64,000 nt of DNA from a virus. A program made the translations under genes and the position numbers. Where the stretch lies: positions 1-64,000 of the IMG/VR virus record IMGVR_UViG_3300017917_005384. One strand, 5' to 3'. Shown one piece after another: positions 1 through 64,000 of this stretch. Numbering within the stretch: position 1 is the first letter of the stretch; each line of letters opens with the position of its first letter. A model generated the notes under the pieces. The model was given only the letters and a program-made list of their open reading frames with translations, ran no database searches and had not been told where the DNA came from.

Positions 1-123
1 TATTATTCCAATGGTCAATTAATGTGGAAAGGTCATTTTAAGAATGGTGAACAAGAGGGGTATTGGGAAAAGCGTTATTCCAATGGTCAATTAGAATGTA
101 AATCATTTCATGCTAGAATGTAA
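1..123 (+). CDS. MORN-repeat protein, 5' end cut by window
   Basis: The open frame runs from base 1 to a TAA at 121-123 and gives 40 residues of MORN-type repeats with the signatures NGQL, KGHF and GYWE. It ends in FHARM, close to the FYARM/FYAKM end of the paralogs downstream. MORN repeats are short beta-hairpin units. In small bacterial and phage proteins of this size no biochemical role is established, although some relatives are annotated as YwqK-type antitoxins. It is the first of seven such genes in the first 4.3 kb. Confidence 0.8.
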   Translation, partial: YYSNGQLMWKGHFKNGEQEGYWEKRYSNGQLECKSFHARM

Positions 124-135
124 ACCTGAATGGAT

Positions 136-378
136 ATGAATCAACGTAATGAACAAGGACAAAAACACGGTTATTGGGAAAACTATTATATCAATGGTAA
201 ATTATCCTATAAAGGTCATTATAAGAATGGTAAACGGGATGGTTATTGGGAAGGGTATAATTACAATGGTCAATTATGGAGGAAAGGTCATTATAAGGAT
301 GATGAAAAAGATGGTTATTGGGAAGACTATTGGTCTGATGGTCAATTAAATTATAAAGGATTTTATGCAAAAATGTAA
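136..378 (+). CDS. MORN-repeat small protein
   Basis: An 80-residue protein made almost wholly of three 23-residue MORN-like units (GYWExYYxNGQLxxKGHYKDG). It starts MNQRNEQGQ and ends FYAKM. An in-frame ATG six bases upstream (130) gives MDMNQRN. I chose 136 because the paralogs at 3900 and 4155 start with MNQRN. It lies 12 bases after the preceding MORN gene with no promoter between, so the two are probably co-transcribed. Function unknown. Confidence 0.8.
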   Translation: MNQRNEQGQKHGYWENYYINGKLSYKGHYKNGKRDGYWEGYNYNGQLWRKGHYKDDEKDGYWEDYWSDGQLNYKGFYAKM

Positions 379-384
379 ATCTGA

Positions 385-576
385 ATGGATATGAAACCAC
401 ATCAAAAAGCAAAAGATATTGTTGATAAATTTTATATTTTTAACCATCTTGGAAATAAACATGCTATTAAATGTGCATCAATTGCTGTTGAAGAAATTAT
501 GAATGCATTAGAAGAAAATGGCTCATGGAATTATGATTATTGGAATGAAGTAAAACAAGAAATTGAAAAACTATAA
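385..576 (+). CDS. Small conserved phage-type protein
   Basis: A 63-residue protein, alternative start at 391. It reads KAKDIVDKFY, then KHAIKCASIAVEEIMNAL, then YWNEVKQEIEKL. Short proteins with this pattern (a helix ending in CAxIAVEEI followed by YWxEVKxEIEKL) recur in Bacteroidota phages, from memory and without a search. It is predicted all-helical and has no known function. It begins seven bases after the MORN gene, sharing its transcript. Confidence 0.7.
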   Translation: MDMKPHQKAKDIVDKFYIFNHLGNKHAIKCASIAVEEIMNALEENGSWNYDYWNEVKQEIEKL

Positions 577-594
577 AGTAATACCTTTTAAAGA

Positions 595-619
595 GGCAAA
601 ATAATATTGTTATATTTAA
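595..619 (+). promoter_or_regulatory. Early-type promoter for the AT-hook gene
   Basis: GGCAAAA at 595 and TATATTTAA at 611, 16 nt start to start. The ATG at 638 follows 18 nt after the second box, leaving a short A-rich leader without a Shine-Dalgarno sequence. Confidence 0.65.
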
Positions 620-637
620 CGAAATAAAATAAACAAT

Positions 638-1330
638 ATGCCTAAAATTATAGAAAAACCACTTATTGTTAGTGGAGAACAATGCGGTAATTTTTTAGCA
701 TATGGTGAAATAGAACCAGAACTTCTTGTAACACCAGAAACACCATACTTTACTCGTGTATTACCAGCTCCATTTTTTTATGAAAAACGATTGTTTTTCT
801 TTTTAATTAAACGATACGAACCCGGAGAAAAATCCACTTTCCCTAATGGTGGGTTTGAAGTAAGAGATGAAGGTGGAGCATTTAGGTCATATGATTTAGA
901 TCAAGTAATTATTCATCCTCAAGTAATTAAACATAAAAAAACACTTGAAAAAATGGCTCGTCGAGCCGAAAAAGAACAAGTTAAACGTGAACGACAGCGT
1001 AAAAAAGTTGAACAACAATTTCAAAAATCAGAACAACCTAAAACAACAATAAGTACAGGAAAACGAGGCCGTCCACCACTTGATCCTGTAATTAAAGCAG
1101 CACGTGAAGCAGAAAAAGTATCTAAAGCCATTGTCTCTAAAGGGCACCGTGGGCGACCAAAAGGTACAGGTACACCTAAACCACCTAAACCAACAGTTGA
1201 TCCTAATCAACCTAAACGTAGAAGAGGTCGCCCTGCCTTGTCTCCAGAAGCAAGAGAAATGAAAGCCCAAGCTAAAATTGCAGTTTATTCTCGATCAAAG
1301 GGGTTAAGGGGAAGGCCTAAACGTAAGTAA
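638..1330 (+). CDS. Multi AT-hook protein
   Basis: A 230-residue protein. The N-terminal ~115 residues form an unrecognised acidic/aromatic domain. A basic coiled segment follows (residues ~108-130, rich in K, R, E). The tail carries four GRP-centred motifs: KRGRPPL, HRGRPKGTG, RRRGRPALS and LRGRPKRK. GRP cores flanked by basic residues are the AT-hook signature, which binds the minor groove of AT-rich DNA. In this AT-rich genome it could compact or silence DNA or act as a nucleoid-like transcription factor (inference). It has its own early-type promoter. Related hooks occur in the genes at 8426 and 53191. Confidence 0.75.
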   Translation: MPKIIEKPLIVSGEQCGNFLAYGEIEPELLVTPETPYFTRVLPAPFFYEKRLFFFLIKRYEPGEKSTFPNGGFEVRDEGGAFRSYDLDQVIIHPQVIKHKKTLEKMARRAEKEQVKRERQRKKVEQQFQKSEQPKTTISTGKRGRPPLDPVIKAAREAEKVSKAIVSKGHRGRPKGTGTPKPPKPTVDPNQPKRRRGRPALSPEAREMKAQAKIAVYSRSKGLRGRPKRK

Positions 1331-1332
1331 AA

Positions 1333-1357
1333 GGCAAAACTTTTTACGTAAATTTAT
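1333..1357 (+). promoter_or_regulatory. Early-type promoter for small membrane protein
   Basis: GGCAAAA at 1333 and TAAATTTAT at 1349, with the same 16-nt spacing as the others. It starts three bases after the AT-hook stop codon, so the stop region and promoter nearly overlap. The target ATG is at 1373. Confidence 0.6.
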
Positions 1358-1372
1358 TTTAAATAAATAACT

Positions 1373-1543
1373 ATGAAAACAAATACAATTATTAAAGGAA
1401 CCTATGCATTCTATATGGGATTCGCATTATCTCTATTTTTTGATGCTGGTTTAACTGACTGGCGCTGGTGGGCAATTGCGATACCAAGTATGCTTGTTAT
1501 GGAGTTATTAACTTCAAAGAATGAAGAAAATGAATCAATATAA
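1373..1543 (+). CDS. Small two-helix membrane protein
   Basis: A 56-residue protein starting MKTNTIIKG. Two hydrophobic stretches (about residues 11-24 and 33-46) are separated by LTDWRWW and could form a membrane hairpin. The tail is acidic. The last 14 bases overlap the start of the next MORN gene at 1530, so the pair is probably translationally coupled. A role in the host inner membrane, for example exclusion, is possible but only inferred. Confidence 0.65.
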   Translation: MKTNTIIKGTYAFYMGFALSLFFDAGLTDWRWWAIAIPSMLVMELLTSKNEENESI

Positions 1544-1844
1544 TGAAAAAGGAAACAGGGAAGGTTATTGGGAAGGATATTATTCCGATGATCAATTAAG
1601 TTGGAAGGGCCATTATAAGGATGGAGTAAAAGAGGGTTATTGGCAAAACTATTATACCAATGGTCAATTATCATGTAAAGGTCATTATAAGGATGGCGAA
1701 TATGAAGGTTATTGGGAAATGTATTATATCAATGGTCAATTAATGTATAAAGGTCATTATAAGAATGGTAAACCAGATGGTTATTGGGAAGGGTATTATG
1801 AGAATGGTCAATTATGTTATAAATCATTTTATGCCAGAATGTAA
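1530..1844 (+). CDS. MORN-repeat protein, four-unit version
   Basis: A 104-residue protein starting MNQYNEKGN. It contains four 23-residue MORN-like units, one more than most of its neighbours, and ends FYARM. An in-frame ATG at 1521 (MKKMNQY) is less likely because the paralogs begin at MNQ. The differing unit count shows in-frame gain or loss of a 69-bp module. Confidence 0.8.
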   Translation: MNQYNEKGNREGYWEGYYSDDQLSWKGHYKDGVKEGYWQNYYTNGQLSCKGHYKDGEYEGYWEMYYINGQLMYKGHYKNGKPDGYWEGYYENGQLCYKSFYARM

Positions 1845-1847
1845 AAA

Positions 1848-1872
1848 GGCAAAATTCTTATCTTATATTTAT
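1848..1872 (+). promoter_or_regulatory. Early-type promoter, duplicated copy A
   Basis: GGCAAAA at 1848 and TATATTTAT at 1864. The 25-bp core, with the spacer TTCTTATCT, is identical at 2139, 2742 and 4329, so promoter and flanks were duplicated as a block. It drives the repeat-protein gene at 1888. Confidence 0.65.
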
Positions 1873-1887
1873 ATAAAATAAAAAAAT

Positions 1888-2139
1888 ATGACAATCGCAC
1901 AACAACTCAAGATTAAAGAATTTCCTTTCGAGATTAATGATTCGCAAGGAAAATGTATCTATTACGAAAATTCCAGTGGGAATTGGTTTAAGCAGGAATA
2001 CGACGCGCAGGGCAACCAAATCTACTATGAAAATTCAGGGGGCACGATCATCGACAATCGCGCCAAAACCGAGTTCACAATGGACGAGATCGCAGCCAAG
2101 TTTGGCATTCCAGTTTCACAACTTAAAATCAAAAAATAG
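1888..2139 (+). CDS. EYDAQGN-repeat protein, short member
   Basis: An 83-residue protein with conserved ends and a repeat centre. The N-terminus is MTIAQQLKIKEFPFEI. The centre holds one full repeat unit (YYENSSGNWFKQEYDAQGN) and a partial one. The C-terminus reads TMDEIAAKFGIPVSQLKIKK, which looks like a small helical binding motif. Three larger paralogs lie at 4372, 6301 and 7745. The tandem units resemble YD/RHS-type repeats, but no toxin domain is attached. Function unknown. Confidence 0.75.
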   Translation: MTIAQQLKIKEFPFEINDSQGKCIYYENSSGNWFKQEYDAQGNQIYYENSGGTIIDNRAKTEFTMDEIAAKFGIPVSQLKIKK

Positions 2140-2163
2140 GCAAAATTCTTATCTTATATTTAT
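2139..2163 (+). promoter_or_regulatory. Early-type promoter, duplicated copy B
   Basis: GGCAAAA starts on the last base of the preceding TAG stop codon, and TATATTTAT starts at 2155. The core is identical to the copy at 1848. The target start at 2199 has a longer A-rich leader than usual. Confidence 0.65.
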
Positions 2164-2198
2164 ATAAATAAATAGTTAAACATTAAAAACAAAACAAA

Positions 2199-2426
2199 AT
2201 GACAAAGACAATTGTACTTGAACCTTCAACTAACACACACGCACTGACTGGTGTAACTGAAGTAGCTAACATTACTAGCTCAATTCTTAAAGTGAAAACA
2301 TCAGGCCCTTCTAAAGTGTTTCATGGTGAACATCACACTATTGGAATTGAAAGTGAAAATATAATCAAATATGTCCAGCAGGAACTAAACCCAGTAACAG
2401 GTAAGCTTCAGAATGCTTGGGACTAA
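2199..2426 (+). CDS. Hypothetical protein
   Basis: A 75-residue protein starting MTKTIVLEPSTNTHALTG. It has a central HGEHHTIGIES segment and ends LNPVTGKLQNAWD. No domain is recognised. It is monocistronic, with its own promoter upstream and a strong hairpin terminator 18 bases downstream. Confidence 0.65.
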   Translation: MTKTIVLEPSTNTHALTGVTEVANITSSILKVKTSGPSKVFHGEHHTIGIESENIIKYVQQELNPVTGKLQNAWD

Positions 2427-2443
2427 TTTAGATGAAAAAAAAG

Positions 2444-2475
2444 TGGGTGCTTAAAGGAGCACCCATTATTTTTTT
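2444..2475 (+). terminator. Rho-independent terminator
   Basis: An 8-bp perfect stem, TGGGTGCT (2444) with AGCACCCA (2458), a 6-nt loop and a following T-rich run. It ends the transcript of the gene at 2199. Confidence 0.85.
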
Positions 2476-2495
2476 AATTTATAGTGTTATAATGT

Positions 2496-2738
2496 ATGAA
2501 TCAATATAATGAAAAAGGGAATAGGGAAGGTTATTGGGAAGGGTATTGGTACAACGGTCAATTACGGGGGAAAGGTCATTATAAGGATGGTAAACATGAA
2601 GGTTATTGGGAATACTATTATTCCAATGGTCAATTAATACGGAAAGGTCATTATAAGGATGGAGCACCAGATGGTTATTGGGAAGAGTATCATTTAAATG
2701 GTCAATTATGGTATAAAGAATTTTATGCAAGAATGTAA
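2496..2738 (+). CDS. MORN-repeat small protein
   Basis: An 80-residue protein, MNQYNEKGN to FYARM, with three MORN-like units. It starts only 20 bases after the upstream terminator and no 16-nt-spaced promoter is visible, so it may depend on read-through or a weak internal promoter. Closest by eye to the genes at 1530 and 3646. Confidence 0.8.
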   Translation: MNQYNEKGNREGYWEGYWYNGQLRGKGHYKDGKHEGYWEYYYSNGQLIRKGHYKDGAPDGYWEEYHLNGQLWYKEFYARM

Positions 2739-2741
2739 AAA

Positions 2742-2766
2742 GGCAAAATTCTTATCTTATATTTAT
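2742..2766 (+). promoter_or_regulatory. Early-type promoter, duplicated copy C
   Basis: GGCAAAA at 2742 and TATATTTAT at 2758. It sits immediately after the stop codon of a MORN gene, the same arrangement as at 1848 and 4329. It drives the gene at 2797. Confidence 0.65.
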
Positions 2767-2796
2767 ATAAAATAAAAACAGTAAAATTAAAACAAA

Positions 2797-3546
2797 ATGA
2801 AAATTTACATCACAACATTTAATGAAGTTTATTTTGACACTGAACAAAATTCTATGGTTGGTTGTTCCAATTCTGAATTTCTTCGTTACCTAAAAGGTAT
2901 TCACACAAATCGTGAACGATTTATTAATCGTTATGTAAATGTGTTGCTTGAAAAACTTGAAAGTTTGAAAGAACATAGTATGGAAGATTATGATTGTATT
3001 AAAAAGTTTATTGACTTTTTGGTTGATAACTACAACGATGCTGTTTCTTTTTCATTTAAAGAATCTTTTGAACTAAATGAAAAACGAGAATTTCAAGCAC
3101 TAGTGTTTTCATCAATCAATATCGGTGAAATGATGCAAGAATTGGGTGCTACTCGTTATAAAACAGATGGTATCGAAGTTAAACACCGTCGATATGATGA
3201 TGATGGAAATGTTACTAATGAAGAAATGTACCACAATGTTTATGAAGTGTGGGAAGTGAATGGTGAAAAATTGGGAATTAATGAAAATCTTTACACAGTT
3301 AAATGCTGGTGTACTTCGACCAATAAAGAACATTGGTTGTGGATTGAAGATCAATACAAAGAAGATCCACTTGAAGCTATTGCATCTACTTTCCGAGTGC
3401 ATGAAAATATCATTCCTCATATCAAATGTTTGAAGCGACATGGTGATATTCTTTTAGCTGAAATGAATGAAGATGTCACACCAGAAGGTAATATTGTTCC
3501 ATTTACTAAGGAACTATATTTCAAACTATTAGTTGCTCAAAGTTGA
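2797..3546 (+). CDS. Hypothetical protein, 249 aa
   Basis: The largest early protein without a recognised domain. The N-terminus is MKIYITTFNEVYFDTEQNS. A helical, charged middle (residues ~20-90) is followed by a KTDGIEVKHRRYDDDGNV stretch and a possible beta segment, YTVKCWCTSTNKEHWLWIE. It lacks signal peptide and membrane segments and is probably cytoplasmic. Its own promoter precedes it and a GC-rich terminator follows, so it is expressed as a single unit. Confidence 0.75.
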   Translation: MKIYITTFNEVYFDTEQNSMVGCSNSEFLRYLKGIHTNRERFINRYVNVLLEKLESLKEHSMEDYDCIKKFIDFLVDNYNDAVSFSFKESFELNEKREFQALVFSSINIGEMMQELGATRYKTDGIEVKHRRYDDDGNVTNEEMYHNVYEVWEVNGEKLGINENLYTVKCWCTSTNKEHWLWIEDQYKEDPLEAIASTFRVHENIIPHIKCLKRHGDILLAEMNEDVTPEGNIVPFTKELYFKLLVAQS

Positions 3547-3564
3547 TGTTGTGATAATAAATGT

Positions 3565-3602
3565 AAAAAGCCCCTGATCGTTTAGAAAAGGGGCTTTTTT
3601 TA
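3565..3602 (+). terminator. Rho-independent terminator
   Basis: AAAAAGCCCCT pairs with AGGGGCTTTTT around a 13-nt loop. The A-run/T-run flanks suggest function in both directions. It ends the gene at 2797. Confidence 0.85.
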
Positions 3603-3605
3603 TTT

Positions 3606-3630
3606 GTCAAAACAACTATAATATATTTAT
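3606..3630 (+). promoter_or_regulatory. Early-type promoter for a MORN operon
   Basis: GTCAAAA at 3606, preceded by TTT so that TTTG is complete, and TATATTTAT at 3622. It drives three consecutive MORN genes starting at 3646, 3900 and 4155. Confidence 0.65.
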
Positions 3631-3645
3631 TAAAATTAATAAAAA

Positions 3646-3888
3646 ATGAATCAATATAACAAAAAAGGAAATCAAGAAGGTTATTGGGAACAATATTGGT
3701 TTAATGGTCGATTACGATGTAAAGGTCATTATAAGGATGGCAAAGCTGATGGTTACTGGGAAGACTATTATTCCAATGGTCAATTAATATGGAAAGGTCA
3801 TTATAACGATGGGGCACCAGATGGATATTGGGAAGTGTATTATGAGAATGGTCAATTAGAATTGAAAGAATTTTACGCAAAAATGTAA
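3646..3888 (+). CDS. MORN-repeat small protein
   Basis: An 80-residue protein, MNQYNKKGN to FYAKM, with three repeat units. It is the first gene of a three-gene MORN operon. It differs from its paralogs mostly at the variable positions flanking NGQL, the pattern expected of diversifying surface residues on a fixed scaffold. Confidence 0.8.
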   Translation: MNQYNKKGNQEGYWEQYWFNGRLRCKGHYKDGKADGYWEDYYSNGQLIWKGHYNDGAPDGYWEVYYENGQLELKEFYAKM

Positions 3889-3899
3889 ATTAGATTTAT

Positions 3900-4142
3900 A
3901 TGAATCAACGTAATGAGAAAGAAAATAGAGAAGGCTATTGGGAAGAGTATTACAACAATGGTCAATTAGATTATAAAGGGCATTATAAGGATGGTGTGCT
4001 AGATGGTTATTGGGAAAGATATTATTACAATGGTCAATTATGGCGGAAAGGTCATTATAAGGATGGCAAACGGGAAGGTTATTGGGAATTCTTTTATGAC
4101 AATGGTCAATTATACTATAAAGAATTTTTAGCAAGAATGTAA
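3900..4142 (+). CDS. MORN-repeat small protein
   Basis: An 80-residue protein, MNQRNEKEN to FLARM, with three units. It lies 11 bases after the previous MORN gene and 12 before the next. The MNQR start groups it with the genes at 136 and 4155 rather than with the MNQY group (1530, 2496, 3646), so at least two sub-lineages are interleaved. Confidence 0.8.
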   Translation: MNQRNEKENREGYWEEYYNNGQLDYKGHYKDGVLDGYWERYYYNGQLWRKGHYKDGKREGYWEFFYDNGQLYYKEFLARM

Positions 4143-4154
4143 ACCTGAATGTAT

Positions 4155-4325
4155 ATGAATCAACGTAATGAACAGGGACAAAAACATGGCTATTGGGAAG
4201 GGTATTATTCCGATGGCCAATTAAATTGGAAAGATCATTTTAAAGATGACAAAAAAGAGGGTTATTGGGAATCATATTTTTTCGATGGTCAATTACAGTA
4301 TAAAGAATTTTATGCAAGGATATAA
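4155..4325 (+). CDS. MORN-repeat protein, two-unit version
   Basis: A 56-residue protein, MNQRNEQGQ to FYARI, with only two repeat units. The repeats are decaying (KDHFKDDKK in place of KGHYKDGK). It may be an in-frame deletion product of a three-unit gene. Confidence 0.75.
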   Translation: MNQRNEQGQKHGYWEGYYSDGQLNWKDHFKDDKKEGYWESYFFDGQLQYKEFYARI

Positions 4326-4328
4326 AAA

Positions 4329-4353
4329 GGCAAAATTCTTATCTTATATTTAT
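4329..4353 (+). promoter_or_regulatory. Early-type promoter, duplicated copy D
   Basis: GGCAAAA at 4329 and TATATTTAT at 4345. As at 1848, it links a MORN gene to an EYDAQGN-repeat gene, so the MORN-promoter-repeat unit seems to have duplicated together. Confidence 0.65.
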
Positions 4354-4371
4354 ACAAATAAAATAAAAAAT

Positions 4372-4749
4372 ATGACAATCGCACAACAACTCAAGATTAA
4401 AGAATTTCCGTTCGAGATTAGGGATTCACATGGAAACTATATCTATTACGAAAATTCCAGGGGGAATTGGTTTAAGCATGAATACGACGCACAGGGCAAC
4501 CAAATCTACTACGAAACTTCCACTGGGTATTGGCACAAGGTTGAATACGATGCCGACGGCAGAAACATCTACTTCGAAAATTCAGCGGGGCATTGGTCCA
4601 AGCGAGAATACGATGCTCAAGGTAAAGAAATCTACTACGAAAACTCACGCGGTGAGGTCATCGACAAACGACCCAAAATCGAAATTACTATGGATGAAAT
4701 TGCAGCCAAGTTTGGCATTCCCGTTGAACAACTTAAAATCAAAAAATAG
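4372..4749 (+). CDS. EYDAQGN-repeat protein, three to four units
   Basis: A 125-residue protein starting MTIAQQLKIKEFPFEI and ending MDEIAAKFGIPVEQLKIKK. The centre has tandem units of about 21 residues (IYYENSxGxWxKxEYDAQG). The frame is open to 4246, but the conserved MTIAQQ start and the promoter at 4329 fix the start at 4372. Function unknown. Confidence 0.8.
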   Translation: MTIAQQLKIKEFPFEIRDSHGNYIYYENSRGNWFKHEYDAQGNQIYYETSTGYWHKVEYDADGRNIYFENSAGHWSKREYDAQGKEIYYENSRGEVIDKRPKIEITMDEIAAKFGIPVEQLKIKK

Positions 4750-4773
4750 GCAAAACAAACAAACTATCTTTAT
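4749..4773 (+). promoter_or_regulatory. Early-type promoter for exported protein
   Basis: GGCAAAA starts on the last base of the TAG stop at 4749, and TATCTTTAT starts at 4765. The target ATG is at 4810. Confidence 0.55.
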
Positions 4774-4809
4774 ACAAATATCGACTGAAATTTTGAAAAT
4801 TTTAAAAGC

Positions 4810-5244
4810 ATGAAAAACATACTAGCAACAGCACTGCTCCTGATCGGACTACAAGCATTTGGACAGCAAATCACCCTCAAAGACGTGTTCGCCATTTATG
4901 ACTTGAGAGGCGACTCTATGGCAATTCTGAAGATAGTGAAAGATAGCGGGTTCGTTTTTGTTGGGCAGCCGTATGAGGAGAACCACGATTGCTTTATTCA
5001 CAAAAGTGCGGAAACGATGGTTGCCATGCAATGGGGAAAGAGGGTGGTTTATAACTTCAAGTCGCTTAGCCTATACCAATCATACGAAATCGGCCTAGCC
5101 CAAATGGGATACACCAATACCGGCCAATTATTAATTGAAAAAGATATGGTGTATCAGTACAAAAACGGCAATAGAGAAGCCTACTTAGTTAAGTTCAACT
5201 TGGGTGATCCTAAACAATCCTATGGGATTAGTTTGGCTGACTAG
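4810..5244 (+). CDS. Exported protein with signal peptide
   Basis: A 144-residue protein. The first ~19 residues (MKNILATALLLIGLQAFGQ) are a typical Sec signal peptide with likely cleavage after AFG or FGQ. The mature part is mixed alpha/beta and has no recognised domain. Codon use looks less AT-rich than its neighbours, which may mark a recent acquisition from a host. The product is probably periplasmic or on the cell surface during infection. Confidence 0.75.
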   Translation: MKNILATALLLIGLQAFGQQITLKDVFAIYDLRGDSMAILKIVKDSGFVFVGQPYEENHDCFIHKSAETMVAMQWGKRVVYNFKSLSLYQSYEIGLAQMGYTNTGQLLIEKDMVYQYKNGNREAYLVKFNLGDPKQSYGISLAD

Positions 5245-5282
5245 AACTATAAATTGAAAAGTATAAACCAAAAAAAAAAATA

Positions 5283-5307
5283 GGCAAAATAATTGTATTA
5301 TCTTTAT
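5283..5307 (+). promoter_or_regulatory. Early-type promoter
   Basis: GGCAAAA at 5283 and TATCTTTAT at 5299. It drives the 71-residue gene at 5324. Confidence 0.6.
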
Positions 5308-5323
5308 ACAAAGAAAATTAAAA

Positions 5324-5539
5324 ATGTTACATAAAGAAATTGAAAAAAACAACCGCAAGGTTCAAGTTTATCGTCAAAAAAGTCCGATACGAAATGGATA
5401 TGAGTATTTTTTACAAGTCCTCACAAAAGGTATGTTTGGCGATTGGGTTGTAAATGCTAATTACAAACAAAAGACTGAAATAAATTCTGAACAAGTTGCA
5501 GTAAGAATGGCTAATGAATTTTTAGAGGATACCATTTAG
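5324..5539 (+). CDS. Hypothetical protein, 71 aa
   Basis: Starts MLHKEIEKNNRKVQVYRQK and ends AVRMANEFLEDTI. Basic at the N-terminus, with a possible small beta-sheet followed by a helix. No family recognised. It is the last gene before a 260-base region of unusual composition. Confidence 0.65.
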   Translation: MLHKEIEKNNRKVQVYRQKSPIRNGYEYFLQVLTKGMFGDWVVNANYKQKTEINSEQVAVRMANEFLEDTI

Positions 5540-5800
5540 GGTTTCCGCTAACTCACCACCTCACAACCCGCACCCGGCGGAACCGGGTAGTAAAATACAA
5601 TAAATAAAATGAAATAAACACAAAATACTAAGGTCAACGAAGTATATTGGATGGTAAGTATATGCGTTTTTTGCGGGTTTTTTGTGGTTTTTAATGGGTT
5701 TTTTATGTGTGGGTGAGTGAGACGAAGGGTGTAGAACAAAAATAAAGGGTGGAAACAAGAATTTTTTGTATTGGGGGAGGATGAAGGAGGTACATATAGT
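5540..5800 (+). other. Non-coding region with hairpin and G/T-rich tract
   Basis: No convincing gene. The left part has a 6-bp hairpin, ACCCGG-CGGAA-CCGGGT (5572-5588). Nested or pseudoknot-like pairing is also possible: GGGTT at 5539 with AACCC at 5565, and TTCCGC at 5543 with GCGGAA at 5577. The right part (about 5660-5800) is G/T-rich on this strand, with many GGG runs, unlike the A/T-rich gaps elsewhere. An AAGGAGG sequence at 5784-5790 is one of the few strong ribosome-binding-like sites in the window. Confidence 0.5.
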
Positions 5801-5917
5801 ATGTGGAACGGGGGGTATATGTTGGATGTGTTTTTGTGTGATAGGGGTAGAAAAGTTACAGTGGCTACATCCTCTCTACTAAGGAAAAAAGTATATACTA
5901 GGGACTACACAAAATAG
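5801..5917 (+). CDS. Candidate small protein, 38 aa
   Basis: ATG at 5801 to TAG at 5915-5917, beginning MWNGGYMLDVFLCDRGRK. Two things support it: an AAGGAGG ribosome-binding-like site about 10 bases upstream, and an ending directly at the next GGCAAA promoter box, as the real genes around it do. The G-rich base composition and the absence of a 16-nt-spaced promoter count against it. Confidence 0.35.
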   Translation: MWNGGYMLDVFLCDRGRKVTVATSSLLRKKVYTRDYTK

Positions 5918-5941
5918 GCAAAGTTTTTTTATTATTTTTAT
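5917..5941 (+). promoter_or_regulatory. Early-type promoter for ArdA-like gene
   Basis: GGCAAAG at 5917 and TATTTTTAT at 5933. It drives the gene at 5961. Confidence 0.6.
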
Positions 5942-5960
5942 ACAAATGAAATAAAAAGTT

Positions 5961-6248
5961 ATGAATTCAAGAATGAACGAAGATGATTTTTTGCTGGAGA
6001 TGTATTCAAAAGCAACAGGTTATGAAGTACAAGACCTTGATATTAATGAAGTACAAAATGCTTTTTTTGGTACAGCATATAGTGAAGAAGAATTTGTAGA
6101 ACAACTAATGGAAGAACAAGGAGTACTAGATAAAATCCCAAACAATATTGTTATTGATTGGAAAAGAACATGGGAAGAGAATTTTAGCCACGACTATTGG
6201 ACTGCAGAAGCAGAAGATGGTACCATTTATTTCTTTCTTACAAATTAA
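5961..6248 (+). CDS. ArdA-like antirestriction candidate
   Basis: A 95-residue acidic protein. Residues ~36-95 read GTAYSEEEFVEQLMEEQG, then a helix, then HDYWTAEAEDGTIYFF. This resembles the C-terminal part of ArdA antirestriction proteins (pattern: G.Y.S.EDFAEE, a Gly-Leu-Leu-type turn, then a D-Y-x-x-x-DG-x-(V/I)-x-F end), which mimic DNA to block type I restriction enzymes. ArdA is usually ~165 residues, so this would be a single-domain version. The match is by eye; net acidity is consistent with DNA mimicry. It has its own early promoter, fitting a need immediately after injection. Confidence 0.5.
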   Translation: MNSRMNEDDFLLEMYSKATGYEVQDLDINEVQNAFFGTAYSEEEFVEQLMEEQGVLDKIPNNIVIDWKRTWEENFSHDYWTAEAEDGTIYFFLTN

Positions 6249-6254
6249 AAAATA

Positions 6255-6279
6255 GGCAAAATTTTTTTATTATTTTTAT
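6255..6279 (+). promoter_or_regulatory. Early-type promoter
   Basis: GGCAAAA at 6255 and TATTTTTAT at 6271. It drives the repeat-protein gene at 6301. Confidence 0.6.
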
Positions 6280-6300
6280 AGTAAGAAAATAAAAAAAGAT

Positions 6301-6741
6301 ATGACAATTGCACAACAACTCAAGATCAAGGAATTTCCGTTTGAGATTAGAGATTCGCAAGGAAAATGTATCTATTCAGAAGAAGCCAACGGGCTTTGGA
6401 ATAAATGGAATTACGATACTCAAGGTAACATCATTCGTTACGAAACATCAACCGGGCATTGGGAAAAGTGGGAATACAACACTAACAGAATCGAGACTCG
6501 TTACGAAAACTCCGACGGGTTTTGGGAAAAGCGGGAATACGATGCCAACGGATACATCATTCGTTACGAAAACTCTGATAGATATTGGTCAAAGTGTAAA
6601 TACGACACACAGGGCAATATAATCTACTACGAAAACTCACACGGTAGGGTCATCGACAAACGGCCCAAAACCGAAATTAGTATGGACGAAATTGCACAGA
6701 AATTTGGCATTCCAGTTTCACAACTAAAGATTAAAAAATAG
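6301..6741 (+). CDS. EYDAQGN-repeat protein, longest member
   Basis: A 146-residue protein with the family N-terminus MTIAQQLKIKEFPFEI and C-terminus MDEIAQKFGIPVSQLKIKK. It has about five central units, with IRYENSDGFWEKREYD as the best-conserved form. Units differ more from each other than from the matching unit of paralogs, so unit gain is not all recent. Function unknown. Confidence 0.8.
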   Translation: MTIAQQLKIKEFPFEIRDSQGKCIYSEEANGLWNKWNYDTQGNIIRYETSTGHWEKWEYNTNRIETRYENSDGFWEKREYDANGYIIRYENSDRYWSKCKYDTQGNIIYYENSHGRVIDKRPKTEISMDEIAQKFGIPVSQLKIKK

Positions 6742-6765
6742 GCAAAGCTTTTTTATTATTTTTAT
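6741..6765 (+). promoter_or_regulatory. Early-type promoter, upstream of tRNA region
   Basis: GGCAAAG starts at 6741, on the last base of the stop codon, and TATTTTTAT at 6757. No start codon follows closely. A second promoter at 6794 lies between it and the tRNA gene. Confidence 0.5.
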
Positions 6766-6793
6766 AGTAAGAAAATTAAAAAAAATTTGATAG

Positions 6794-6818
6794 GTCAAAA
6801 TTAAAATTGTATATTTAA
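6794..6818 (+). promoter_or_regulatory. Promoter of the tRNA/ncRNA cluster
   Basis: GTCAAAA at 6794 and TATATTTAA at 6810, 15 bases before the mature tRNA-Leu end. Use of the same promoter type for RNA genes suggests an early stable-RNA operon covering 6833 to about 7285. Confidence 0.65.
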
Positions 6819-6832
6819 TATATCAAACAAAT

Positions 6833-6918
6833 AGTCGAGTGGCGAAATTGGTAGACGCGACAGACTTAAAATCTGTTGAGCCGAAAGGCTCGTGTGGGTT
6901 CGATTCCCATCTTGACTA
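6833..6918 (+). tRNA. tRNA-Leu (anticodon UAA)
   Basis: The acceptor stem is AGTCGAG/CTTGACT, with a G-T pair. The D-loop has GG, the anticodon loop is CTTAAAA (anticodon TAA), the variable arm is long (GAGCC-GAAA-GGCTC), and the T-arm has GGGTTCGATTCCC. The long variable arm and anticodon agree on leucine. CCA is not encoded. It would read TTA, the dominant leucine codon of these genes. Confidence 0.9.
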
Positions 6919-6977
6919 CGAGTGAGACTGTTACTAATTCATAGAACTATAGAGTGATTGCGTAGAATTAGAATTTT

Positions 6978-7098
6978 AGTCAGGTAATGTGTAATGTGAA
7001 AATGGCATCACATCCCAAAGACACCACGGTCCATAACCAATTGGACGCGAGACGTTATAAGGGTTACATTGTTACAGGTTCGAGTCCTGTCCTGACTA
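6978..7098 (+). ncRNA. tRNA-like RNA, 121 nt, non-canonical core
   Basis: A perfect 7-bp acceptor-type stem, AGTCAGG (6978) with CCTGACT (7091), encloses a perfect T-arm, ACAGG-TTCGAGT-CCTGT, placed directly before the 3' strand as in tRNA. The interior is far too long for a tRNA. It contains hairpins ATGTGA/TCACAT (about 6990-7012) and GTCCA/TGGAC (about 7030-7055), and I cannot build a normal anticodon arm. It may be an intron-containing tRNA, a decayed tRNA, or a tRNA mimic. Acceptor and T-arm are nearly identical to the element at 9205. Confidence 0.55.
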
Positions 7099-7110
7099 CA
7101 TTAAAGTTCT

Positions 7111-7277
7111 TTGACCACTTGCTTGAAGATAGACAGTAAGCAGCAATGCTCCTATAGCCGATACGAGAAATATAGGGCTTACAAACTATGCCAGTAGTTG
7201 TTGTCTATTGTAAAGATACAGTGAGTTGCGCATTAAGAGTTGCGGCTGTATTCCTCTGGTAAAGGACAAGTGGTCAA
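7111..7277 (+). ncRNA. Structured RNA with three-way junction
   Basis: A perfect 11-bp closing stem pairs TTGACCACTTG (7111-7121) with CAAGTGGTCAA (7267-7277). Inside are two long hairpins. Hairpin 1 has nested helices ATAGACA/TGTCTAT (7129, 7202), GTAAGC/GCTTAC (7136, 7177) and CCTATA/TATAGG (7151, 7171). Hairpin 2 has ATACAG/CTGTAT (7216, 7246) with an inner CGCA/TGCG. TTTTTAT follows the closing stem closely and may act as terminator. There is no open reading frame. It does not match tmRNA, RNase P or the simple long hairpin of 6S RNA as I know them. It lies in the tRNA cluster. Confidence 0.7.
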
Positions 7278-7470
7278 TGTTTTTATCTTGATTACTTCAA
7301 ACCATTTCACGTTGAAGAGACGTGGGGTAGTTTTCTTTTTGTCGTGGAGAGAGAAAAATAATAAGTAGCCTACCTCTGATCCCTCCACCTATTCTATAAG
7401 GCGCCCGTCCAAATCGACAATATAAATTTAAAAAGTTTATTTTGCCGAATAAAATTTTATTTATTTTTTA
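7278..7470 (+). other. Non-coding region after the structured RNA
   Basis: No gene seen. It contains a small hairpin, CACGT-TGAAGAG-ACGTG (about 7302-7323), and a longer-range pairing, GTGGAG (7344) with CTCCAC (7383), with GCCT/AGGC outside it. This could be a second structured RNA, but I cannot define its ends. Base composition is more GC-rich than in other gaps. Confidence 0.4.
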
Positions 7471-7495
7471 GTCAAAATATGATTTGTATATTTAT
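7471..7495 (+). promoter_or_regulatory. Early-type promoter
   Basis: GTCAAAA at 7471 and TATATTTAT at 7487. It drives the gene at 7515. Confidence 0.65.
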
Positions 7496-7514
7496 ACAAA
7501 TAAAATAAAAAGTT

Positions 7515-7706
7515 ATGAATGTTTATCAAGACACTGCTGATCGACTATTGGGTATTTGTGATGATTGGACAATAAAAAACATAAAAGAACATCTGTTGTG
7601 GTTAATTGATAATCCAGAAGAAATAGCAGATGGATATAATAAATCTGTTTTTAAAGAAAGTAATGTGGATAAAATTATGAAATATGTTAAAGTTTTAAAA
7701 AAATAG
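7515..7706 (+). CDS. Hypothetical protein, 63 aa
   Basis: A helical protein starting MNVYQDTADRLLGICDDWT with basic C-terminal KVLKK. No domain recognised. Single gene between two early-type promoters. Confidence 0.65.
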   Translation: MNVYQDTADRLLGICDDWTIKNIKEHLLWLIDNPEEIADGYNKSVFKESNVDKIMKYVKVLKK

Positions 7707-7730
7707 GCAAAACATATTTCGTATATTTAT
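7706..7730 (+). promoter_or_regulatory. Early-type promoter
   Basis: GGCAAAA starts on the stop codon's last base (7706) and TATATTTAT at 7722. The start codon at 7745 is only 14 bases past the second box. Confidence 0.65.
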
Positions 7731-7744
7731 ACAAATAAAAAGTT

Positions 7745-8125
7745 ATGACAATAGCACAACAATTAGGTATTAAAAAATTTCCATTTGAAATTAAGAATTC
7801 TCGTAATCAACGTATCTATTTGGAAGATGGAAAAGGGTTTTGGTTAAGACGAGAATTTGACGTTCAGGGTAACGAAATTTATTATGAAGACTCAAATGAA
7901 TGTTGGGCAAAGATAGAACACGATGCTCGAGGTAATGAAATCCGTTATGAAGACTCAAACAAGTATTGGGCCAAGTGGGAATACGATGCTCAAGACAATC
8001 GAATTTACTTTGAAGACTCATTGGGTATTATTGAGGATAAACGACCACCCAAAACCGAAATTAGTATGGATGAAATTGCAGCCAAGTTTGGTATTCCAGT
8101 TTCACAATTGAAAATCAAAAAATAG
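7745..8125 (+). CDS. EYDAQGN-repeat protein, diverged member
   Basis: A 126-residue protein starting MTIAQQLGIKKFPFEIKNS and ending MDEIAAKFGIPVSQLKIKK. The repeats carry EDS in place of ENS (YYEDSNECWAKIEHDARGN). It shows the most AT-rich codon use of the four paralogs and is probably the oldest copy in this genome. Function unknown. Confidence 0.8.
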   Translation: MTIAQQLGIKKFPFEIKNSRNQRIYLEDGKGFWLRREFDVQGNEIYYEDSNECWAKIEHDARGNEIRYEDSNKYWAKWEYDAQDNRIYFEDSLGIIEDKRPPKTEISMDEIAAKFGIPVSQLKIKK

Positions 8126-8149
8126 TCAAAACTAATTACTTATATTTAA
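8125..8149 (+). promoter_or_regulatory. Early-type promoter
   Basis: GTCAAAA at 8125 and TATATTTAA at 8141. It drives the gene at 8168. Confidence 0.65.
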
Positions 8150-8167
8150 TTAATAAAATTAGAACAT

Positions 8168-8365
8168 ATGCCTAACATGTCTTATTGCCGATTCCAAAAC
8201 ACGTATCAGGATTTGATGGATTGCTATGAAAATTTGAATGATAGTGATTTGAGTCATAATGAACGTCGTTATCGAGAAAAACTAGTAGAGTTGTGTCAAG
8301 ATATTTTGGATGAATATGATCCTCAGGAAGAAGAAGACGAAGAAAATGATGATTTTGAGGAGTAA
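8168..8365 (+). CDS. Small acidic conserved phage protein
   Basis: A 65-residue protein starting MPNMSYCRFQNTYQDLMDCY, with a central LSHNERRYREKLVELC helix and a very acidic tail. Short MSYCRFxNTxxDLxDC proteins recur in Bacteroidota phages and genomes (from memory). Function unknown. Confidence 0.7.
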   Translation: MPNMSYCRFQNTYQDLMDCYENLNDSDLSHNERRYREKLVELCQDILDEYDPQEEEDEENDDFEE

Positions 8366-8371
8366 AAAATA

Positions 8372-8396
8372 GGCAAAACACGTTTCGTATATTTAA
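8372..8396 (+). promoter_or_regulatory. Early-type promoter for AT-hook gene
   Basis: GGCAAAA at 8372 and TATATTTAA at 8388. The start at 8426 has a longer AAAAC-rich leader. Confidence 0.65.
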
Positions 8397-8425
8397 TTAT
8401 TAATAAAAACAAAAAACAAAAGGTT

Positions 8426-8698
8426 ATGAACAACGTAGAAACAACCACAACAGAAGTAACAAACGTTAAGCGCGGTCGTCCTGTACTTGAAGGTTCAGCT
8501 CGCCAAGCAAAACTTGCAGCCCGAGCAGCCAAAATGGCTAATGGTGAAACCATTTCTCGAGGCCGTCCTGTGAATCCTAATTCACCTCGTCAGCTCCGTC
8601 TTGCAGCTCGTGCTGCACGAGCAGAAAGTGGTATTGAAGTTAAGGTTGGACGTCCTAAGGGTACAGGAAAGAAAGTAACTGAGGAAGTTACGGCTTGA
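8426..8698 (+). CDS. AT-hook protein with Arg/Ala helices
   Basis: A 90-residue basic protein with three GRP hooks (KRGRPVLEG, SRGRPVNPN, KVGRPKGTG). Between them are alanine/arginine-rich helices (RQAKLAARAAKMA and RQLRLAARAARAE). The hook-helix-hook layout is repeated, as in HMGA- or histone-tail-like DNA compaction proteins. It could coat the AT-rich phage or host genome early in infection (inference). Terminator directly downstream. Confidence 0.75.
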   Translation: MNNVETTTTEVTNVKRGRPVLEGSARQAKLAARAAKMANGETISRGRPVNPNSPRQLRLAARAARAESGIEVKVGRPKGTGKKVTEEVTA

Positions 8699-8702
8699 GC
8701 TT

Positions 8703-8742
8703 AAAAAATCCTGTTTTTCGTTTGGAAGGCAGGATTTTTTTA
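8703..8742 (+). terminator. Rho-independent terminator merged with a promoter region
   Basis: AAAAAATCCTG (8703) pairs with CAGGATTTTTT (8730). The following TATTATTTTTATTC may double as the -7 region for the gene at 8771, although the usual upstream GxCAAA box is missing there. Confidence 0.8.
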
Positions 8743-8770
8743 TTATTTTTATTCTATAAGATTAAAAAAT

Positions 8771-8980
8771 ATGAAAACGTTATTTGAACGGCTTAAACCT
8801 GAATTCAGAGAACAACTTGAATCACAACTTGAAAGATACCCATCATCAATTGGGAAAATAATTGATGAGTTGAAAGAAAATTATTTTTATGTTGATATTA
8901 AGTATGGAACTGTTTTAGAAACAGGGTTGTTTATTTCAGGAACGTTTGAAGATATGTTTGAAGATGTTAAATATAAATAA
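8771..8980 (+). CDS. Hypothetical protein, 69 aa
   Basis: Starts MKTLFERLKPEFREQLESQL and ends TFEDMFEDVKYK. An N-terminal amphipathic helix precedes a short beta-rich part. No family recognised. Forms a two-gene unit with the gene at 8987, six bases downstream. Confidence 0.65.
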   Translation: MKTLFERLKPEFREQLESQLERYPSSIGKIIDELKENYFYVDIKYGTVLETGLFISGTFEDMFEDVKYK

Positions 8981-8986
8981 ATAGTT

Positions 8987-9190
8987 ATGGTATCATATTG
9001 GGAAGCAATCGCAGATTTTGTTACAACAACATTGTTTGGTGAACGTATGCCCGGTGAATCACTTAAACCAGTCAGGTTTAAAACCACTCACCCAACAGAA
9101 CCACTCAGTTACAACGAATGGATGCAGATGTTTCGAGTAAGTTCGTTACATGGTGTTAATCAAAGAATATTTTTTGAGTCAAGATCTTAG
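8987..9190 (+). CDS. Hypothetical protein, 67 aa
   Basis: Starts MVSYWEAIADFVTTTLFGE and contains SYNEWMQMFRVSS. No family recognised. Its stop lies 14 bases before a tRNA-like element. Confidence 0.6.
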   Translation: MVSYWEAIADFVTTTLFGERMPGESLKPVRFKTTHPTEPLSYNEWMQMFRVSSLHGVNQRIFFESRS

Positions 9191-9204
9191 TATTATATTT
9201 AAAT

Positions 9205-9301
9205 AGTCAGGTGGCGCAATGGTAGCGGACGGAAATGGGAGTAACCGAAAGGTCAGTACCAATCACTTGCCGGAGTACAGGTTCGAATCCTGTCCTGACT
9301 A
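9205..9301 (+). ncRNA. tRNA-like RNA, 97 nt
   Basis: A perfect acceptor stem, AGTCAGG (9205) with CCTGACT (9294), and a perfect T-arm, ACAGG-TTCGAAT-CCTGT. A tRNA-like D-arm is present (TGGCGCAATGGTAGCGG). The anticodon region is too long (about 45 nt) and has small internal pairings. It may be a tRNA with an insertion in the anticodon arm. The sequence CTTGCC near its end resembles a glycine-type anticodon loop, but no clean stem forms. 3' CCA is not encoded. Confidence 0.6.
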
Positions 9302-9358
9302 CAAAAACAATAACCGTCCCAGTCGTTGTTTTGATTCATACTTTTAATTTTATATTAC

Positions 9359-9388
9359 GCCCGATGTTTCTACATTGGGCTTTTTTTT
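9359..9388 (+). terminator. Rho-independent terminator
   Basis: GCCCGATG-TTTCTA-CATTGGGC (one G-T pair) followed by eight T. It ends the transcript through the tRNA-like element. Confidence 0.85.
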
Positions 9389-9392
9389 ATTT

Positions 9393-9417
9393 GTCAAAAT
9401 AATTTTATTATATTTAA
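9393..9417 (+). promoter_or_regulatory. Early-type promoter
   Basis: TTTGTCAAAA (G at 9393) and TATATTTAA at 9409. It starts right after the upstream terminator and drives the mini-gene at 9437. Confidence 0.65.
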
Positions 9418-9436
9418 TTAAATAAAATAAAAGGTT

Positions 9437-9514
9437 ATGTTTGAATTACAAGTTCCTGTTCAAATTATGGGTGACGTAGTTGTTGATCCTATTCAAATTA
9501 TTTACCTCAACTAG
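9437..9514 (+). CDS. Very small protein, 25 aa
   Basis: ATG at 9437 to TAG at 9512-9514, starting MFELQVPVQIMGDVVVDP. Placement 19 bases after a well-formed promoter, and its stop merging with the next promoter, exactly mimic the neighbouring genes. I therefore call it real despite its size. Function unknown. Confidence 0.55.
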   Translation: MFELQVPVQIMGDVVVDPIQIIYLN

Positions 9515-9538
9515 TCAAAATTTTTTTATTATATTTAA
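9514..9538 (+). promoter_or_regulatory. Early-type promoter
   Basis: GTCAAAA starts on the last base of the TAG stop (9514) and TATATTTAA at 9530. It drives the gene at 9558. Confidence 0.65.
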
Positions 9539-9557
9539 TTAATAAAATTAAAAGGCT

Positions 9558-9764
9558 ATGTTATCTTTTAAGATGGAAAAAAAAGTAACAATGTTACTTA
9601 AAGAATTAGAACGAGCCAAAACTGATAGGGATTTTATTCAGGTGGAAAATAAAATTTGTTTTTTACCTAAGAAGGTGATTAAAGAATTTTATATACGGGC
9701 TGAAAAACAGGGGTTGATTATTAATCATGGAGATGAAATAGAATACATTTATTGGTTAGAATAG
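9558..9764 (+). CDS. Hypothetical protein, 68 aa
   Basis: Starts MLSFKMEKKVTMLLKELERA. A helical, basic N-terminal half is followed by a short hydrophobic end (EIEYIYWLE). No family recognised. Confidence 0.6.
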   Translation: MLSFKMEKKVTMLLKELERAKTDRDFIQVENKICFLPKKVIKEFYIRAEKQGLIINHGDEIEYIYWLE

Positions 9765-9777
9765 TTTTTTTTAACTA

Positions 9778-9802
9778 GTCAAAATTTTTTTATTATTTTT
9801 AG
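9778..9802 (+). promoter_or_regulatory. Early-type promoter
   Basis: GTCAAAA at 9778 and TATTTTTAG at 9794. Drives the gene at 9821. Confidence 0.6.
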
Positions 9803-9820
9803 TTAATAAAATTAAAAGTT

Positions 9821-10066
9821 ATGAAACAAGTAGCAACAAAAGAATTTGGTTCTGGTAAGTATAAGCAAATTTTGAGTCTTCATATCGATGAAGAAGATAA
9901 TTCAGGTTACATTGAGCAAGTAACTGAAGGGTATGATAATATATTTGATATTGGTTTGTGGTTTGAAGGAAAACGTGTAGTTGGTTACGATGGTGTGTTT
10001 GTTTTATCTAAAGAAGCAATTCAGCTACTCCAAGAAAATGGTTTTATCACAGATGATGTGGAATAA
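9821..10066 (+). CDS. Hypothetical protein, 81 aa
   Basis: Starts MKQVATKEFGSGKYKQIL and ends AIQLLQENGFITDDVE. Predicted beta-rich with a C-terminal helix; acidic overall. No family recognised. Confidence 0.6.
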   Translation: MKQVATKEFGSGKYKQILSLHIDEEDNSGYIEQVTEGYDNIFDIGLWFEGKRVVGYDGVFVLSKEAIQLLQENGFITDDVE

Positions 10067-10074
10067 CATTTTTA

Positions 10075-10099
10075 GTCAAAATAATTTTATTATATTTAA
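10075..10099 (+). promoter_or_regulatory. Early-type promoter
   Basis: GTCAAAA at 10075 and TATATTTAA at 10091. Drives the gene at 10118. Confidence 0.65.
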
Positions 10100-10117
10100 T
10101 TAATAAAATTAAAAGTT

Positions 10118-10312
10118 ATGAAAAGTAAAAGTGTTTATCTTATTTTCTTCCACCACAAGGATGTATTCAATAATGCTTGTATTGAATGTACAAGAGAAGA
10201 ATTTATTGATGAGTGTATTAAAAATGAGTTAGTCAGTAGTAAAGAAGAACTTGATAAGGTAAAGTGGGTTATTTTTGAAGATGGATATGAGTGGTTCCCG
10301 GTTATATATTAG
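10118..10312 (+). CDS. Hypothetical protein, 64 aa
   Basis: Starts MKSKSVYLIFFHHKDVFNN. Has two cysteines in ACIEC and an FEDGYEW motif near the end. No family recognised. Confidence 0.6.
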   Translation: MKSKSVYLIFFHHKDVFNNACIECTREEFIDECIKNELVSSKEELDKVKWVIFEDGYEWFPVIY

Positions 10313-10331
10313 CAATAGTTTTTTTTAGTTT

Positions 10332-10356
10332 GTCAAAATTTTTTTATTATTTTTAA
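10332..10356 (+). promoter_or_regulatory. Early-type promoter
   Basis: TTTGTCAAAA (G at 10332) and TATTTTTAA at 10348. Drives the gene at 10371. Confidence 0.6.
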
Positions 10357-10370
10357 TTAAATAATAAAAT

Positions 10371-10604
10371 ATGAAATACCAGATTAAAAGTATTTTTGAA
10401 CAAATTAGTTCAACAGTTTTTAGTATGACTGATGTTAATGAAGCTAAAGCATTCATTATTAATTTTGTTAATGATAAAAACATTAATGAAACTGATAAAA
10501 TTCAGATACTAAATAATATCCAACCTATTAAAAGTATTACTAAGTTACAAACATACCTTTGTAACTCATTATTAAAATATGAAGGTATGAGTGTAAATAA
10601 ATAG
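10371..10604 (+). CDS. Hypothetical helical protein, 77 aa
   Basis: Starts MKYQIKSIFEQISSTVFSM. Lysine/asparagine-rich, with several helices. No family recognised. Confidence 0.6.
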   Translation: MKYQIKSIFEQISSTVFSMTDVNEAKAFIINFVNDKNINETDKIQILNNIQPIKSITKLQTYLCNSLLKYEGMSVNK

Positions 10605-10628
10605 GCAAAATTTTTTTATTATATTTAA
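10604..10628 (+). promoter_or_regulatory. Early-type promoter
   Basis: GGCAAAA starts on the last base of the stop (10604) and TATATTTAA at 10620. Drives the gene at 10655. Confidence 0.65.
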
Positions 10629-10654
10629 TTATTAAATAAATAAAATTAAAAGTT

Positions 10655-10906
10655 ATGACAGTAAAAGAATTAATGGACACATTAAGTACATTTGATCCTG
10701 AAACAGAAGTAGTAGGTATGTGTATTGATCCTACAGATTACATCTATAAACTTCCTATTGAATCAATTGAATTAGGTGATCCATTTGATAGTAATGGTAT
10801 ACATGGTGTTACAGGTGATGAAATAGATGATTGGGATGATGTACATGATAAAGATGGTGAATATGTTGGTGAAAAAGTATTGATTATAAATTTAGGTAAT
10901 GTTTAA
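10655..10906 (+). CDS. Small acidic MTVKEL-type protein
   Basis: An 83-residue protein starting MTVKELMDTLSTFDPETEV. Short phage proteins with a TVKELIxxLxxFDPDxEV start are common and uncharacterised. The rest is strongly acidic (DEIDDWDDVHD). A role by charge mimicry is conceivable but unsupported. Confidence 0.65.
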   Translation: MTVKELMDTLSTFDPETEVVGMCIDPTDYIYKLPIESIELGDPFDSNGIHGVTGDEIDDWDDVHDKDGEYVGEKVLIINLGNV

Positions 10907-10917
10907 TTAAGATAAAG

Positions 10918-10948
10918 AATACCCTAGAAATAGGGTATTTTTTTTTTA
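10918..10948 (+). terminator. Rho-independent terminator
   Basis: AATACCCTA-GAAA-TAGGGTATT, a perfect 9-bp stem with a GNRA-type tetraloop, then a T-run. Confidence 0.9.
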
Positions 10949-10964
10949 TTAATGAATAATATTT

Positions 10965-10989
10965 GTCAAAATTTTTTTATTATATTTAA
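10965..10989 (+). promoter_or_regulatory. Early-type promoter
   Basis: TTTGTCAAAA (G at 10965) and TATATTTAA at 10981. The preceding TTATTAATGAATAATA is repeated upstream of the promoters at 11310 and 11655, so the upstream flank was duplicated too. Confidence 0.65.
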
Positions 10990-11015
10990 TTATTAAATAA
11001 ATAAAATTAAAAATT

Positions 11016-11249
11016 ATGGAAAAGAAATTAGTATTAGAAATTTTAGAAAGGAATGGATATGATAAAGAATATTTTGAGGAAATGGATGATAATGTAATTG
11101 AAGGAGGTACTGAAGAATGGATGGATGTGTTAAGTGATATAATTGGAAAAAATGCATATGATCAAGATAATTGGACTGAAGAGGATTATATGAAAGTTAG
11201 AAAATTTATTAATGTTATGGAAAATGATTTAGGATTAGAATTATTGTAA
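11016..11249 (+). CDS. Acidic protein with domain shared with 47968
   Basis: A 77-residue protein starting MEKKLVLEILERNGYDKE. Residues ~32-66 (EEWMDVLSDIIGKNAYDQDN and on) are nearly identical to the C-terminal half of the gene at 47968. At DNA level, 75 bases are the same (11112-11186 against 48145-48219). Here the domain has no RMQQLAGINE leader and is driven by an early promoter. Function unknown. Confidence 0.7.
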   Translation: MEKKLVLEILERNGYDKEYFEEMDDNVIEGGTEEWMDVLSDIIGKNAYDQDNWTEEDYMKVRKFINVMENDLGLELL

Positions 11250-11264
11250 ATTTTTAAATAAAAG

Positions 11265-11292
11265 ATACCTCAGAAATGAGGTATTTTTTTTT
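11265..11292 (+). terminator. Rho-independent terminator
   Basis: ATACCTCA-GAAA-TGAGGTAT followed by eight T. Same loop and flanks as the terminator at 10918 with a compensated stem, so the two look like evolved copies. Confidence 0.9.
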
Positions 11293-11309
11293 ATTAATGA
11301 ATAATATTT

Positions 11310-11334
11310 GTCAAAATTTTTTTATTATATTTAA
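11310..11334 (+). promoter_or_regulatory. Early-type promoter
   Basis: TTTGTCAAAA (G at 11310) and TATATTTAA at 11326. Drives the gene at 11353. Confidence 0.65.
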
Positions 11335-11352
11335 TTAATAAGATTAAAAAAT

Positions 11353-11616
11353 ATGATTAGTGTTAAAGTTTTAATAAATGAAATTGAAAAATTTATTAGT
11401 GAAAATGAGAATGAATTTGAATTTATTGTTGATTTTAAAAATATAGAAGATAATTGGGAAATTAATTTTGAAAAAAAATGTATTAATATTTTAGAATGTT
11501 GTAATATATTTGTGAGAGAAAATGATGATAATGAGTTAGAGAATTGGTTTAAAAAAGAAAATTTAATACATAAAAAGATTAAAATTAATAATTGTATTTT
11601 ATATATAATGATGTAA
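11353..11616 (+). CDS. Hypothetical protein, 87 aa
   Basis: Starts MISVKVLINEIEKFISENE. Very rich in N, K, E and I. Contains CINILECCNIF. No family recognised; extremely AT-rich codons. Confidence 0.6.
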   Translation: MISVKVLINEIEKFISENENEFEFIVDFKNIEDNWEINFEKKCINILECCNIFVRENDDNELENWFKKENLIHKKIKINNCILYIMM

Positions 11617-11654
11617 ATAAAATATATAAGGGTTATTATTAATGAATAATATTT

Positions 11655-11679
11655 GTCAAAATTTTTTTATTATATTTAT
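11655..11679 (+). promoter_or_regulatory. Early-type promoter
   Basis: TTTGTCAAAA (G at 11655) and TATATTTAT at 11671. Drives the lipoprotein-like gene at 11707. Confidence 0.65.
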
Positions 11680-11706
11680 ATAAATAAAAAATAAAAAATT
11701 AAAAGT

Positions 11707-11859
11707 ATGAAAAATAAAATGACTCCAGCTAATATTATTTTGATTGTTATTGTAATGATTGGATTGTTAAATGGACTCACTAGTTGTAAGACATCTGGTT
11801 ATGGATGTCGTGGTAAAGAATCTTGGAATGGTATGGTAAAAAGAATTAATAGACAATAA
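11707..11859 (+). CDS. Small lipoprotein candidate, 50 aa
   Basis: MKNKMTPANIILIVIVMIG gives a hydrophobic segment, followed by the lipobox LTSC at residues 24-27. The mature part (CKTSGYGCRGKESWNGMVK) is short and basic. A signal peptide with a lipobox points to a membrane-anchored lipoprotein. Phage lipoproteins of this kind often act in superinfection exclusion; that role is inferred. GYGCRGK-ending small proteins recur in Bacteroidota phages, from memory. Confidence 0.65.
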   Translation: MKNKMTPANIILIVIVMIGLLNGLTSCKTSGYGCRGKESWNGMVKRINRQ

Positions 11860-11878
11860 AAAAAAATGAATAATATTT

Positions 11879-11903
11879 GTCAAAATTTTTTTATTATATT
11901 TAA
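11879..11903 (+). promoter_or_regulatory. Early-type promoter
   Basis: TTTGTCAAAA (G at 11879) and TATATTTAA at 11895. Last of the dense promoter series. Drives the gene at 11922. Confidence 0.65.
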
Positions 11904-11921
11904 TTAATAAAATTAAAAAAT

Positions 11922-12278
11922 ATGAATGAATTATTAGAAAAAATCTTGCATCAAGTAACTAACTATGATTTATTTAAAGTTAACTTTAATTTATGGGAAA
12001 CAACATTGTTGAATGATAAGTATGATGAAGTAGTAAATAAAGGATTTATAAAAAATAATGAAATAACAAAAGAAGAATTCAATGAACTTCATAATGAATT
12101 AAATAATAACTTTAATTTTAATTATTTCATCAGAAATTGGACAGTATTAGATGATGAAGAAACACGACATGAAGATGATATAAATAAAGATATAGAATAT
12201 TTTAAAATTAAATATAACGTTGATGATAATACAGCAAATACTATGAAAATAATTATAGATAAATTTTTAAATATATAA
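11922..12278 (+). CDS. Hypothetical protein, 118 aa
   Basis: Starts MNELLEKILHQVTNYDLF. Mostly helical, asparagine-rich middle (NELNNNFNFNYF), acidic EETRHEDD stretch. No family recognised. Last gene before the repeat/terminator region. Confidence 0.65.
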   Translation: MNELLEKILHQVTNYDLFKVNFNLWETTLLNDKYDEVVNKGFIKNNEITKEEFNELHNELNNNFNFNYFIRNWTVLDDEETRHEDDINKDIEYFKIKYNVDDNTANTMKIIIDKFLNI

Positions 12279-12343
12279 TAATAAAATATGATGTTGGTAA
12301 AAAAAAGTATACAGTTAAGTATATGCTTCTATAATATCGGGGC

Positions 12344-12376
12344 GATAGCGGAATGATAGCGAAACGATAGCGGAAT
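12344..12376 (+). repeat. Three tandem 11-bp direct repeats
   Basis: GATAGCGGAAT (12344), GATAGCGAAAC (12355) and GATAGCGGAAT (12366) follow each other without gaps. They are GC-richer than the surroundings and lie in a gene-free stretch between early and late regions. The layout resembles iterons or an operator array for a DNA-binding protein. Confidence 0.7.
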
Positions 12377-12392
12377 ACTCCCACGGTAATTG

Positions 12393-12415
12393 CGGTCCAT
12401 CGATGGACCGTTTTT
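12393..12415 (+). terminator. Perfect palindrome terminator
   Basis: CGGTCCATCGATGGACCG is a perfect 18-bp palindrome followed by TTTTTATTAT. It is probably a transcription terminator closing the early region, and may work in both directions. Confidence 0.75.
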
Positions 12416-12623
12416 ATTATGATAAAATGTGCCATATTCTCAACTCGCAAACACCCTCTCACCATCGACAGTATATACGCATATACCCAATAATATATTT
12501 GCATTTTCCGTATAACCCCTTTTGATTTTCTTTGTAAAAATCCAAAATCTTCTTTTAACAAACTTTTTTTATATAAGCAAAGTATATACATTGATATTAT
12601 ATAAACATAAAACATATATTAAT
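12416..12623 (+). other. Non-coding leader region
   Basis: No gene supported. AT-rich with repeated GTATATAC/CATATAC-like words (also near 12308-12325), no 16-nt-spaced promoter and no strong hairpin. It probably holds the promoter for the gene at 12624, perhaps around AACAAACTTTTTTTATATAAG. Confidence 0.4.
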
Positions 12624-12809
12624 ATGAATAAAAAAATAATAGATATGTTTTTCACTAAAGAAGCATTTGAACAATATGCTCGTCGTTTACGTGAAGAACA
12701 AGCAAAACAATATGGTATAACTTTAGAAGAATGGGATGAAGCCGTACGTGAAGGTAAAACCATTAACCCTAATACACAATCTAATAATACCCAGCAACAT
12801 GAAATCTAA
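12624..12809 (+). CDS. Small charged helical protein, 61 aa
   Basis: Starts MNKKIIDMFFTKEAFEQYA, with RRLREEQAKQYG and EEWDEAVREGK. The frame is open further upstream, but no earlier ATG fits a leader. Its 3' end overlaps the nuclease-domain gene at 12799 by 11 bases, suggesting coupled translation and a linked role. Confidence 0.65.
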   Translation: MNKKIIDMFFTKEAFEQYARRLREEQAKQYGITLEEWDEAVREGKTINPNTQSNNTQQHEI

Positions 12810-13305
12810 TTTTCATTACGTAACACCAGAAGAATCTAAATATTATATAAAATTACCATACGATAAAGCGCATAAAGCTGATGCTTTTACTTTTATCCCC
12901 GAAGAAGATGGATGGGATCGTGTATACTATTTAGCAAATTCTATTATTGATCCTTCAGGTGGAGTACGTCCTGTTGAATATGTTTATATTTTAGTAAACA
13001 AATCAATACCTGGAATGGTTAAGATAGGAATGACTACTAAAACTCCTGATGAAAGAGCACATGAAATATCTTCTCATACTGGTATTCCAACACCTTGGGT
13101 TCCTGTTTTTTCGTTTAAGTGTTATCGTTCTGATTTGTTAGAAGAAGAAATACATGAGTACTTTGCAGCTCAACGTGTTAGTGATCAACGAGAAATGTTT
13201 ACTGTTGATTCATATACTGCTCAAAAAGTAATTGAAACATTAGGACAAAAATATTCTAGTGTACTACATGCTGACAGTTTACTTGAATTTAAAAATAAAA
13301 AATAA
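12799..13305 (+). CDS. T5orf172 (GIY-YIG-type) domain protein
   Basis: A 168-residue protein. Residues ~60-150 carry the T5orf172/MUG113 pattern: YVYILVNKSIPGMVKIGMT, TPDERAHEISSHTGIP, then EEEIHEYF and REMFTV. This domain belongs to the GIY-YIG nuclease superfamily and is common in phages as a nuclease or DNA-binding module. The N-terminal ~55 residues are unrecognised. The internal ATG at 12799 was chosen over 12736 because it gives a short overlap with the upstream gene. A role in DNA processing is likely. Confidence 0.75.
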   Translation: MKSNFHYVTPEESKYYIKLPYDKAHKADAFTFIPEEDGWDRVYYLANSIIDPSGGVRPVEYVYILVNKSIPGMVKIGMTTKTPDERAHEISSHTGIPTPWVPVFSFKCYRSDLLEEEIHEYFAAQRVSDQREMFTVDSYTAQKVIETLGQKYSSVLHADSLLEFKNKK

Positions 13306-13371
13306 ACGAAAAAATTTTTTATCTAATATTTTATGTATTTTAGATAGATAGCAATAGTTTTCGTTTTTTTA
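13304..13371 (+). terminator. Long AT-rich hairpin terminator
   Basis: The outer stem AAACGAAAA (13304) pairs with TTTTCGTTT (13358), and an inner stem TATCTAA pairs with TTAGATA (13320, 13340). A T-run follows. Confidence 0.6.
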
Positions 13372-13470
13372 TTACTTTTTATCAATTGTTATATTGGTTT
13401 TATAATATTTAAAAGTATATACGTAGGTAATATGGAGAAGTATAGATGCTGTGAATGGATTGTAGTTTTA

Positions 13471-13480
13471 TAATATTTAT
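13471..13480 (+). promoter_or_regulatory. Late-type AATATTTAT motif
   Basis: TAATATTTAT ends five bases before the ATG at 13486. No GxCAAA box lies 16 nt upstream. If this is the -10 box, the transcript would be leaderless or nearly so. Confidence 0.45.
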
Positions 13481-13485
13481 ACACG

Positions 13486-13725
13486 ATGAAACCATATAAA
13501 ATTAAACTTGAAGACAAAGCTGCATTTTTAAATCGTTTGGAAAAATACGATATTAAAGTGGGCAGCTATGAAATAATTGATAATAAGTTAAAAGGTTATT
13601 TTACTTTTACTCCTACAGACCCATCTATTGCTGATGTTGTAAAGGATATTTTGAAGCAATCTCCTAAGATTGATCAAATCAAAGAAATAATTCGTAAAAT
13701 TGTTCGTGAAGAACTTTTAAAGTAA
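13486..13725 (+). CDS. Hypothetical protein, 79 aa
   Basis: Starts MKPYKIKLEDKAAFLNRL. A short beta-rich N-terminal half precedes a C-terminal amphipathic helix ending EIIRKIVREELLK. That helix resembles the MKKSELRQIIREE leaders further on, but sits at the C-terminus. First gene of the late-type region. Confidence 0.6.
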   Translation: MKPYKIKLEDKAAFLNRLEKYDIKVGSYEIIDNKLKGYFTFTPTDPSIADVVKDILKQSPKIDQIKEIIRKIVREELLK

Positions 13726-13773
13726 GTTTGGAAATATAAAATTTTTTCTATAACTTTAACCTACAGGGGGTTT

Positions 13774-13827
13774 GGAAATAAGGAAATGAGAGAGAATGAG
13801 GAGAGGAGAATGAGGGGGGAGGGGAAA
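13774..13827 (+). repeat. Polypurine GA tract
   Basis: About 54 bases almost wholly A and G (GGAAATAAGGAAATGAGAG and on, ending GGGGGGAGGGGAAA), with only a few T. It is non-coding, between genes at 13486 and 13855. Such tracts can form triplex or single-strand structures or act as a protein-binding site. Confidence 0.7.
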
Positions 13828-13830
13828 TTA

Positions 13831-13839
13831 TATATTTAT
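13831..13839 (+). promoter_or_regulatory. Late-type TATATTTAT motif
   Basis: TATATTTATATATAAAT, 15 bases before the ATG at 13855, directly after the GA tract. No upstream GxCAAA box. Confidence 0.45.
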
Positions 13840-13854
13840 ATATAAATACATATT

Positions 13855-14055
13855 ATGCGTTATAAAAACAATGTTTTAGATAAACTTAACCAAGCTGATG
13901 CTTTAGTTAACCACTTAGTGGTGCAATTAAATAGAAATAATTCTCGTGATGAAGTTCTTGAGACTCTTACTTCTTTAAAAGAGCAAATTGAATCTACTCG
14001 TGAAATGGTTTCTATTGAACATGATGAATTTGCTCAACAATTTTCTGGAAGATGA
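13855..14055 (+). CDS. Small coiled-coil protein, 66 aa
   Basis: Starts MRYKNNVLDKLNQADALVN. Regular heptads along most of its length. Its last four bases overlap the start of the next gene (ATGA), so translation is coupled. Function unknown. Confidence 0.65.
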   Translation: MRYKNNVLDKLNQADALVNHLVVQLNRNNSRDEVLETLTSLKEQIESTREMVSIEHDEFAQQFSGR

Positions 14056-14330
14056 ATATAGTACTTTGGGTTTTAGGGATTCATTTAATTGAATTAATGT
14101 TAATTGGTGGGTATCTTCTTATTAGAAAAAATAAGATTCTTGAAGAAACTGTAGCTAGCCAACAACAATATATTGATGCTATTAGTATTATTGTTAATGA
14201 TTCAAGTGAAACAATAAAACAATTAGATGCTAAAGGTGCTTTTGAATCTGATGATGAAGTGGGTACTTTTTTTAGAAATTTAAAAGAAATTCAAAGAGTA
14301 TTAGATCAATTTAATCTTAATAAAAAATAG
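14052..14330 (+). CDS. Membrane-anchored coiled-coil protein
   Basis: A 92-residue protein. Residues 1-24 (MNIVLWVLGIHLIELMLIGG) form a transmembrane segment. A coiled coil follows, then FESDDEVGTFFRNLKEIQ. Small proteins with SDDEVGxFFxxLKxIQ near the C-terminus are known from T4-like cyanophages (from memory), of unknown role. Located just before the late sigma gene. Confidence 0.65.
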   Translation: MNIVLWVLGIHLIELMLIGGYLLIRKNKILEETVASQQQYIDAISIIVNDSSETIKQLDAKGAFESDDEVGTFFRNLKEIQRVLDQFNLNKK

Positions 14331-14381
14331 TTTGGTTACGGTATTTTTTGTTTTTATATTTGATATTAAACATTAAATATC

Positions 14382-15164
14382 ATGTCATATTACTACGAAG
14401 AAGATTTAGATGTATATCTGGATAGAGAATTGGGGAAAGTTGCTTTAACTAAACATGGACAACCCCGTAAACGTAAACCCAAAGAACCTCGAGTTTATTT
14501 TACTCAAGACACTGAAGAGGCTATTATTGAATATTTAAATTCATCTAATCAAGATGATCGTAATGCTATTTATAAAGATCGCATAGAATATGCTTTTTAT
14601 AAATTAGCAGAAAATATTATTCATACTTTTAAATTTTATTATACCGACTCAGATACAATTGAAGAATTGAAACATGAGGTGGTTACTTTCTTGCTTGAAA
14701 AACTTCATCTTTACAATCAATCTAAAGGTAAAGCATATTCTTATTTTGGTACTATTGCTAAACGTTATCTTATTATTTATAATAGCAATAATTATAAAAA
14801 ACTCCAAGAACATGCTGATGTAGAAGAAATAGATGAGGATAAAAATATATTATATAATAATATCCGTGAAGAAGAAGAAAAATCCAACCCAGATAATTTT
14901 ATAGACCAATACATATTATATGTTGATAAGCATCTTTATAGTATATTTCCTAAACAACAGGATGCTAAAACAGCAGATGCTATAATGGAATTATTTCGCA
15001 AACGTGAAACTTTAGAAATATTTAATAAAAAAGCTTTATACATTTATATTCGCGAAATTACTGACACTACTACTCCCCAGATTACTAAAGTTACTAAAAA
15101 ATTAGATGCTTTACGTACTAAGTTGTATAATGAATATTATCAACATGGATACATAAAGATTTAG
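14382..15164 (+). CDS. Late-transcription sigma factor, gp55-like
   Basis: A 260-residue protein. After a basic N-terminus, residues ~40-145 resemble sigma region 2: YFTQDTEEAIIEYLN, IEYAFYKLAENIIHTFKFYY, then EELKHEVVTFLLEKLHLY and AYSYFGTIAKRYLI. This is the layout of T4 gp55-type late sigma factors, which recognise only a -10-like TATAAATA box together with the sliding clamp. The C-terminal part is helical and charged. It probably directs transcription of the structural genes that follow, perhaps from the AATATTTAT motifs. Assigned by pattern, not search. Confidence 0.7.
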   Translation: MSYYYEEDLDVYLDRELGKVALTKHGQPRKRKPKEPRVYFTQDTEEAIIEYLNSSNQDDRNAIYKDRIEYAFYKLAENIIHTFKFYYTDSDTIEELKHEVVTFLLEKLHLYNQSKGKAYSYFGTIAKRYLIIYNSNNYKKLQEHADVEEIDEDKNILYNNIREEEEKSNPDNFIDQYILYVDKHLYSIFPKQQDAKTADAIMELFRKRETLEIFNKKALYIYIREITDTTTPQITKVTKKLDALRTKLYNEYYQHGYIKI

Positions 15165-15170
15165 GAATAT

Positions 15171-15179
15171 CATATTTAT
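15171..15179 (+). promoter_or_regulatory. Late-type CATATTTAT motif
   Basis: CATATTTATTATTAAATATAA, 15 bases before the ATG at 15195. Confidence 0.4.
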
Positions 15180-15194
15180 TATTAAATATAATTT

Positions 15195-15590
15195 ATGACT
15201 AACTTTAATGATATAAAATTATTTGGTGATACATCATTATCGGATATTTTTAAACAAGCTCATAAACGTACTAAAGATACTGATAAACAAATTAATGATC
15301 TTATTGATACATTAAAACCACTTGCTTCATCTAATGCAGGTTCTGCAGTGATGCTTATGCCTACTGTTAAAGATTTAATTGATGTTAATGTAAAAAATAA
15401 TGAACAGTTAATCAAAATGGCTGGTATTGCGCAACGTGCTGCTACATCTGCTGCTAATTCGGGGCAAGCAGATTTATTTGATCCAACAGAATTACAACAA
15501 TTAATTGATGAACAACGTATTATTGAAGTTGAAGGTCAAAAATTACTTGAACAAACTCAAAATATTCAAAAACAAATTGATAATAAATGA
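15195..15590 (+). CDS. Hypothetical structural-region protein
   Basis: A 131-residue helical protein starting MTNFNDIKLFGDTSLSDIF. Contains a long C-terminal helix (EQTQNIQKQIDNK end). It overlaps the spike gene by an ATGA, so it is probably a baseplate-associated partner or chaperone. No family recognised. Confidence 0.65.
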   Translation: MTNFNDIKLFGDTSLSDIFKQAHKRTKDTDKQINDLIDTLKPLASSNAGSAVMLMPTVKDLIDVNVKNNEQLIKMAGIAQRAATSAANSGQADLFDPTELQQLIDEQRIIEVEGQKLLEQTQNIQKQIDNK

Positions 15591-16756
15591 GTTTTAAGAT
15601 AAAAGAAAATTTAAGTGCTATAGTTGCTTCTACTTCAAAGCAATCTATTGCTCTTCCTACTTCTATTTCTCAAATAGGGAAAGTATATGGAGTTATAATA
15701 GATGAAACTTCTGTTCCTAAAGAATTATTTGATAGAAGTGGAGGATTCAGTGGAATAGGCACTATATTTTATCTTGATTATAATCAATCAAAAAATACAA
15801 TTAATGTTGATTTAAATATATGTAAAACAGCTAAACCCTTCTATTCAGATAATCAAAATTATCCATTAATAGGAGAATTAGTATACATAATAGATGGTCC
15901 TAATCCGGCTAGTCAAATTCAAAGCAATCAAACTCAAAAATATTATTTAGGTACTGTTAATGTTTGGAATAATAATCAACAAAATTCACTTACATCTAAT
16001 CCCTTAGGAAAAACATTTACTGAAAATGCTGATATAAGAAATTTATTAAGTTTTGAAGGAGATAGAATTTATCAAGGAAGAAAAGGTAATGGTATTAGAT
16101 TTGGTAGTACTGTAAAGTCTAAATCTAATAAAAATGAATGGAGTAGTGTAGGCAATGATGGTGATCCTATAACTATACTAGTAAATGGATATGTTACTAT
16201 TAATACAGGTTCATTAGCTCCAAATATTGAAGAGATAAATAAAGAGATGTCTTCTATATATATGACATCTACTCAAATGATTCCTTTATTACCTGATAGA
16301 AATAATACTTTAAATCCCTTAACTCAACCTTTATTACCTAATAAATACATTTTTCCTCAAATTATAGTAAATAGTGATAGAATAACTCTTAATTCTAAGA
16401 AAGATGAAGTAATGATATTTGCTAAAACTAATGTTGAGGTAAATACAAATAATATAATAAATTTAAATGCTGGGGGAAGAGTACATTTGAATACTCCTAT
16501 AATATGGTTAGGAACTAAAAAAAATAATACTCAACCAACAGAACCATTAATATTAGGAAACCAATTAAAAGATTTACTTAATCAATTATTTGAAGTATTA
16601 GAAGCATTAGGAAATGATTTATCTTCTGTAGTAGTACCACCTCAAGGTTCTCCTTTAGTAGGAGTTAATATTGCTGGGTCTCGCGCTGTTAGTAAACTTC
16701 AAGAAATACATAGAAAAATTGAAAATATTACTTCTAAAAATAACTTTACTGTGTAA
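15587..16756 (+). CDS. Baseplate central spike, gp5-like
   Basis: A 389-residue protein. Residues ~25-115 look like an OB-fold (IGKVYGVIIDETSVPKELF, GIGTIFYLDY, YPLIGELVYII). The C-terminal half has short beta strands (SDRITLNSKKDEVMIFAKTN, VEVNTNNIINLNAG, VHLNTPIIWLG) typical of the triple beta-helix needle of phage spikes. T4 gp5 carries an inserted lysozyme domain; none is visible here. The protein probably forms the trimeric membrane-puncturing spike. Flanked by baseplate genes. Confidence 0.7.
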   Translation: MSFKIKENLSAIVASTSKQSIALPTSISQIGKVYGVIIDETSVPKELFDRSGGFSGIGTIFYLDYNQSKNTINVDLNICKTAKPFYSDNQNYPLIGELVYIIDGPNPASQIQSNQTQKYYLGTVNVWNNNQQNSLTSNPLGKTFTENADIRNLLSFEGDRIYQGRKGNGIRFGSTVKSKSNKNEWSSVGNDGDPITILVNGYVTINTGSLAPNIEEINKEMSSIYMTSTQMIPLLPDRNNTLNPLTQPLLPNKYIFPQIIVNSDRITLNSKKDEVMIFAKTNVEVNTNNIINLNAGGRVHLNTPIIWLGTKKNNTQPTEPLILGNQLKDLLNQLFEVLEALGNDLSSVVVPPQGSPLVGVNIAGSRAVSKLQEIHRKIENITSKNNFTV

Positions 16757-17961
16757 TGGCTAAGATATCCAACATATCATCTTTAATTTCTCCAAATTTA
16801 GTAAATTCAGCTAAAAATAATTTACCTAATAAACCATCAACATCAGTAACTACTTCTGTTGTTTCTAATAAAAGCCAACTAGAAAAACAATTAAGAGATT
16901 TAAACCAACAAGCAAATAAAGTTAATAAAGAGTATGATAATTTAATAAAAAAAACTCAAGAAGATCCTAATTTATCTCAAGAAGAAAAAAATCAACAGAT
17001 AAATAATTTACAACAACAACGACAAAACGAACTAAATGTAATACAAAAAAATATTGCTGATGTTAATGGAAAATTATCTAAAACTAATGTAGATCCTTTA
17101 AAATCAGCTAAAGAAGAAGAAACCAAAATTAATAAAAGAATTAGAAATAGTATTTCTAAATCTAAAAAAGGACAAAGACGAGCCAGTTTAAATAGACTAA
17201 AACAAATTCAAAAGTCTATACCTAATCTTGTTGCTGCTCAATTAACTAATGTTTTTATTAGATTAGTTGAACAAAATGGTAAATTACAAGATTTGGTTGA
17301 TAGAACTAATGAAGTTATAGATAATGCTACTACACCTGAACAAATAAGTAATGCTATTGTTTTAAGAAATAATGCTTTAACTATTCTTACTAATCAAGAA
17401 CAAAGAATATTAACTATAAGACAAACATTAGATAGACTACAAAGAATAATTCAAATATTTACTTTAATAATAAGAATTATTGAAAGGATTTTAAGATTGC
17501 CTTCACCTATTCCTATACCACCCCCAATAAAAATAACACTCCAACCTGTTCTTCAAAGATTATTAAAAATATTAGAAGCATTAAATATAGTATTAAATAT
17601 AGCTATTCCTATTTTAGATTCTATATTAATAGATATTGAAGATTTAAAATCACAATTACGTGACATTAATAATAGATTAGATGACAATGCAGCTAATAAT
17701 TTACTTAATCTTAACACAGATATATTAGGTAATAATTCATTTGGATCAAATCAATTCCCTCCATATAAAGGGTTTAGATTTGCTTTAAAAGAAGAAAATA
17801 ATCCTAAATTTGTAATAAGAGGTAATAAACGTCATTTTGCTGTAGCTATTAATACTGATAATGTAGAAATATTAAAAAGTGAACCTTCTTTTACATTAGA
17901 TCCAAATGATTTGATAGAACAATTAAAGTTAATAATAGATCAACAAAATTTACAAAGTTAA
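16756..17961 (+). CDS. Large coiled-coil tail/baseplate protein
   Basis: A 401-residue protein, coiled-coil for much of residues 35-120 and 190-235. A long hydrophobic/proline segment follows (IERILRLPSPIPIPPPIKIT, ~235-260) and then a hydrophobic helix (~265-300). The C-terminal ~70 residues are a folded domain (FPPYKGFRFALKEENNPKF). TAATG overlap with the spike gene suggests assembly with it. Could be a tape-measure-like or baseplate protein; unrecognised. Confidence 0.6.
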   Translation: MAKISNISSLISPNLVNSAKNNLPNKPSTSVTTSVVSNKSQLEKQLRDLNQQANKVNKEYDNLIKKTQEDPNLSQEEKNQQINNLQQQRQNELNVIQKNIADVNGKLSKTNVDPLKSAKEEETKINKRIRNSISKSKKGQRRASLNRLKQIQKSIPNLVAAQLTNVFIRLVEQNGKLQDLVDRTNEVIDNATTPEQISNAIVLRNNALTILTNQEQRILTIRQTLDRLQRIIQIFTLIIRIIERILRLPSPIPIPPPIKITLQPVLQRLLKILEALNIVLNIAIPILDSILIDIEDLKSQLRDINNRLDDNAANNLLNLNTDILGNNSFGSNQFPPYKGFRFALKEENNPKFVIRGNKRHFAVAINTDNVEILKSEPSFTLDPNDLIEQLKLIIDQQNLQS

Positions 17962-17970
17962 ATATTTATA
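17961..17970 (+). promoter_or_regulatory. Late-type AATATTTATA motif
   Basis: Ends three bases before the ATG at 17974 and begins right after the previous stop codon. A promoter here would give a leaderless transcript. Confidence 0.4.
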
Positions 17971-17973
17971 TAT

Positions 17974-18327
17974 ATGAAAGTAGATACATTTAAAAGATTA
18001 ATTAAAGAAGCAGTATCTGAAGCTGTTCGTGAAGAATTACAAGAAATTCTATCACAATCTTCAATTCCTTCTCCTTTAAAAGAAATGAAAACTATTAATT
18101 TTACTAGTAATGATATAACAAACACTAATGATATTCGTGCGCAACTGCGAGCACAAATGGGAGAAGCATTTGGGTATTCACAACAAACCGCACCTAGTAG
18201 TTTAAAAGTAATAGATGCTGTTGACCCATCAACTGGTGAAAAAGTTAATCCTTATTTAGCCTTTATAAACGACGCAGCACGTAATATGACTGCTCAAGAT
18301 AGATCAGGGTTAAGACAATTAGATTAA
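17974..18327 (+). CDS. Leader-bearing protein in baseplate cluster
   Basis: A 117-residue protein starting MKVDTFKRLIKEAVSEAVRE, a helical N-terminus that resembles the MKKSELRxIIkE leaders and contains IKE followed by A. The remainder has a conserved-looking LRAQMGEAFGY and VDPSTGEKVNPYLAFINDAA. It lies two bases upstream of the gp25-like gene. Function unknown. Confidence 0.6.
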   Translation: MKVDTFKRLIKEAVSEAVREELQEILSQSSIPSPLKEMKTINFTSNDITNTNDIRAQLRAQMGEAFGYSQQTAPSSLKVIDAVDPSTGEKVNPYLAFINDAARNMTAQDRSGLRQLD

Positions 18328-18328
18328 T

Positions 18329-18751
18329 ATGCCTATACCTCAAACCATACGTGTTAATCCTTTAGATTTACAAGGTAATATAGCCATTGGAGTGTCTTTA
18401 CCTTTTAATGGTCCTTCAGGGCCGTTTAATAGTACTTATAGTACTAAAGACCAAATTAAATCTAATCTAATTAATCTTTTACTTACTAATAAAGGTGAAA
18501 GAATAATGAATCCTGAATTTGGATGTGATTTAAAAACAGTATTGTTTGAAGGTATAGTAGAAGATATTTCTGAAACAATTGAAAATTTAATTCGTTTTAA
18601 TGTGTCTATATTTGTACCTGAAGTGATAATTACAGATATAATAATAGATACTTCTCCTAATTACAATAATGCAAATACTATTTCTATAACTATTAATTAT
18701 AGATTAAGAATATCACAAGATGCAGATCAAATAACAGTACAATTTATATAA
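18329..18751 (+). CDS. Baseplate wedge protein, gp25-like
   Basis: A 140-residue protein with the GPW/gp25 pattern: DQIKSNLINLLLTNKGERIM, NPEFGCDLKTVLFE, then a C-terminal beta-strand set ISITINYRL. gp25 forms part of the wedge core that starts sheath assembly and is ~132 residues in T4. Next to the gp6-like gene, as expected. The ATG overlaps neither neighbour and has a one-base gap. Confidence 0.9.
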   Translation: MPIPQTIRVNPLDLQGNIAIGVSLPFNGPSGPFNSTYSTKDQIKSNLINLLLTNKGERIMNPEFGCDLKTVLFEGIVEDISETIENLIRFNVSIFVPEVIITDIIIDTSPNYNNANTISITINYRLRISQDADQITVQFI

Positions 18752-18752
18752 A

Positions 18753-20573
18753 ATGGCAGATAATAATATTTCATATTTAAATAAAACATTTCCTGAGTTT
18801 AAAACAAACTTAATAAATTACGCTAAAACCTACTTCCCTACAGCGTATAACGACTTTTCAGAATCTACCCCAGGAGGTTTATTTATTGAAATGGCATCTT
18901 ATGTAGGAGATGTTATGTCATTTTATTTAGATACTCAAATACAAGAGAATTTTTTATTATACGCTAAGGAAAGAGAAAATCTATTTGCTTTATCTTATGC
19001 ATTAGGGTACCGTCCAAAAGTATCTTATGCTTCAAGTACAGATATTGATCTATACCAATTAATTCCTACAACAGGATCCGGAGGTACTCTTCAACCTGAT
19101 TTTAATTATGCTTTAATAGTACCTGAAAATACTTCTCTTACTTCAAATTCTAACGGAACTAAATTTATAACAACAACTAAAGTTGATTTTAGAGATACAG
19201 GAAGTATGGAAATTAGTTTTGTAGATGAAAATTATTTTCTACTTAGAAAAACAACAAAAGCAATATCAGCTGAAATCAGATCTACAACTTTAACTTTTTC
19301 TACTCCTGAAAAATTCTCAATAGCTACTATTACTGATACAAATATTTTACAAATATTAGACGCTACTGATTCTCAAGGTAATACATGGTATGAAGTACCT
19401 TATTTAGCTCAATCTGTTATATTTGATAAAGTAGCTAATCCTTCATCTGGTAGTGATGGGGTACCTTTCCTAATGCAATTAAAACGTGTACCTCGCCGTT
19501 TTGTATCTCGCTTTCTATCAGATAATAGTTTACAATTTGAATTTGGAGCAGGAGTATCTAATAAATCTGATAACACAATATTGCCAAACCCAGATAATAT
19601 TCGTTTAGGATTAGTACCAGGTATTTCTAATCTATATAATAATTTTAATGCTGCTTCAGTATTTTATACTCAAGAATATGGTTTAGCACCAAGTACTAAT
19701 ATAACTGTTAGATATCTTGTTGGTGGTGGTATAACATCAAATGTTGCTTCAAACACAATTACTACAATAGATAAATCAACTTCTTATTTCCCTAGTGGAG
19801 TTGTTGGAGCATTAGCTGATAATATTAAAGCAAGTTTAGTTTCTAATAATCCTTCTGTTGCTTCTGGTGGTAGAAATGGAGATCAAGTTGAAGAAATACG
19901 TAATAATGCTTTATATGCTTATCAATCTCAATTACGAGCTGTAACTAGAGAAGACTATATGGTAAGAGCATTGTCTTTACCTTCTGATTTTGGTTCTATA
20001 GCTAAAGTATATGTTACACAAGATGTAGCTCAAGAAATGATTCCTACTTCTACAGTATCTACCACTGAAGGTCGCAATCCTTTGTCTTTAGATATGTATA
20101 TTTTAGCATACGACAATAATAAAAATCTAACTGCTGCTTCTAATACATTGAAATCTAATTTAGCAACCTACCTTAATCAATTTAGAATGGTTACGGATGC
20201 TATCAATATTAAAGATGCATTTTACATTAATATTGGAGTTAATTTTGATGTTGTAGTAGCTAATGGATATAACAATAATGATGTTATAACTAATTGTATT
20301 TTAGCCTTAAAAAATCATTTCAACATAGATCAATGGAACATTAATGAACCTATTATACTTTCAGACATCACTTCTTTATTATTACAAGTAAAAGGAGTAC
20401 AAAATGTTATTAAAGTTGAAATTGTAAATAAACAAGGAGGAAATTATTCACAATATGCTTATGATATACCGGGAGCTACAAGACAAGGTAATATATATCC
20501 TTCATTAGATCCTAGTATATTTGAAGTAAGATTTCCTGATATTGATATTCAAGGTAGAGTTGTACCTTATTAA
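18753..20573 (+). CDS. Baseplate wedge protein, gp6-like (baseplate J family)
   Basis: A 606-residue protein beginning MADNNISYLNKTFPEFKTNL. Residues ~25-75 (YFPTAYNDFSESTPGGLFIE, MASYVGDVMSFYLDTQIQE) are the classic gp6/J N-terminus that contacts gp25. The middle has beta-rich insertions. A NALYAYQSQLRAVTREDYMV motif (~385) and the C-terminal domain (VNFDVVVANGYNNNDV) match J-family folds. T4 gp6 is 660 residues. It forms the wedge backbone dimer. Confidence 0.9.
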   Translation: MADNNISYLNKTFPEFKTNLINYAKTYFPTAYNDFSESTPGGLFIEMASYVGDVMSFYLDTQIQENFLLYAKERENLFALSYALGYRPKVSYASSTDIDLYQLIPTTGSGGTLQPDFNYALIVPENTSLTSNSNGTKFITTTKVDFRDTGSMEISFVDENYFLLRKTTKAISAEIRSTTLTFSTPEKFSIATITDTNILQILDATDSQGNTWYEVPYLAQSVIFDKVANPSSGSDGVPFLMQLKRVPRRFVSRFLSDNSLQFEFGAGVSNKSDNTILPNPDNIRLGLVPGISNLYNNFNAASVFYTQEYGLAPSTNITVRYLVGGGITSNVASNTITTIDKSTSYFPSGVVGALADNIKASLVSNNPSVASGGRNGDQVEEIRNNALYAYQSQLRAVTREDYMVRALSLPSDFGSIAKVYVTQDVAQEMIPTSTVSTTEGRNPLSLDMYILAYDNNKNLTAASNTLKSNLATYLNQFRMVTDAINIKDAFYINIGVNFDVVVANGYNNNDVITNCILALKNHFNIDQWNINEPIILSDITSLLLQVKGVQNVIKVEIVNKQGGNYSQYAYDIPGATRQGNIYPSLDPSIFEVRFPDIDIQGRVVPY

Positions 20574-20612
20574 AATAATAATATTTAGTTGGTTTAAAAA
20601 ATAATAATTTAC

Positions 20613-20626
20613 CATATTTATATATA
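20613..20626 (+). promoter_or_regulatory. Late-type CATATTTATATATA motif
   Basis: Lies in the 67-base gap between the gp6-like gene and the gene at 20641, 15 bases before the ATG. Confidence 0.45.
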
Positions 20627-20640
20627 GTAATTATATAATT

Positions 20641-21744
20641 ATGGCTATTTATAAAATATTTCCTGAAAAAAGTGCTACACTTTATTCTTACTATCCAACA
20701 TTAAATGCTGGTTTGGATGAGATTCTAGAACTTAGTACTTATGAATCTATTACTAGTACAAATGAAGTATCTCGTCCTATTATTAAATTCCCAACAGATG
20801 AAATAAATAATATAATTACTAATAAAATAGGTACTGCTAGCTTTGATGTTTATTTGAAATTATATTTAGCTAATGCTTCTGAATTACCTTTAAATTATAC
20901 TATATATTCTCATCCTTTAGCATCAGATTGGAATGTAGGTACAGGAAGATTAGCTAATTCACCTATTACAGAAAACGGAGTTAGTTGGGAATTCAAAGAT
21001 GAAGTAAGCGGAAGTGTATGGTTTTTAGCTAATTCATTCCCTGCTGGGACTACTGGTTCATATAGTAATAGTATAGGTGGTGGTTTATGGTGGACTGGAT
21101 CTCAATACACAGCAACTCAATCTTTTACTTTAAAATCATCAAAAGATATTGAATTAAAAGTAACAAATGTTGTCAAAGATTGGAATAGTGGATCTATTTC
21201 AAATTATGGTTTTATTATAAAACATGATGAAACTATAGAATTCACCACAGCTTCTAAATTTGAAACTAAATATTTTTCAGGAAACACACATACTATATAC
21301 CCACCTGCTCTTGAAATTAGATGGAATGATTTTTCATACAATCCTGGTACTCAAACAGCCATTGATTCCGATTTATATGTAGCTAGCTTAGGTAATAATA
21401 AAAATACATTTCAACAAGACTCAGTACAACGTTTTAGAGTAAAGTTAAGACAAAAATTTCCACCAAGAACTTTTTCTCTTTCTTCATTTACTTATTCTTT
21501 AACTAATTATGTATTTCCTACTTCTTCATACTGGTCTATAAAAGATTTGGATACTGAAGAAATTGTCGTAGATTACGACACTACATATACTAAAATTAGT
21601 TGTGATTCAAACGGTAGTTATTTTGATGTATATATGAATGGATTAGAACCTGAACGTTATTATAAACTATTATTTAAAACAATATTAAATAATGGTGAAA
21701 CAATAGTGTTTGATGAAAATTACTACTTTAAAGTTATAAGATAA
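20641..21744 (+). CDS. Beta-rich tail/baseplate protein
   Basis: A 367-residue protein starting MAIYKIFPEKSATLYSYYPT. Residues 5-215 look like a jelly-roll beta-sandwich similar to DNRLRE-type modules (SATLYSYYPTLNAGLDEIL, DVYLKLYLANASELPLNYTI, VTNVVKDWNSG). The C-terminal ~130 residues form a second beta domain. Probably a virion protein at the baseplate periphery. The stop overlaps the next start (TAATG). Confidence 0.6.
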   Translation: MAIYKIFPEKSATLYSYYPTLNAGLDEILELSTYESITSTNEVSRPIIKFPTDEINNIITNKIGTASFDVYLKLYLANASELPLNYTIYSHPLASDWNVGTGRLANSPITENGVSWEFKDEVSGSVWFLANSFPAGTTGSYSNSIGGGLWWTGSQYTATQSFTLKSSKDIELKVTNVVKDWNSGSISNYGFIIKHDETIEFTTASKFETKYFSGNTHTIYPPALEIRWNDFSYNPGTQTAIDSDLYVASLGNNKNTFQQDSVQRFRVKLRQKFPPRTFSLSSFTYSLTNYVFPTSSYWSIKDLDTEEIVVDYDTTYTKISCDSNGSYFDVYMNGLEPERYYKLLFKTILNNGETIVFDENYYFKVIR

Positions 21745-22088
21745 TGTCTCAAATTCCTATACAAAAACAAGTTTTTAATAAGGATCAGTTTAGTCGAGTT
21801 ATAGATACTGAATTTAGTCAACTATTAAATCAACAACCAACTGATACAACACCTGCATTTACATTAGATGATTTTTTTATATTATACGATCAGGTATTCT
21901 ATCAAATTCCAAAGGAAGGAGACACTGATTCTCATAGATTTATTTTACAAAGAGAAGCAGATTATTTAGGAGTAACAATTAGTCAAGAAGATATTCAAGC
22001 TTTATTAGATGAAATTACTTCTTTAAGACAACAATTATTAGATTCACAAACATTAATTAATGAATTAACCAAAACAGTTGGACAATAA
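21744..22088 (+). CDS. Small tail protein or chaperone
   Basis: A 114-residue protein starting MSQIPIQKQVFNKDQFSRVI, ending in a coiled coil (ITSLRQQLLDSQTLINELTK). TAATG overlaps on both sides place it as a translationally coupled partner of the 1811-residue protein. It could be an assembly chaperone or a small baseplate protein. Confidence 0.6.
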   Translation: MSQIPIQKQVFNKDQFSRVIDTEFSQLLNQQPTDTTPAFTLDDFFILYDQVFYQIPKEGDTDSHRFILQREADYLGVTISQEDIQALLDEITSLRQQLLDSQTLINELTKTVGQ

Positions 22089-25000
22089 TGGCTAATAATA
22101 TAAAAATAATAGGTAATATTATAAACACAACTACAGTTTCACGTTATTCTAGTCAAGATGCTGCTTTAATTTCTTCTAGAAATTTACAAGATAATTTTGG
22201 TGGTGAAGGAGACTATATTGAATACTTTGTATATGATATTGGAGGAAATTTATTAAACATTAATTATAGTTATCTTGATTATAAATTACCTCCAAACCAA
22301 GGATTAACTCCTGGAGTAGATACTTTACCAAATACAAACGGAAGCATTCAAACTACAGATGTAGGAGTCCAGTCAACATTAGCAACCCCAACAAGTTCTT
22401 TATATCCTATTATTGAAATAGATCCTGTAGCTGATTTACAAAACTTAGGATATTCATCTGGAGAATTTCAAGTTAGATATAATTTTTTCCAAAATAAGAT
22501 TTCTAATTATTTTAATCAAGATTTATTTGTTAAAGAAATATCTCCAAATAGAACTGAAGTAAGATTAGCTTCTACTACATTAACAAATGAACAAATTAAA
22601 AGTGGATCTTTAGATTTAATAGATAAACTTAATAATTCTGATTATTATGTAGATTATATATTAAACTTTGGAAATAATGAACAATATATAGCAGTAAATG
22701 TTGCTTTAGATGAAAATCCTAATGGGTTTGAAATATTATTTAAATTATATCAACCTTTACCTTTATCTGTACAAGAAAAACAAACACTATGGGTTACTGA
22801 AGAAATAGTTAACCCGTATGTTTTTGATATTAATTTAGACAAATTAATTACTCCACCTCCTCCTCCAACTTTAAGAGGACCCAATTTTAATATTCCTGTT
22901 GAAAATCAAGGAACCATATCTACTTCATATAGTAATTATTCTAATTTAATATCTAGCATTCAATCTTTACAAAGTTCATCATACAGTAAAATTCAAAATT
23001 TAATGTCAACACAAAGTATTGACATAAATGTAGATTATACTGATTTTAACAATTTTGTATTTTTTGGATCTGCTTATCAACGTGTAGTTAATTTTTATAA
23101 TAAAGTTAAACAAATTGAAGACTACAATAATTTTATTACAACTTATGCCCCATATGTAGCTACAACAGCAAGTTTACAAACCACAATCAACCAATATTCA
23201 GCAAGTATTGTTAATGTTATTACTCAATTTGATGGGTATGAATATTATTTATATTTTGAATCTAGCTCATATGCTTGGCCTAAAATAAATTCAAATAAAC
23301 CCTTTATATTATTATCTACAGGATCTGTTCAAACTTGGTATAATAATTTAACTGCTTCTGCTAAGACATATGATTTAAATAATTATGATAATTTAGAATT
23401 TGCTGTTCCTAACTTTATACGAGATGATGAAAATAACCAACCTTTCTTATTGTTTTTGAATATGGTTGGTCAATATTTTGACAATATTTGGATTTATTTA
23501 AAATCTATCACTGATATTAATTTAGCAAATAATAATTTAGATTATGGGATATCTAAAGATTTAGTATATCAACAATTACAATCATTGGGTGTTAAATTAT
23601 ATAATTCCCAAGCAGGAGACAGTGTAGCAAATTATTTAATTGGAGCTAATACTGGTAGTAGCATATGGGATAATGATTTTACTATTACTGGTAGTTATTT
23701 GAATAATATTCCACGTAAAGATTTAGTAGCTGAATTATATAAGCGTATTTACCACAATTTACCTTTATTGTTAAAAACTAAAGGTACTGTTGCTGGTTTA
23801 AATTACTTAATGACTATATTTGGTATTCCTAATCAAACATATTATGTTATTACTAGTGGATCTATTACTCAATCTTATTATACCCCAACTGGTAGTAATT
23901 TTACATCTAGTATACTAAATGTTAAAGAATTTGGAGGCTCACTTAAATCAGAACTAATTAAAGGATATAATAATAATAAAGTAAGAATTGTATCCAATAC
24001 TATAACAGGTAGTGTATTGTCTTCTGAATTAAGCTTACAAACATATCCTACTACATCTGCTACTTTTAGAGATGATGATTTACATTATGTAGATATATCT
24101 TTTAGTCCACAAACTCAAATTGACACTTACATATCCGGAGCTATTGCTTCTAATAATTCAACTTGGAGTTTAGATGATTTTATTGGAGACCCAAGACAAC
24201 AATATAGTGCTTCTTACCCGGATTTAGATAACCAACGTAAATTATATTTCCAAACAGGCACTCCAGGATATCCCGGATTTACAGGATCTCTTTTAGATTA
24301 TAATGGATTTATTAGACTAATTGAGTATTTTGATAATTCATTATTCAAAATGTTAAATGATTTTGTTCCTGAAAGAACAAGTTTATCTACTGGTGTTACT
24401 ATTAATTCACCTGTACTTGAAAGGAATAAAACCGTTTACTCTGTACCTAATGTTACTAACCAACAGATATATGAAGCTAATTATCAAACATCTTCCATAA
24501 CAGCTCAATATGGCCCACTATATGAAGATCTACAAGGAGATAAAAAACCTTTCTTTACAGGTGAATTGAGTGGTAGTGTGGTTGATGTAAATCAATATTT
24601 TGAAGATAATTATAATCAATATCTTGGAGATTGGAATGTGTGGAATTTACAACATACTATTAGTGAAAGTATTGATTTAAATAAATTTTTACATTCTGAT
24701 TGGAATGTATTATTAAATAATGTTTCTTCTAGTGTTAAATCGCAATTTAGAAATAATATAGAATATACTGGTAATTTTTTGCCAACAACTAGTCTTACAT
24801 ATCCTGCTGAATTGCAAGATTCATATTTAACATTACGTTCATATAATACTTCTCGTTATGAAGGTTCCAAATTAACTAGTTTAACATATAATATTTACAC
24901 TAGTGGATCTTATACAGGATCAAATGGTATTTCTATACAAAATGGAGATAAATCATATGGTAAAACAGCCGTTATTGATCGCCAGTCATATAAGATAGGA

Positions 25001-27523
25001 TGGGTAAAAAATATACCATCTCAAAGTTTAAATTTCTTTGATAAAACACAAATACAATTAAAATATTTAGTTGATAGTAATCTAAACATTACAGATTTAA
25101 CATTAAAGAATAATAATTTATTTGAAATACAAAACACATTTAAATCAGGAGATAACGTAGTATTATCATTATCAGATACTACTAAACCTTCATTTCAAAA
25201 ACCACTTGATGGTACTAAAACCATTTTTAGAGGAGGATATTCATATGATCCTATATTATACAGGGAACAAAAAGAACCATTATATATTAGATTAAATAAT
25301 ACTATATCTACTACTAATTACCTTGGGTATAAAGCTACTGCTACTGATTTTTATTCTTACCAAAATTATGGAGCCGCTATAGGAAATATGGCAGGAGGAC
25401 CATATCCTATATCAAATCCCCCTGCTGATTTAGGAAATCCTCGTTTCAATAATAACCCTCTATCTTCTCTATCAGGATTTGGGTATATTTTTCTTAAAAA
25501 TTACGGTGGGCGAACACAAGCTTCTCAAGGATCTTTATTAACAACCCCAATGGTTAATGAAGTATTAGACCCTACTGGGTTTTCAAATTTATATTCTACT
25601 TTAGCAAATCAACCTCAAACGTCTTTTCCTGATATATCTTGGACGGGCCCTATAGCTCAAGGTTATTATGACCATCAATCTGGGGATAGAAGAGTATATG
25701 TTTTTGATTTGTCAAACTCAAATAGTTCAACATATATTTCTTTTAACAATTCTAATCTTAACAATGGATTTGTTAATGGATATACATTAGATAATTTCAC
25801 AGACAGAAACCAATACCTATTCAAAGCCCAAACCCCAGGAACATATACTATATCAGGTAATATTCCATTCTTTATGAGATTATCATATGTTAAATGGTTT
25901 CGTTTTAGAAGAGGTATTTTTGCTACTTCAAATGTTCCTGATCCTTTTCATTTATTTGGAGCTAAATTTAAAATAGTTGCTGTAGTTGAAAAAAGTAACA
26001 ATCCTACTTCTCCTAATTCTTGGATATATGTAGCTAGTACTAGAATACAAAACGCTTATGTACCTGGAGGTGGATTTACATATAATGCAAACAATAATGA
26101 GTTTAAAATAAACAGTGGATTAGGAGGTGGAGCATGGGATTCAGATTCTACAGACGGGGGAGAAAATGCTGGACTTAGTAGTAGTAATAATTATCTTTAT
26201 AGAATAGCGTTTAATCTTAAATTTAAAAATGATAATATTTCTTCTTCTACTCCTGACGAAATAAATGTAACTTTAGCAGCAGGAGAAGTTCTCAGACTTA
26301 GATTATATTTTTATGATGTTGATGCTTTTTTTACTTGGGGAAGAGATGCAAGTTTTGACATAGGAAAACCAAATACACGTACATCTCTAACTATTCCTCC
26401 TTTCCCATCAGTTACTGGCTTTACTTCTGCTGAAATAGATTATTTAAATGATGCTGTTTTTGCTATAGAAGAAAGAAGCATTCCTATTGTAAACTATAGT
26501 AATATTGTTGAATATAATAATGATAATGTATTTACAGGAACTGGAAATAATGAAATATTATTCACTCCAACAATATCTTCATATATTGTTTCTGGTTCAA
26601 TTTTTACTCCTTCTTCATTAATAGGGACAAATAATTACTATTCTCCTATAGTAGATAATTTAACTATTCAATCACAAGATTTAATTCGAATAGGATCTAT
26701 TAATGACCCTACTCCTAGTTATTATACTGTTAAAAATGTTGAAGAATATTATGCATTAGAAAATGGATCTTCTTTTACAGGAAATGTAGCTTTTGCTAGT
26801 TCATATGATTTTAATGTATCTACTATTCCTACTCAATATCGCTCATTAGGAAGAAGAAGTGTAATATGGTTTCCTAATAATATTGTGGGTAATAATGGTT
26901 CTTCACAAAATAATGCTTTATCTGATTACTTTAATCTTATATATAATTCAACCGATATTAATGGGGCTAAAAAAATTACAATAGGTAATATGCAGAACAG
27001 AAATGGAATTTCTCCTTCTACTGTTTTTACTATAAAAGATATAATAACATGTAGAGTAGTTTTTTTTGACTCTTCCCTTTCTAAACTATATCCAATGACT
27101 TTTGTAATATTATCTGATGATCTTACTGTACCAACAAATCAACGTGCTTTTAACACTGATTATAATGATTGGGTTATAAGTAGCAATACCATTGCTCCAA
27201 GTTTATCTACACCTTATACTAATACTAACCCTACTCCAACTTTTTTCCCACAAATAACATCAGAATTATATATTAAAGCTACATTAGATAAAGATGTATC
27301 TGGAACAGCTTTACTTCCTTTATCTCAAATAAGTCAAAATTTTGCTATATTACGTCCCAAACCAGATGAAACTTCTATAATAATAGAATATTCAAAACAG
27401 CTTGGAGATGTATCACAAACAATATTAATACCTCAAGATGCTAATGATGAAATAAAAAATAATATAGGTAAAATATTCCAAAGCTTAAATGTCGATTTGT
27501 CTAACCAAAATATTACTCAATAA
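22088..27523 (+). CDS. Very large tail/baseplate protein, 1811 aa
   Basis: The largest gene in the window. Rich in S, T, N, Y and beta strands with many GSxxxxT turns (for example TGSVLSSELSL), typical of fibre or baseplate-arm proteins. An N-terminal region starts SSQDAALISSRNLQDNFGGE. Residues ~530-620 contain RKDLVAELYKRIYHNLPLLL KTKGT-like sequence, a pattern I associate with large structural proteins of marine T4-like phages. No enzymatic motif seen. Location between wedge proteins and the LRR protein supports a host-contact or baseplate-arm role. Confidence 0.6.
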   Translation: MANNIKIIGNIINTTTVSRYSSQDAALISSRNLQDNFGGEGDYIEYFVYDIGGNLLNINYSYLDYKLPPNQGLTPGVDTLPNTNGSIQTTDVGVQSTLATPTSSLYPIIEIDPVADLQNLGYSSGEFQVRYNFFQNKISNYFNQDLFVKEISPNRTEVRLASTTLTNEQIKSGSLDLIDKLNNSDYYVDYILNFGNNEQYIAVNVALDENPNGFEILFKLYQPLPLSVQEKQTLWVTEEIVNPYVFDINLDKLITPPPPPTLRGPNFNIPVENQGTISTSYSNYSNLISSIQSLQSSSYSKIQNLMSTQSIDINVDYTDFNNFVFFGSAYQRVVNFYNKVKQIEDYNNFITTYAPYVATTASLQTTINQYSASIVNVITQFDGYEYYLYFESSSYAWPKINSNKPFILLSTGSVQTWYNNLTASAKTYDLNNYDNLEFAVPNFIRDDENNQPFLLFLNMVGQYFDNIWIYLKSITDINLANNNLDYGISKDLVYQQLQSLGVKLYNSQAGDSVANYLIGANTGSSIWDNDFTITGSYLNNIPRKDLVAELYKRIYHNLPLLLKTKGTVAGLNYLMTIFGIPNQTYYVITSGSITQSYYTPTGSNFTSSILNVKEFGGSLKSELIKGYNNNKVRIVSNTITGSVLSSELSLQTYPTTSATFRDDDLHYVDISFSPQTQIDTYISGAIASNNSTWSLDDFIGDPRQQYSASYPDLDNQRKLYFQTGTPGYPGFTGSLLDYNGFIRLIEYFDNSLFKMLNDFVPERTSLSTGVTINSPVLERNKTVYSVPNVTNQQIYEANYQTSSITAQYGPLYEDLQGDKKPFFTGELSGSVVDVNQYFEDNYNQYLGDWNVWNLQHTISESIDLNKFLHSDWNVLLNNVSSSVKSQFRNNIEYTGNFLPTTSLTYPAELQDSYLTLRSYNTSRYEGSKLTSLTYNIYTSGSYTGSNGISIQNGDKSYGKTAVIDRQSYKIGWVKNIPSQSLNFFDKTQIQLKYLVDSNLNITDLTLKNNNLFEIQNTFKSGDNVVLSLSDTTKPSFQKPLDGTKTIFRGGYSYDPILYREQKEPLYIRLNNTISTTNYLGYKATATDFYSYQNYGAAIGNMAGGPYPISNPPADLGNPRFNNNPLSSLSGFGYIFLKNYGGRTQASQGSLLTTPMVNEVLDPTGFSNLYSTLANQPQTSFPDISWTGPIAQGYYDHQSGDRRVYVFDLSNSNSSTYISFNNSNLNNGFVNGYTLDNFTDRNQYLFKAQTPGTYTISGNIPFFMRLSYVKWFRFRRGIFATSNVPDPFHLFGAKFKIVAVVEKSNNPTSPNSWIYVASTRIQNAYVPGGGFTYNANNNEFKINSGLGGGAWDSDSTDGGENAGLSSSNNYLYRIAFNLKFKNDNISSSTPDEINVTLAAGEVLRLRLYFYDVDAFFTWGRDASFDIGKPNTRTSLTIPPFPSVTGFTSAEIDYLNDAVFAIEERSIPIVNYSNIVEYNNDNVFTGTGNNEILFTPTISSYIVSGSIFTPSSLIGTNNYYSPIVDNLTIQSQDLIRIGSINDPTPSYYTVKNVEEYYALENGSSFTGNVAFASSYDFNVSTIPTQYRSLGRRSVIWFPNNIVGNNGSSQNNALSDYFNLIYNSTDINGAKKITIGNMQNRNGISPSTVFTIKDIITCRVVFFDSSLSKLYPMTFVILSDDLTVPTNQRAFNTDYNDWVISSNTIAPSLSTPYTNTNPTPTFFPQITSELYIKATLDKDVSGTALLPLSQISQNFAILRPKPDETSIIIEYSKQLGDVSQTILIPQDANDEIKNNIGKIFQSLNVDLSNQNITQ

Positions 27524-29067
27524 TGACACTATTATATTATCAACCAGCATCAGCTTCATTTTCTTCTTCTATACAAGCTGTTTCTACTGATCCTTTAGCT
27601 CCATTTCCTAATATTATAGAATATAACAATATTACTCTAATAACAGGATCTGGAGTGTATAATATATATACAGGAAGTATAATATTAGCCACATATCCTA
27701 TTGAGGATACTATTATTTATTATAGTTCCTCATATCTTCCCAATACAGTAGCTGTTGAAATTCCTCCTACTCAGTCTACTTTTCTAACACAATATATATT
27801 TACTCCTAATATTATAGTTACTTCATCTAATGATGTATTTACAATATCTGGGTCATTATACACTGCTAGTTTTTCACAATCATCAGCAGCAGGAGGAATA
27901 TCTTTAAATTTAAATACAAACTATTTAACAACTATATCAGGTAGTGGATTATTCTATACTTCTTCTTTAATAATAATAAATACAAGTACTGGAATAACTT
28001 CATCTTATATAACAGCATCTAATACTTACATATCTTCTAGCTTTTCAGGATCCTTATCAACAGATTCATATATTATATTAGCTAAAACAGAAACATTATC
28101 TGGTTTTATGGCAACATTTAGCAGTTCTGCTGATATACCTGTGTTACCAACAGGTAGTTTAGTATCTTGGAGTGCATATTTAAACGCTACTGCTTCATAT
28201 ATTTCAAGTAGTGGAAATACTTTTTATTTAGCTGGTGGAAACTTATCTACTATTAATTCAATAATAATAACAGGATCTGCTCTTATTAATTTTAATACAT
28301 ATGGGATAACAGAATTAACCAGCTGTAGTTTTTATAATAATAAATTATCTACATTTCCTAATGTTTTAACTGCATCTAACTTACAATATTTCAATGTTGA
28401 ATCTAATCTCATATCAGGGAGCATACCTAGTTTACCTAGTAATATACGTGCCTTCATAGCCCAGAATAATAAATTATCTGGTAGTATTCCTAATTTATCT
28501 AGTTCTTATAGCTTACAACATTTTGATGTGAGTAACAATTACATAACAGGAAACATAAATTTAACAAATTGTTACAACCTACAATATTTTGACGTAAATA
28601 ACAATTTACTTTCAGGTAGTGTTTTAATTACAGGAAGTGAAAATTTAAAATACATTAACATAAGCAATAATAACCAATTAACAGGTAGTTTACCTAATTT
28701 AAGTAACTTATATAATCTTACCTATATCAATTACAGTTACACATCTATGTCTGGTAATATACCTAGCATTGCAAGTTGTAGTCTTTTAACAGATTTTATA
28801 TGTGAATACAATGGTAGTAATAATGTTAATCCTCAAGAATATAAATTTACTGAAACTTTTCCTTCTACATTATTGAATTTTCAAGCATTCAATGCTAACT
28901 TCCGAAAAACAGATTCAATAGAAAATATATTATATGGATTAGATGCAGGAGGAGGAATAAGTGGATCTGTAAATTTATCTGGTTCAAATAATGCTGTTCC
29001 TTCTTTTATTGGATATTCTTATACAGCATCTTTAAAAAATAAAGGATGGACAGTTTACACAAATTAA
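27523..29067 (+). CDS. Leucine-rich-repeat tail adhesin candidate
   Basis: A 514-residue protein. The first ~235 residues are a serine/threonine-rich beta region. Residues ~240-470 hold about ten LRR units of the form NLQYFDVNNNLLSGSV / LSGSIPNLSSSYSL, close to the LxxLxxLxLxxNxLSGxIP type. LRR solenoids bind proteins or glycans. TAATG overlap with the 1811-residue tail gene and no signal peptide argue for a virion component, most likely a receptor-binding tip (inference). Confidence 0.65.
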   Translation: MTLLYYQPASASFSSSIQAVSTDPLAPFPNIIEYNNITLITGSGVYNIYTGSIILATYPIEDTIIYYSSSYLPNTVAVEIPPTQSTFLTQYIFTPNIIVTSSNDVFTISGSLYTASFSQSSAAGGISLNLNTNYLTTISGSGLFYTSSLIIINTSTGITSSYITASNTYISSSFSGSLSTDSYIILAKTETLSGFMATFSSSADIPVLPTGSLVSWSAYLNATASYISSSGNTFYLAGGNLSTINSIIITGSALINFNTYGITELTSCSFYNNKLSTFPNVLTASNLQYFNVESNLISGSIPSLPSNIRAFIAQNNKLSGSIPNLSSSYSLQHFDVSNNYITGNINLTNCYNLQYFDVNNNLLSGSVLITGSENLKYINISNNNQLTGSLPNLSNLYNLTYINYSYTSMSGNIPSIASCSLLTDFICEYNGSNNVNPQEYKFTETFPSTLLNFQAFNANFRKTDSIENILYGLDAGGGISGSVNLSGSNNAVPSFIGYSYTASLKNKGWTVYTN

Positions 29068-29075
29068 AAAATTAA

Positions 29076-29085
29076 TATATTTATA
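29076..29085 (+). promoter_or_regulatory. Late-type TATATTTATA motif
   Basis: Located in the 41-base gap before the ATG at 29109. Confidence 0.45.
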
Positions 29086-29108
29086 GTATATATAACAAAT
29101 AATAAACA

Positions 29109-29774
29109 ATGGCAATATTAAACCCTACAGTAGTAACAGTAGATGCAATTTTAACCACAAAAGGTCGTGAGTTATTGGCTCGCAATGATGGTTCATTTCA
29201 GATTACCCAATTCTCACTTGCAGATGATGAAATTGATTATACATTATATAATCCAAATCACCCATCCGGGTCTGCATTTTATGGTGAAGCAATTGAAGCG
29301 ATGCCTATGATTCAAGCATTTCCTGAAGATACACAAATTATGCGTTATAAATTAGTAACACTTCCTCGTGGTACATCACGTTTACCTGTTATTAGTTTAG
29401 GTTATAACACAATTACATTAAAACAAGGTGCTTCTTTAACAATCACCCCTCAAACACTTAATTATTTAGGTGCAACTTCAACATTTGAAGCTAATGGATA
29501 TGTTGCAACCATTGCAGATATTCGTTTATTATCTTCATTCCAAGGTACTGGTATTACAACAACCACTGTAGGTCAAGTTGGATTGAATACAACTGTTGGT
29601 ACTGTATTATCTAAATCAGAACTTGGTACTTCATTTACTTTAACTGGTACAACTGTTAATACATTATTTGGTAGTTCATTAACTACACTATCTACTACAA
29701 TCACAGTAATTGGTAGAGACAGTGGAGCCAGAATTACAATTCCAGTAAATATTCAAAAAGTATCAACTATATAA
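29109..29774 (+). CDS. Virion structural protein with Ig-like C-terminus
   Basis: A 221-residue protein starting MAILNPTVVTVDAILTTKGR, with RNDGSFQITQFSLADDEIDY and TLPRGTSRLP. The C-terminal ~100 residues are beta-rich (SLGYNTITLKQGASLTITP), like Ig/BACON modules. The N-terminal TTKGRELLA-DDEIDY pattern is familiar from structural proteins of T4-like environmental phages (from memory). Codon use is less AT-biased than in the adjacent tail genes, consistent with high expression. Confidence 0.6.
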   Translation: MAILNPTVVTVDAILTTKGRELLARNDGSFQITQFSLADDEIDYTLYNPNHPSGSAFYGEAIEAMPMIQAFPEDTQIMRYKLVTLPRGTSRLPVISLGYNTITLKQGASLTITPQTLNYLGATSTFEANGYVATIADIRLLSSFQGTGITTTTVGQVGLNTTVGTVLSKSELGTSFTLTGTTVNTLFGSSLTTLSTTITVIGRDSGARITIPVNIQKVSTI

Positions 29775-29792
29775 TTTAAAATAACTTAAAAA

Positions 29793-30779
29793 ATGTCATT
29801 TGTAAGATATAACCCCGAAGATTCAGTAATAAGTGCAGAAAGTGTAGTTAGACCTATGTGGACTAACGACTTATATACATTATCATCTTTTTTCACAGCT
29901 AGTGGATATACTGAATATTATTTAGATGTTTATAACCAATCTCCTTCTACTACAGGTTCAGAAGTACAATTTTCTATCCAATATGGTAATAGATTAGGAT
30001 CTGGATCTGCCCTTATTAACACTGCCACTCCAGGATATACTCCTTCTCGTGTTATATATGGTCAGTATAGAAATTTAGTTTATGGTACTGAAACTAATGA
30101 TTTTAGCTTTGATGGGGGGGTTACAACAGCAAATGATATCTATATAATTAATATTTCAAGAGCTCGTTATAAAGAATCAATTCAACCTGGCTCTTTAAAT
30201 TTGTCCTTAACAAGTGGTAGTGCAACTATTCAATTAACAGATGATAGTAATACTACTTCATTAACTCGTTTTATAGGAGAAAATAGAGTATTTTATATTA
30301 TTAGTGGAAGTAACGGAAACGCATATACAAGTAGTGCTGCGACAATCTACTATGGTATGATGTTACCTGATTTAGGGTTTATTGTATTAAATGGTACTGG
30401 GTCAGGTGCTAATACTTTAGCTCCTTACATCCAAGCAGCAAGTCAAGCAACTTCTTCTGCTCAAAATAACCATTTAAAACTATTCAATTCTATTTCAGCT
30501 AGTGGTAATTTTCAATTACGTTCTCAAGAAACAGTATCTTCTCGTTTCTTTTTCACTCGTGTTAAAAATAGTGAATTTAATTATACAACTAACCCATCTA
30601 TTATAGATGCTAATGGTAATTTACTATATACTACATTGATTAATAATCCTCAAACTTTTATTACTACTGTTGGTATGTACAACGATAATAATGAATTATT
30701 AGCTGTAGCTAAGTTAAGTAAACCATTAGTAAAAGATTTCACTAAAGAAGCCTTAATTAGGATTAAGTTAGACTATTAA
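29793..30779 (+). CDS. Tail protein with GMYNDxNELLxVAKLSKP C-terminus
   Basis: A 328-residue beta-rich protein starting MSFVRYNPEDSVISAESVV. The C-terminal ~70 residues (EFNYTTNPSIIDANGN, GMYNDNNELLAVAKLSKP) recur in the 103-residue gene at 31599. Its middle resembles the gene at 30783. Probably a tail or fibre protein; the shared end may be a docking domain. Confidence 0.6.
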   Translation: MSFVRYNPEDSVISAESVVRPMWTNDLYTLSSFFTASGYTEYYLDVYNQSPSTTGSEVQFSIQYGNRLGSGSALINTATPGYTPSRVIYGQYRNLVYGTETNDFSFDGGVTTANDIYIINISRARYKESIQPGSLNLSLTSGSATIQLTDDSNTTSLTRFIGENRVFYIISGSNGNAYTSSAATIYYGMMLPDLGFIVLNGTGSGANTLAPYIQAASQATSSAQNNHLKLFNSISASGNFQLRSQETVSSRFFFTRVKNSEFNYTTNPSIIDANGNLLYTTLINNPQTFITTVGMYNDNNELLAVAKLSKPLVKDFTKEALIRIKLDY

Positions 30780-30782
30780 TGC

Positions 30783-31586
30783 ATGTCGTCATTCAAAAAA
30801 TTAAACAAAGCTGACATTACTACAGTTCCATATGCTGCTAATAAGCAATGGAACTTGTCATTTTCTTGTTTTCCTACTTCTAGTGAATATATAACTATAT
30901 ATAAAGGTACTAATCTTACCAGTAGTTTCTCTTCAGGAAGTGATCCTATAAGTGAAGGACAATATGAAAGATTAATTTATGCTTCTATAAATCATTTGTT
31001 CTATCAAAAATATACTGATACTCTTAATACAGGATCATTAATGTTTGATATTAACACGTATGAATCTGCTTCTCAACAACGTCCCACTGGAGCTTATTTT
31101 GATTACAATATTAATCCCTTATTAATTAAAAACTTCCCAACAGGAGCTAATGAAAGCATTCGTGTATTATCTATTAATAGAAATATATATGGTAATAAAA
31201 TATTACCTTATTCTTTCATATTATCTTCATCTGCATATTATGTAACAGATGATGGATATGGAAATTTATATGATACAGGAAGTATTAACGGATATGTACA
31301 CATAGGAAATATATTTTATGCTCATGGTGTTGCAATAATTACAAATCCAGATTATCAATCAATGTTTCCTTTCTCGTCTGCATCTTGTTTTCCTGCTTGT
31401 CATACTTATGAAGTTGCTCCTAAACCTGAAGGTGATCTAGAAATTCAATGGACACAATGTGATGGAATAGTTACTAGTAGCCTTTATATATGGCCAGATA
31501 GTGGATCCATATGTGCTCAAACAGGATCCGTAATTAGAATTGGAAGTAATGACGGTTTTATAACAAAAGGAAGCTCCTGCATTTAA
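30783..31586 (+). CDS. Tail protein, paralog lacking the C-terminal domain
   Basis: A 267-residue protein starting MSSFKKLNKADITTVPYAAN. Its order of strands (QYERLIYASINHLFYQKY, ILPYSFILSSSAYYVTDD, HIGNIFYAHGVAIIT) parallels that of the gene at 29793. It ends in a Cys-containing segment (SASCFPACHTYE, SSCI). It may act with the short protein at 31599 as a split version of a 29793-type protein. Confidence 0.55.
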   Translation: MSSFKKLNKADITTVPYAANKQWNLSFSCFPTSSEYITIYKGTNLTSSFSSGSDPISEGQYERLIYASINHLFYQKYTDTLNTGSLMFDINTYESASQQRPTGAYFDYNINPLLIKNFPTGANESIRVLSINRNIYGNKILPYSFILSSSAYYVTDDGYGNLYDTGSINGYVHIGNIFYAHGVAIITNPDYQSMFPFSSASCFPACHTYEVAPKPEGDLEIQWTQCDGIVTSSLYIWPDSGSICAQTGSVIRIGSNDGFITKGSSCI

Positions 31587-31595
31587 ATATTTATA
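31586..31595 (+). promoter_or_regulatory. Late-type AATATTTATA motif
   Basis: Starts on the last base of the preceding stop codon and ends three bases before the ATG at 31599. Confidence 0.4.
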
Positions 31596-31598
31596 CCC

Positions 31599-31910
31599 AT
31601 GCCAGCAATATCACATACAGGATCGTTTACTTTATCTTTTCAAAATGAACATATAATTCATGAAAATGAAATACGTTGTATTGTAAAAGAAAGTGAATTT
31701 AATTTATCTTATAATCCAACATTAGTAACAGGTAGTTATGAAGGAGGAATATTAAGAAACTTTGCTACTGGGTCTGATTTTCAACCATATGTTACTTCTA
31801 TTGGTATGTATAATGATGAAAATGAATTATTAATGGTTGCAAAATTAAGTAAACCAATTATGGTGTTTCCCGATACAGATATGACTTTTATAGTTAAATA
31901 TGATTTATAA
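31599..31910 (+). CDS. Short tail protein, stand-alone C-terminal domain
   Basis: A 103-residue protein starting MPAISHTGSFTLSFQNEHII. Residues ~35-100 (ESEFNLSYNPTLV, GMYNDENELLMVAKLSKP) match the C-terminus of the gene at 29793 by eye. It looks like the separated end domain of a related protein. Confidence 0.6.
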   Translation: MPAISHTGSFTLSFQNEHIIHENEIRCIVKESEFNLSYNPTLVTGSYEGGILRNFATGSDFQPYVTSIGMYNDENELLMVAKLSKPIMVFPDTDMTFIVKYDL

Positions 31911-31934
31911 TAATTCGCATATATTTAATAAGTT

Positions 31935-32366
31935 ATGAATAAGTGGCAATATAAAGAAGAATTTAACCCTGAAAATTATTTGGGTTTTGTTTACAAAATA
32001 ACTAATCTTACAAATAAAAAGTTTTATATTGGCAAAAAATACTTTTGGTTTAGTAAAAAGAAAAAATTAACTAAAACACAACTTGCTGAACAAACCGGAC
32101 CCGGCCGTAAACCAACACACGAAATTATTCAAACAGAAAGTGATTGGAAAACATATTGGGGGTCATCTAAAGAATTACTTAAAGATATTAAAGAATTAGG
32201 TGAAGAACATTTCGAATGTGTTATACTTAAATTATGTAAAACCAAAAAACAACTAACATATTTTGAAATGCATTATCAATGTATAAATGAATGTTTAATG
32301 TCTCCTTCATATAATGATAATATTCTTGGAAAATTCTATCGTAAAGATTTTGATTTGGCAGAATAA
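31935..32366 (+). CDS. GIY-YIG-type (Seg-like) nuclease protein
   Basis: A 143-residue protein. GFVYKITNLTNKKFYIGKKY at residues ~17-36 is a GIY-YIG core (VYKIT...FYIGKK). DWKTYWGSS and HYQCINECLMSPSYND are typical of the small Seg-like proteins carried by T4-like phages. Such proteins are free-standing endonucleases or DNA-repair-like nucleases. It lies between structural and replication genes. Confidence 0.75.
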   Translation: MNKWQYKEEFNPENYLGFVYKITNLTNKKFYIGKKYFWFSKKKKLTKTQLAEQTGPGRKPTHEIIQTESDWKTYWGSSKELLKDIKELGEEHFECVILKLCKTKKQLTYFEMHYQCINECLMSPSYNDNILGKFYRKDFDLAE

Positions 32367-32384
32367 CTTACTATCTTTGTAGTT

Positions 32385-33323
32385 ATGGAAAATGCTGCCC
32401 TTTTAATACTATTAGAATCTGTATTAGGTCGTGGTGATAAAACTAGTAGAGGTAATTATGCCTTTAAATGCCCTTTTTGTCAACACCACAAAAATAAATT
32501 AGAAATCAACTGCATAACAAACGAAAAAAAAGAAAATCCTTGGCATTGTTGGGTATGTGAAGCAAAAGGAAAAACAATTAAATCTCTTTTTAAATCGCTG
32601 AAGGTATCCACTAATAAAATGTTAGAATTAAATATGGTTATTGTTCCTGGTAAACAGAAAGAAAAAACCATATCTACAGTATTAAGTTTACCCAAAGAAT
32701 TTATTCCATTATATAAACCAATTGATGATAGAATTACACAAATTGAAGCAAAACATGCTATTAAATTTTTACGTAAACGTGGAATAACAATTGAAGATAT
32801 TATAAAATATAATATAGGTTTTTGTAATGAAGGACCTTATAAAGAACGTATTATTATACCTTCATATGATGAAAAAGGAATAATAAACTATTTCATAGCC
32901 AGATCCTATAAAGATAATACTACAAAATATAAAAACCCTCCAGCTGATGCTAAATCAATTATTGGATGGGAGTTATATATAAATTGGGATGCTCCTATTA
33001 TTTTAGTAGAAGGTATATTTGATGCTTTAACTATTAAGAGAAATGTTATTCCTCTATTTGGGAAAATAATTCATGAAAAACTAATGCAAAAATTAGTACG
33101 TTCAACTGTTAATAAAATATATATAGCTTTAGATCCTGATGCTATTAAGAATGCTTTAAAACATGCTGAATTATTAATGTCATATAATAAAGAAGTATAT
33201 TTAGTAGAATTAGATGGTAAGGATGCTAATGAAATTGGATTTGAAAATTTTTTAAAATCAATAGAAAACACACAACCGCTTACTTTCCAAAGTTTATTAT
33301 CCAAAAAATTACAATTAATATGA
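32385..33323 (+). CDS. DNA primase, DnaG/gp61-type
   Basis: A 312-residue protein. The N-terminal zinc-binding domain has C29-x2-C32 (KCPFCQHHKNKLE) and C55-x2-C58 (WHCWVC). A TOPRIM domain begins with ILVEGIFDALT (~206) and continues with IYIALDPDAIKNA (~247), giving the E and DxD catalytic acidic residues. It synthesises RNA primers with the replicative helicase at the fork. A TATCTTTG box lies 15 nt after a GGCA in the short leader. Four-base overlap with the downstream nuclease gene. Confidence 0.85.
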   Translation: MENAALLILLESVLGRGDKTSRGNYAFKCPFCQHHKNKLEINCITNEKKENPWHCWVCEAKGKTIKSLFKSLKVSTNKMLELNMVIVPGKQKEKTISTVLSLPKEFIPLYKPIDDRITQIEAKHAIKFLRKRGITIEDIIKYNIGFCNEGPYKERIIIPSYDEKGIINYFIARSYKDNTTKYKNPPADAKSIIGWELYINWDAPIILVEGIFDALTIKRNVIPLFGKIIHEKLMQKLVRSTVNKIYIALDPDAIKNALKHAELLMSYNKEVYLVELDGKDANEIGFENFLKSIENTQPLTFQSLLSKKLQLI

Positions 33324-34105
33324 TAGAAAAAAGTACAAATATAATTAAAGACCCAAAAATTAAACGTATCGTTGAATATACAGAAGATAATAAACAAATT
33401 AACATTTTAGACTCCAGATTCTACAGACGGAATGGCAAATATTATCCTTCAGTAACTTCAATATTAAATTACTTTCCTAAAAACCAATTTTTTCATAGTT
33501 GGTTAAAAGATGTAGGACATAATTCAGACATCATTGCTTCTAAAGCAGCAGCAGAAGGTACTGCTGTACATAATGCTATTGAATCTTTTTTAAATGGTGA
33601 TGAAATAAACTGGTTAGACGATTATGGAAATACTAAATATAATTTAGAAGTTTGGAAAATGATATTAAAATTCGCTGAATTTTGGAATACACACAAACCA
33701 GAATTAGTAGCTTCTGAATATCATTTATTTTCAGATGAACATGAATTTGCAGGAACTGCCGATTTAGTAGTTAAATGGTTAGACAATTTATGGTTATTAG
33801 ATATCAAAACTTCCAATTCATTACACACCAGCTATGATTTACAATTATCGGCTTACGCTACAGCATGGAACGAAACACACAACGAAAAAATTACACGTAC
33901 TGGTATAGTATGGTTAAAAGCATCTACCCGTAGTGAAGGTAAAAATGGTAAAATCCAAGGTAAGGGATGGGAAGTAAAAATGATAGATAATATTGAAAAT
34001 AACTTTAAAATGTTTAAATATATACAAGAAATATATAAACTTGAAAACCCTGAATCTAAACCATATACTGAATTATTACCTACTGTAGTTAAGTTAAACC
34101 ATTAA
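33320..34105 (+). CDS. PD-(D/E)XK exonuclease (RecB/Cas4-like)
   Basis: A 261-residue protein. Motifs in order: AAAEGTAVHNAIESFL (~75, with the GTxxH motif), EHEFAGTADLVV (~145, catalytic D), LLDIKTSNSL (~162, catalytic D and K), and DLQLSAYATAW (~175, the QxxxY motif). These are diagnostic of RecB-family single-strand nucleases. It likely works in phage recombination or DNA end processing. ATGA overlap with the primase gene. Confidence 0.85.
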   Translation: MIEKSTNIIKDPKIKRIVEYTEDNKQINILDSRFYRRNGKYYPSVTSILNYFPKNQFFHSWLKDVGHNSDIIASKAAAEGTAVHNAIESFLNGDEINWLDDYGNTKYNLEVWKMILKFAEFWNTHKPELVASEYHLFSDEHEFAGTADLVVKWLDNLWLLDIKTSNSLHTSYDLQLSAYATAWNETHNEKITRTGIVWLKASTRSEGKNGKIQGKGWEVKMIDNIENNFKMFKYIQEIYKLENPESKPYTELLPTVVKLNH

Positions 34106-34114
34106 ATATTTATA
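34105..34114 (+). promoter_or_regulatory. Late-type AATATTTATA motif
   Basis: Starts at the last base of the preceding stop codon, 17 bases before the ATG at 34132. It marks the change from replication genes to a candidate packaged effector. Confidence 0.45.
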
Positions 34115-34131
34115 GATATATACTATAAAAT

Positions 34132-35889
34132 ATGGATATTCTCAATAAACAGTGGTGGAAACAAGTACTTCAACTAAACGAAATAGTAGATAATGATGTT
34201 GAAGATAAAATAATAAAAGGATTTTCATTATATAGATTTCCATCAGGGTTTGGTAGAGCTTACAAAACATCAAATGGTAAAGCATCTCCTTTTCTAGCTA
34301 AACAGATAAATAAATGGATTGAAAAAACATTCCCTGAAAGTAAAGTTAGAGTAGCGTATGAAAAAACGTATGCTACTATTAATATATTCAATCCTAATGT
34401 TATTCATGAGATGTCTTCTATTCAAGAATCACCTCCTATTAATTTTGGAGATGACTCCCCATATCAAAATTATATTCTACAAAATCGCCATAAAATAGAA
34501 CAAGCTGCTTATGCTTTTAATATTCCTATTAGTGATATGGAATATGCATTTAGTGGTGGTAATGAAGTAGTATTAAATGATGAAATGTGGAAAGAAATGG
34601 AAAATACTAAGTCTTATAATATGAAGACATTAGAAGATGCTATTTCACACGCTTTAAAAATAGGTATTGATCCTAAACCCTATATTGATTATATTAAACA
34701 GAAAAAAGATATACCCCTTCCTCTTGTATTACAATATTCTCAAGGGAAATATTATTTAGTTGGTGGTGAAATAGTATTATCTATTTATAGATCTTTAGGC
34801 ATAATTCCTACTGTACTTTTAGCTACATTAAATTTACAAGATAAAACTTTATCTAAACCTATATTTGAAAATCAAAACAATACCGCAGAATTTAAAAATA
34901 AACAGATAGATACTATTAAACATTTTTTAAAATATGCTGTTAAAGAATTAGATATAAAACAATTACCTAAAGGTTTAACATTATCGTATGATAATGAAAA
35001 AGCTAAAACTCACCATACATTTGGTACTTTTGATCCTAATTCTGATAAAATATGGTTATACGTTAAAAATAGAAATTTAGCTGATATTCTTCGTACATTG
35101 GCTCATGAATTAGTTCATCGTAAACAAGCCGAAGAAGGTAGAATAGACATAAATAGTGGAGAAACTGGTAGTGAAATTGAAAATGAAGCCAATGCAAAAG
35201 CAGGAGTATTATTAAGAAATTTTGGTAAAAAACACGAAGAAATTTACGAAGCTAAAAATAGATTTGGAAATTATCTTTTCGGAGATAAAAAATCAGGTGT
35301 TAAAATAGGATGGTATAAAGATGAAATGGAAAAAGATACACCTGCTGAAAAAAAATTATTTGATTTAATAAAAAAATATGCTGATTCTGAACATAGTGTT
35401 TATTCAAAAATAAAATTAGACGATTTAGTCCCTTTATTTAAAATAATCAGAACACAATATCCTGAAATAGGAAAACCCAATCCTGACGAATATATCTATA
35501 GAGGTACATCTATACCTAAAGAAAAATTAGATGAATTAATAAATAATGCTAAAAACATAGAACCTTATTCTCAAGGTATTATATTATTAAATCAAATGTA
35601 TTCTTCAAGACGTCAAGTCCAATCCTGGAGTACAAAATATTACAATGCTGCTAGTTTCGCTGCGGGCACTGCAGAACGTAAAAAAGAAGCCGCTATAATT
35701 ATGAGAGCCAAATCAAGTGATGCTGATTTATATTTTAATCCGGATTTTATGAATAAATTAAGTTCACAAATTGAATATGAAACTTTTAATATTGTAAATC
35801 CAATTCCTGTAGATATCATGGTGTTAGAAGAATATAAAGATGAATTTGAAGATATGGAAGCAGGGTACTTACATAATAAAGAACAATAA
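34132..35889 (+). CDS. ADP-ribosyltransferase/metallopeptidase-like effector candidate
   Basis: A 585-residue multidomain protein. The N-terminus MDILNKQWWKQVLQLNE resembles the (L/I)xE-ending leaders of this phage. Residues ~195-230 (YYLVGGEIVLSIYRSLGI) form a small recurring module. HELVH at 325-329, with E349 and E352 beyond, is a zincin-type metal site. The C-terminal ~150 residues carry an R-S-E type ADP-ribosyltransferase signature: YRGTS with R457, SWST (498-501) and E548-Y-E550. T4 Alt is likewise a packaged ADP-ribosyltransferase that modifies host RNA polymerase on injection. Assigned by motifs only; the peptidase site could be structural. Confidence 0.65.
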   Translation: MDILNKQWWKQVLQLNEIVDNDVEDKIIKGFSLYRFPSGFGRAYKTSNGKASPFLAKQINKWIEKTFPESKVRVAYEKTYATINIFNPNVIHEMSSIQESPPINFGDDSPYQNYILQNRHKIEQAAYAFNIPISDMEYAFSGGNEVVLNDEMWKEMENTKSYNMKTLEDAISHALKIGIDPKPYIDYIKQKKDIPLPLVLQYSQGKYYLVGGEIVLSIYRSLGIIPTVLLATLNLQDKTLSKPIFENQNNTAEFKNKQIDTIKHFLKYAVKELDIKQLPKGLTLSYDNEKAKTHHTFGTFDPNSDKIWLYVKNRNLADILRTLAHELVHRKQAEEGRIDINSGETGSEIENEANAKAGVLLRNFGKKHEEIYEAKNRFGNYLFGDKKSGVKIGWYKDEMEKDTPAEKKLFDLIKKYADSEHSVYSKIKLDDLVPLFKIIRTQYPEIGKPNPDEYIYRGTSIPKEKLDELINNAKNIEPYSQGIILLNQMYSSRRQVQSWSTKYYNAASFAAGTAERKKEAAIIMRAKSSDADLYFNPDFMNKLSSQIEYETFNIVNPIPVDIMVLEEYKDEFEDMEAGYLHNKEQ

Positions 35890-35907
35890 ATAAAATAAAT
35901 TAGGTTT

Positions 35908-36492
35908 ATGAGTGATAATATGTTAAAGTGCGAATTTCGCGGAAAAGATGTACAACGTATGCGTAATATCATTACTAAAGATTACAACGCAAAAACAAGT
36001 ACACAAATAGGGTATACTAAAGAATATATTGAACATAAAGAAGGAGATATATGGGAAGAAAATAATAAAACATGGACTATTAAGAATGGTATTAAAATGA
36101 CCATTACTAAGTTAGATATAGTTAGAAAAGCATTAAATATGCCACTTACTTGTCCTACTTGTCATCAACCCATGAATAAAGGTAGATTAGATAAAGTAAT
36201 GTATTCTATCCATAAACAATGTTCTGATTGTGTTATTAAACATGAAACAGAATTAAAACGTCAAGGTAAATTTGAAGAATATCAACAAAATATCAATAAA
36301 CAAAGTATATCATACCATATTAAAGAAATGGAAAATATATTGTTAGAATTGGCTTTAAATCAATCTAATGATTCCTTTGTGACTGAAGATGGTGATGTTG
36401 AATCGTGGAAAGGTAAAGGAATTGATTATAAAAAAATAACAGAAGACATCCAAGAATATATTCAAAAATTAAAAGATGTTTTGAATTCATAA
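35908..36492 (+). CDS. Zinc-finger-like protein, 194 aa
   Basis: Starts MSDNMLKCEFRGKDVQRMR. A four-cysteine site, CPTCHQPM with a later CSDCVIK, probably binds zinc. A C-terminal helical segment follows. Similar proteins with a CPTCxxPM and CxxC pair occur in T4-like environmental phages (from memory). A nucleic-acid-binding role is plausible. Confidence 0.6.
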   Translation: MSDNMLKCEFRGKDVQRMRNIITKDYNAKTSTQIGYTKEYIEHKEGDIWEENNKTWTIKNGIKMTITKLDIVRKALNMPLTCPTCHQPMNKGRLDKVMYSIHKQCSDCVIKHETELKRQGKFEEYQQNINKQSISYHIKEMENILLELALNQSNDSFVTEDGDVESWKGKGIDYKKITEDIQEYIQKLKDVLNS

Positions 36493-36500
36493 TATTTATG
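36491..36500 (+). promoter_or_regulatory. Late-type AATATTTATG motif
   Basis: Begins on the last stop-codon base of the upstream gene, 43 bases before the ATG at 36544. Confidence 0.35.
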
Positions 36501-36543
36501 GGCAATACCTATTTAAACCAATAAAAATAGTTTAGAATTGATT

Positions 36544-37164
36544 ATGCCCACAGAATTAACCGTTGCTATAGTATCATCTGTATTTACTGCTATTATAGGT
36601 CCTATTGCAGTACATTATTTTAAAGAAAAATTAAACAAAAAATCTAAAGATATATTAAAAGAAACCTTAGAAGAAAATACATTAATAATTAATAAATTAG
36701 AAGAAATTAAAAATATCCATAAAGCAGACAGAGTTTGGATAATGCAATTTCATAACGGAGGTAATTTTTACCCAACTGGAAAATCAATCCAGAAATTTAG
36801 CATGTGTTACGAATTAGTAGAATATGGAGTTAGTTCTATTCAACAAAATTTTCAAAATATACCTATTAGCTTATTTAGCAAATCTATAAATCATCTTTTA
36901 GAAGAAGACATAATTGCTATCCCTGATTTTAAGGATGAAACTATACCTACTTATGGGTTAAAATATGTTGCTGAAGAATATGGTTGTAAAAGTGCCTATT
37001 TAGTTGCTATTAAATCTATAGATGGTAAGTATGTAGGAACATTAGGTATAGAATATACTAAACGTAAAACATCTCTTTCTCAAGAAGAAATAAATAACCT
37101 ATGGATTGAATCAACAGCAATAGGTGGGGTATTGATTTCTTCATTCAAAAACAAAACAATATGA
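36544..37164 (+). CDS. Membrane-anchored GAF-like domain protein
   Basis: A 206-residue protein from the ATG (an upstream TTG is less likely). An N-terminal transmembrane helix (VAIVSSVFTAIIGPIAVHYF) and a coiled linker precede a sensor-like domain: ADRVWIMQFHNGGNF, MCYELVEYG, SAYLVAIKSIDGKYVGTLG. This resembles GAF-type folds that bind small ligands. The protein would sit in the host inner membrane with the domain in the cytoplasm. Function unknown. Confidence 0.6.
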   Translation: MPTELTVAIVSSVFTAIIGPIAVHYFKEKLNKKSKDILKETLEENTLIINKLEEIKNIHKADRVWIMQFHNGGNFYPTGKSIQKFSMCYELVEYGVSSIQQNFQNIPISLFSKSINHLLEEDIIAIPDFKDETIPTYGLKYVAEEYGCKSAYLVAIKSIDGKYVGTLGIEYTKRKTSLSQEEINNLWIESTAIGGVLISSFKNKTI

Positions 37165-37409
37165 TTAAGCTAATAGATATGCTAAAAGAACATGAAGAAG
37201 GAGAAGAATATCCTCCTTACATGTATTCATCAGTAGGATTTGGTTGTCATGTATGTGATTATTATTATACAAAAGATGATAAACATATGTGTCGAAATGA
37301 ACATTATCAAGAATTAATGGGTACTGATGAATTAATTAACCCCAAGACTAAAAAACCAATTAAAGATCCATCAAAATATTGTTCAAACTGGTTTGAACCT
37401 AAAAAATAA
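37161..37409 (+). CDS. Leader-bearing Cys-rich small protein
   Basis: An 82-residue protein with leader MIKLIDMLKE followed by an acidic spacer. The mature part has a cysteine pattern (GFGCHVCDYYY, MCRNEH, KYCSNWFEP) that likely binds metal. ATGA overlap with the upstream gene. Confidence 0.65.
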   Translation: MIKLIDMLKEHEEGEEYPPYMYSSVGFGCHVCDYYYTKDDKHMCRNEHYQELMGTDELINPKTKKPIKDPSKYCSNWFEPKK

Positions 37410-37413
37410 TAAT

Positions 37414-38049
37414 ATGAATAAATTAGATATCTATGAAGTTGAAGATTGTGGTTGTTTTGGCCCCAAATTAACTTTAAATGAAGGACAAGATAATATTATG
37501 TTATCTGAAGGATTAAAATACCATATTCAAGAAGGTAGGATGCTTATACATAATATTTATCGCCCATTATCTAAATCCTATTTTGCTTTAGTACGTGAAG
37601 CACGTGATTTATATAATAAAGGATTATTATCTGTAACTGAGGATGATATGGAACTTTTAGAAAGCAATTTAGGTGAATTCGGTATATATAATGGTATTAA
37701 AGTTCCACTTGATTATGTATTTGATATTGATGAAGTTACCAACTATATTAATGAAGCTACTAAAGATAAAAAGAAAACACCCCCATTAGGCAAACCTAAA
37801 CGTGGTGGATCTAAAAAATTCTATGTTTATGTTCGTAAACCAGGTGGAGGAATTAAAAAGGTATCATTTGGAATGGCAGGTGGGGGATTGCGTGCTAAAT
37901 TAAATAACCCAAAAGCACGTCAAGCCTTTGCAAAACGTCATAAATGTTCACAAGCAAAAGATAGAACAACTGCTCGTTATTGGAGTTGTAGACTTCCTCG
38001 TTATGCTAAACTATTAGGCTTCAAAACCAGCTTTAGTGGTTATTGGTAA
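37414..38049 (+). CDS. Virion-type protein with basic C-terminal RYWSCR domain
   Basis: A 211-residue protein from MNKLDIYEVEDCGC. The segment LTLNEGQ near residue 20 has an LNE/G site like the other leaders. The C-terminal ~80 residues are basic: SKKFYVYVRKPGGGIKKVSF, then FAKRHKCSQAKDRTTARYWS followed by CRLPRY. The KRHxC...DRTTARYWSCRLP pattern is familiar from T4-like cyanophage and other large-phage proteins of unknown function. DNA binding inside the head is plausible. Confidence 0.6.
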   Translation: MNKLDIYEVEDCGCFGPKLTLNEGQDNIMLSEGLKYHIQEGRMLIHNIYRPLSKSYFALVREARDLYNKGLLSVTEDDMELLESNLGEFGIYNGIKVPLDYVFDIDEVTNYINEATKDKKKTPPLGKPKRGGSKKFYVYVRKPGGGIKKVSFGMAGGGLRAKLNNPKARQAFAKRHKCSQAKDRTTARYWSCRLPRYAKLLGFKTSFSGYW

Positions 38050-38063
38050 TAAATCGAAAAATC

Positions 38064-38693
38064 ATGAAATACTACAACTTTTTCAAATTTCTAGAAGATA
38101 AAGGAGAAAAGAAAATCCCTATCAAAGTAAAATTAATACAAAATCCAAACTACCAAATCACACAAGCTGACGCGACACCCGATTTGAATTTATACGATAC
38201 TCCAATCACATCTCTTGGAAATTTAACTTCAGTTGGTGGCAGTTTGAATTTATACGATACTCCAATCACATCTCTTGGAAATTTAACTTCAGTTGATGGG
38301 AATTTGAATTTACAATATAGTAATGTCAAATCTCTTGGAAATTTAACTTCAGTTGGTGGAGATTTGAATTTATATGGTACTCAAATCGAATCTCTTGGAA
38401 ATTTAACTTCGGTTGGTGGGAATTTGTATTTGATAGGAACTAATGTTGAATCTCTAGGAAATTTAACTTCGGTTGGTGGGAATTTGAATTTGGAAAATAC
38501 TAATATAGAATCTCTTGGAAATTTAACTTCGGTTGGCGGGGATTTGTATTTAAATAATAGTCCAATAAAATCTTTTGGAAATTTAACTTCGGTCGGTGGA
38601 TATTTGAGTTTATACAATACTCCCCTATCAAAAAAATACACTGAAGAGCAAATTCGATCAATGGTTGATGTTAAAGGTGAAATATATTTATAA
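38064..38693 (+). CDS. Leucine-rich-repeat protein with 60-bp tandem repeats
   Basis: A 209-residue protein from ATG (an upstream TTG start is less likely). Residues ~45-190 are eight 20-residue units of the form LNLYGTxIESLGNLTSVGGD, an LRR/right-handed solenoid pattern. At DNA level the units are 60-bp repeats with long identical cores (TCTTGGAAATTTAACTTC). The N-terminus MKYYNFFKFLED has an FLE/D site resembling the leaders. The repeats probably expand and contract. Function unknown; a binding scaffold is likely. Confidence 0.75.
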   Translation: MKYYNFFKFLEDKGEKKIPIKVKLIQNPNYQITQADATPDLNLYDTPITSLGNLTSVGGSLNLYDTPITSLGNLTSVDGNLNLQYSNVKSLGNLTSVGGDLNLYGTQIESLGNLTSVGGNLYLIGTNVESLGNLTSVGGNLNLENTNIESLGNLTSVGGDLYLNNSPIKSFGNLTSVGGYLSLYNTPLSKKYTEEQIRSMVDVKGEIYL

Positions 38694-38697
38694 AATC

Positions 38698-39171
38698 ATG
38701 ATTAAACTTTTAGATATATTAAAAGAAATTATTGCATTTTCTAATTGGAAAATGCCTTCTTTATCTCAACTTAAACAAGAATATAAAATAGAGCATGAGA
38801 TGAAAGGTAATGATTTTTGGGAAAGTGAAGAAGATTTTTTAAATGCTGTTAAGAATGGTAAAATAGTTACCATTACTCCTTCTGAAGATCAAAACATATA
38901 TTATAGAAGTGGAACAGAATCTTATGAAGAACTTTTAAATTTAATTAAATCATATAGATCTTACCCTAAATATAGAAATGAAACTACATTACAATCTTTA
39001 TATGATGGATTTAAAAACAATTCACCTATGGATTTACCCATAGTTATAAAATTCCCAGATAATACTAAACGAGTATTTTCAGGTAACACAAGAATGGATG
39101 TGGCTTTTCAATTAGGTATTAATCCAAAAGTATTATTAGTTAAAAGCGAATCTTATGACCCATCCATATAA
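38698..39171 (+). CDS. Leader-bearing ParB-like protein
   Basis: A 157-residue protein from MIKLLDILKEII (leader ending LKE). The frame is open further up, but the shared leader and ATG fix the start. The C-terminal half has LPIVIKFPDNTKRVFSGNTR followed by MDVAFQLGINPKVLLV, the GNxRxxxAxxxG core of ParB/sulfiredoxin-like folds. These folds can be nucleases or NTP-binding switches. Possibly a packaged DNA-interacting protein. Confidence 0.6.
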   Translation: MIKLLDILKEIIAFSNWKMPSLSQLKQEYKIEHEMKGNDFWESEEDFLNAVKNGKIVTITPSEDQNIYYRSGTESYEELLNLIKSYRSYPKYRNETTLQSLYDGFKNNSPMDLPIVIKFPDNTKRVFSGNTRMDVAFQLGINPKVLLVKSESYDPSI

Positions 39172-39418
39172 AGACATAGAAACTACATCTGAATATATTA
39201 TACGTGAATTTGATGAAAATATAGATCCTATAGAATTATTATGGCATCGTGATGATGAAAATCGCACAATAGAAATCATAGGAAAAACAGATTGGCAACT
39301 GCAGCTTGAAGATCAGTTGCCAACTTCATTGAATCGTCCTATATTTATACCACGTCATATGTGGCATCGTGCTATAAAGGGTACTGGCAAATTGTACTTA
39401 AAAATATATAAATCATGA
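39155..39418 (+). CDS. Cupin-like small protein
   Basis: An 87-residue protein starting MTHPYKDIETTSEYIIREFD, with LLWHRDDENRTIEIIGKTDW and FIPRHMWHRAIKGTGKLYL. Two HxD/HxWH-type metal-ligand motifs on either side of beta strands suggest a cupin fold. Similar WHRDxENR proteins occur in T4-like marine phages (from memory). Overlaps both neighbours by 4-17 bases. Confidence 0.6.
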   Translation: MTHPYKDIETTSEYIIREFDENIDPIELLWHRDDENRTIEIIGKTDWQLQLEDQLPTSLNRPIFIPRHMWHRAIKGTGKLYLKIYKS

Positions 39419-39813
39419 TAAAACTAACAAATATATTATTTGAAATGTTAGACGAGAAAAAAGCAGATCGTTGTAAACGTATTGCTGATCGTCGCTATTC
39501 AAAACCATCTGCTTATAAATCAGGTGCTATTGTGCGTTGCCGTCAAGGTAAAATATGGAAAAATATTAAAGAAAACGAATTAAATGAATTGGGCCCTAAT
39601 GATATTCATTATCAAAACATACTAAACTATTACGATAAATCTAATGATAATGTTAAAAAGAAAATATTAGAAAAATTTAATATTAAAATTATAAAAAATA
39701 AAAGCATATCAGAATATGCTGAAGAATATAAAAAGAAATTAGAAAAAGAATTGTCTGAAATAGGACGAGATGTTTTAGAAATAGAACAAGAATTAGGTAT
39801 ATCATTAAATTAA
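39415..39813 (+). CDS. Leader-bearing basic protein
   Basis: A 132-residue protein, leader MIKLTNILFE, then a Cys/Arg-rich segment ADRCKRIADRRYSKPSAYKS with GAIVRCRQGKIW. The second half is helical and charged. The KADRCxRxADxRY...PSAYxSGAxVRCR pattern is familiar from phage and giant-virus basic proteins. Could bind packaged DNA. Confidence 0.6.
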   Translation: MIKLTNILFEMLDEKKADRCKRIADRRYSKPSAYKSGAIVRCRQGKIWKNIKENELNELGPNDIHYQNILNYYDKSNDNVKKKILEKFNIKIIKNKSISEYAEEYKKKLEKELSEIGRDVLEIEQELGISLN

Positions 39814-39827
39814 AAATAAAAATACAA

Positions 39828-40073
39828 ATGAAAAAATCCGAATTAAAAAGAATCATCAAAGAAACCATATCAGACCTTACTCAAAATAATCTAAATGAAC
39901 AAAATGAAGGTGTTAGACAATATCTAAGACAACTTCAAGATTTTGAAGAAACATATGTTGATACTTTAGATGATTTAGAAAATTTAGCTACTGCTGTTGA
40001 ATCTTTCCATAGAAGTTTAATTAATAGAATTAAACAAGAAAAAGGAAACGTATACGGAGACTGGGAAGCATAA
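39828..40073 (+). CDS. Leader-bearing small helical protein
   Basis: An 81-residue protein with leader MKKSELKRIIKETISDLTQ, followed by a coiled-coil-like stretch (LRQLQDFEETYVDTLDDLEN). The stop and the next ATG overlap by one base. Function unknown. Confidence 0.6.
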   Translation: MKKSELKRIIKETISDLTQNNLNEQNEGVRQYLRQLQDFEETYVDTLDDLENLATAVESFHRSLINRIKQEKGNVYGDWEA

Positions 40074-40366
40074 TGATCAAGTTAACAGACATATTACTTG
40101 AAATAATAAACGAAACAAGATACGAATCAAGTACTCTGAATGAAAAAAAAGAAACTCTTCGTACTTGGTTTAAACGTAAAGGTGCTCCTGGAAAAGTAGG
40201 TGGATGGGTAGATTGCAACACCTGCCGTAAGGTAGATGGTAAAACTAAATGTAAACCATGTGGTAGACAAAAAGGTGAAAAACGTTCTAAGTATCCTTCT
40301 TGCCGTCCCACTCCATCTCAATGTAAACAACCCGGTAAAGGTAAAAAATGGGGTAAAACAAAATAG
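40073..40366 (+). CDS. Leader-bearing Cys/Lys-rich protein
   Basis: A 97-residue protein, leader MIKLTDILLE, then a very basic domain. Cysteine pairs occur in WVDCNTCRKVDGKTKCKPCG, followed by YPSCRPTPSQC. The pattern APGKxGGWVDCNTC...CGRxxGEKRxxYPxCRPTPSxC is widespread in large phages and is of unknown function. Zinc and DNA binding are likely; a packaged nucleoid protein is the natural guess. Confidence 0.65.
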   Translation: MIKLTDILLEIINETRYESSTLNEKKETLRTWFKRKGAPGKVGGWVDCNTCRKVDGKTKCKPCGRQKGEKRSKYPSCRPTPSQCKQPGKGKKWGKTK

Positions 40367-40381
40367 AAATTAAAATTTTAC

Positions 40382-40391
40382 AATATTTATA
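40382..40391 (+). promoter_or_regulatory. Late-type AATATTTATA motif
   Basis: AATATTTATATATATAAAT, 17 bases before the ATG at 40409. Confidence 0.45.
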
Positions 40392-40408
40392 TATATAAAT
40401 TAAACAAA

Positions 40409-40993
40409 ATGAATAATTCTGCATTACGCTTATTTATAAGAAGTATTATAACTGAAGCTAAAGAAAAAAAGGTTGAAAAAGAACCTAAAAAAACTATAAA
40501 AAAAGAAGAAAAAGCTCCAAAAAGTAGTGGTAAATTAGTAGACCTTAAAAAAGAATTAGCTGCTTTAAAACAATATAAAGATGAGCTTCAAGTAGCTAAA
40601 TTTGCAGAAAAAACTGCATCTACTGAGGTTGAATTTGCTGATTTAGCTAAATTTGCTAAAGAATTAGATGCGTTAAAAGCAAAAGGTGTTGCTTTAGAAA
40701 AACAAATTGATGAGAAAATTAAAGAACTTGAAACTCGCATTTCTGATGAAAAAAATAAAATCAAAGAAATGATGGGTCTTACCGCTCCTGAGAAAAAAGG
40801 AGCTAAAAAAATGATGGATGAAAAAAAAGACGAATTAGAAGAAGCTCGTTTTAAAAAAGGTACTGATGTAGGTAAACCTGGTAAAGGATTTGCTAAAATA
40901 GCTAAATCAGCCGCTAAAAAATATGGTTCAAAAGAAGCTGGTCAAAAAGTAGCAGGTGCTGTATTAAAGAAAGTAGTAGCTAAAAACAAATAA
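40409..40993 (+). CDS. Lysine-rich coiled-coil protein with leader
   Basis: A 194-residue protein. The N-terminus MNNSALRLFIRSIITEAKEK contains ITE/A, a cleavage-type site. A lysine/glutamate-rich linker is followed by a long coiled coil (~45-120) and a basic Ala/Lys/Gly tail (FAKIAKSAAKKYGSKEAGQK) similar to histone-H1-like tails. Possibly an internal head protein that condenses DNA. Confidence 0.6.
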   Translation: MNNSALRLFIRSIITEAKEKKVEKEPKKTIKKEEKAPKSSGKLVDLKKELAALKQYKDELQVAKFAEKTASTEVEFADLAKFAKELDALKAKGVALEKQIDEKIKELETRISDEKNKIKEMMGLTAPEKKGAKKMMDEKKDELEEARFKKGTDVGKPGKGFAKIAKSAAKKYGSKEAGQKVAGAVLKKVVAKNK

Positions 40994-40994
40994 T

Positions 40995-41372
40995 ATGGAA
41001 AACAATGCTTTAATGGGCCAATTTGTATCTACATTACTTGCTGCTCGTACACAAGCCCATATATTTCATCTTCAAACACCCTCGTTTGCTGCTCATAAAG
41101 CATTAAATGAATTTTATGATGCTATTGTGGATTTAACAGATAGTATTGTTGAATCTTACCAAGGTAAATATGGTATTATTACTGGATACGGCAATGTTTC
41201 TTTACAAGAATACCAAAGTTGTGAAGGTATTATTATGTACTTTAACACTTTATGTATGTTTGTAGAAAAAAGTAGACAAATGTTAGCTCAAGACTCATAT
41301 ATTCAAAATCAAATTGATGAAGTTGTTGCATTGATCAACTCTACAATTTATAAACTACGCTTTTTAAAATGA
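40995..41372 (+). CDS. Ferritin/Dps-like protein (DUF5856-type)
   Basis: A 125-residue helical protein: FVSTLLAARTQAHIFHLQTP, SFAAHKALNEFYDAIVDLTD, SIVESYQGKYGIITGY. The TQAHIFHxQTxSxAxHKALxxFYDxI pattern is that of a small T4-like phage family related in layout to Dps/ferritin helices (DUF5856 from memory). It may protect or bind DNA. The stop overlaps the next start (ATGA). Confidence 0.65.
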   Translation: MENNALMGQFVSTLLAARTQAHIFHLQTPSFAAHKALNEFYDAIVDLTDSIVESYQGKYGIITGYGNVSLQEYQSCEGIIMYFNTLCMFVEKSRQMLAQDSYIQNQIDEVVALINSTIYKLRFLK

Positions 41373-41707
41373 TAAAATTACTTGATATTCTAGAAAACCT
41401 AGATCCAGTAGGTAAAGAAGATGCTGATATTAATAACGATGGTAAAGTAAATAAAACAGATAAATATTTAGCTAATCGTCGTAAAGCAATAGCTGCTAAT
41501 CTTAAAGAAGGAGATCATGAAGTAGCAATGGCCGTTTCTAGCCTAGAATCAATTGCCAAAGCAATTGTTGAATTAAGACAAAAACTTGGAAATGTTGAAC
41601 GTAACATTCCAGGTTGGATTCAAGATCATATAGCAAAAGCAGAAAACTATATTGAGCAAGCTGCTCAAGGTTTTCATGAATTAAAACATATAGATGAAAA
41701 TAAATAA
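41369..41707 (+). CDS. Leader-bearing EF-hand/dockerin-like protein
   Basis: A 112-residue protein, leader MIKLLDILEN, then a calcium-binding loop-like motif, DADINNDGKVNKTDKYLANR (D-x-N-x-D-G-x-V-x-x-x-D). A helical domain follows (EVAMAVSSLESIAKAIVELR, PGWIQDHIAKAENYIEQAAQ). Same arrangement recurs in marine T4-like phage proteins of unknown role. Confidence 0.65.
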   Translation: MIKLLDILENLDPVGKEDADINNDGKVNKTDKYLANRRKAIAANLKEGDHEVAMAVSSLESIAKAIVELRQKLGNVERNIPGWIQDHIAKAENYIEQAAQGFHELKHIDENK

Positions 41708-41785
41708 ATTACTGTAATTAAAAATAGTAATTTTAATTTTAAAAATCCTTATAGATCATAAAAATAAGGAAAACTAAAGAAACCA

Positions 41786-42358
41786 ATGAGTAAAACATTA
41801 TTATTAGAAAAATATATTAAAGTTGCTGTTCGTAAAGCATTAAAAGAGCAAGAAGAACAACAACGTAAAGCAGAAAAAGCAATATATCTTGTATATCGTT
41901 TTCCTGGTTTGAAAAAAATAATGGAAGACTTAATGTCTCCTGCTTTTGGTCGTTATATTAATGATGTTGATATTGTTGCTCCTAAACCAACAACATTTAA
42001 AATTACCTTAATCAACAATCAAGATTTTACTGTTAAATACCTTGGTAAAGGTAAATTTAACATTAAAGTATCAGGCAAACAATACCATTCAGATAATTTA
42101 GGAGAAGCAGAACGTTGTTCTCAAGCTATAGCTGATTTATTAGAATTAAACTATTCAACAGCAGAAGGTAAAGAACAAACTAGCCCTACTCCAGGAGCAA
42201 CTGAACCTGGTTCTACTTCTCCAACATCTTCAACAGAATTGGGTGCTGCTGAATTAGGTCCTGAATTAGCAGCAGCTGAAGAAACACCACCTCCTACAAC
42301 AGCAAGTACTCCTGAAGAAACACCCGCACCAGAAGAAGAAACACCAGCTGAAGCTTAA
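41786..42358 (+). CDS. Leader-type protein with Pro/Thr/Glu-rich tail
   Basis: A 190-residue protein. The N-terminal helix MSKTLLLEKYIKVAVRKALK ends LKE/Q. A small folded domain (~35-125) is followed by a ~60-residue low-complexity tail of P, T, E, A and S (TPEETPAPEEETPAEA). No family recognised. Confidence 0.6.
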   Translation: MSKTLLLEKYIKVAVRKALKEQEEQQRKAEKAIYLVYRFPGLKKIMEDLMSPAFGRYINDVDIVAPKPTTFKITLINNQDFTVKYLGKGKFNIKVSGKQYHSDNLGEAERCSQAIADLLELNYSTAEGKEQTSPTPGATEPGSTSPTSSTELGAAELGPELAAAEETPPPTTASTPEETPAPEEETPAEA

Positions 42359-42378
42359 AAATATTAAATATATAAAAT

Positions 42379-42579
42379 ATGTTAATTAACGAATTAAAAG
42401 CAATGCACCTCAGAGTAGGAGATGTTTTTACTATGAATGCTTCTTTAGGTAATTTTAAACAAGGAGAAGAAGTTACTGTTAAAAGTATTAAACCTTCTGG
42501 TGAGGACATAGTTGTTACTTTGTCTAACTCTAAAGGAGTAAAAGATGTTTTTTATTTTGATAAAAACGATGAAGTTTAA
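42379..42579 (+). CDS. Small beta-barrel-like protein, 66 aa
   Basis: Starts MLINELKAMHLRVGDVFTMN. Alternating strands (GEEVTVKSIKPSGEDIVVTL, KDVFYFDKNDEV) suggest an SH3-like barrel. No family recognised. Confidence 0.6.
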   Translation: MLINELKAMHLRVGDVFTMNASLGNFKQGEEVTVKSIKPSGEDIVVTLSNSKGVKDVFYFDKNDEV

Positions 42580-42635
42580 AATTTGGTCTTTTAAATCTTC
42601 TTTTATATTTTTATGACCAATAAACTTTTACCGTT

Positions 42636-43388
42636 ATGGATAAGAAAATAAAAAGGCTATTTTTTGATATCGAAACAAGTCCTAATATAGGATTATTTTG
42701 GACTGCTGGGTATAAGCAAACAATAAGCCACGAAAATATAATCAAAGAAAGAGCTATAATATGTATTTGTTATAAATGGGCTGGTGAAGATAAAGTATAT
42801 TCCTTAACGTGGGATGAAAATCAAAATGATAAAAAATTACTAGAACAATTTGTAGAAATAGTTAATGAAGCTAATGAAATTGTAGGCCATAATGGTGATC
42901 GTTTTGATCTACCTTGGATCAGAACAAGATGTTTATATCACAGAATACCTATATTTCCTAATTATACTACATTAGATACTCTTAAAAATTCTCGTTCTAG
43001 ATTTAAATTTAATAGTAATAAATTAGATTATATTGCTAATTTTTTAGGATTAGGAAAAAAAATTCATACTGGATATGATTTATGGAAAAAAATAGTTTTA
43101 GATAAAGACAAGCAGTCTCTAGAACAAATGGTAGAATATTGTAAAAATGATGTTATTTTACTTGAAAAAGTATATAATGAACTTTCACCATATATTCCTG
43201 CCAAAACCCACCACGGTATTATATTAGGAGGAGAAAAACATTCCTGTCCTGAATGTGGATCAATAGATATGAGATTCTCACAAAAACGTTATACTGCTTT
43301 GGGCACTCCTCGAATTCAACTTCAATGTAATTCTTGTCACAAATATCATACTATTTCTCAAAAAACGTATGAGTCTGTTAAAGAATAA
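42636..43388 (+). CDS. DEDDy 3'-5' exonuclease with zinc ribbon
   Basis: A 250-residue protein. Exo I: FFDIETSP with D11 and E13. Exo II: NEIVGHNGDRFDLPWI (~83-98). Exo III: YCKNDVILLEKVY (~170, YxxxD). The C-terminal ~45 residues form a zinc ribbon (CPECGS and CNSCHKYH). DnaQ-like exonucleases with this layout degrade DNA or RNA. In the absence of a polymerase domain it may act as a free-standing nuclease in repair or recombination. Confidence 0.8.
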   Translation: MDKKIKRLFFDIETSPNIGLFWTAGYKQTISHENIIKERAIICICYKWAGEDKVYSLTWDENQNDKKLLEQFVEIVNEANEIVGHNGDRFDLPWIRTRCLYHRIPIFPNYTTLDTLKNSRSRFKFNSNKLDYIANFLGLGKKIHTGYDLWKKIVLDKDKQSLEQMVEYCKNDVILLEKVYNELSPYIPAKTHHGIILGGEKHSCPECGSIDMRFSQKRYTALGTPRIQLQCNSCHKYHTISQKTYESVKE

Positions 43389-43396
43389 TATTTATT
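43387..43396 (+). promoter_or_regulatory. Late-type AATATTTATT motif
   Basis: Overlaps the preceding stop codon. It is followed directly by the early-type element at 43397, so the gene at 43425 may have both promoter types. Confidence 0.35.
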
Positions 43397-43420
43397 GGCA
43401 CAATATTTTAATTATATTTG
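43397..43420 (+). promoter_or_regulatory. Early-type promoter with full TAnnTTTG box
   Basis: GGCACAA at 43397 and TATATTTG at 43413, spaced 16 nt as in the early region. The second box is an exact Bacteroidota-type TAnnTTTG. The ATG at 43425 follows within five bases, so a transcript would be leaderless. Confidence 0.45.
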
Positions 43421-43424
43421 CCAA

Positions 43425-43811
43425 ATGGAATTTATTACTGAAGTAAAACGTTTACAAAAACTAGCAGGAATATTAACTGAACAAGAAAAACAACCAGAAG
43501 AAGAAATTTCTTCTGCTGATACTCCTGAAACTCCATCTGGTTCTATTACTAAGGCTGAAGCAAAACAGCTTATAAAAGGAACAAAAGGTAAATTCTTTAC
43601 TGTTACTTTCATTAAAAAAGACGGCACTACTCGTGTTATGAATGCCCGTTTAGGTGTAAAAGCATACCTTAAAGGAGGAGAACTTCCTTATGATCCTGAA
43701 GCAAAAGGATTAATACCTGTATTTGATATTCCTAAACGTGAATACAGAATGGTGAATTTAAATACTATTATTAAGTTAAAGATTGGTAATAACGAATACG
43801 ATGTAAAATGA
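43425..43811 (+). CDS. WYL_2/Sm-like SH3 barrel protein with LAGI leader
   Basis: A 128-residue protein from MEFITEVKRLQKLAGILTEQ, a leader of the RxQxLAGI class with an LTE/Q site. After an acidic linker, residues ~40-128 have GKFFTVTFIKKDGTTRVMNA and RLGVKAYLKGGE, the pattern of the Sm-like SH3 barrel (WYL_2, formerly DUF2693) found in many phages. It may bind nucleic acid. The ATG at 43425 was chosen because it begins the leader. Confidence 0.65.
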   Translation: MEFITEVKRLQKLAGILTEQEKQPEEEISSADTPETPSGSITKAEAKQLIKGTKGKFFTVTFIKKDGTTRVMNARLGVKAYLKGGELPYDPEAKGLIPVFDIPKREYRMVNLNTIIKLKIGNNEYDVK

Positions 43812-43862
43812 TTAAACTAATCCACATAAATACGATGTAAAATGATTAAACTAACCCACATA
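43795..43862 (+). repeat. 34-bp tandem duplication over a gene start
   Basis: AATACGATGTAAAATGATTA-type unit at 43795-43828 and again at 43829-43862, 33 of 34 bases identical (T/C difference). Each copy contains the end of the upstream gene, an ATG, and the MIKL leader start. The first copy now encodes a 10-residue remnant, MIKLIHINTM, and the second starts the real gene at 43842. Confidence 0.85.
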
Positions 43863-45881
43863 TTAGAAAATATACTATTTGAATATAGTCAAGCTCAAAT
43901 TGACAAAACTATTAAAAGATGGGAAAATGAACCTAACTTTGATAAAAATGTCGCTTTAAATTTAATAAAAACATTTGATAATAAAAAAAGTGGATTATCA
44001 AGTAAATTAGATTTAGTAGTATTACCTGATAAACTAAAACAAGGGAATAATTATCTTAATATAGATCTATATTCATATGAAGATATGAAACGATTAATAA
44101 ATTCTATCCCTGAAAATCCTGAAACTGTTAAAAAAACAGCTATTAATAGATTTGTAGAGTTATTTGGAATAAATAAACAAACTGCTCAATCATATGTTGC
44201 TCGTTTTTTATATAATAAAGATAAATTAAAATTAGCAGCAAAAGAAGGACTAGAAGATATAGGAGTAACTAAAGAAGAAGTATTAAATTTAATCCCTAAA
44301 AAACTTCAACGAAATGAAGCATTTTTAGATCCACGTAACTGGAATTGGATTTCATTTGAACAAATAACAGATGCTCTATTCCCTAGTCAAAAAACTTCAG
44401 AAGATAATATTAACTTAGCTACTGCAGAAGGTGATAAAGTGTATGATAAAGATGGAATAGAAATATATAAAGGAGATGATATTCAAAAATGTATATCTTA
44501 TAATCCTGTTATAGAAAAAACAAAAAAGAAAAAATACGGGTGGTGTGTAACTCAAGTAGGAAATACTAATTATGATTTTTATAGATTTAAAAATCAAGCC
44601 CCTACTTTTTATTTTGTATTTGATAGAAACAAACCTTCTAGCCCCGAACATGCTCTTTTTGATGATGAATGGCATGCTTTTGTAATACAAGTAACTGCTG
44701 ATAAGAAAACATATATAGTAACAGGAGCTAATAATAGAAGAGATATTGATACTGGAGATAAAGGATGGGAAGGTATAGCAAACATAGTACCTCCTGATAC
44801 ATGGAATAAAATTAAAAATTTAAAAGATTATTTTGTACCTGTACCCTTATCTGCTGTAGAAAGAGCAAGAAAATATGCTTCTGGGATGGATTTATCTTTA
44901 GATGAATTTAAAGAACTTTCTCAAGATGAAAAGATATTATATATACAAGGAAAAGCTTCTAAAAATCAAATATCTACTGATATTTTAAAAATCTTACCAA
45001 AATATAAAATATCATATCAGGGTAAAACTACAACATTAGCTAATATTGCTATAGATAGTGGACAAGAAATTCCTTATTCTGTATTGAAAGATAACGAAGC
45101 TTTAGCTAAAAGATATGCTATATTTAGATTTAGACATACTAATTATGGTAATTTACCTATTCCCCTTCCTTTTGTAAAATATTTAGACGAACCTGCTAAA
45201 GAAAAATATTTAAAAACATTCGATAATAATCTTACATTTGAATATATAGAGAAATATTTTGGAGAAAAATCAGCTCAAAAATATGTAAATGAACAAATCA
45301 AAACTCTTAACTATCTCCCCCCAGGTGCTATAAAATATATTACAGATCCTAAAATAAAAGATTTATATTTATCTTATAGTAAATTATTCAAAAATTGGCA
45401 AAATTCGGCTAATACTAATATTGATGAAGAAAGATTAGAAAATTCAAAACAAATGCCTATACAGGAAATCGATCCTGTTCCTATAATGTATGATGATTGG
45501 AAAGAATTTTCTAATAAAGAAAAACAAATTATATATAATTTAGCAAAAACTGCAGATAACAATACGGAAGAATATTTAACAGTTAGTTATGCTGTACCCT
45601 TCTTTTTACAAGATGGTGAACAAAAATACGCTCTACTCCCAGAAGATGATACTTATGAAAATTGGGTAATAACCGATATGAATGGAAATATAATATCCGA
45701 ATTTAAATCAATCGAATCTATATCATTAAAAAATAAACCTGTATATGGTGGTTACCCAGATTATAGTAATATAGAAAATGCTAAAAGGATATATAAATTG
45801 TCTGATTTGCAGATAAATGGTAAACCTGTTTCTTTAAAAGAAATAAAACGTATATTAAAATTAGCAGGAATATTACGTTAA
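43842..45881 (+). CDS. Large leader-bearing protein, 679 aa
   Basis: Leader MIKLTHILENILFE with ILE and LFE sites. Residues ~215-320 contain KYGWCVTQVGNTNYDFYRFK, then TFYFVFDRNKPSSPEHALFD and DEWHAFVIQVTADKKTYIVT. This WCxxxxxxxNYxxxY...YFVxD...HAxF pattern is a recurrent domain in large-phage proteins, of unknown function. The rest is helical repeats. The C-terminus EIKRILKLAGILR repeats the LAGI motif of the leaders. A candidate packaged protein. Confidence 0.65.
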   Translation: MIKLTHILENILFEYSQAQIDKTIKRWENEPNFDKNVALNLIKTFDNKKSGLSSKLDLVVLPDKLKQGNNYLNIDLYSYEDMKRLINSIPENPETVKKTAINRFVELFGINKQTAQSYVARFLYNKDKLKLAAKEGLEDIGVTKEEVLNLIPKKLQRNEAFLDPRNWNWISFEQITDALFPSQKTSEDNINLATAEGDKVYDKDGIEIYKGDDIQKCISYNPVIEKTKKKKYGWCVTQVGNTNYDFYRFKNQAPTFYFVFDRNKPSSPEHALFDDEWHAFVIQVTADKKTYIVTGANNRRDIDTGDKGWEGIANIVPPDTWNKIKNLKDYFVPVPLSAVERARKYASGMDLSLDEFKELSQDEKILYIQGKASKNQISTDILKILPKYKISYQGKTTTLANIAIDSGQEIPYSVLKDNEALAKRYAIFRFRHTNYGNLPIPLPFVKYLDEPAKEKYLKTFDNNLTFEYIEKYFGEKSAQKYVNEQIKTLNYLPPGAIKYITDPKIKDLYLSYSKLFKNWQNSANTNIDEERLENSKQMPIQEIDPVPIMYDDWKEFSNKEKQIIYNLAKTADNNTEEYLTVSYAVPFFLQDGEQKYALLPEDDTYENWVITDMNGNIISEFKSIESISLKNKPVYGGYPDYSNIENAKRIYKLSDLQINGKPVSLKEIKRILKLAGILR

Positions 45882-45946
45882 AATATATAAGAATAAAAAA
45901 ATACTATTAAATTAATCAATAACAACGAATAAATATAATATAAATA

Positions 45947-46804
45947 ATGATTAAGCTTTTAAATATATTACGTGAAATATTATTACAAGAACTAATTGAC
46001 AAGGAAGGTCATTTTCAGTTTCGTATATCAGAAAGAGGTAATGTGTTAGATATATTAAATTTGAATGATATTCCTCTTAAAGATTATAAATTTACTGAAG
46101 TAAAGGAAAAACTTAAAACTAATATTTCAACTGAATTGAAAGATAGAGCTGAAAGAATATTAGAGAAAGATATACCCTCATCTATTACTTATGGTATAGG
46201 TATTAAAATACTTAAACCTGTATTAGTAGTTGATGGAGAAAAATATCCTCTTAAACTATATGCTATATCAACTAAGGAAAAAAAAGACAAAGATGGAAAT
46301 GTTATTGAAAAAATAAAAAAAGATAACATAGGTACATTATATTTTGCTGTTGTTTCCGATAATGAAGCAAAAACATTAATGTTAGTAAATAAAGAAGATG
46401 ATAATGATTTATATTTTCAAATAAAGAATCATATAAATAGAAAAGGAGGATATAAAGAAGCTAAAATTTTAACCCCACCGAATTATATCTATGAAATAGA
46501 TTTAGATGAATTGATGACAGGTATAAGTAAAACAAATCAAAATATAAATTTGATTGATCCTGCTACATTAGAATATACATTAAGAACAGATTATAGAAAA
46601 GATGCCAAATTTGTCCATAAAAAATATGGTACTGGAACAATCATCAATACATCATCAGGAAGTGGTGGAAAAGGAGATAGTAAAGGGAAACTAGATTGGA
46701 TAGAAGTAGATTTTGGTAAACCTGTAGTAAAAGGAGGTAAACTAATACCATATCGTAGAATTGAAAACATATTAACATTAGTATCTCCTTTAATTAAAAA
46801 ATAA
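45947..46804 (+). CDS. Leader-bearing protein, 285 aa
   Basis: Leader MIKLLNILREILLQE (LRE/I). An alpha/beta domain follows. The C-terminal part has KFVHKKYGTGTIINTSSGSG and a later WIEVDFGKPVV, a small barrel-type segment resembling KYGxGxI-type domains found in DNA-repair helicases and phage proteins. Function unknown. Confidence 0.6.
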   Translation: MIKLLNILREILLQELIDKEGHFQFRISERGNVLDILNLNDIPLKDYKFTEVKEKLKTNISTELKDRAERILEKDIPSSITYGIGIKILKPVLVVDGEKYPLKLYAISTKEKKDKDGNVIEKIKKDNIGTLYFAVVSDNEAKTLMLVNKEDDNDLYFQIKNHINRKGGYKEAKILTPPNYIYEIDLDELMTGISKTNQNINLIDPATLEYTLRTDYRKDAKFVHKKYGTGTIINTSSGSGGKGDSKGKLDWIEVDFGKPVVKGGKLIPYRRIENILTLVSPLIKK

Positions 46805-46851
46805 CATAAAAATAAATTATCAAGATAAACTATATATTAAAATATATAAAA

Positions 46852-47361
46852 ATGGAACAACACATTAATGAAATTCGTAGAATGCAACAATTAGCAGGTA
46901 TTAATGAAATTAAAGTATCTCAACCGACAAATTCAAAAAATAATAATATTAGTTTATATAATTTTTTAAATAGACATATTGAAGAATTTGCTAAAGATCA
47001 ACTTCAAACAAATGAAAATTTATCAATATTTGTTTTTAATGAATATTATAATTGGGATACTAATCCTGCAAATTTAGAAGATGAAAATTATCCATACGAT
47101 ACAGAATTTAAAGATATGCCTCAACCTATTCAACAAGATATGATAAATTATTTAGTAGAAAAAGGATTAGAATATTATGGGGAATGGAAATCAGAAGAAG
47201 ATAACGATAAAACTTACGGAATAGAATGGAATTTAGATTACGGTATGGTATATAATTGGACAAATAAAGCCTACCCAGGACCTGCAGAAGATTTGCATCA
47301 TGGTTGGATTGAACAAAAGTTTAAAGGAATAATATTTTATGTTTTATATTTTAATGTATAG
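46852..47361 (+). CDS. LAGINE-leader protein, 169 aa
   Basis: The first 20 residues, MEQHINEIRRMQQLAGINEI, form the LAGINE leader, followed by KVSQPTNSKNNN as a flexible linker. The cargo is acidic and aromatic-rich (GIEWNLDYGMVYNWTNKAYP). No family recognised. Confidence 0.65.
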   Translation: MEQHINEIRRMQQLAGINEIKVSQPTNSKNNNISLYNFLNRHIEEFAKDQLQTNENLSIFVFNEYYNWDTNPANLEDENYPYDTEFKDMPQPIQQDMINYLVEKGLEYYGEWKSEEDNDKTYGIEWNLDYGMVYNWTNKAYPGPAEDLHHGWIEQKFKGIIFYVLYFNV

Positions 47362-47394
47362 TTTTAATGAATAAGATAATATTATTATAAGTAT

Positions 47395-47422
47395 AAGTGC
47401 CTCATAAAGGTACTTTTTTTTT
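47395..47422 (+). terminator. Rho-independent terminator
   Basis: AGTGCCT-CATAA-AGGTACT (one G-T pair) followed by eight T. It separates the leader-protein run from the gene at 47464. Confidence 0.75.
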
Positions 47423-47447
47423 GTCAAAATGAAATTTATATTTTTAA
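47423..47447 (+). promoter_or_regulatory. Early-type promoter inside the late region
   Basis: TTTGTCAAAA (G at 47423) and TATTTTTAA at 47439, again 16 nt apart. It starts within the terminator T-run and drives the gene at 47464. Confidence 0.65.
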
Positions 47448-47463
47448 CTTAAATAAATAAGTT

Positions 47464-47955
47464 ATGAATATATTCTATATCCACCCAGACCCAAAAATAG
47501 CAGCTCAGCAACTGGCAGATGACCATATTCGTAAAATGCAGATTGAATCTGCACAAATGTGTTGTACTGCTCATTGGTCTGTAGGTAACGAAGCTCCATA
47601 TAAGCGAGCTCATTTTAATCATCCTTCAACAAAATGGACACGAGAATCTATTCAACATTATCGTTGGTTAGTTCAACATGGGTTAGAAATTTGCAATGAA
47701 TTTATTAAACGTTATGGTAAACGTCATAAAACACAAGATGTATTAGAATGGTGTCGTGATAATGAACCTAATATTCCTGATAATGGGTTTACTCCTCCAC
47801 CACAATGTATGCCGGATGAATATAAAAAAGAAAATACTATAGAAGCATATCGTAAATTTTATATTAAAGATAAAATAAAAATTAAAGGATTAAAATGGGA
47901 AAAATTAAAAAACATACCAGAATGGGCTTTTATTGATATTTATTACCACAAGTAA
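47464..47955 (+). CDS. Conserved phage/giant-virus family protein
   Basis: A 163-residue protein: MNIFYIHPDPKIAAQQLADD, HIRKMQIESAQMCCTAHW, HFNHPSTKWTRESIQHYRWL, then FTPPPQCMPDEYK. The His/Cys-rich IFYxxxDPxxAAxxxxDxHxxKMxxE...NHPxxxW...YRWL...TPPxxxMPDEYK pattern belongs to a widespread family of large phages and giant viruses whose function I do not know for certain; some are labelled pyrimidine-dimer-glycosylase-like. It has its own early-type promoter and no leader. Confidence 0.7.
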   Translation: MNIFYIHPDPKIAAQQLADDHIRKMQIESAQMCCTAHWSVGNEAPYKRAHFNHPSTKWTRESIQHYRWLVQHGLEICNEFIKRYGKRHKTQDVLEWCRDNEPNIPDNGFTPPPQCMPDEYKKENTIEAYRKFYIKDKIKIKGLKWEKLKNIPEWAFIDIYYHK

Positions 47956-47967
47956 AAATAAAACATA

Positions 47968-48279
47968 ATGAAAAAACATATTAACGAAATTTATAGAATG
48001 CAGCAATTAGCTGGTATTAATGAAATACGAGTAGCAACTCCTGGAAAGAGTCACTATTTGAATTTTTCTCAAAATGATGTAATTAATATTTTAACTAATA
48101 ACGAAATAGATATAGATGATGAAGAAGGAATAGATACAGATTCAGAAGAATGGATGGATGTGTTAAGTGATATAATTGGAAAAAATGCATATGATCAAGA
48201 TAATTGGACTGAAGAGGATCATATGAAAGTTGGAAAATTTATAAAGGTTGTGGAAGAAATGGGCATTGAATTTATATAA
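47968..48279 (+). CDS. LAGINE leader fused to early-gene domain
   Basis: A 103-residue protein. Leader MKKHINEIYRMQQLAGINEI, a linker, then EEWMDVLSDIIGKNAYDQDN, which matches residues ~33-52 of the early protein at 11016. 75 bases are identical between 48145-48219 and 11112-11186. This shows a recent transfer of the cargo domain onto a leader. Function unknown. Confidence 0.7.
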   Translation: MKKHINEIYRMQQLAGINEIRVATPGKSHYLNFSQNDVINILTNNEIDIDDEEGIDTDSEEWMDVLSDIIGKNAYDQDNWTEEDHMKVGKFIKVVEEMGIEFI

Positions 48280-48316
48280 AGGTTATGGAAAAAATGAATA
48301 TTAAAATATAATAAAA

Positions 48317-48628
48317 ATGAAACAATATATTAACAAACATAGAATGCAGCAGCTAGCTGGTATTAATGAAATCAAAGTATCTCAACCTGTTAGAATGTGG
48401 GATTGGAATATTGAAGAATTTGGTTATTATGATCCATTAAATAAAACATTTACAGTAGAATCAGGAGATGCATTTGCTGATTATATGGATACAGAATTTC
48501 CTGATTGGCTTAATAATGAATATGTTGCTAAAAAAGGAATAGAAAAATACACTAAAGATATTAAAAACGCGGTAAAAAAAGAATACGGTTCTGATGTAAC
48601 AATTATAGGAGATAATTTTTCATATTAA
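48317..48628 (+). CDS. LAGINE-leader protein, 103 aa
   Basis: Leader MKQYINKHRMQQLAGINEIK, one residue shorter than its relatives, then VSQPVRMWDW as linker. The cargo has EFPDWLNNEYVAKKGIEKYT and ends in a short beta segment. No family recognised. Confidence 0.65.
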   Translation: MKQYINKHRMQQLAGINEIKVSQPVRMWDWNIEEFGYYDPLNKTFTVESGDAFADYMDTEFPDWLNNEYVAKKGIEKYTKDIKNAVKKEYGSDVTIIGDNFSY

Positions 48629-48691
48629 TTAATTATTCAATATATAGACAGATTCATAGCCTGTCGCTTTAACAAAATATAACTGCAGCTG

Positions 48692-48725
48692 TGGCGCACC
48701 AATAAGGTGCGCCATCTGTTTGTTT
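48692..48725 (+). terminator. Strong hairpin terminator
   Basis: TGGCGCACC-AATAA-GGTGCGCCA is a perfect 9-bp GC-rich stem followed by TCTGTTTGTTT. The same tail follows the terminator at 54384. Confidence 0.85.
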
Positions 48726-48726
48726 A

Positions 48727-48751
48727 GTCAAAATAAAAATATTAAATTTAA
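48727..48751 (+). promoter_or_regulatory. Early-type promoter for FAD-enzyme gene
   Basis: GTCAAAA at 48727 and TAAATTTAA at 48743. Drives the gene at 48766 and perhaps the inserted genes behind it. Confidence 0.6.
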
Positions 48752-48765
48752 ATATAAATAATAAT

Positions 48766-49290
48766 ATGGAACAAAAGAAAATTGTAATTATTGGAGCAGG
48801 AGTAGCAGGTATCAACGCTGCTACTAAACTAGTTGATAACGGTTATCCGGGTGAATTAATCACAATTATAGATAAAGGTAATGACCCACATAACCGCTTA
48901 CCTGAAGAAGTAATGACAGGTATGTTAGGTGCCGGTGGTTGGAGTGATGGTAAATTAACTTATCACACTGCTATTGGTGGTCAGTTATCTAAATATTGTG
49001 GTGAAGAAAAAGCAATGGAATTAATGGATCAAGTTATTTCTAATTTTAGACGTTTTCATCCTAAACCAGAAGAAATATTCTGTTCTGATCCTCAGGAAGA
49101 ACCTGAATTTATTAAACCATATTTTGGTTTGAGAATGTTCCCTGTATGGCATATTGGAAGTAATTATCTTCATCTCATTGCTTGTAAATGGTACGAATAT
49201 TTATTATCGAAGGGAGTGAATTTCATGTGGAATACTGAAGTCACAGATATAAACTTTGATACTAATGAAATCGAATTTAAAACAAACTAG
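48766..49290 (+). pseudogene. FAD-dependent dehydrogenase, N-terminal fragment
   Basis: Encodes 174 residues. IVIIGAGVAGINAATKLVDN (residues ~6-25) is a Rossmann FAD-binding motif, and GAGGWSDGKLTYHTAIGG (~56-73) is typical of the COG2509-type FAD-dependent dehydrogenases. The frame ends at EFKTN and continues logically in the fragment at 50325 (KIKYDSLIFAVGKSG). A 1-kb insertion with a homing endonuclease and an acetyltransferase gene separates the halves. The enzyme would be inactive unless the halves assemble in trans. Confidence 0.75.
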
Positions 49291-49921
49291 AATCTATATT
49301 TACTTCTTAGAAAAGAATAATAATGTCTTTTATGTTGGTAAAACAAAAAATCCTAAACGTAGAGAATATGATTGGAAAAGAGAATTTGGAGAAGACATTA
49401 ATTTTAATTTAGTAGATGAAATAGAAGATAATAAAATAATATGGAAATTTTGGGAAAATTATTGGATTCAACAATTTAAACAGTGGGGTTTTAATTTAAT
49501 TAACCAAAACGAAGGTGGTGGTGGTTTAGATAAACATTCTGATGAAACTATTGAAAAAATTAGATCTAAAAAAATAGGTGTAAAACAAAATAGAACTAAA
49601 ATTAGAAAAGATAAAGGATTAAAACATAATAAACAACAAGGTATTAAGATTGGTCGTCCTGAAGGATTTAGATACAGTGAAGAACTTAAATTACATTTAA
49701 GTAATAAAATGAAAGGACGTTCAAAACATACTGAAGAAGGAAAATATAAATTTGTAGATAATAAGGTTTATTCTTTTATTAATATAGATACTAATGAAGA
49801 ATTTAATGGTATTAGATATGATTTTCAAAAGAAATATAATTTAAAATATAAAGGAATATATAATTTAATAACAAGTAAAGCAAAAACATATAAAAGATGG
49901 AAAATAAAAGAATTAAATTAA
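49256..49921 (+). CDS. GIY-YIG homing endonuclease
   Basis: A 221-residue protein. IYIYFLEKNNNVFYVGKTKN followed by PKRRE is a GIY-YIG core. The C-terminal half has basic NUMOD-type DNA-binding segments (GRPEGFRYSEELKLHLSNKM, YSFINIDTNEEFNGI). It begins inside the 3' end of the first dehydrogenase fragment. An internal later start is possible, because the first residues (MILMKSNLKQ) are encoded by the host gene's sequence in another frame. Confidence 0.8.
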   Translation: MILMKSNLKQTRIYIYFLEKNNNVFYVGKTKNPKRREYDWKREFGEDINFNLVDEIEDNKIIWKFWENYWIQQFKQWGFNLINQNEGGGGLDKHSDETIEKIRSKKIGVKQNRTKIRKDKGLKHNKQQGIKIGRPEGFRYSEELKLHLSNKMKGRSKHTEEGKYKFVDNKVYSFINIDTNEEFNGIRYDFQKKYNLKYKGIYNLITSKAKTYKRWKIKELN

Positions 49922-50313
49922 TAGATTTATTAGAAGAAACAATAAATTGGGATAGAGCATCTGAATTTTATGATACTGGCAATTATGTGACTATAAATAA
50001 AGGTTATGGTATTATAGAGTTTGGTCTAGAAACACTATCAGATGGAGAAGAAGCATTATTCATTAATGATATTTCTATTAAACCGGAATTTCAAGGAAAA
50101 GGATATGGTTCTAAAATTATTCAAAGTGCTATAGAATATGCTAAAGAGCAAGGAATACCAGTAGCATTAAGAGCATCCGTAGGAGGGCATTATAATACAA
50201 ATAGTAATATGTCACAAGAAGATTTGATTAAATTTTATAAAAAATTTGGATTTGAAAATAGACCAGATCTATCAAATTTTGGGCACGATGATATTTTTAT
50301 GGTTAAATTTTAA
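49897..50313 (+). CDS. GNAT acetyltransferase with MIKL-type leader
   Basis: A 138-residue protein. The N-terminus MENKRIKLIDLLEETINW contains IKLIDLLEE, the MIKLxDIL-type leader with an LLE site. GNAT motif A, ISIKPEFQGKGYGSKIIQSA (QGKGYG acetyl-CoA loop), is followed by FYKKFGFENR. Its start overlaps the endonuclease gene by 25 bases. It would acetylate a protein or small molecule, possibly after injection into the host (inference). Confidence 0.75.
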   Translation: MENKRIKLIDLLEETINWDRASEFYDTGNYVTINKGYGIIEFGLETLSDGEEALFINDISIKPEFQGKGYGSKIIQSAIEYAKEQGIPVALRASVGGHYNTNSNMSQEDLIKFYKKFGFENRPDLSNFGHDDIFMVKF

Positions 50314-50324
50314 AAATAAATAAT

Positions 50325-51104
50325 ATGAAAAAAATAAAATACGACTCTCTTATATTTGCTGTAGGCAAATCAGGTATTGATTTTGCACAACAACTATCAA
50401 ATGATTATAAACTACCAACTGAACCTAAATCAGTTCAAATAGGTGTTCGTTTTGAAGCACCACAAAAATACTTCCAGAAATTGATTGATGTATCTTATGA
50501 CTTTAAACTCTATCAAAAATTTGATAATGTATCTCTACGTTCATTCTGTACTAACAATAATGCAGCTTATGTGGCTGTTGAAGAGACTTATGGGGATATA
50601 AGTTATAACGGTCATGCTAAGAAAGGTGAAGAATTTCGTAATGATATGACTAATTTTGGTATCTTGATGGAAATTAAAGGTATTGAGAATCCATTTGAGT
50701 GGTCACGTAATGTAGTTAAAAAACTACAGGTTGATGATTATGGAGGAATATATTATAGCCCTGATAAAGATCGTATGCCTTCTCTTACATCTGAAGGAGC
50801 ACCTATCAAAACATTTAAAGTAGATAATTTAGGATTATTTAAATACGCAATGGGAGAATATGCCCAATATATAATTGATTTTATCGAACAAATGAATAAA
50901 ATATTTCATTTTGGTAATGAATATGGTTTTTATGCTCCTGAAGTAAAATATCTTAGCCCTGAGCCTCTAGTAGATTATTCGAATCTTGCATTGGTTAATT
51001 TTCCTAATATTCACTTTGTAGGTGATGCTTTAAGTGCTCGTGGTATTACAGTAAGTGGAGCGCAAGGGATATATGTAGCTGAAAGTATATTAAAAAAAGT
51101 ATAA
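50325..51104 (+). pseudogene. FAD-dependent dehydrogenase, C-terminal fragment
   Basis: Encodes 259 residues with its own ATG. KYDSLIFAVGKSGIDFAQQL and the end FVGDALSARGITVSGAQGIY (the terminal GD...G...A FAD-contact motif) are the second half of the same dehydrogenase family. Clean start and stop codons mean a stable fragment may still be made. Not obviously decayed, which suggests a recent insertion or trans-complementation. Confidence 0.75.
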
Positions 51105-51120
51105 ATATTTAATTTTTGGT

Positions 51121-51130
51121 AATATTTATT
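51121..51130 (+). promoter_or_regulatory. Late-type AATATTTATT motif
   Basis: A second, AATATTTAAT, lies at about 51105-51114, and this one is 16 bases before the ATG at 51147. Confidence 0.4.
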
Positions 51131-51146
51131 AACACAATGATGGTAA

Positions 51147-51638
51147 ATGAAAAAATCAGAACTAAGACAAATAATCAAGGAAGAAATTACCAAAGTATTA
51201 AATGAATTTGAAGATTTATCTATTAAAAATAATTATCTAGACAAAAATTTTTATGACCCTATAACAAAAGAATACTCAGAAGATGTAGTAGTGGATAGTA
51301 ATAAAATATTTAAAGATTTATTAAAAACCAAAGTATATTATAAATCAAAATTACCATTATATCAAAACAATAAACCATTAACTGACTCTCAAATAGACTC
51401 ACTAATTGATACATTTGCTGCTAATGAAAGAGATATCATGATTTCTGACATACCTGATATAGATAAAGTAAAATGGATAAATAAATGGAAAAGGGTAGAT
51501 CTAGATGATTTAACTGATAATTTTATAAGTTTTGTAGAGGGTATATCTGAAAATTGGGAAGAATGGGAATTCCATGATGTTAATCAAACACGATATTCTG
51601 ATAATTATCCATCAGAAAATAAATGGAACCAACTTTAA
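51147..51638 (+). CDS. MKKSELRQIIKEE-leader protein, 163 aa
   Basis: Leader MKKSELRQIIKEEITKVLNE, then an acidic, mostly helical cargo (PITKEYSEDVVVDSNKIFKD, ENWEEWEFHDVN). No family recognised. The next gene has an almost identical leader but unrelated cargo. Confidence 0.65.
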   Translation: MKKSELRQIIKEEITKVLNEFEDLSIKNNYLDKNFYDPITKEYSEDVVVDSNKIFKDLLKTKVYYKSKLPLYQNNKPLTDSQIDSLIDTFAANERDIMISDIPDIDKVKWINKWKRVDLDDLTDNFISFVEGISENWEEWEFHDVNQTRYSDNYPSENKWNQL

Positions 51639-51661
51639 TTAAAAATGAATACTCAAATAAA

Positions 51662-52618
51662 ATGAAAAAATCAGAACTAAGACAAATAATTAGAGAAGAA
51701 TTACAAAAACTAGCTGAAACACCTCAATATGAAAAACAACCTGTAGATGAAGGTTGGAAAGAAAATGCTATGGCTTTAGCATTAACTGCTGCTAGTATGA
51801 TAGGAGGGGGTAAAAAAGCAAAAGGACAAGATATCCTACAAAAATCTCCCGTTGCTGCTGCTACTGTTAAACAAACACAAGATACATTATCTGTTAATTT
51901 TAATGATAATTTTAAAAGCGGTAGATATACTCTTAGTGCTGAATCATCAAAAGATATAGTAGAAAAATTAAGAGCTATAGGCAACTTTATTAGAAATAAC
52001 CCAAATAATAATATTAAAATAAGTATCATTTCAAGTGAATCTAAAGTTCCTAATTATGATAAAGAACCTTCATCTTCTACTTATAATTCTCGCTTAAACA
52101 CAGGTGAATTAGCTAGTAAAAGATCAGCTTCAATGAAATATACCATTCAAACTTTACTCAAAGATTTGGAAAAAAATGGTGTAGATACTAGTAAAGTAAC
52201 TTTTGAACCTGCTCAAAATTTAGTTGGAGGACCAGAATGGAAACAAGGAATGTCACCTTCTGATTCTCAATTTGTCAAACATCAGTTTGTTAAAGTTGTT
52301 ATATCTTTATCTGATGAAAACAAAGTTGACTATTCTGCTTTTGCTAAAGAAGGAGAAAGTTATTTTGACGCTAACGACCATTTAACTGCTATAGTATTTT
52401 ACAGAACAAGAGAAGCATATGATAGATCTCAATCTGGCCTAGTAGATACAGGCCGTGAAGATGTTTTAGTAAGATTTGTAGATAAAAATGGAAAATTTAT
52501 AGGAGAAGATTATTTATTGGATAATAGCTGGTGGAATACTAATAAAAATATTAGCAGTGAAATGACTTCTGAATTTAAAGAAAAAATTATTAAGAACGGA
52601 AAACGAGTTAAACCATAA
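51662..52618 (+). CDS. Leader-bearing OmpA-like protein
   Basis: A 318-residue protein from MKKSELRQIIREELQKLAE. The frame is open from 51623, but the shared leader fixes the start. A short hydrophobic stretch (NAMALALTAASMIGGG) could be a membrane segment. Residues ~75-220 resemble an OmpA-like peptidoglycan-binding domain: NFKSGRYTLSAESSKDIVEK, NIKISIISSES, LASKRSASMKYTIQTLL. It might anchor a packaged or injected protein to the cell wall. Confidence 0.6.
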   Translation: MKKSELRQIIREELQKLAETPQYEKQPVDEGWKENAMALALTAASMIGGGKKAKGQDILQKSPVAAATVKQTQDTLSVNFNDNFKSGRYTLSAESSKDIVEKLRAIGNFIRNNPNNNIKISIISSESKVPNYDKEPSSSTYNSRLNTGELASKRSASMKYTIQTLLKDLEKNGVDTSKVTFEPAQNLVGGPEWKQGMSPSDSQFVKHQFVKVVISLSDENKVDYSAFAKEGESYFDANDHLTAIVFYRTREAYDRSQSGLVDTGREDVLVRFVDKNGKFIGEDYLLDNSWWNTNKNISSEMTSEFKEKIIKNGKRVKP

Positions 52619-52623
52619 TTTTG

Positions 52624-52648
52624 GGCAAAATTTTTATTATAAATTTAT
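52624..52648 (+). promoter_or_regulatory. Early-type promoter for lipoprotein gene
   Basis: GGCAAAA at 52624 and TAAATTTAT at 52640. Drives the gene at 52667. Confidence 0.6.
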
Positions 52649-52666
52649 AATAATAAAAAAAAACAT

Positions 52667-52837
52667 ATGACAAAATTATTAATTATTTTATCTGTTCTTA
52701 GTTTAACATCATGTGGAATTATTAAACATAATTCTAATAAATGTAATATTACTAAACATAATCACTATAAAGATCCAGTAGATGCTGCTGTTTATAGTAC
52801 AATGAAGAAACTAAAGCAAGATAAAATTATTAATTAA
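52667..52837 (+). CDS. Small lipoprotein candidate, 56 aa
   Basis: MTKLLIILSVLSLTSCG is a lipoprotein signal peptide with lipobox LTSC, cysteine at residue 16. The mature part is short, His/Lys-rich (KHNSNKCNITKHNHYKDP). Another lipoprotein candidate is at 11707. A superinfection-exclusion or envelope role is possible (inference). Confidence 0.7.
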   Translation: MTKLLIILSVLSLTSCGIIKHNSNKCNITKHNHYKDPVDAAVYSTMKKLKQDKIIN

Positions 52838-52890
52838 TTTTTGAAAATTTGGATTAACAAAACTTTTTTAATAATTTTAATTTAAAACAC

Positions 52891-53136
52891 ATGGAAAAAT
52901 CGCCCGAAACAAAACGTATAAAAACATCAGATGGTTCTATAGTTTATTATTGTTTAGGTAAAATGCATAATTGGGATGGCCCAGCATATATTCCTCAAGG
53001 TAATAAACGTCAAGCTGAATATTATTTGTTTGGTTTTAAACTTACAAAAGATCAATGGTTAGATCGTAAAAAAGACACCAATGGTGTACCTTGGTATAAA
53101 ACATCTGCTGGAAAAGCTGCGGGAGCTAGAGTTTAA
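52891..53136 (+). CDS. Small HNWDGPA-type protein
   Basis: An 81-residue protein: KRIKTSDGSIVYYCLGKMHN, WDGPAYIPQGNKRQAEYYLF, GFKLTKDQWLDRK. The H-x-x-GPA-x-x-x-x-x-G-x-x-x-x-EYYxxG pattern occurs in small phage proteins and is distantly reminiscent of MORN-like hairpins. Function unknown. Terminator follows. Confidence 0.65.
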   Translation: MEKSPETKRIKTSDGSIVYYCLGKMHNWDGPAYIPQGNKRQAEYYLFGFKLTKDQWLDRKKDTNGVPWYKTSAGKAAGARV

Positions 53137-53156
53137 TTATAAAAAAATATAAAATT

Positions 53157-53178
53157 AGGATCGTTAAGATCCTTTTTT
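53157..53178 (+). terminator. Rho-independent terminator
   Basis: AGGATC-GTTAA-GATCCT followed by a T-run, 20 bases after the stop codon of the gene at 52891. Confidence 0.8.
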
Positions 53179-53190
53179 TAATTTTATATT

Positions 53191-53439
53191 ATGAGAGGAA
53201 GACCAAAAGAACCATCATTAGAAGAAAAACCACGCAAATTTAGTTATATTTATGAAGATGAAGATACTACTGAAACTTGGATTTATGATATAGATAAATT
53301 TGATAAAGGTCCAATAGAAGTTAATATTAAGTATAAGGCTGGTGCTGAAAAACGTATAAAAGAACGTATAAAAGAAAATAAACAAATTAAAAAAACAGCA
53401 CGCCAAATGAAAAAAATAAATAAACGTAATAAAAAATGA
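53191..53439 (+). CDS. Basic protein with N-terminal AT-hook
   Basis: An 82-residue protein starting MRGRPKEPSLEEKPRKFS (RGRPK hook). It ends in a strongly basic lysine/arginine helix (KRIKERIKENKQIKKTARQM). The last four bases overlap the kinase-like gene. A DNA- or RNA-binding role is likely. Confidence 0.65.
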   Translation: MRGRPKEPSLEEKPRKFSYIYEDEDTTETWIYDIDKFDKGPIEVNIKYKAGAEKRIKERIKENKQIKKTARQMKKINKRNKK

Positions 53440-53957
53440 AAATAGGATTATGTGGAACTGTTAGTGTAGGTAAAACTACATTAGTAAATGCTCTTAAACA
53501 ATTAGATCAATTTAAAGATTATGAAACTGCTACTGAACGTAGTAAATATCTTCGCGATCAGGGTATTACATTAAATACTGATTCTACATTAAAAGGTCAA
53601 TTAGTATTTGCTGCTGAACGTAGTATTGAATTATTAAAACCTAATATTATTACTGACAGAACAATATATGACGTATGCGCTTTTACACTCTCAGCAAATT
53701 CAATTGATTGGACTGAAAAACGTTATTTTGTAGAATTACTTATGTCTCTTCGTAATGAATATGACATTATAATCTATGTTTCACCAGAAGGAGTAAACAT
53801 AGAAGATAATGGTGTACGTACAACTAACGCAGAATATCGTGATAAAATTGATTATATTATTAAAGAAATGTTAAATGAATATCCACCTAAAAAACTAATT
53901 AAAATATCAGGTAATACAGAAAAACGCATTACTGATATTATTTCTAATATAAATTAA
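53436..53957 (+). CDS. P-loop nucleotide kinase-like protein
   Basis: A 173-residue protein. Walker A GTVSVGKTTLVNAL (residues 7-20), TDRTIYDVCAFTL (~80, DRxxxD as in nucleoside kinases), and an YRDKIDYIIKEML helix. It resembles the AAA_28/nicotinamide-riboside-kinase-type P-loop proteins found in T4-like phages. It may phosphorylate nucleosides or cofactors. ATGA overlap with the AT-hook gene. Confidence 0.7.
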   Translation: MKIGLCGTVSVGKTTLVNALKQLDQFKDYETATERSKYLRDQGITLNTDSTLKGQLVFAAERSIELLKPNIITDRTIYDVCAFTLSANSIDWTEKRYFVELLMSLRNEYDIIIYVSPEGVNIEDNGVRTTNAEYRDKIDYIIKEMLNEYPPKKLIKISGNTEKRITDIISNIN

Positions 53958-53965
53958 TATTTATT
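53956..53965 (+). promoter_or_regulatory. Late-type AATATTTATT motif
   Basis: Overlaps the preceding stop and is 26 bases before the ATG at 53992. Confidence 0.4.
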
Positions 53966-53991
53966 ATTATAAATAAAAAAAAAATAAAAAA

Positions 53992-54342
53992 ATGAAACAA
54001 CCAATTAATGAAATTAAAAGAATGCAGCAACTAGCGGGCATTAATGAAATTAAAATACCTACACCTGGAGGTAAAGATGGAGTATTATATAGGAAATTAA
54101 AAAATGCAGGTTTATTTGATAAATATTTTGATATTTATGAAATTTACGATTATGGAACAGCTTTACAAGAAATAGAAGCGTATGAAATACAAAATAATTT
54201 AGCTTATGAAATAGCAAAAGAAAAAGGATTTAAAGGTAGTTTTGGTGATCTTGTCAATAATGAAGAATTAAATTCAGAGTTGAATCGTTTAGCTGATAGT
54301 TTTGTAAAACAATTTGCTAAAGAAAAATTTAATATAACTTAA
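53992..54342 (+). CDS. LAGINE-leader protein, 116 aa
   Basis: Leader MKQPINEIKRMQQLAGINEI, then KIPTPGGKDG as linker, close to the PTPG/TPGK linker of the gene at 47968. The cargo is helical (YEIAKEKGFKGSFGDLVNNE). No family recognised. A strong terminator follows. Confidence 0.65.
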   Translation: MKQPINEIKRMQQLAGINEIKIPTPGGKDGVLYRKLKNAGLFDKYFDIYEIYDYGTALQEIEAYEIQNNLAYEIAKEKGFKGSFGDLVNNEELNSELNRLADSFVKQFAKEKFNIT

Positions 54343-54383
54343 TATCTATAATTTACTATTTTAAAACAAATTATTTTATAACT

Positions 54384-54420
54384 ATGGTGTACTAAGATAA
54401 AGTACACCATTTGTTTGTTT
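54384..54420 (+). terminator. Strong hairpin terminator
   Basis: ATGGTGTACT-AAGATAA-AGTACACCAT, a perfect 10-bp stem, followed by TTGTTTGTTT. Confidence 0.85.
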
Positions 54421-54421
54421 G

Positions 54422-54446
54422 GGCATAATCAAATTTATAAATTTAG
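54422..54446 (+). promoter_or_regulatory. Early-type promoter variant
   Basis: GGCATAA at 54422 and TAAATTTAG at 54438, 16 nt apart. The ATG at 54450 follows within four bases, so the transcript may be leaderless. Confidence 0.5.
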
Positions 54447-54449
54447 CTT

Positions 54450-54803
54450 ATGATAAAAATAGGAAAATATAATTTAGGGCGTGATGAATTTATTATTTCT
54501 TTACCTTTCGAAGATAACTATAATGTATTATCTACAAGAACTAAAAGAAATATAAATTCATTTATAAACTTTACTGGATTTGAAGCTAAAACAATATATA
54601 TAGGATATCGAAATTTTATTTCAAGAAAATCATATTATATTGAGGGACATATAGATGGAAATCATATAATATATGCTAGAAAAGAAAGTAATAGTCCATG
54701 TGCAGGACAAACATATGTATATTCTGAAAATGGATATAAACAATTCAATAAATTGATGACCAGTTCATCAAAAGATCAATTATTATTTGAAATAAAACTA
54801 TAA
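54450..54803 (+). CDS. Hypothetical protein in MoxR/VWA operon
   Basis: A 117-residue protein starting MIKIGKYNLGRDEFIISLPF. Beta-rich with a C-terminal helix. No family recognised. It sits six bases upstream of the VWA gene, suggesting a shared transcript and possibly shared function. Confidence 0.6.
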   Translation: MIKIGKYNLGRDEFIISLPFEDNYNVLSTRTKRNINSFINFTGFEAKTIYIGYRNFISRKSYYIEGHIDGNHIIYARKESNSPCAGQTYVYSENGYKQFNKLMTSSSKDQLLFEIKL

Positions 54804-54809
54804 TAAGTT

Positions 54810-56018
54810 ATGAATGATGTATTAAATGATGTTAGCAAAATTGCTAAACAATTAATGTTAAAAGAACCATTTTATGGAATGTTTTTATCTACACTTAATA
54901 AGCGCGTTGGAAATGATACACCAACAGCAGGTGTATCTAAACTTAATATTAATTATCAACTAATAATTAATGAAGAATTTTGGAATAGTTTAGATACTGA
55001 TTTCAAAAAAATTGGATTATTAAAACATGAATTACTTCATATTTGTTTTCATCATTTAGTAGATAGAGATAATTATCCTGATCATGAATTACATAATATA
55101 GCAGCTGATATAGAAATTAATCAATATATTGATCCTGCATATTATCCATCAAATAAATTATTATTACCTTCTTCATTCCCTGAACTTAATTTACCATTAA
55201 AAGCAGGTACTAAAGAATATTATAAACTATTACAACAAGCTAAACAAAATGGTACATCTCCGTCTTTAAATGCTATGTTAAATAGTAATCCAAGTTTTGG
55301 AGGAACACATGGGTCTATAGCTGATAATTTACATCCAACTTGGAAAGAATTTGATTCATTGAGTGAAGCTGATAAGCGTTTAGTTAAAGCTCAAATTGAT
55401 CATCAAATTAAAGAATTAGTTGAAGCACAAAGTAAAAATAAAGGTTTAATCCCAGCTGAGTTAGAAAGTTATATTAATAGTCTATTTGAAGAAAGACCAC
55501 CATCATATGATTGGAAAGGATATTTTAGACGTTTCTTTGGATCATCATCTAAAATATACACCAAAAAAACACGTAGAAAATTAAATAAGCGATTCAAAGA
55601 AAATCCAGCACTTAAAATTAAACCAAAGAAAAAAGTATTATTAGGAATAGATACATCTGGTTCAGTTAGTGATAAAGATTTAATGGAATTTTTTAATGAA
55701 ATAAATCATATGTATAAAACTGGCATATCAATCACTATAGCAGAAGGAGATGCAACTATATATAAAGTATATGAATATAATGGAAAAGTATCTGAAACGG
55801 TTACTGGTAGAGGTGGTACTGATATGAATATATTTATTGATTATTTTAATGAAAATAAACAATATAATAGTTTAATTATATTAACTGATGGTGAAATAGG
55901 AGAAAAAACATCAACAACATTTAAACCAACATTATTAGTTTTATGTTCTACAGGAGCCGATATAGAAACTGTAGTAGAAAATGGATGGGGTAATGTAATA
56001 AAGATACAAAATAATTAA
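54810..56018 (+). CDS. VWA-like metallopeptidase (DUF2201-type)
   Basis: A 402-residue protein. An N-terminal zincin-type motif HELLHICFHH (~76-85) with a following D-x-x-H-E-x-x-x-N (HELHNIAADIEINQY) is typical of the putative metallopeptidase part. The C-terminal von Willebrand A domain has the MIDAS motif DTSGSVSD (~286), a conserved T in GRGGTDMN and a later D-G-E (ILTDGEIGE). Proteins of this type pair with MoxR AAA ATPases to remodel or insert metals into target proteins. The partner ATPase is the next gene. Confidence 0.8.
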   Translation: MNDVLNDVSKIAKQLMLKEPFYGMFLSTLNKRVGNDTPTAGVSKLNINYQLIINEEFWNSLDTDFKKIGLLKHELLHICFHHLVDRDNYPDHELHNIAADIEINQYIDPAYYPSNKLLLPSSFPELNLPLKAGTKEYYKLLQQAKQNGTSPSLNAMLNSNPSFGGTHGSIADNLHPTWKEFDSLSEADKRLVKAQIDHQIKELVEAQSKNKGLIPAELESYINSLFEERPPSYDWKGYFRRFFGSSSKIYTKKTRRKLNKRFKENPALKIKPKKKVLLGIDTSGSVSDKDLMEFFNEINHMYKTGISITIAEGDATIYKVYEYNGKVSETVTGRGGTDMNIFIDYFNENKQYNSLIILTDGEIGEKTSTTFKPTLLVLCSTGADIETVVENGWGNVIKIQNN

Positions 56019-56022
56019 AATA

Positions 56023-56047
56023 GGCAAAGTTATCTTGTTAAATTTAT
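56023..56047 (+). promoter_or_regulatory. Early-type promoter for MoxR-type ATPase
   Basis: GGCAAAG at 56023 and TAAATTTAT at 56039. It gives the ATPase gene at 56071 its own start in addition to read-through from the VWA gene. Confidence 0.6.
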
Positions 56048-56070
56048 CTAAACAAAAATAAATAGGTTAT

Positions 56071-57255
56071 ATGGCAAAAAAACAACCACAGCAAGTTTCA
56101 TTAAATGTTAAAGAAACAAAAACATTTCTTAAACATATTATCAACAACAATCGTTTTTTACAACAAAACAACAAACCCCCAGTAGCAGTAGAAGTAGTAG
56201 GCGATTCAGGAATTGGTAAAACATCTACTATTATTCAATTAGCAAATGAATTAGATTTACATTTTGTTAAATTGAATTTAGCGCAGATTGAAGAATTAGG
56301 TGATTTAGTTGGCTTTCCAATCCGTCAATTTGAAGTATGTAAAGATACTGATTGTATTTGGATTGATGAACATGCTGTAGAAGAGTATATAAAATTAGGT
56401 TATACGTTTACTGGATTAAATCGAATGAGTTATTGTCCACCTGAATGGATTAGTGGTAAAACAACAGGCGGAATATTACTACTGGATGATTGGAATCGTG
56501 CTGATGTTAGATTTATTCAAGCTGTAATGGAACTAATTGATCGTCAACAATATATTAGTTGGACATTACCTAAAGATTGGCATATTATTTTAACATCAAA
56601 TCCTGATAATGGAGAATATTTAGTTAATAGTATTGATAATGCTCAAAAAACACGTTTTATTAGTGTCAATTTAAAATTTGATATTGATTGTTGGGGAGAA
56701 TGGGCTGAAAATAATCAAATTGATAATAGATGTATTAATTTCTTACTAAAACATCCAGAATTAGTTACTACAAATATTAATTCACGAAGTATAACTACAT
56801 TTTTTAATTCAATATCATCATTAGATTCATTTGAAACATCATTACCATTAATTCAAATGATTGGTGAAGGTAGTGTAGGTTCGGAATTTACGACATTGTT
56901 CACAATGTTTATCAATAATAAATTAGATAAAATTATTTCACCTAAGACAATATTAACTCATGAAAGTGATGAATATATTTTAAATACTTTAAAAGGTATT
57001 ATTGGTAAAGATGAAAAGTATAGAGCTGATTTAGCATCAATTATATCAACTCGTATTATTAATTATAGTATATTTTATGCTAAAGAAAATAAAATTGAAA
57101 AACAATTTATTGATAGATTAGCATTACTAATTAATGAAAATCTATTCACAGTAGATTTAAAATATAATATAGTAAAATCAATTTATAATGGTGATCAATC
57201 ATCATTTAAACAACTCATGTTGAATAAAACATTATTAACATTTTTAACTAAATAA
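56071..57255 (+). CDS. MoxR-type AAA+ ATPase
   Basis: A 394-residue protein. Walker A GDSGIGKTSTIIQL (~49), Walker B GGILLLDDWNRAD (~134, where DD replaces the usual DE), sensor 1 IILTSNPDNGEY (~172), and an arginine-containing NAQKTRFISVNL (~190). Non-MoxR AAA+ ATPases also look like this, but the neighbouring VWA protein makes the MoxR-type chaperone pairing likely. It would use ATP to remodel phage or host proteins. Confidence 0.8.
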   Translation: MAKKQPQQVSLNVKETKTFLKHIINNNRFLQQNNKPPVAVEVVGDSGIGKTSTIIQLANELDLHFVKLNLAQIEELGDLVGFPIRQFEVCKDTDCIWIDEHAVEEYIKLGYTFTGLNRMSYCPPEWISGKTTGGILLLDDWNRADVRFIQAVMELIDRQQYISWTLPKDWHIILTSNPDNGEYLVNSIDNAQKTRFISVNLKFDIDCWGEWAENNQIDNRCINFLLKHPELVTTNINSRSITTFFNSISSLDSFETSLPLIQMIGEGSVGSEFTTLFTMFINNKLDKIISPKTILTHESDEYILNTLKGIIGKDEKYRADLASIISTRIINYSIFYAKENKIEKQFIDRLALLINENLFTVDLKYNIVKSIYNGDQSSFKQLMLNKTLLTFLTK

Positions 57256-57256
57256 T

Positions 57257-58267
57257 ATGCCTACATATCAAAGATTACGATCATTATTAGATTATAATGG
57301 AAAAATTGCACCTTATATATATGGAAATAATATACATAAACGTATAAGTATTATTACTAAAGAACATGAGGATAAATACAATAAACTTTATAATAACAAT
57401 AAAGACAATAAGATAGAAAATAATACAACATTATGTATGTCGCCGTTAAGTAATTTACCTAATTACAAACTTAAATCATATATAACAGAAAATAAACTTA
57501 ATATTAAAACAGTCAGACGTACATCCAAACCTAATATTTTAGTAATAAATGATTCTTTAATTAAAGAATATTATTTTAATTCTCATTACTATAACACAGG
57601 CCTATTTTATATAGTTCCAGTTGAATTTTTAAAAACAATACAAACTAAAAACCATAATGAAAAATTAATAGCTGATTTTTATTATATAAACGATAACATT
57701 TTAGATGTTTTTAAAACTAAATATCCAAATTATTATAATGAATTAATACAATTTGAAAAAATTACAGGTAAAATAATAGATATTGAATGGGGTAATAAAA
57801 AAGCATATGAATGTTTTGATTTATTTATAAGTCTACTTGACGAAAATTTACCCTATAAAATAGTATTTGATCATAGTATCAATAACGATATCAATAAAGA
57901 TTTAGTAATAGATGATGATATGTTTATAAATTTAATAAACATGCTGAAAAGTTCAGATAAAGACAATCATAATTTAGCTCGTGAAATCGTAGCTAATTGT
58001 GAATTAGAATTATCTAAACCATATATTTTATTTCTATTATGGAAATATGAAGAGTTTAAAAAAACAAATAATAATAAAAATTTTAAATTTTGTTTAGATG
58101 CACTTAAACCATATAAAGAAATATATTATAATAGAATGTTAGATAATTTTCTAGCAAAAATAATAAATAAACACCCCGAATATTCACAAACTATATTTAA
58201 TTGTTTACGGTTATATATAAATAACGAAAATAATAAAGATATTATTAAAGGAATAACTATTTCTTGA
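57257..58267 (+). CDS. Hypothetical third partner of ATPase/VWA pair
   Basis: A 336-residue protein starting MPTYQRLRSLLDYNGKIAPY one base after the ATPase stop. Helical C-terminal half (LFLLWKYEEFKKTNNNKNFK). No domain recognised. Tight coupling suggests it is a substrate adaptor or target of the ATPase system. Confidence 0.6.
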   Translation: MPTYQRLRSLLDYNGKIAPYIYGNNIHKRISIITKEHEDKYNKLYNNNKDNKIENNTTLCMSPLSNLPNYKLKSYITENKLNIKTVRRTSKPNILVINDSLIKEYYFNSHYYNTGLFYIVPVEFLKTIQTKNHNEKLIADFYYINDNILDVFKTKYPNYYNELIQFEKITGKIIDIEWGNKKAYECFDLFISLLDENLPYKIVFDHSINNDINKDLVIDDDMFINLINMLKSSDKDNHNLAREIVANCELELSKPYILFLLWKYEEFKKTNNNKNFKFCLDALKPYKEIYYNRMLDNFLAKIINKHPEYSQTIFNCLRLYINNENNKDIIKGITIS

Positions 58268-58275
58268 TATTTATT
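58266..58275 (+). promoter_or_regulatory. Late-type GATATTTATT motif
   Basis: Overlaps the upstream stop codon and lies 24 bases before the ATG at 58300. Confidence 0.35.
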
Positions 58276-58299
58276 GTCAAATACAATAAAATACTAAAC

Positions 58300-58773
58300 A
58301 TGAAAAAAACTGAATTATTATCTTTAATAAGAGAAGAACTTAAATTAGAGATGGCTGCTATTGCATCTGGATTAAAATTAGCCGATAATTGGAAAGAATT
58401 ATGGGAGACTGTACCTGAATCTATTAAATTATCAACACGATATAAGCGTATAATTGATTTTTTAGAAGAAAACGGAACTGGAACTCTTAAAGATATTGCT
58501 ATAGAAAAATTTAATTCAACCGACACAGCAGTATGTAACCAATTAGTAAAAAGATTAAAAGAACTAGGTATAGTAGAAAGTACAGGATATGTTAGAGAAC
58601 CTAAATATAAAGAAAAAACTACTACTCCTGGAGCATTTGGTCGTCCTAAACTAACAGATGAAAATGTTAAAATGTTAGGTTTAAATATAGTTAGAAAGTT
58701 TAGTAAAGGTTTAACTGATTTTACGGATGAAGAAAAAGAGTTAATACAAAATATGTATAATTCTATTAAATAA
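58300..58773 (+). CDS. Leader-bearing winged-helix protein
   Basis: A 157-residue protein. Leader MKKTELLSLIREELKLEM. Residues ~35-90 (YKRIIDFLEENGTGTLKDIA, CNQLVKRLKELGIVESTG) look like a winged-helix DNA-binding domain, also found in the gene at 59485. An extension follows (EKTTTPGAFGRPKLTDENVK). The stop overlaps the next start. Confidence 0.6.
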   Translation: MKKTELLSLIREELKLEMAAIASGLKLADNWKELWETVPESIKLSTRYKRIIDFLEENGTGTLKDIAIEKFNSTDTAVCNQLVKRLKELGIVESTGYVREPKYKEKTTTPGAFGRPKLTDENVKMLGLNIVRKFSKGLTDFTDEEKELIQNMYNSIK

Positions 58774-59240
58774 TGGCTAAATATAAAAAAATAGTTCTTT
58801 TAAGTTGTGTTGCAACTAAATTACCTCATGCTGCTCCGGCTGAAGAACTATATAATTCTCCTTTATTTAAAAAATCATTAGAATATGCTAAATCATTAAA
58901 TCCAGATGATATAGTAATATTATCTGCTAAACATTATGTTTTACCGTTACGGAAAGTTATTAAACCTTATGATAAAACATTATTGAATATGCCTAGTGAA
59001 GAAATACAAGAATGGGCAGTACAGGTATTAAAAATATTAGCAGATAAATATAATTTAGAAAAAGATCATTTTATAATATTAGCAGGAGATAAATACAGAA
59101 AATATATAACTCCTCAAATAACACATTGGAGTGCTCCGCTAAAAGGATTAAGAATTGGGCAACAACTATCCTGGTATTCTAAAAAAATTGCTAAATTAGT
59201 AAAAGAAGGCTTAACCAAATTATTAAATTTATTTAAATGA
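58773..59240 (+). CDS. DUF6884-type protein
   Basis: A 155-residue protein: IVLLSCVATKLPHAAPAEEL, YNSPLFKKSLEYAK, IVILSAKHYVLPLRKVIKPY. The C-x-x-x-K...PAxxLYxSxLFKKSxxYA...LSAKxxxL...PYDxTL pattern is that of small DUF6884 proteins. Related larger folds occur in queuosine/7-deazaguanine-type DNA modification enzymes, but that link is only inference. Confidence 0.65.
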   Translation: MAKYKKIVLLSCVATKLPHAAPAEELYNSPLFKKSLEYAKSLNPDDIVILSAKHYVLPLRKVIKPYDKTLLNMPSEEIQEWAVQVLKILADKYNLEKDHFIILAGDKYRKYITPQITHWSAPLKGLRIGQQLSWYSKKIAKLVKEGLTKLLNLFK

Positions 59241-59479
59241 AAAAAATAGCTAAATTAATGGAAATGTATAAAGAAGATGCATACCATTATGATGATTTTA
59301 ATGATAATCAAATATCAAAAACTTTAAATAAATTAAATGAATCTATTTCAATTTTAGAAGAACATACAGTAAAATCATACGCCCAAACTATTAATGAATT
59401 TAAAAATTCATTACAGAGTAATGAAGAAAAAGAAATTATGGATGATTTTATACAATATTGTAAATATTATAACAAATAA
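59237..59479 (+). CDS. Small helical protein, 80 aa
   Basis: Starts MKKIAKLMEMYKEDAYHYDD; the first residues include LME/M. Two long helices. ATGA overlap with the upstream gene. No family recognised. Confidence 0.55.
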   Translation: MKKIAKLMEMYKEDAYHYDDFNDNQISKTLNKLNESISILEEHTVKSYAQTINEFKNSLQSNEEKEIMDDFIQYCKYYNK

Positions 59480-59484
59480 TAAAA

Positions 59485-60483
59485 ATGAAAGTTAAACAAC
59501 TACGTGAACTAATTCGTGAAGCAATCCATGAAACATTAAAAGAAGCTGAAATTTCTCCACAAGAAAAAGCAGCTAAAGATGCTGAAATAAATTCCATAAA
59601 TAAACAAATTCAAGCTTTACAAGCTAAAAAATCTGATCTTTCTTCAGGACGTGCATCTGTAGTATCTGAAACTGGATTAAAAGAAATGGCTCGTACACCC
59701 ATTAAATATAAATTATCTGATAATTATCAAGATAAAGTTTCTCAATTACCTTATGCTGGCTCTGAAAAAAGAATGAAATGGATAAATGGTATTATTGATT
59801 ACATTAGTCAAGAAGGATCAACAGATATTACATCAGTAGCTAAAAATAAATTTAACGTTCCTCAACCTCGTATAGCAGATTATGCTAGAGATATGATTCG
59901 TTTAGGTATTCTTGAACCAGAAACCTCAGGAGTTGTACCACAATTTATGCAATCTAACGATAAAGAAAAAACAACAGATGATTCAGAATCATCTACATTA
60001 GATATGGGAAATTTATCAAAATATTTCTCACCAGTTTCTAATGATGATAATGGAAATGAAGAAGATTTTAATACTGAAGAAGAACCTACAATAGGTGATA
60101 TAGATAATAAACCTGTATCTACTTCTAGTATGTCTGATGAAGACTATAATGCATGGGATAAGTATTATGACTTAAAAACTAAACTAAATGGTGTTAAATC
60201 AGATTTGAATAAAATAACTCGTAGTAAAAAAAGAGGTAGTGTTGCTGGTGATATTAAAGATAAACCATCTACTGAAGAACAACGCTTACGTGATTTGAAA
60301 AAATCCTTAGAAGATAGAATCAATACTTTAGTACAAAATTCTGATTATTTAAAGAAAAAAACCGGACAAGAAACAACACCCACTCCTGAAATAGAAGATA
60401 TTGAAGATGATGAAACAATAGATGAATCTTTCGACTCATATCAACTTAGAAAAATGCAATACTACGCTGGTATTAAAAAATAA
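59485..60483 (+). CDS. Leader-bearing winged-helix protein with LAGI-type tail
   Basis: A 332-residue protein. Leader MKVKQLRELIREAIHETLKE (IRE/A site). A short coiled coil and a winged helix (MKWINGIIDYISQEGSTDIT, IADYARDMIRLGILEPETSG, ~90-150) precede an acidic disordered region and a second coiled coil. The C-terminus YQLRKMQYYAGIKK resembles the RMQQLAGI motif. May be a packaged DNA-binding protein. Confidence 0.6.
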   Translation: MKVKQLRELIREAIHETLKEAEISPQEKAAKDAEINSINKQIQALQAKKSDLSSGRASVVSETGLKEMARTPIKYKLSDNYQDKVSQLPYAGSEKRMKWINGIIDYISQEGSTDITSVAKNKFNVPQPRIADYARDMIRLGILEPETSGVVPQFMQSNDKEKTTDDSESSTLDMGNLSKYFSPVSNDDNGNEEDFNTEEEPTIGDIDNKPVSTSSMSDEDYNAWDKYYDLKTKLNGVKSDLNKITRSKKRGSVAGDIKDKPSTEEQRLRDLKKSLEDRINTLVQNSDYLKKKTGQETTPTPEIEDIEDDETIDESFDSYQLRKMQYYAGIKK

Positions 60484-60486
60484 TTT

Positions 60487-60837
60487 ATGAAAAATAAAAC
60501 GAATTTTATTCAATTAGGTTTATATATAATTGCTAATTTATTATTAACTTTAGGAATAATTTGGATTACAACCCGTAAACCTGAAATGCCTATCGAATAT
60601 AAAACAGCAATTGATTCGCTTTCAAGAATTAATAAAATGTTGCTTGATAAACAACAAAAAATTGATAGTACAATTAAAGTATATAAAACTGAAATTGATC
60701 AAATTGATAATAGAATAAACAATATTAAAGAAAAAACAACTATTGTACGTGAATATTATCATGAAATAAATAATAGAGTTATTCAATATACTCCAACACA
60801 AGTAGATTCGTTTTTTAAATCACGTTATAATTATTAA
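60487..60837 (+). CDS. Spanin/holin-like membrane protein
   Basis: A 116-residue protein with an N-terminal transmembrane helix (FIQLGLYIIANLLLTLGIIW) followed by a ~65-residue periplasmic coiled coil. This is the layout of an inner-membrane spanin. It lies three bases before the endolysin gene, which fits a lysis cassette. A holin role is less likely with one TM segment and a long coil. Confidence 0.6.
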   Translation: MKNKTNFIQLGLYIIANLLLTLGIIWITTRKPEMPIEYKTAIDSLSRINKMLLDKQQKIDSTIKVYKTEIDQIDNRINNIKEKTTIVREYYHEINNRVIQYTPTQVDSFFKSRYNY

Positions 60838-60840
60838 TTT

Positions 60841-61491
60841 ATGAATATCTTACAAGTAGAATTCCCTGCAAATCAATATATTAGAGAAGAACACCCAAAA
60901 AAACAAATCTACCTACATCACACTGCAGGTAATAACAGTGGTACAAATGTATTTAGATGGTGGGCATCCAACCCAGAAAGAATTTCCACATGTGTGGTTA
61001 TTGCAGGTCCTGGCTCATCAGATGGAGATGGTAGGATTGTACAAGGATTTAGTTCTAAATACTGGGGATTCCATCTAGGTATTAAACGTAATACATTTGA
61101 TAGATTTGGACTTCCTTTTATAAATCTAGATAAATTATCAATTGGTATTGAAGTTTGTAACTGGGGGCAGCTATCATTTACAAATGGTAAGTTTTACAAC
61201 CATGTAGGAGGAGAAGTACCTGAAAATCAGGTAACTAAGCTCGATGTTCCATACAAAGGATTTACATATTTCCATAGTTATTCTGATGCACAAATCGCTA
61301 GTATAAAAGAACTTTTGCTTCTTTGGAAAGATAGATATAATATTCCTTTAACGTATAGAGAAGATATATGGAATGTAACTTCTAGAGCTCTTAGAGGAGA
61401 AGCTGGAGTATTTACTCATAATTCAGTCCGTACTGATAAAGTAGATGTTTATCCTCATCCTAAATTAATTCAAATGTTAAAATCCCTATAA
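60841..61491 (+). CDS. N-acetylmuramoyl-L-alanine amidase (endolysin)
   Basis: A 216-residue protein of the amidase_2/PGRP fold. IYLHHTAGNNSG (H26, H27) gives the first zinc ligand and conserved region. IGIEVCNWGQLS has the conserved E, and FTHNSVRTDKVDVYPHP has the other His and the K-x-D-x-x-PHP end. It cuts the amide bond between muramic acid and the peptide stem. No signal peptide, so it needs a holin or other export route. Codon use is less AT-rich than its neighbours. Confidence 0.85.
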   Translation: MNILQVEFPANQYIREEHPKKQIYLHHTAGNNSGTNVFRWWASNPERISTCVVIAGPGSSDGDGRIVQGFSSKYWGFHLGIKRNTFDRFGLPFINLDKLSIGIEVCNWGQLSFTNGKFYNHVGGEVPENQVTKLDVPYKGFTYFHSYSDAQIASIKELLLLWKDRYNIPLTYREDIWNVTSRALRGEAGVFTHNSVRTDKVDVYPHPKLIQMLKSL

Positions 61492-61896
61492 ATGAAAAAA
61501 ATACTATTTATTCTATTAATATGTCCTCTACTTAGCCTAGCACAGACCAAATCTCAACCAGATACAATTGAAATCCCAACTCATGTTGCACGACAAATAG
61601 TAAAGGATTTAGTTAGTTGCGATAGTTTAAAAGCAATTCATGCTCTTACAGTACAACAACTTACATTAACTGAACGCAAAGTAGATGTTCAAAATAATAT
61701 TATAAAGGCTCATGAAGAAAAAGGTATAATGTATGAACAACGGATTCAAGTTGAACAAGATAAATACCAAGTAATGAATAATTGGGTAAAAGATTTACAA
61801 AAACAAAACAAAAAACTTAAAGTAAAATTACGTTTTATTCAAATTGCAGGTACTGCTGTTATTGGGGGGTTGACATATTTATATATAACCAAGTAA
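61492..61896 (+). CDS. Exported coiled-coil protein, spanin-like
   Basis: A 134-residue protein. Signal peptide MKKILFILLICPLLSLAQ, a periplasmic coiled coil (~65-110), then a C-terminal hydrophobic helix (IQIAGTAVIGGLTYLYI). No lipobox, so it is not a classical outer-membrane spanin. The two hydrophobic ends might span the periplasm. Starts one base after the endolysin stop. Confidence 0.6.
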   Translation: MKKILFILLICPLLSLAQTKSQPDTIEIPTHVARQIVKDLVSCDSLKAIHALTVQQLTLTERKVDVQNNIIKAHEEKGIMYEQRIQVEQDKYQVMNNWVKDLQKQNKKLKVKLRFIQIAGTAVIGGLTYLYITK

Positions 61897-61922
61897 ATTT
61901 ACATATTAATATTCATATAGTA

Positions 61923-61953
61923 AGTCTAGCCTATTAAGGTTAGACTTTTCTTA
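61923..61953 (+). terminator. Rho-independent terminator of lysis operon
   Basis: AGTCTAGCC-TATTAA-GGTTAGACT (one G-T pair) followed by TTTTCTTAT. Confidence 0.8.
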
Positions 61954-61963
61954 TATATTTATA
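61954..61963 (+). promoter_or_regulatory. Late-type TATATTTATA motif
   Basis: Directly after the lysis terminator and 15 bases before the terminase ATG at 61979. This is one of the best-placed late promoter candidates. Confidence 0.5.
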
Positions 61964-61978
61964 TATATAAGTGACCAA

Positions 61979-63553
61979 ATGAATATAAAAGATATAATTA
62001 AACAAGAATATATTAAATGTGCCATGGATCCGGTACATTTTTTTCGTAAATACTGTTACATTACCCACCCTGTAAAAGGAAGAGTATTATTCCATTTATA
62101 CCCATTCCAAGAAGAAACATTAGGTAATTTTAGACAACATCGTTTCTCCATTATAAATAAATCCCGCCAGTTAGGTATTTCTACATTAGTAGCAGGATAT
62201 GCTTTATGGACTATGTTGTTTAATAAAGATAAAACAGTATTATGTATAGCTACTAAACAAGAAACTGCTAAAGGTATGGTTGAAAAAGTACAGTTTATGT
62301 ACAATAACTTACCTGCTTGGCTACGTGGAAATCAAAAACCATTATCTGATAATAAATTATCACTTAAATTAGCTAATAATTCTCAAATTGTAGCTACATC
62401 TGCCGCTTCAGATGCTGGTCGTTCTTATGCAGTATCTTTATTACTAATAGATGAGGCTGCGTTTATTGAAGGTATTGATCGAATTTATACAAGTATTAAA
62501 CCAACAATTGCTACTGGTGGAGGAATCATTGCATTGTCTTCTCCTAATGGTATTGGTAATTGGTTTCATAAAATGTATACTGAAGCCCAAATAGGAAAAA
62601 ATGATTTTAAAGCTATAGAATTAAAATGGAATCTTCATCCTGATCGAGATGAAAAGTGGGAAGCAACAGAAAGAGCAAATATGTCACCACGTGAATTTGC
62701 TCAAGAATATGATTGTGACTTCCTCGGCTCTGGGAATTCAGTAATTGAACCAGATAATTTATCTTTTTATGAACAAACCTTTATACAAGATCCTGTAGAA
62801 CGTCGTTTTATGGGTGGTGATTTTTGGATTTGGCAGTACCCTGATTATACTAAATCTTATATTGTATGTGCTGACGTGGCTCGTGGTGATGGTAGTGACT
62901 ATTCTGCGTTTCATGTCATTGATATTGAAGCATGTGAACAAGTTGCTGAGTATAAATCACAAATAGATACACGAACATACGGCAACATGCTTGTATCAGT
63001 AGCTAGTGAATATAACAATGCTCTACTAGTAGTAGAAAATGCAAATGTTGGTTGGGATGTAGTAAATACTATTATAGAAAAAGGATATCAAAATTTATAT
63101 TATTCACCTCGTGCATATGGTGAAATGCATATGGATAAATGGTTAGCTAAAATAGATAATGAACAAACTGTCCCTGGATTTACTACATCAGCTAAAACAA
63201 GACCTCTTGTTATCTCCAAAATGGAAGCGTATATTCGAGATAGAGTATTTACTTTTAGATCTAAACGATTATTAGAAGAATTAAGAGTATTCGTTTGGCA
63301 ACATGGTAAAGCTCAAGCACAAAGTGGATATAATGATGATTTAGTTATGTCATTAGGTATTGGATTATTTGCTAGAGATACAGGTGTTAAATTTCACCAA
63401 CAAGGTTTAGATTTAGCTCGTGCTTCTTTAGGTGGAATTTCTAATACTATTCATAATATGGGTAAAATGCCAATGTTATCAAATGGTCAATCTAATCCAT
63501 ATAAGATAGAAACACAACATGGTATTGAAGATATTACATGGTTGTTAGGTTAA
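61979..63553 (+). CDS. Terminase large subunit, gp17-type
   Basis: A 524-residue protein. ATPase: Walker A-like SRQLGIST (62-69), Walker B LLIDEA (155-160) and coupling motif SSPNG (~187-191). Nuclease of the RNase H fold: ADVARGDGSD with D299, VVENANVG with E353, and GYNDDLVMSLGI with D453/D454. It cuts concatemeric DNA and drives packaging through the portal. T4 gp17 is 610 residues. No inteins or insertions seen. Confidence 0.93.
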   Translation: MNIKDIIKQEYIKCAMDPVHFFRKYCYITHPVKGRVLFHLYPFQEETLGNFRQHRFSIINKSRQLGISTLVAGYALWTMLFNKDKTVLCIATKQETAKGMVEKVQFMYNNLPAWLRGNQKPLSDNKLSLKLANNSQIVATSAASDAGRSYAVSLLLIDEAAFIEGIDRIYTSIKPTIATGGGIIALSSPNGIGNWFHKMYTEAQIGKNDFKAIELKWNLHPDRDEKWEATERANMSPREFAQEYDCDFLGSGNSVIEPDNLSFYEQTFIQDPVERRFMGGDFWIWQYPDYTKSYIVCADVARGDGSDYSAFHVIDIEACEQVAEYKSQIDTRTYGNMLVSVASEYNNALLVVENANVGWDVVNTIIEKGYQNLYYSPRAYGEMHMDKWLAKIDNEQTVPGFTTSAKTRPLVISKMEAYIRDRVFTFRSKRLLEELRVFVWQHGKAQAQSGYNDDLVMSLGIGLFARDTGVKFHQQGLDLARASLGGISNTIHNMGKMPMLSNGQSNPYKIETQHGIEDITWLLG

Positions 63554-63555
63554 TA

Positions 63556-63565
63556 AATATTTATT
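63556..63565 (+). promoter_or_regulatory. Late-type AATATTTATT motif
   Basis: Three bases after the terminase stop and 18 bases before the portal ATG. Confidence 0.5.
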
Positions 63566-63583
63566 AATATAATAAAAATACAA

Positions 63584-64000
63584 ATGGCTGAACAAAATAC
63601 AGGCTTATTTAACAGATTAAAACGATTATTCTCTACAGATGTTATTATTAGAAATGTTGGAGGAAATCAATTAAAAACAATAGATGTTGATAGAATCCAA
63701 GCATACGGTAATGTTAAAACCAATGCTTTAATTGATAGATTCACCAAGTTACATCGCTATGGTGCTAACATGCCATACAACCCAACAATGAATTATCAAA
63801 CACTTCGCATTCAGTTATATACTGACTATGAAGCAATGGATACAGAATCAATTATTGCTTCTGCTCTTGATATTGTAGCTGATGAGTCTACTTTAAAAAA
63901 CGAAGCTGGAGAAATATTACAAATTAGAAGTGCTGATGAAAATACTCAACGTATTCTATATAATTTATTCTATGATGTGTTAAATATTGAATTTAACCTA
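63584..64000 (+). CDS. Portal protein, gp20-like, 3' end cut by window
   Basis: The first 139 residues of an open frame starting MAEQNTGLFNRLKRLFSTDV. IQLYTDYEAMDTESIIASAL followed by DIVADEST is the (Y-x-x-M-D-x-x-x-x-I-x-x-A-L-D-I-x-A-D-E) signature of T4-type portal proteins. Location right after the terminase supports this. The portal forms the dodecameric ring at one capsid vertex. Confidence 0.85.
   Translation, partial: MAEQNTGLFNRLKRLFSTDVIIRNVGGNQLKTIDVDRIQAYGNVKTNALIDRFTKLHRYGANMPYNPTMNYQTLRIQLYTDYEAMDTESIIASALDIVADESTLKNEAGEILQIRSADENTQRILYNLFYDVLNIEFNL

Follow-up and report, generated by a model that had tools for sequence, protein, structure and literature searches.

A phage dehydrogenase gene as a probable dock for homing endonucleases and their passenger genes

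How does a single enzyme come to be encoded in two pieces, and what becomes of the genes that lie between them? The question is raised by a locus in a T4-like phage, represented by a viral contig of 155 kb (IMG/VR record IMGVR_UViG_3300017917_005384); the opening 64,000 nucleotides of that contig, at their full length, are referred to below as the window. Four genes are arranged head to tail on the forward strand (positions 48,766 to 51,104, Table 1): the first part of an FAD-dependent dehydrogenase gene, a GIY-YIG homing endonuclease gene, a GNAT acetyltransferase gene and the second part of the dehydrogenase gene. All four open reading frames are confirmed at the positions given in the original prediction. 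Only a handful of cases are known in which a homing endonuclease has split a gene. Here the explanation that we regard as probable is one of recurrent insertion: homing endonucleases, accompanied by exchangeable and mostly leader-bearing passengers, have left behind a two-piece enzyme and a dock that can be used again.

Results

Organization of the locus

The start of the endonuclease gene overlaps the end of part 1 by 26 nt, and the start of the GNAT gene overlaps the end of the endonuclease gene by 25 nt. Direct repeats flanking the insert reach 7 nt at most and are uninformative.

Table 1. Features of the split dehydrogenase locus (window coordinates).
Feature	Position	Strand	Remarks
Dehydrogenase part 1, N-terminal	48766..49290	+	174 aa; GxGxxG Rossmann motif; TAG end at the split
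GIY-YIG homing endonuclease, family GIY-A	49265..49921	+	218 aa; ATG at 49265 lies inside part 1
GNAT acetyltransferase, passenger	49897..50313	+	138 aa; start codon within the 3′ end of the endonuclease gene
GNAT leader MENKRIKLIDLLEE	49897..49938	+	MENKR in place of the M of MIKL-type leaders
TGGAAAATAAA, endonuclease end and cargo junction	49898..49908	+	same base at ten loci with differing passengers
Part 2 initiation region, A+T-rich, ..aaataaataatATG	50309..50324	+	resembles that of part 1
Dehydrogenase part 2, C-terminal	50325..51104	+	259 aa; begins KKIKYDSLIFAVGKSG; own ATG

Intact and split alleles of the dehydrogenase gene

Part 1 gives FAD/NAD-binding Rossmann matches (PF07992, 1.4e-7), and a single PHROG family of dehydrogenases, phrog_12409, spans both parts: its positions 2–163 match part 1 and its positions 185–418 match part 2. 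Distant relatives of part 2 occur in Campylobacter phages and in faecal phage contigs, those of part 1 in fewer records; in phage F355 a gap of 66 nt separates the matches to the two parts, both of which fall under a feature called dehydrogenase. As to the substrate of the enzyme, only general flavoprotein matches were obtained, and the best solved relative, VP0956, is itself uncharacterised.

Scans of viral contigs with each part returned hundreds of relatives, from which the best 80 per scan were kept. Among the best-match loci fetched, 130 distinct intact sequences have one open frame running through both parts, so the one-gene relation of the parts is not a matter of chance. The original prediction had taken the two fragments for one split dehydrogenase, had proposed a search for relatives with an intact gene and had accepted that separate encoding in all relatives would count against it; the 130 intact relatives bear it out. 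A split at the same site is present on 22 distinct contigs, the window included (like the intact count, this describes a best-hit sample, here after an added scan with the second GIY-YIG family, GIY-B, and not a population frequency). Nine of the 22 carry an endonuclease of family GIY-A, seven carry GIY-B and six carry none; nine further contigs, which end inside the locus, are kept apart from these.

In intact proteins the split site corresponds to a loop that is hypervariable in both length and sequence, between ‘..EVxxIDF’ and ‘YDxLIFAVGKSGID’. A structural model of the intact protein from L159 (mean pLDDT 79.5) shows the site as a hairpin between strands 167–170 and 175–177, directly preceding the strand that bears the conserved YDxLIFAVG motif. 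Because the loop is hypervariable and its flanks are co-converted, the insertion point cannot be defined to the base. As to the host, there are weak hints of Flavobacteria: two of five genome-bin contigs with the dehydrogenase gene are labelled Flavobacteriaceae or Flavobacteriales.

The endonuclease and traces of homing

Taken alone, the window endonuclease scores 19.5 bits against PF01541, below the Pfam cut-off; together with its frame neighbours it scores 27.1 bits, above the family cut-off. Its top fold matches are to the catalytic domain of I-TevI (a weak E of 0.054, probability 0.98), obtained with a model that is of low quality except in the catalytic domain and at the C-terminal end, with low confidence in the middle. 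Two residues that may be the catalytic arginine and glutamate, R33 and E64, do not vary among ten relatives, and dN/dS across the GIY-A family ranges from 0.14 to 0.50. The endonuclease is predicted to cleave DNA at the dehydrogenase site. Occupied and empty alleles with co-converted flanks are both found, which is the pattern of a free-standing homing endonuclease.

Co-conversion is seen in a pair of near-identical phages, one with a split gene that lacks an endonuclease (L178) and one with an intact gene (L043). The two are 94–100% identical over most of both parts and also over stretches of the flanks. Next to the insert, identity falls to 82% over the final 100 nt of part 1; in part 2 it is 60% in the first 100-nt window and 77% in the second. 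A dip of this shape is typical of co-conversion flanking an insert. A second pair, L085 and L155, matches fully across the 757 nt upstream and almost fully further downstream. Where L155 has the 3′ end of part 1 and a first passenger, L085 has a GIY-A endonuclease and an ADP-ribosyltransferase-like passenger; the two phages have the second passenger and the beginning of part 2 in common. L085 thus looks like an invasion of a gene that was already split. With the endonucleases of L083 and L085 having seemingly entered at an already split site, the endonuclease that first split the gene in the lineage of the window may be another than the present one.

On gene trees, split alleles are distributed almost randomly. 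A protein tree from which sequence near the insert was removed, and which has 18 split rows, requires 15 changes of state, where shuffling gives a mean of 17.2 and a minimum of 14. Trees that include insert-adjacent sequence give 6 changes for part 1 and 14 for part 2, as against 15 and 16 without it; the low figure for part 1 is due to shared sequence near the insert.

GIY-YIG genes are also found near or beside intact dehydrogenase genes, upstream in L003, L004, L025, L047, L055, L068 and L170 and downstream in L147; the neighbourhood therefore attracts endonucleases outside the split site too. L183, L195, L273, L276 and L279 share a conserved ORF of 46–47 codons (MGRIKKYQTEDERILKQREYSKKYYWSNKEK..) that runs into the start of GIY-B in a different frame; it may be a domain of the endonuclease to which a frameshift gives access.

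Passengers joined at a fixed junction

The endonuclease is closed by the same 11 bases, TGGAAAATAAA, in 10 of 10 GIY-A loci, and from that base on the sequences are unrelated. At nine of these loci the passenger starts at an out-of-frame ATG within the endonuclease end, its first residues reading MENK; at the tenth (L083) the passenger ATG lies just past the shared bases. The passengers themselves are of several kinds. A GNAT protein is found in the window (PF00583, 2.9e-11) and in L084; L012, L022 and L085 share a protein of 156–159 aa with a sub-threshold match to the 2CompART ADP-ribosyltransferases (E 6e-4); the passenger of L164 is Tox-ART-HYD1 ADP-ribosyltransferase-like (E 1.3e-6, above the curated cut-off); and three are proteins without a name. 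GIY-B loci have their passengers in front of the endonuclease, not behind it.

L084 carries a GNAT copy that is 97% identical, together with a similar endonuclease at the same site, in phage surroundings that do not align with those of the window. This copy, along with the other passengers joined at the identical base, supports the earlier suggestion that the endonuclease had brought a cargo gene. A free-standing homologue in L175, adjoining a putative ribonucleotide reductase gene, is 78% identical over residues 6–138 and starts MIKLIDILKEN, where the window copy reads MENK-RIKL (MENKRIKLIDLLEE). The GNAT gene was therefore joined at its own start, its start codon being replaced by one internal to the endonuclease, just as had been read from the RIKL that stands in place of MIKL.

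Passengers also differ in age from the sequences around them. Between the window and L084, dS is 0.09 for the GNAT gene and about 0.97 for the dehydrogenase parts; between L012 and L022 it is 0.05 for the passengers and 0.46 for the endonucleases. Passenger movement is therefore more recent than that of the rest of the locus, and partly independent of it.

Leaders and packaging

Among the genes of the viral record are those for a T4-type prohead protease (S77, E 1.8e-31) and a T4-type major capsid protein (Gp23, E 2.2e-79). Two genes located between the protease and a scaffold-like gene have leaders (..AKRMQFLAGIITE and ..AKRLQQLAGIITE) of the type present in several genes of the window; in the GNAT leader the motif [LI]xE, a possible cleavage site, occurs twice, ending at residue 13 and at residue 14. 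Of 91 window ORFs, 13 fit one of three leader patterns that had been set by eye; none of 247 internal-Met controls does. A leader was judged present in 12 of 17 distinct passenger families, as compared with those 13 of 91 window ORFs (Fisher p 6e-6); with families sorted by hand and patterns made after the data had been seen, this enrichment is suggestive only. The packaging-type leader that had been claimed for the GNAT gene is thus supported in part, by a T4-type prohead protease and by leaders of the same type in the head-gene cluster, cleavage and packaging themselves being predictions. The T4 virion packages and injects its internal proteins as well as the ADP-ribosyltransferase Alt, and leaders of this kind target the internal proteins (PMC9026906). 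By analogy, the passengers are probably delivered by the virion and act on the bacterial host.

Within the leader-bearing gene at 47,968–48,279, a stretch of 111 nt (48,145–48,255) is 95.5% identical to 11,112–11,222, part of a leaderless small gene at about 11,017–11,249, as though a cytoplasmic protein had lately acquired a leader. At 43,795–43,862, a tandem duplication of 34 bp (97%) spans the start codon of a MIKL-leader gene (43,842).

Loss of the endonuclease

In three endonuclease-less inserts the sequence just before part 2 is a fossil of the 3′ end of GIY-B (36 of 39 nt in L028, 39 of 39 in L178 and 37 of 39 in L209), and at most 1 in 52,200 random segments matches as well. The fossil stretch of L028 contains a stop codon in the old reading frame, and L246 has a GIY-A gene with a broken frame. 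Together, the fossils and the broken gene mean that the split and its passengers outlive the endonuclease. A fossil test in fixed register gave no match in L155, L177 and L085, where a matching stretch lies one base shifted (by eye, unscored).

The passengers might have been gathered by an ordinary recombination hot spot between leader-bearing genes, with the endonuclease arriving later as a bystander: leader genes flank the locus, six split contigs are without an endonuclease, and L085 and L083 resemble later invasions. Such a hot spot would not be expected to place GIY-A passengers at the endonuclease end in 10 of 10 cases, with the start codon inside it in nine, nor to leave a near-identical GIY-B fossil in three inserts from which the endonuclease is gone, nor to centre the tract of replaced sequence on the insert. 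We consider it unlikely, and favour repeated insertion by homing endonucleases.

State of the two parts

Both parts are open on all 22 split contigs, including those that have no endonuclease (two part 1s end at the contig end). For part 1, median dN/dS is 0.15 among split and 0.13 among intact alleles; for part 2 the medians are 0.20 and 0.17. Because alleles move sideways, part of the divergence behind the split values predates the split. Both parts are under purifying selection with no clear relaxation, although dN/dS does not of itself prove function. The earlier view that neither fragment is decayed agrees with the open frames and with these ratios. Nearly all part 2s have their own ATG; in L082 there is none close to the start of part 2, and the frame runs upstream into the passenger.

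It could nonetheless be argued that the insertion destroyed the enzyme, and that the parts have merely not yet decayed. Insertions of this kind are expected to be harmful initially, and one contig-edge relative with a split gene, L185, has an in-frame stop in the middle of part 2, the only case seen. That frames stay open on 22 of 22 distinct split contigs, also after endonuclease loss, that nearly every part 2 has its own start codon, and that split pairs have dN/dS values near those of intact pairs make a dead copy distinctly improbable. In our view, the two separately translated parts most likely assemble into one enzyme.

Group I introns often house GIY-YIG endonucleases (I-TevI), and a self-splicing intron, or an intein, would allow the dehydrogenase to be made as one chain. 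We find this very improbable. No Rfam match was obtained in the region at E values up to 5, nor at the gathering threshold in 17 split loci, and so no ribozyme core RNA of a group I intron was found; of the 1,034 nt that separate the dehydrogenase parts, all but 11 are coding (99%), and part 2 has its own ATG. An intein is ruled out since the reading frames of the two parts differ (offset 2) and 51 stops interrupt the frame of part 1 before part 2, leaving no single polypeptide. Splicing, which the original prediction had named as an outcome that would overturn it, thus finds no counterpart among the intron families of Rfam. Finally, although the data are wholly metagenomic, the recurrence of the identical junction across contigs of many separate metagenomes makes an assembly chimera of unrelated phage contigs a negligible prospect.

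Other features of the window

A repeated block with TTTGTCAAAATTTTTTTATTATATTTAATTA precedes a run of small AT-rich genes, with copies at 10,606–10,655, 10,941–11,016, 11,286–11,352, 11,633–11,701 and 11,865–11,921 and weaker copies at 5.9–10.4 kb; it is likely a promoter family of the phage. Rfam places a tRNA at 9,205–9,301 (42.2 bits) that ARAGORN does not report. Tandem repeat arrays with units of 72 bp and 60 bp occupy 161–4,295 and 38,182–38,622.

Discussion

We propose that the hairpin loop of the dehydrogenase gene was the homing target of a GIY-YIG gene whose 3′ end carried a fused passenger. The insertion would have left two dehydrogenase parts, translated separately and likely assembling as one enzyme, and the split site would from then on be a reusable dock, invaded by two endonuclease families. 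Passengers would be swapped at the fixed junction: directly behind the endonuclease in family A, in front of it in family B. The endonuclease may later be lost, while passenger and split stay. Most passengers, with leaders as in the head-gene cluster, would be packed in the virion and delivered to the host in the manner of T4 internal proteins.

The broader reading is that one phage gene serves permanently as a dock for homing endonucleases that carry cargo: the enzyme tolerates a two-piece form, the site offers a slot in which virion-delivered, host-modifying proteins are acquired, swapped and kept, and the endonuclease gives mobility along with the passenger's start codon. We put the chances of this at about even. 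If true, it would explain how phages trade in injected host-takeover proteins. The alleles (empty; endonuclease plus cargo; broken endonuclease; cargo only) can be compared in nature, making the life cycle of the element visible, and they provide a natural series of two-piece flavoenzymes for the study of how proteins survive being cut.

Phage genes interrupted by homing endonucleases include nrdA in Aeromonas phage Aeh1 (MobE), gene 39/60 in T4 (MobA) and gene 43 in Aeromonas phage 25 (a seg-type endonuclease); in Aeh1 and phage 25 the split parts have been shown to work together (reviewed in PMC2988022). As with Aeh1 nrdA and MobE, a free-standing homing endonuclease gene here interrupts a phage gene to give two polypeptides. 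The dehydrogenase also resembles other genes in pieces in being uninterrupted in relatives, with open pieces under purifying selection (a measure that includes divergence before the split). Unlike the Aeh1 type, passengers are brought along, the split site is common to many phages and has received two or more endonuclease families, and the split often persists where the endonuclease has gone; assembly of the parts is, in the present case, a prediction.

HEG-islands, in which homing endonucleases mobilise adjacent cargo between phages (Barth, Dunham and Seed 2023, PMC10448857), are bracketed by at least two endonucleases and involve core genes. Here a single endonuclease accompanies accessory genes, within a split gene and with a fixed fusion junction: a search for GIY-YIG genes found one at the locus, the next clear one lying near 127.6 kb. 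The SegB-tRNA loci of T-even phages, where a homing endonuclease is linked to genes related to host defence (PMC13096335), likewise pair a phage homing endonuclease with linked genes; they differ in showing amplification at a tRNA locus, with neither a split gene nor an exchange of cargo at a junction. With the internal proteins and Alt of T4 (PMC9026906) the passengers share short N-terminal leaders, a gp21-type protease and a variable set of accessory proteins that includes an ADP-ribosyltransferase, whereas packaging and cleavage are predicted here, from leaders likened to those of T4 by type rather than by sequence comparison.

Outside phages, a multi-ORF insert that includes a putative nuclease splits cox2 of Campsomeris wasps into two translated halves (PMC5374615). 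That fission is mitochondrial and concerns two species of one genus, and passenger exchange is not documented in the available portion of the account. Searches of the open-access literature turned up neither an endonuclease that splits a gene and has exchangeable passengers at a fixed junction nor a site whose split persists once the endonuclease has gone, which is not proof of absence. Gene-splitting endonucleases are already known from the systems compared above; the cargo dock is the new part.
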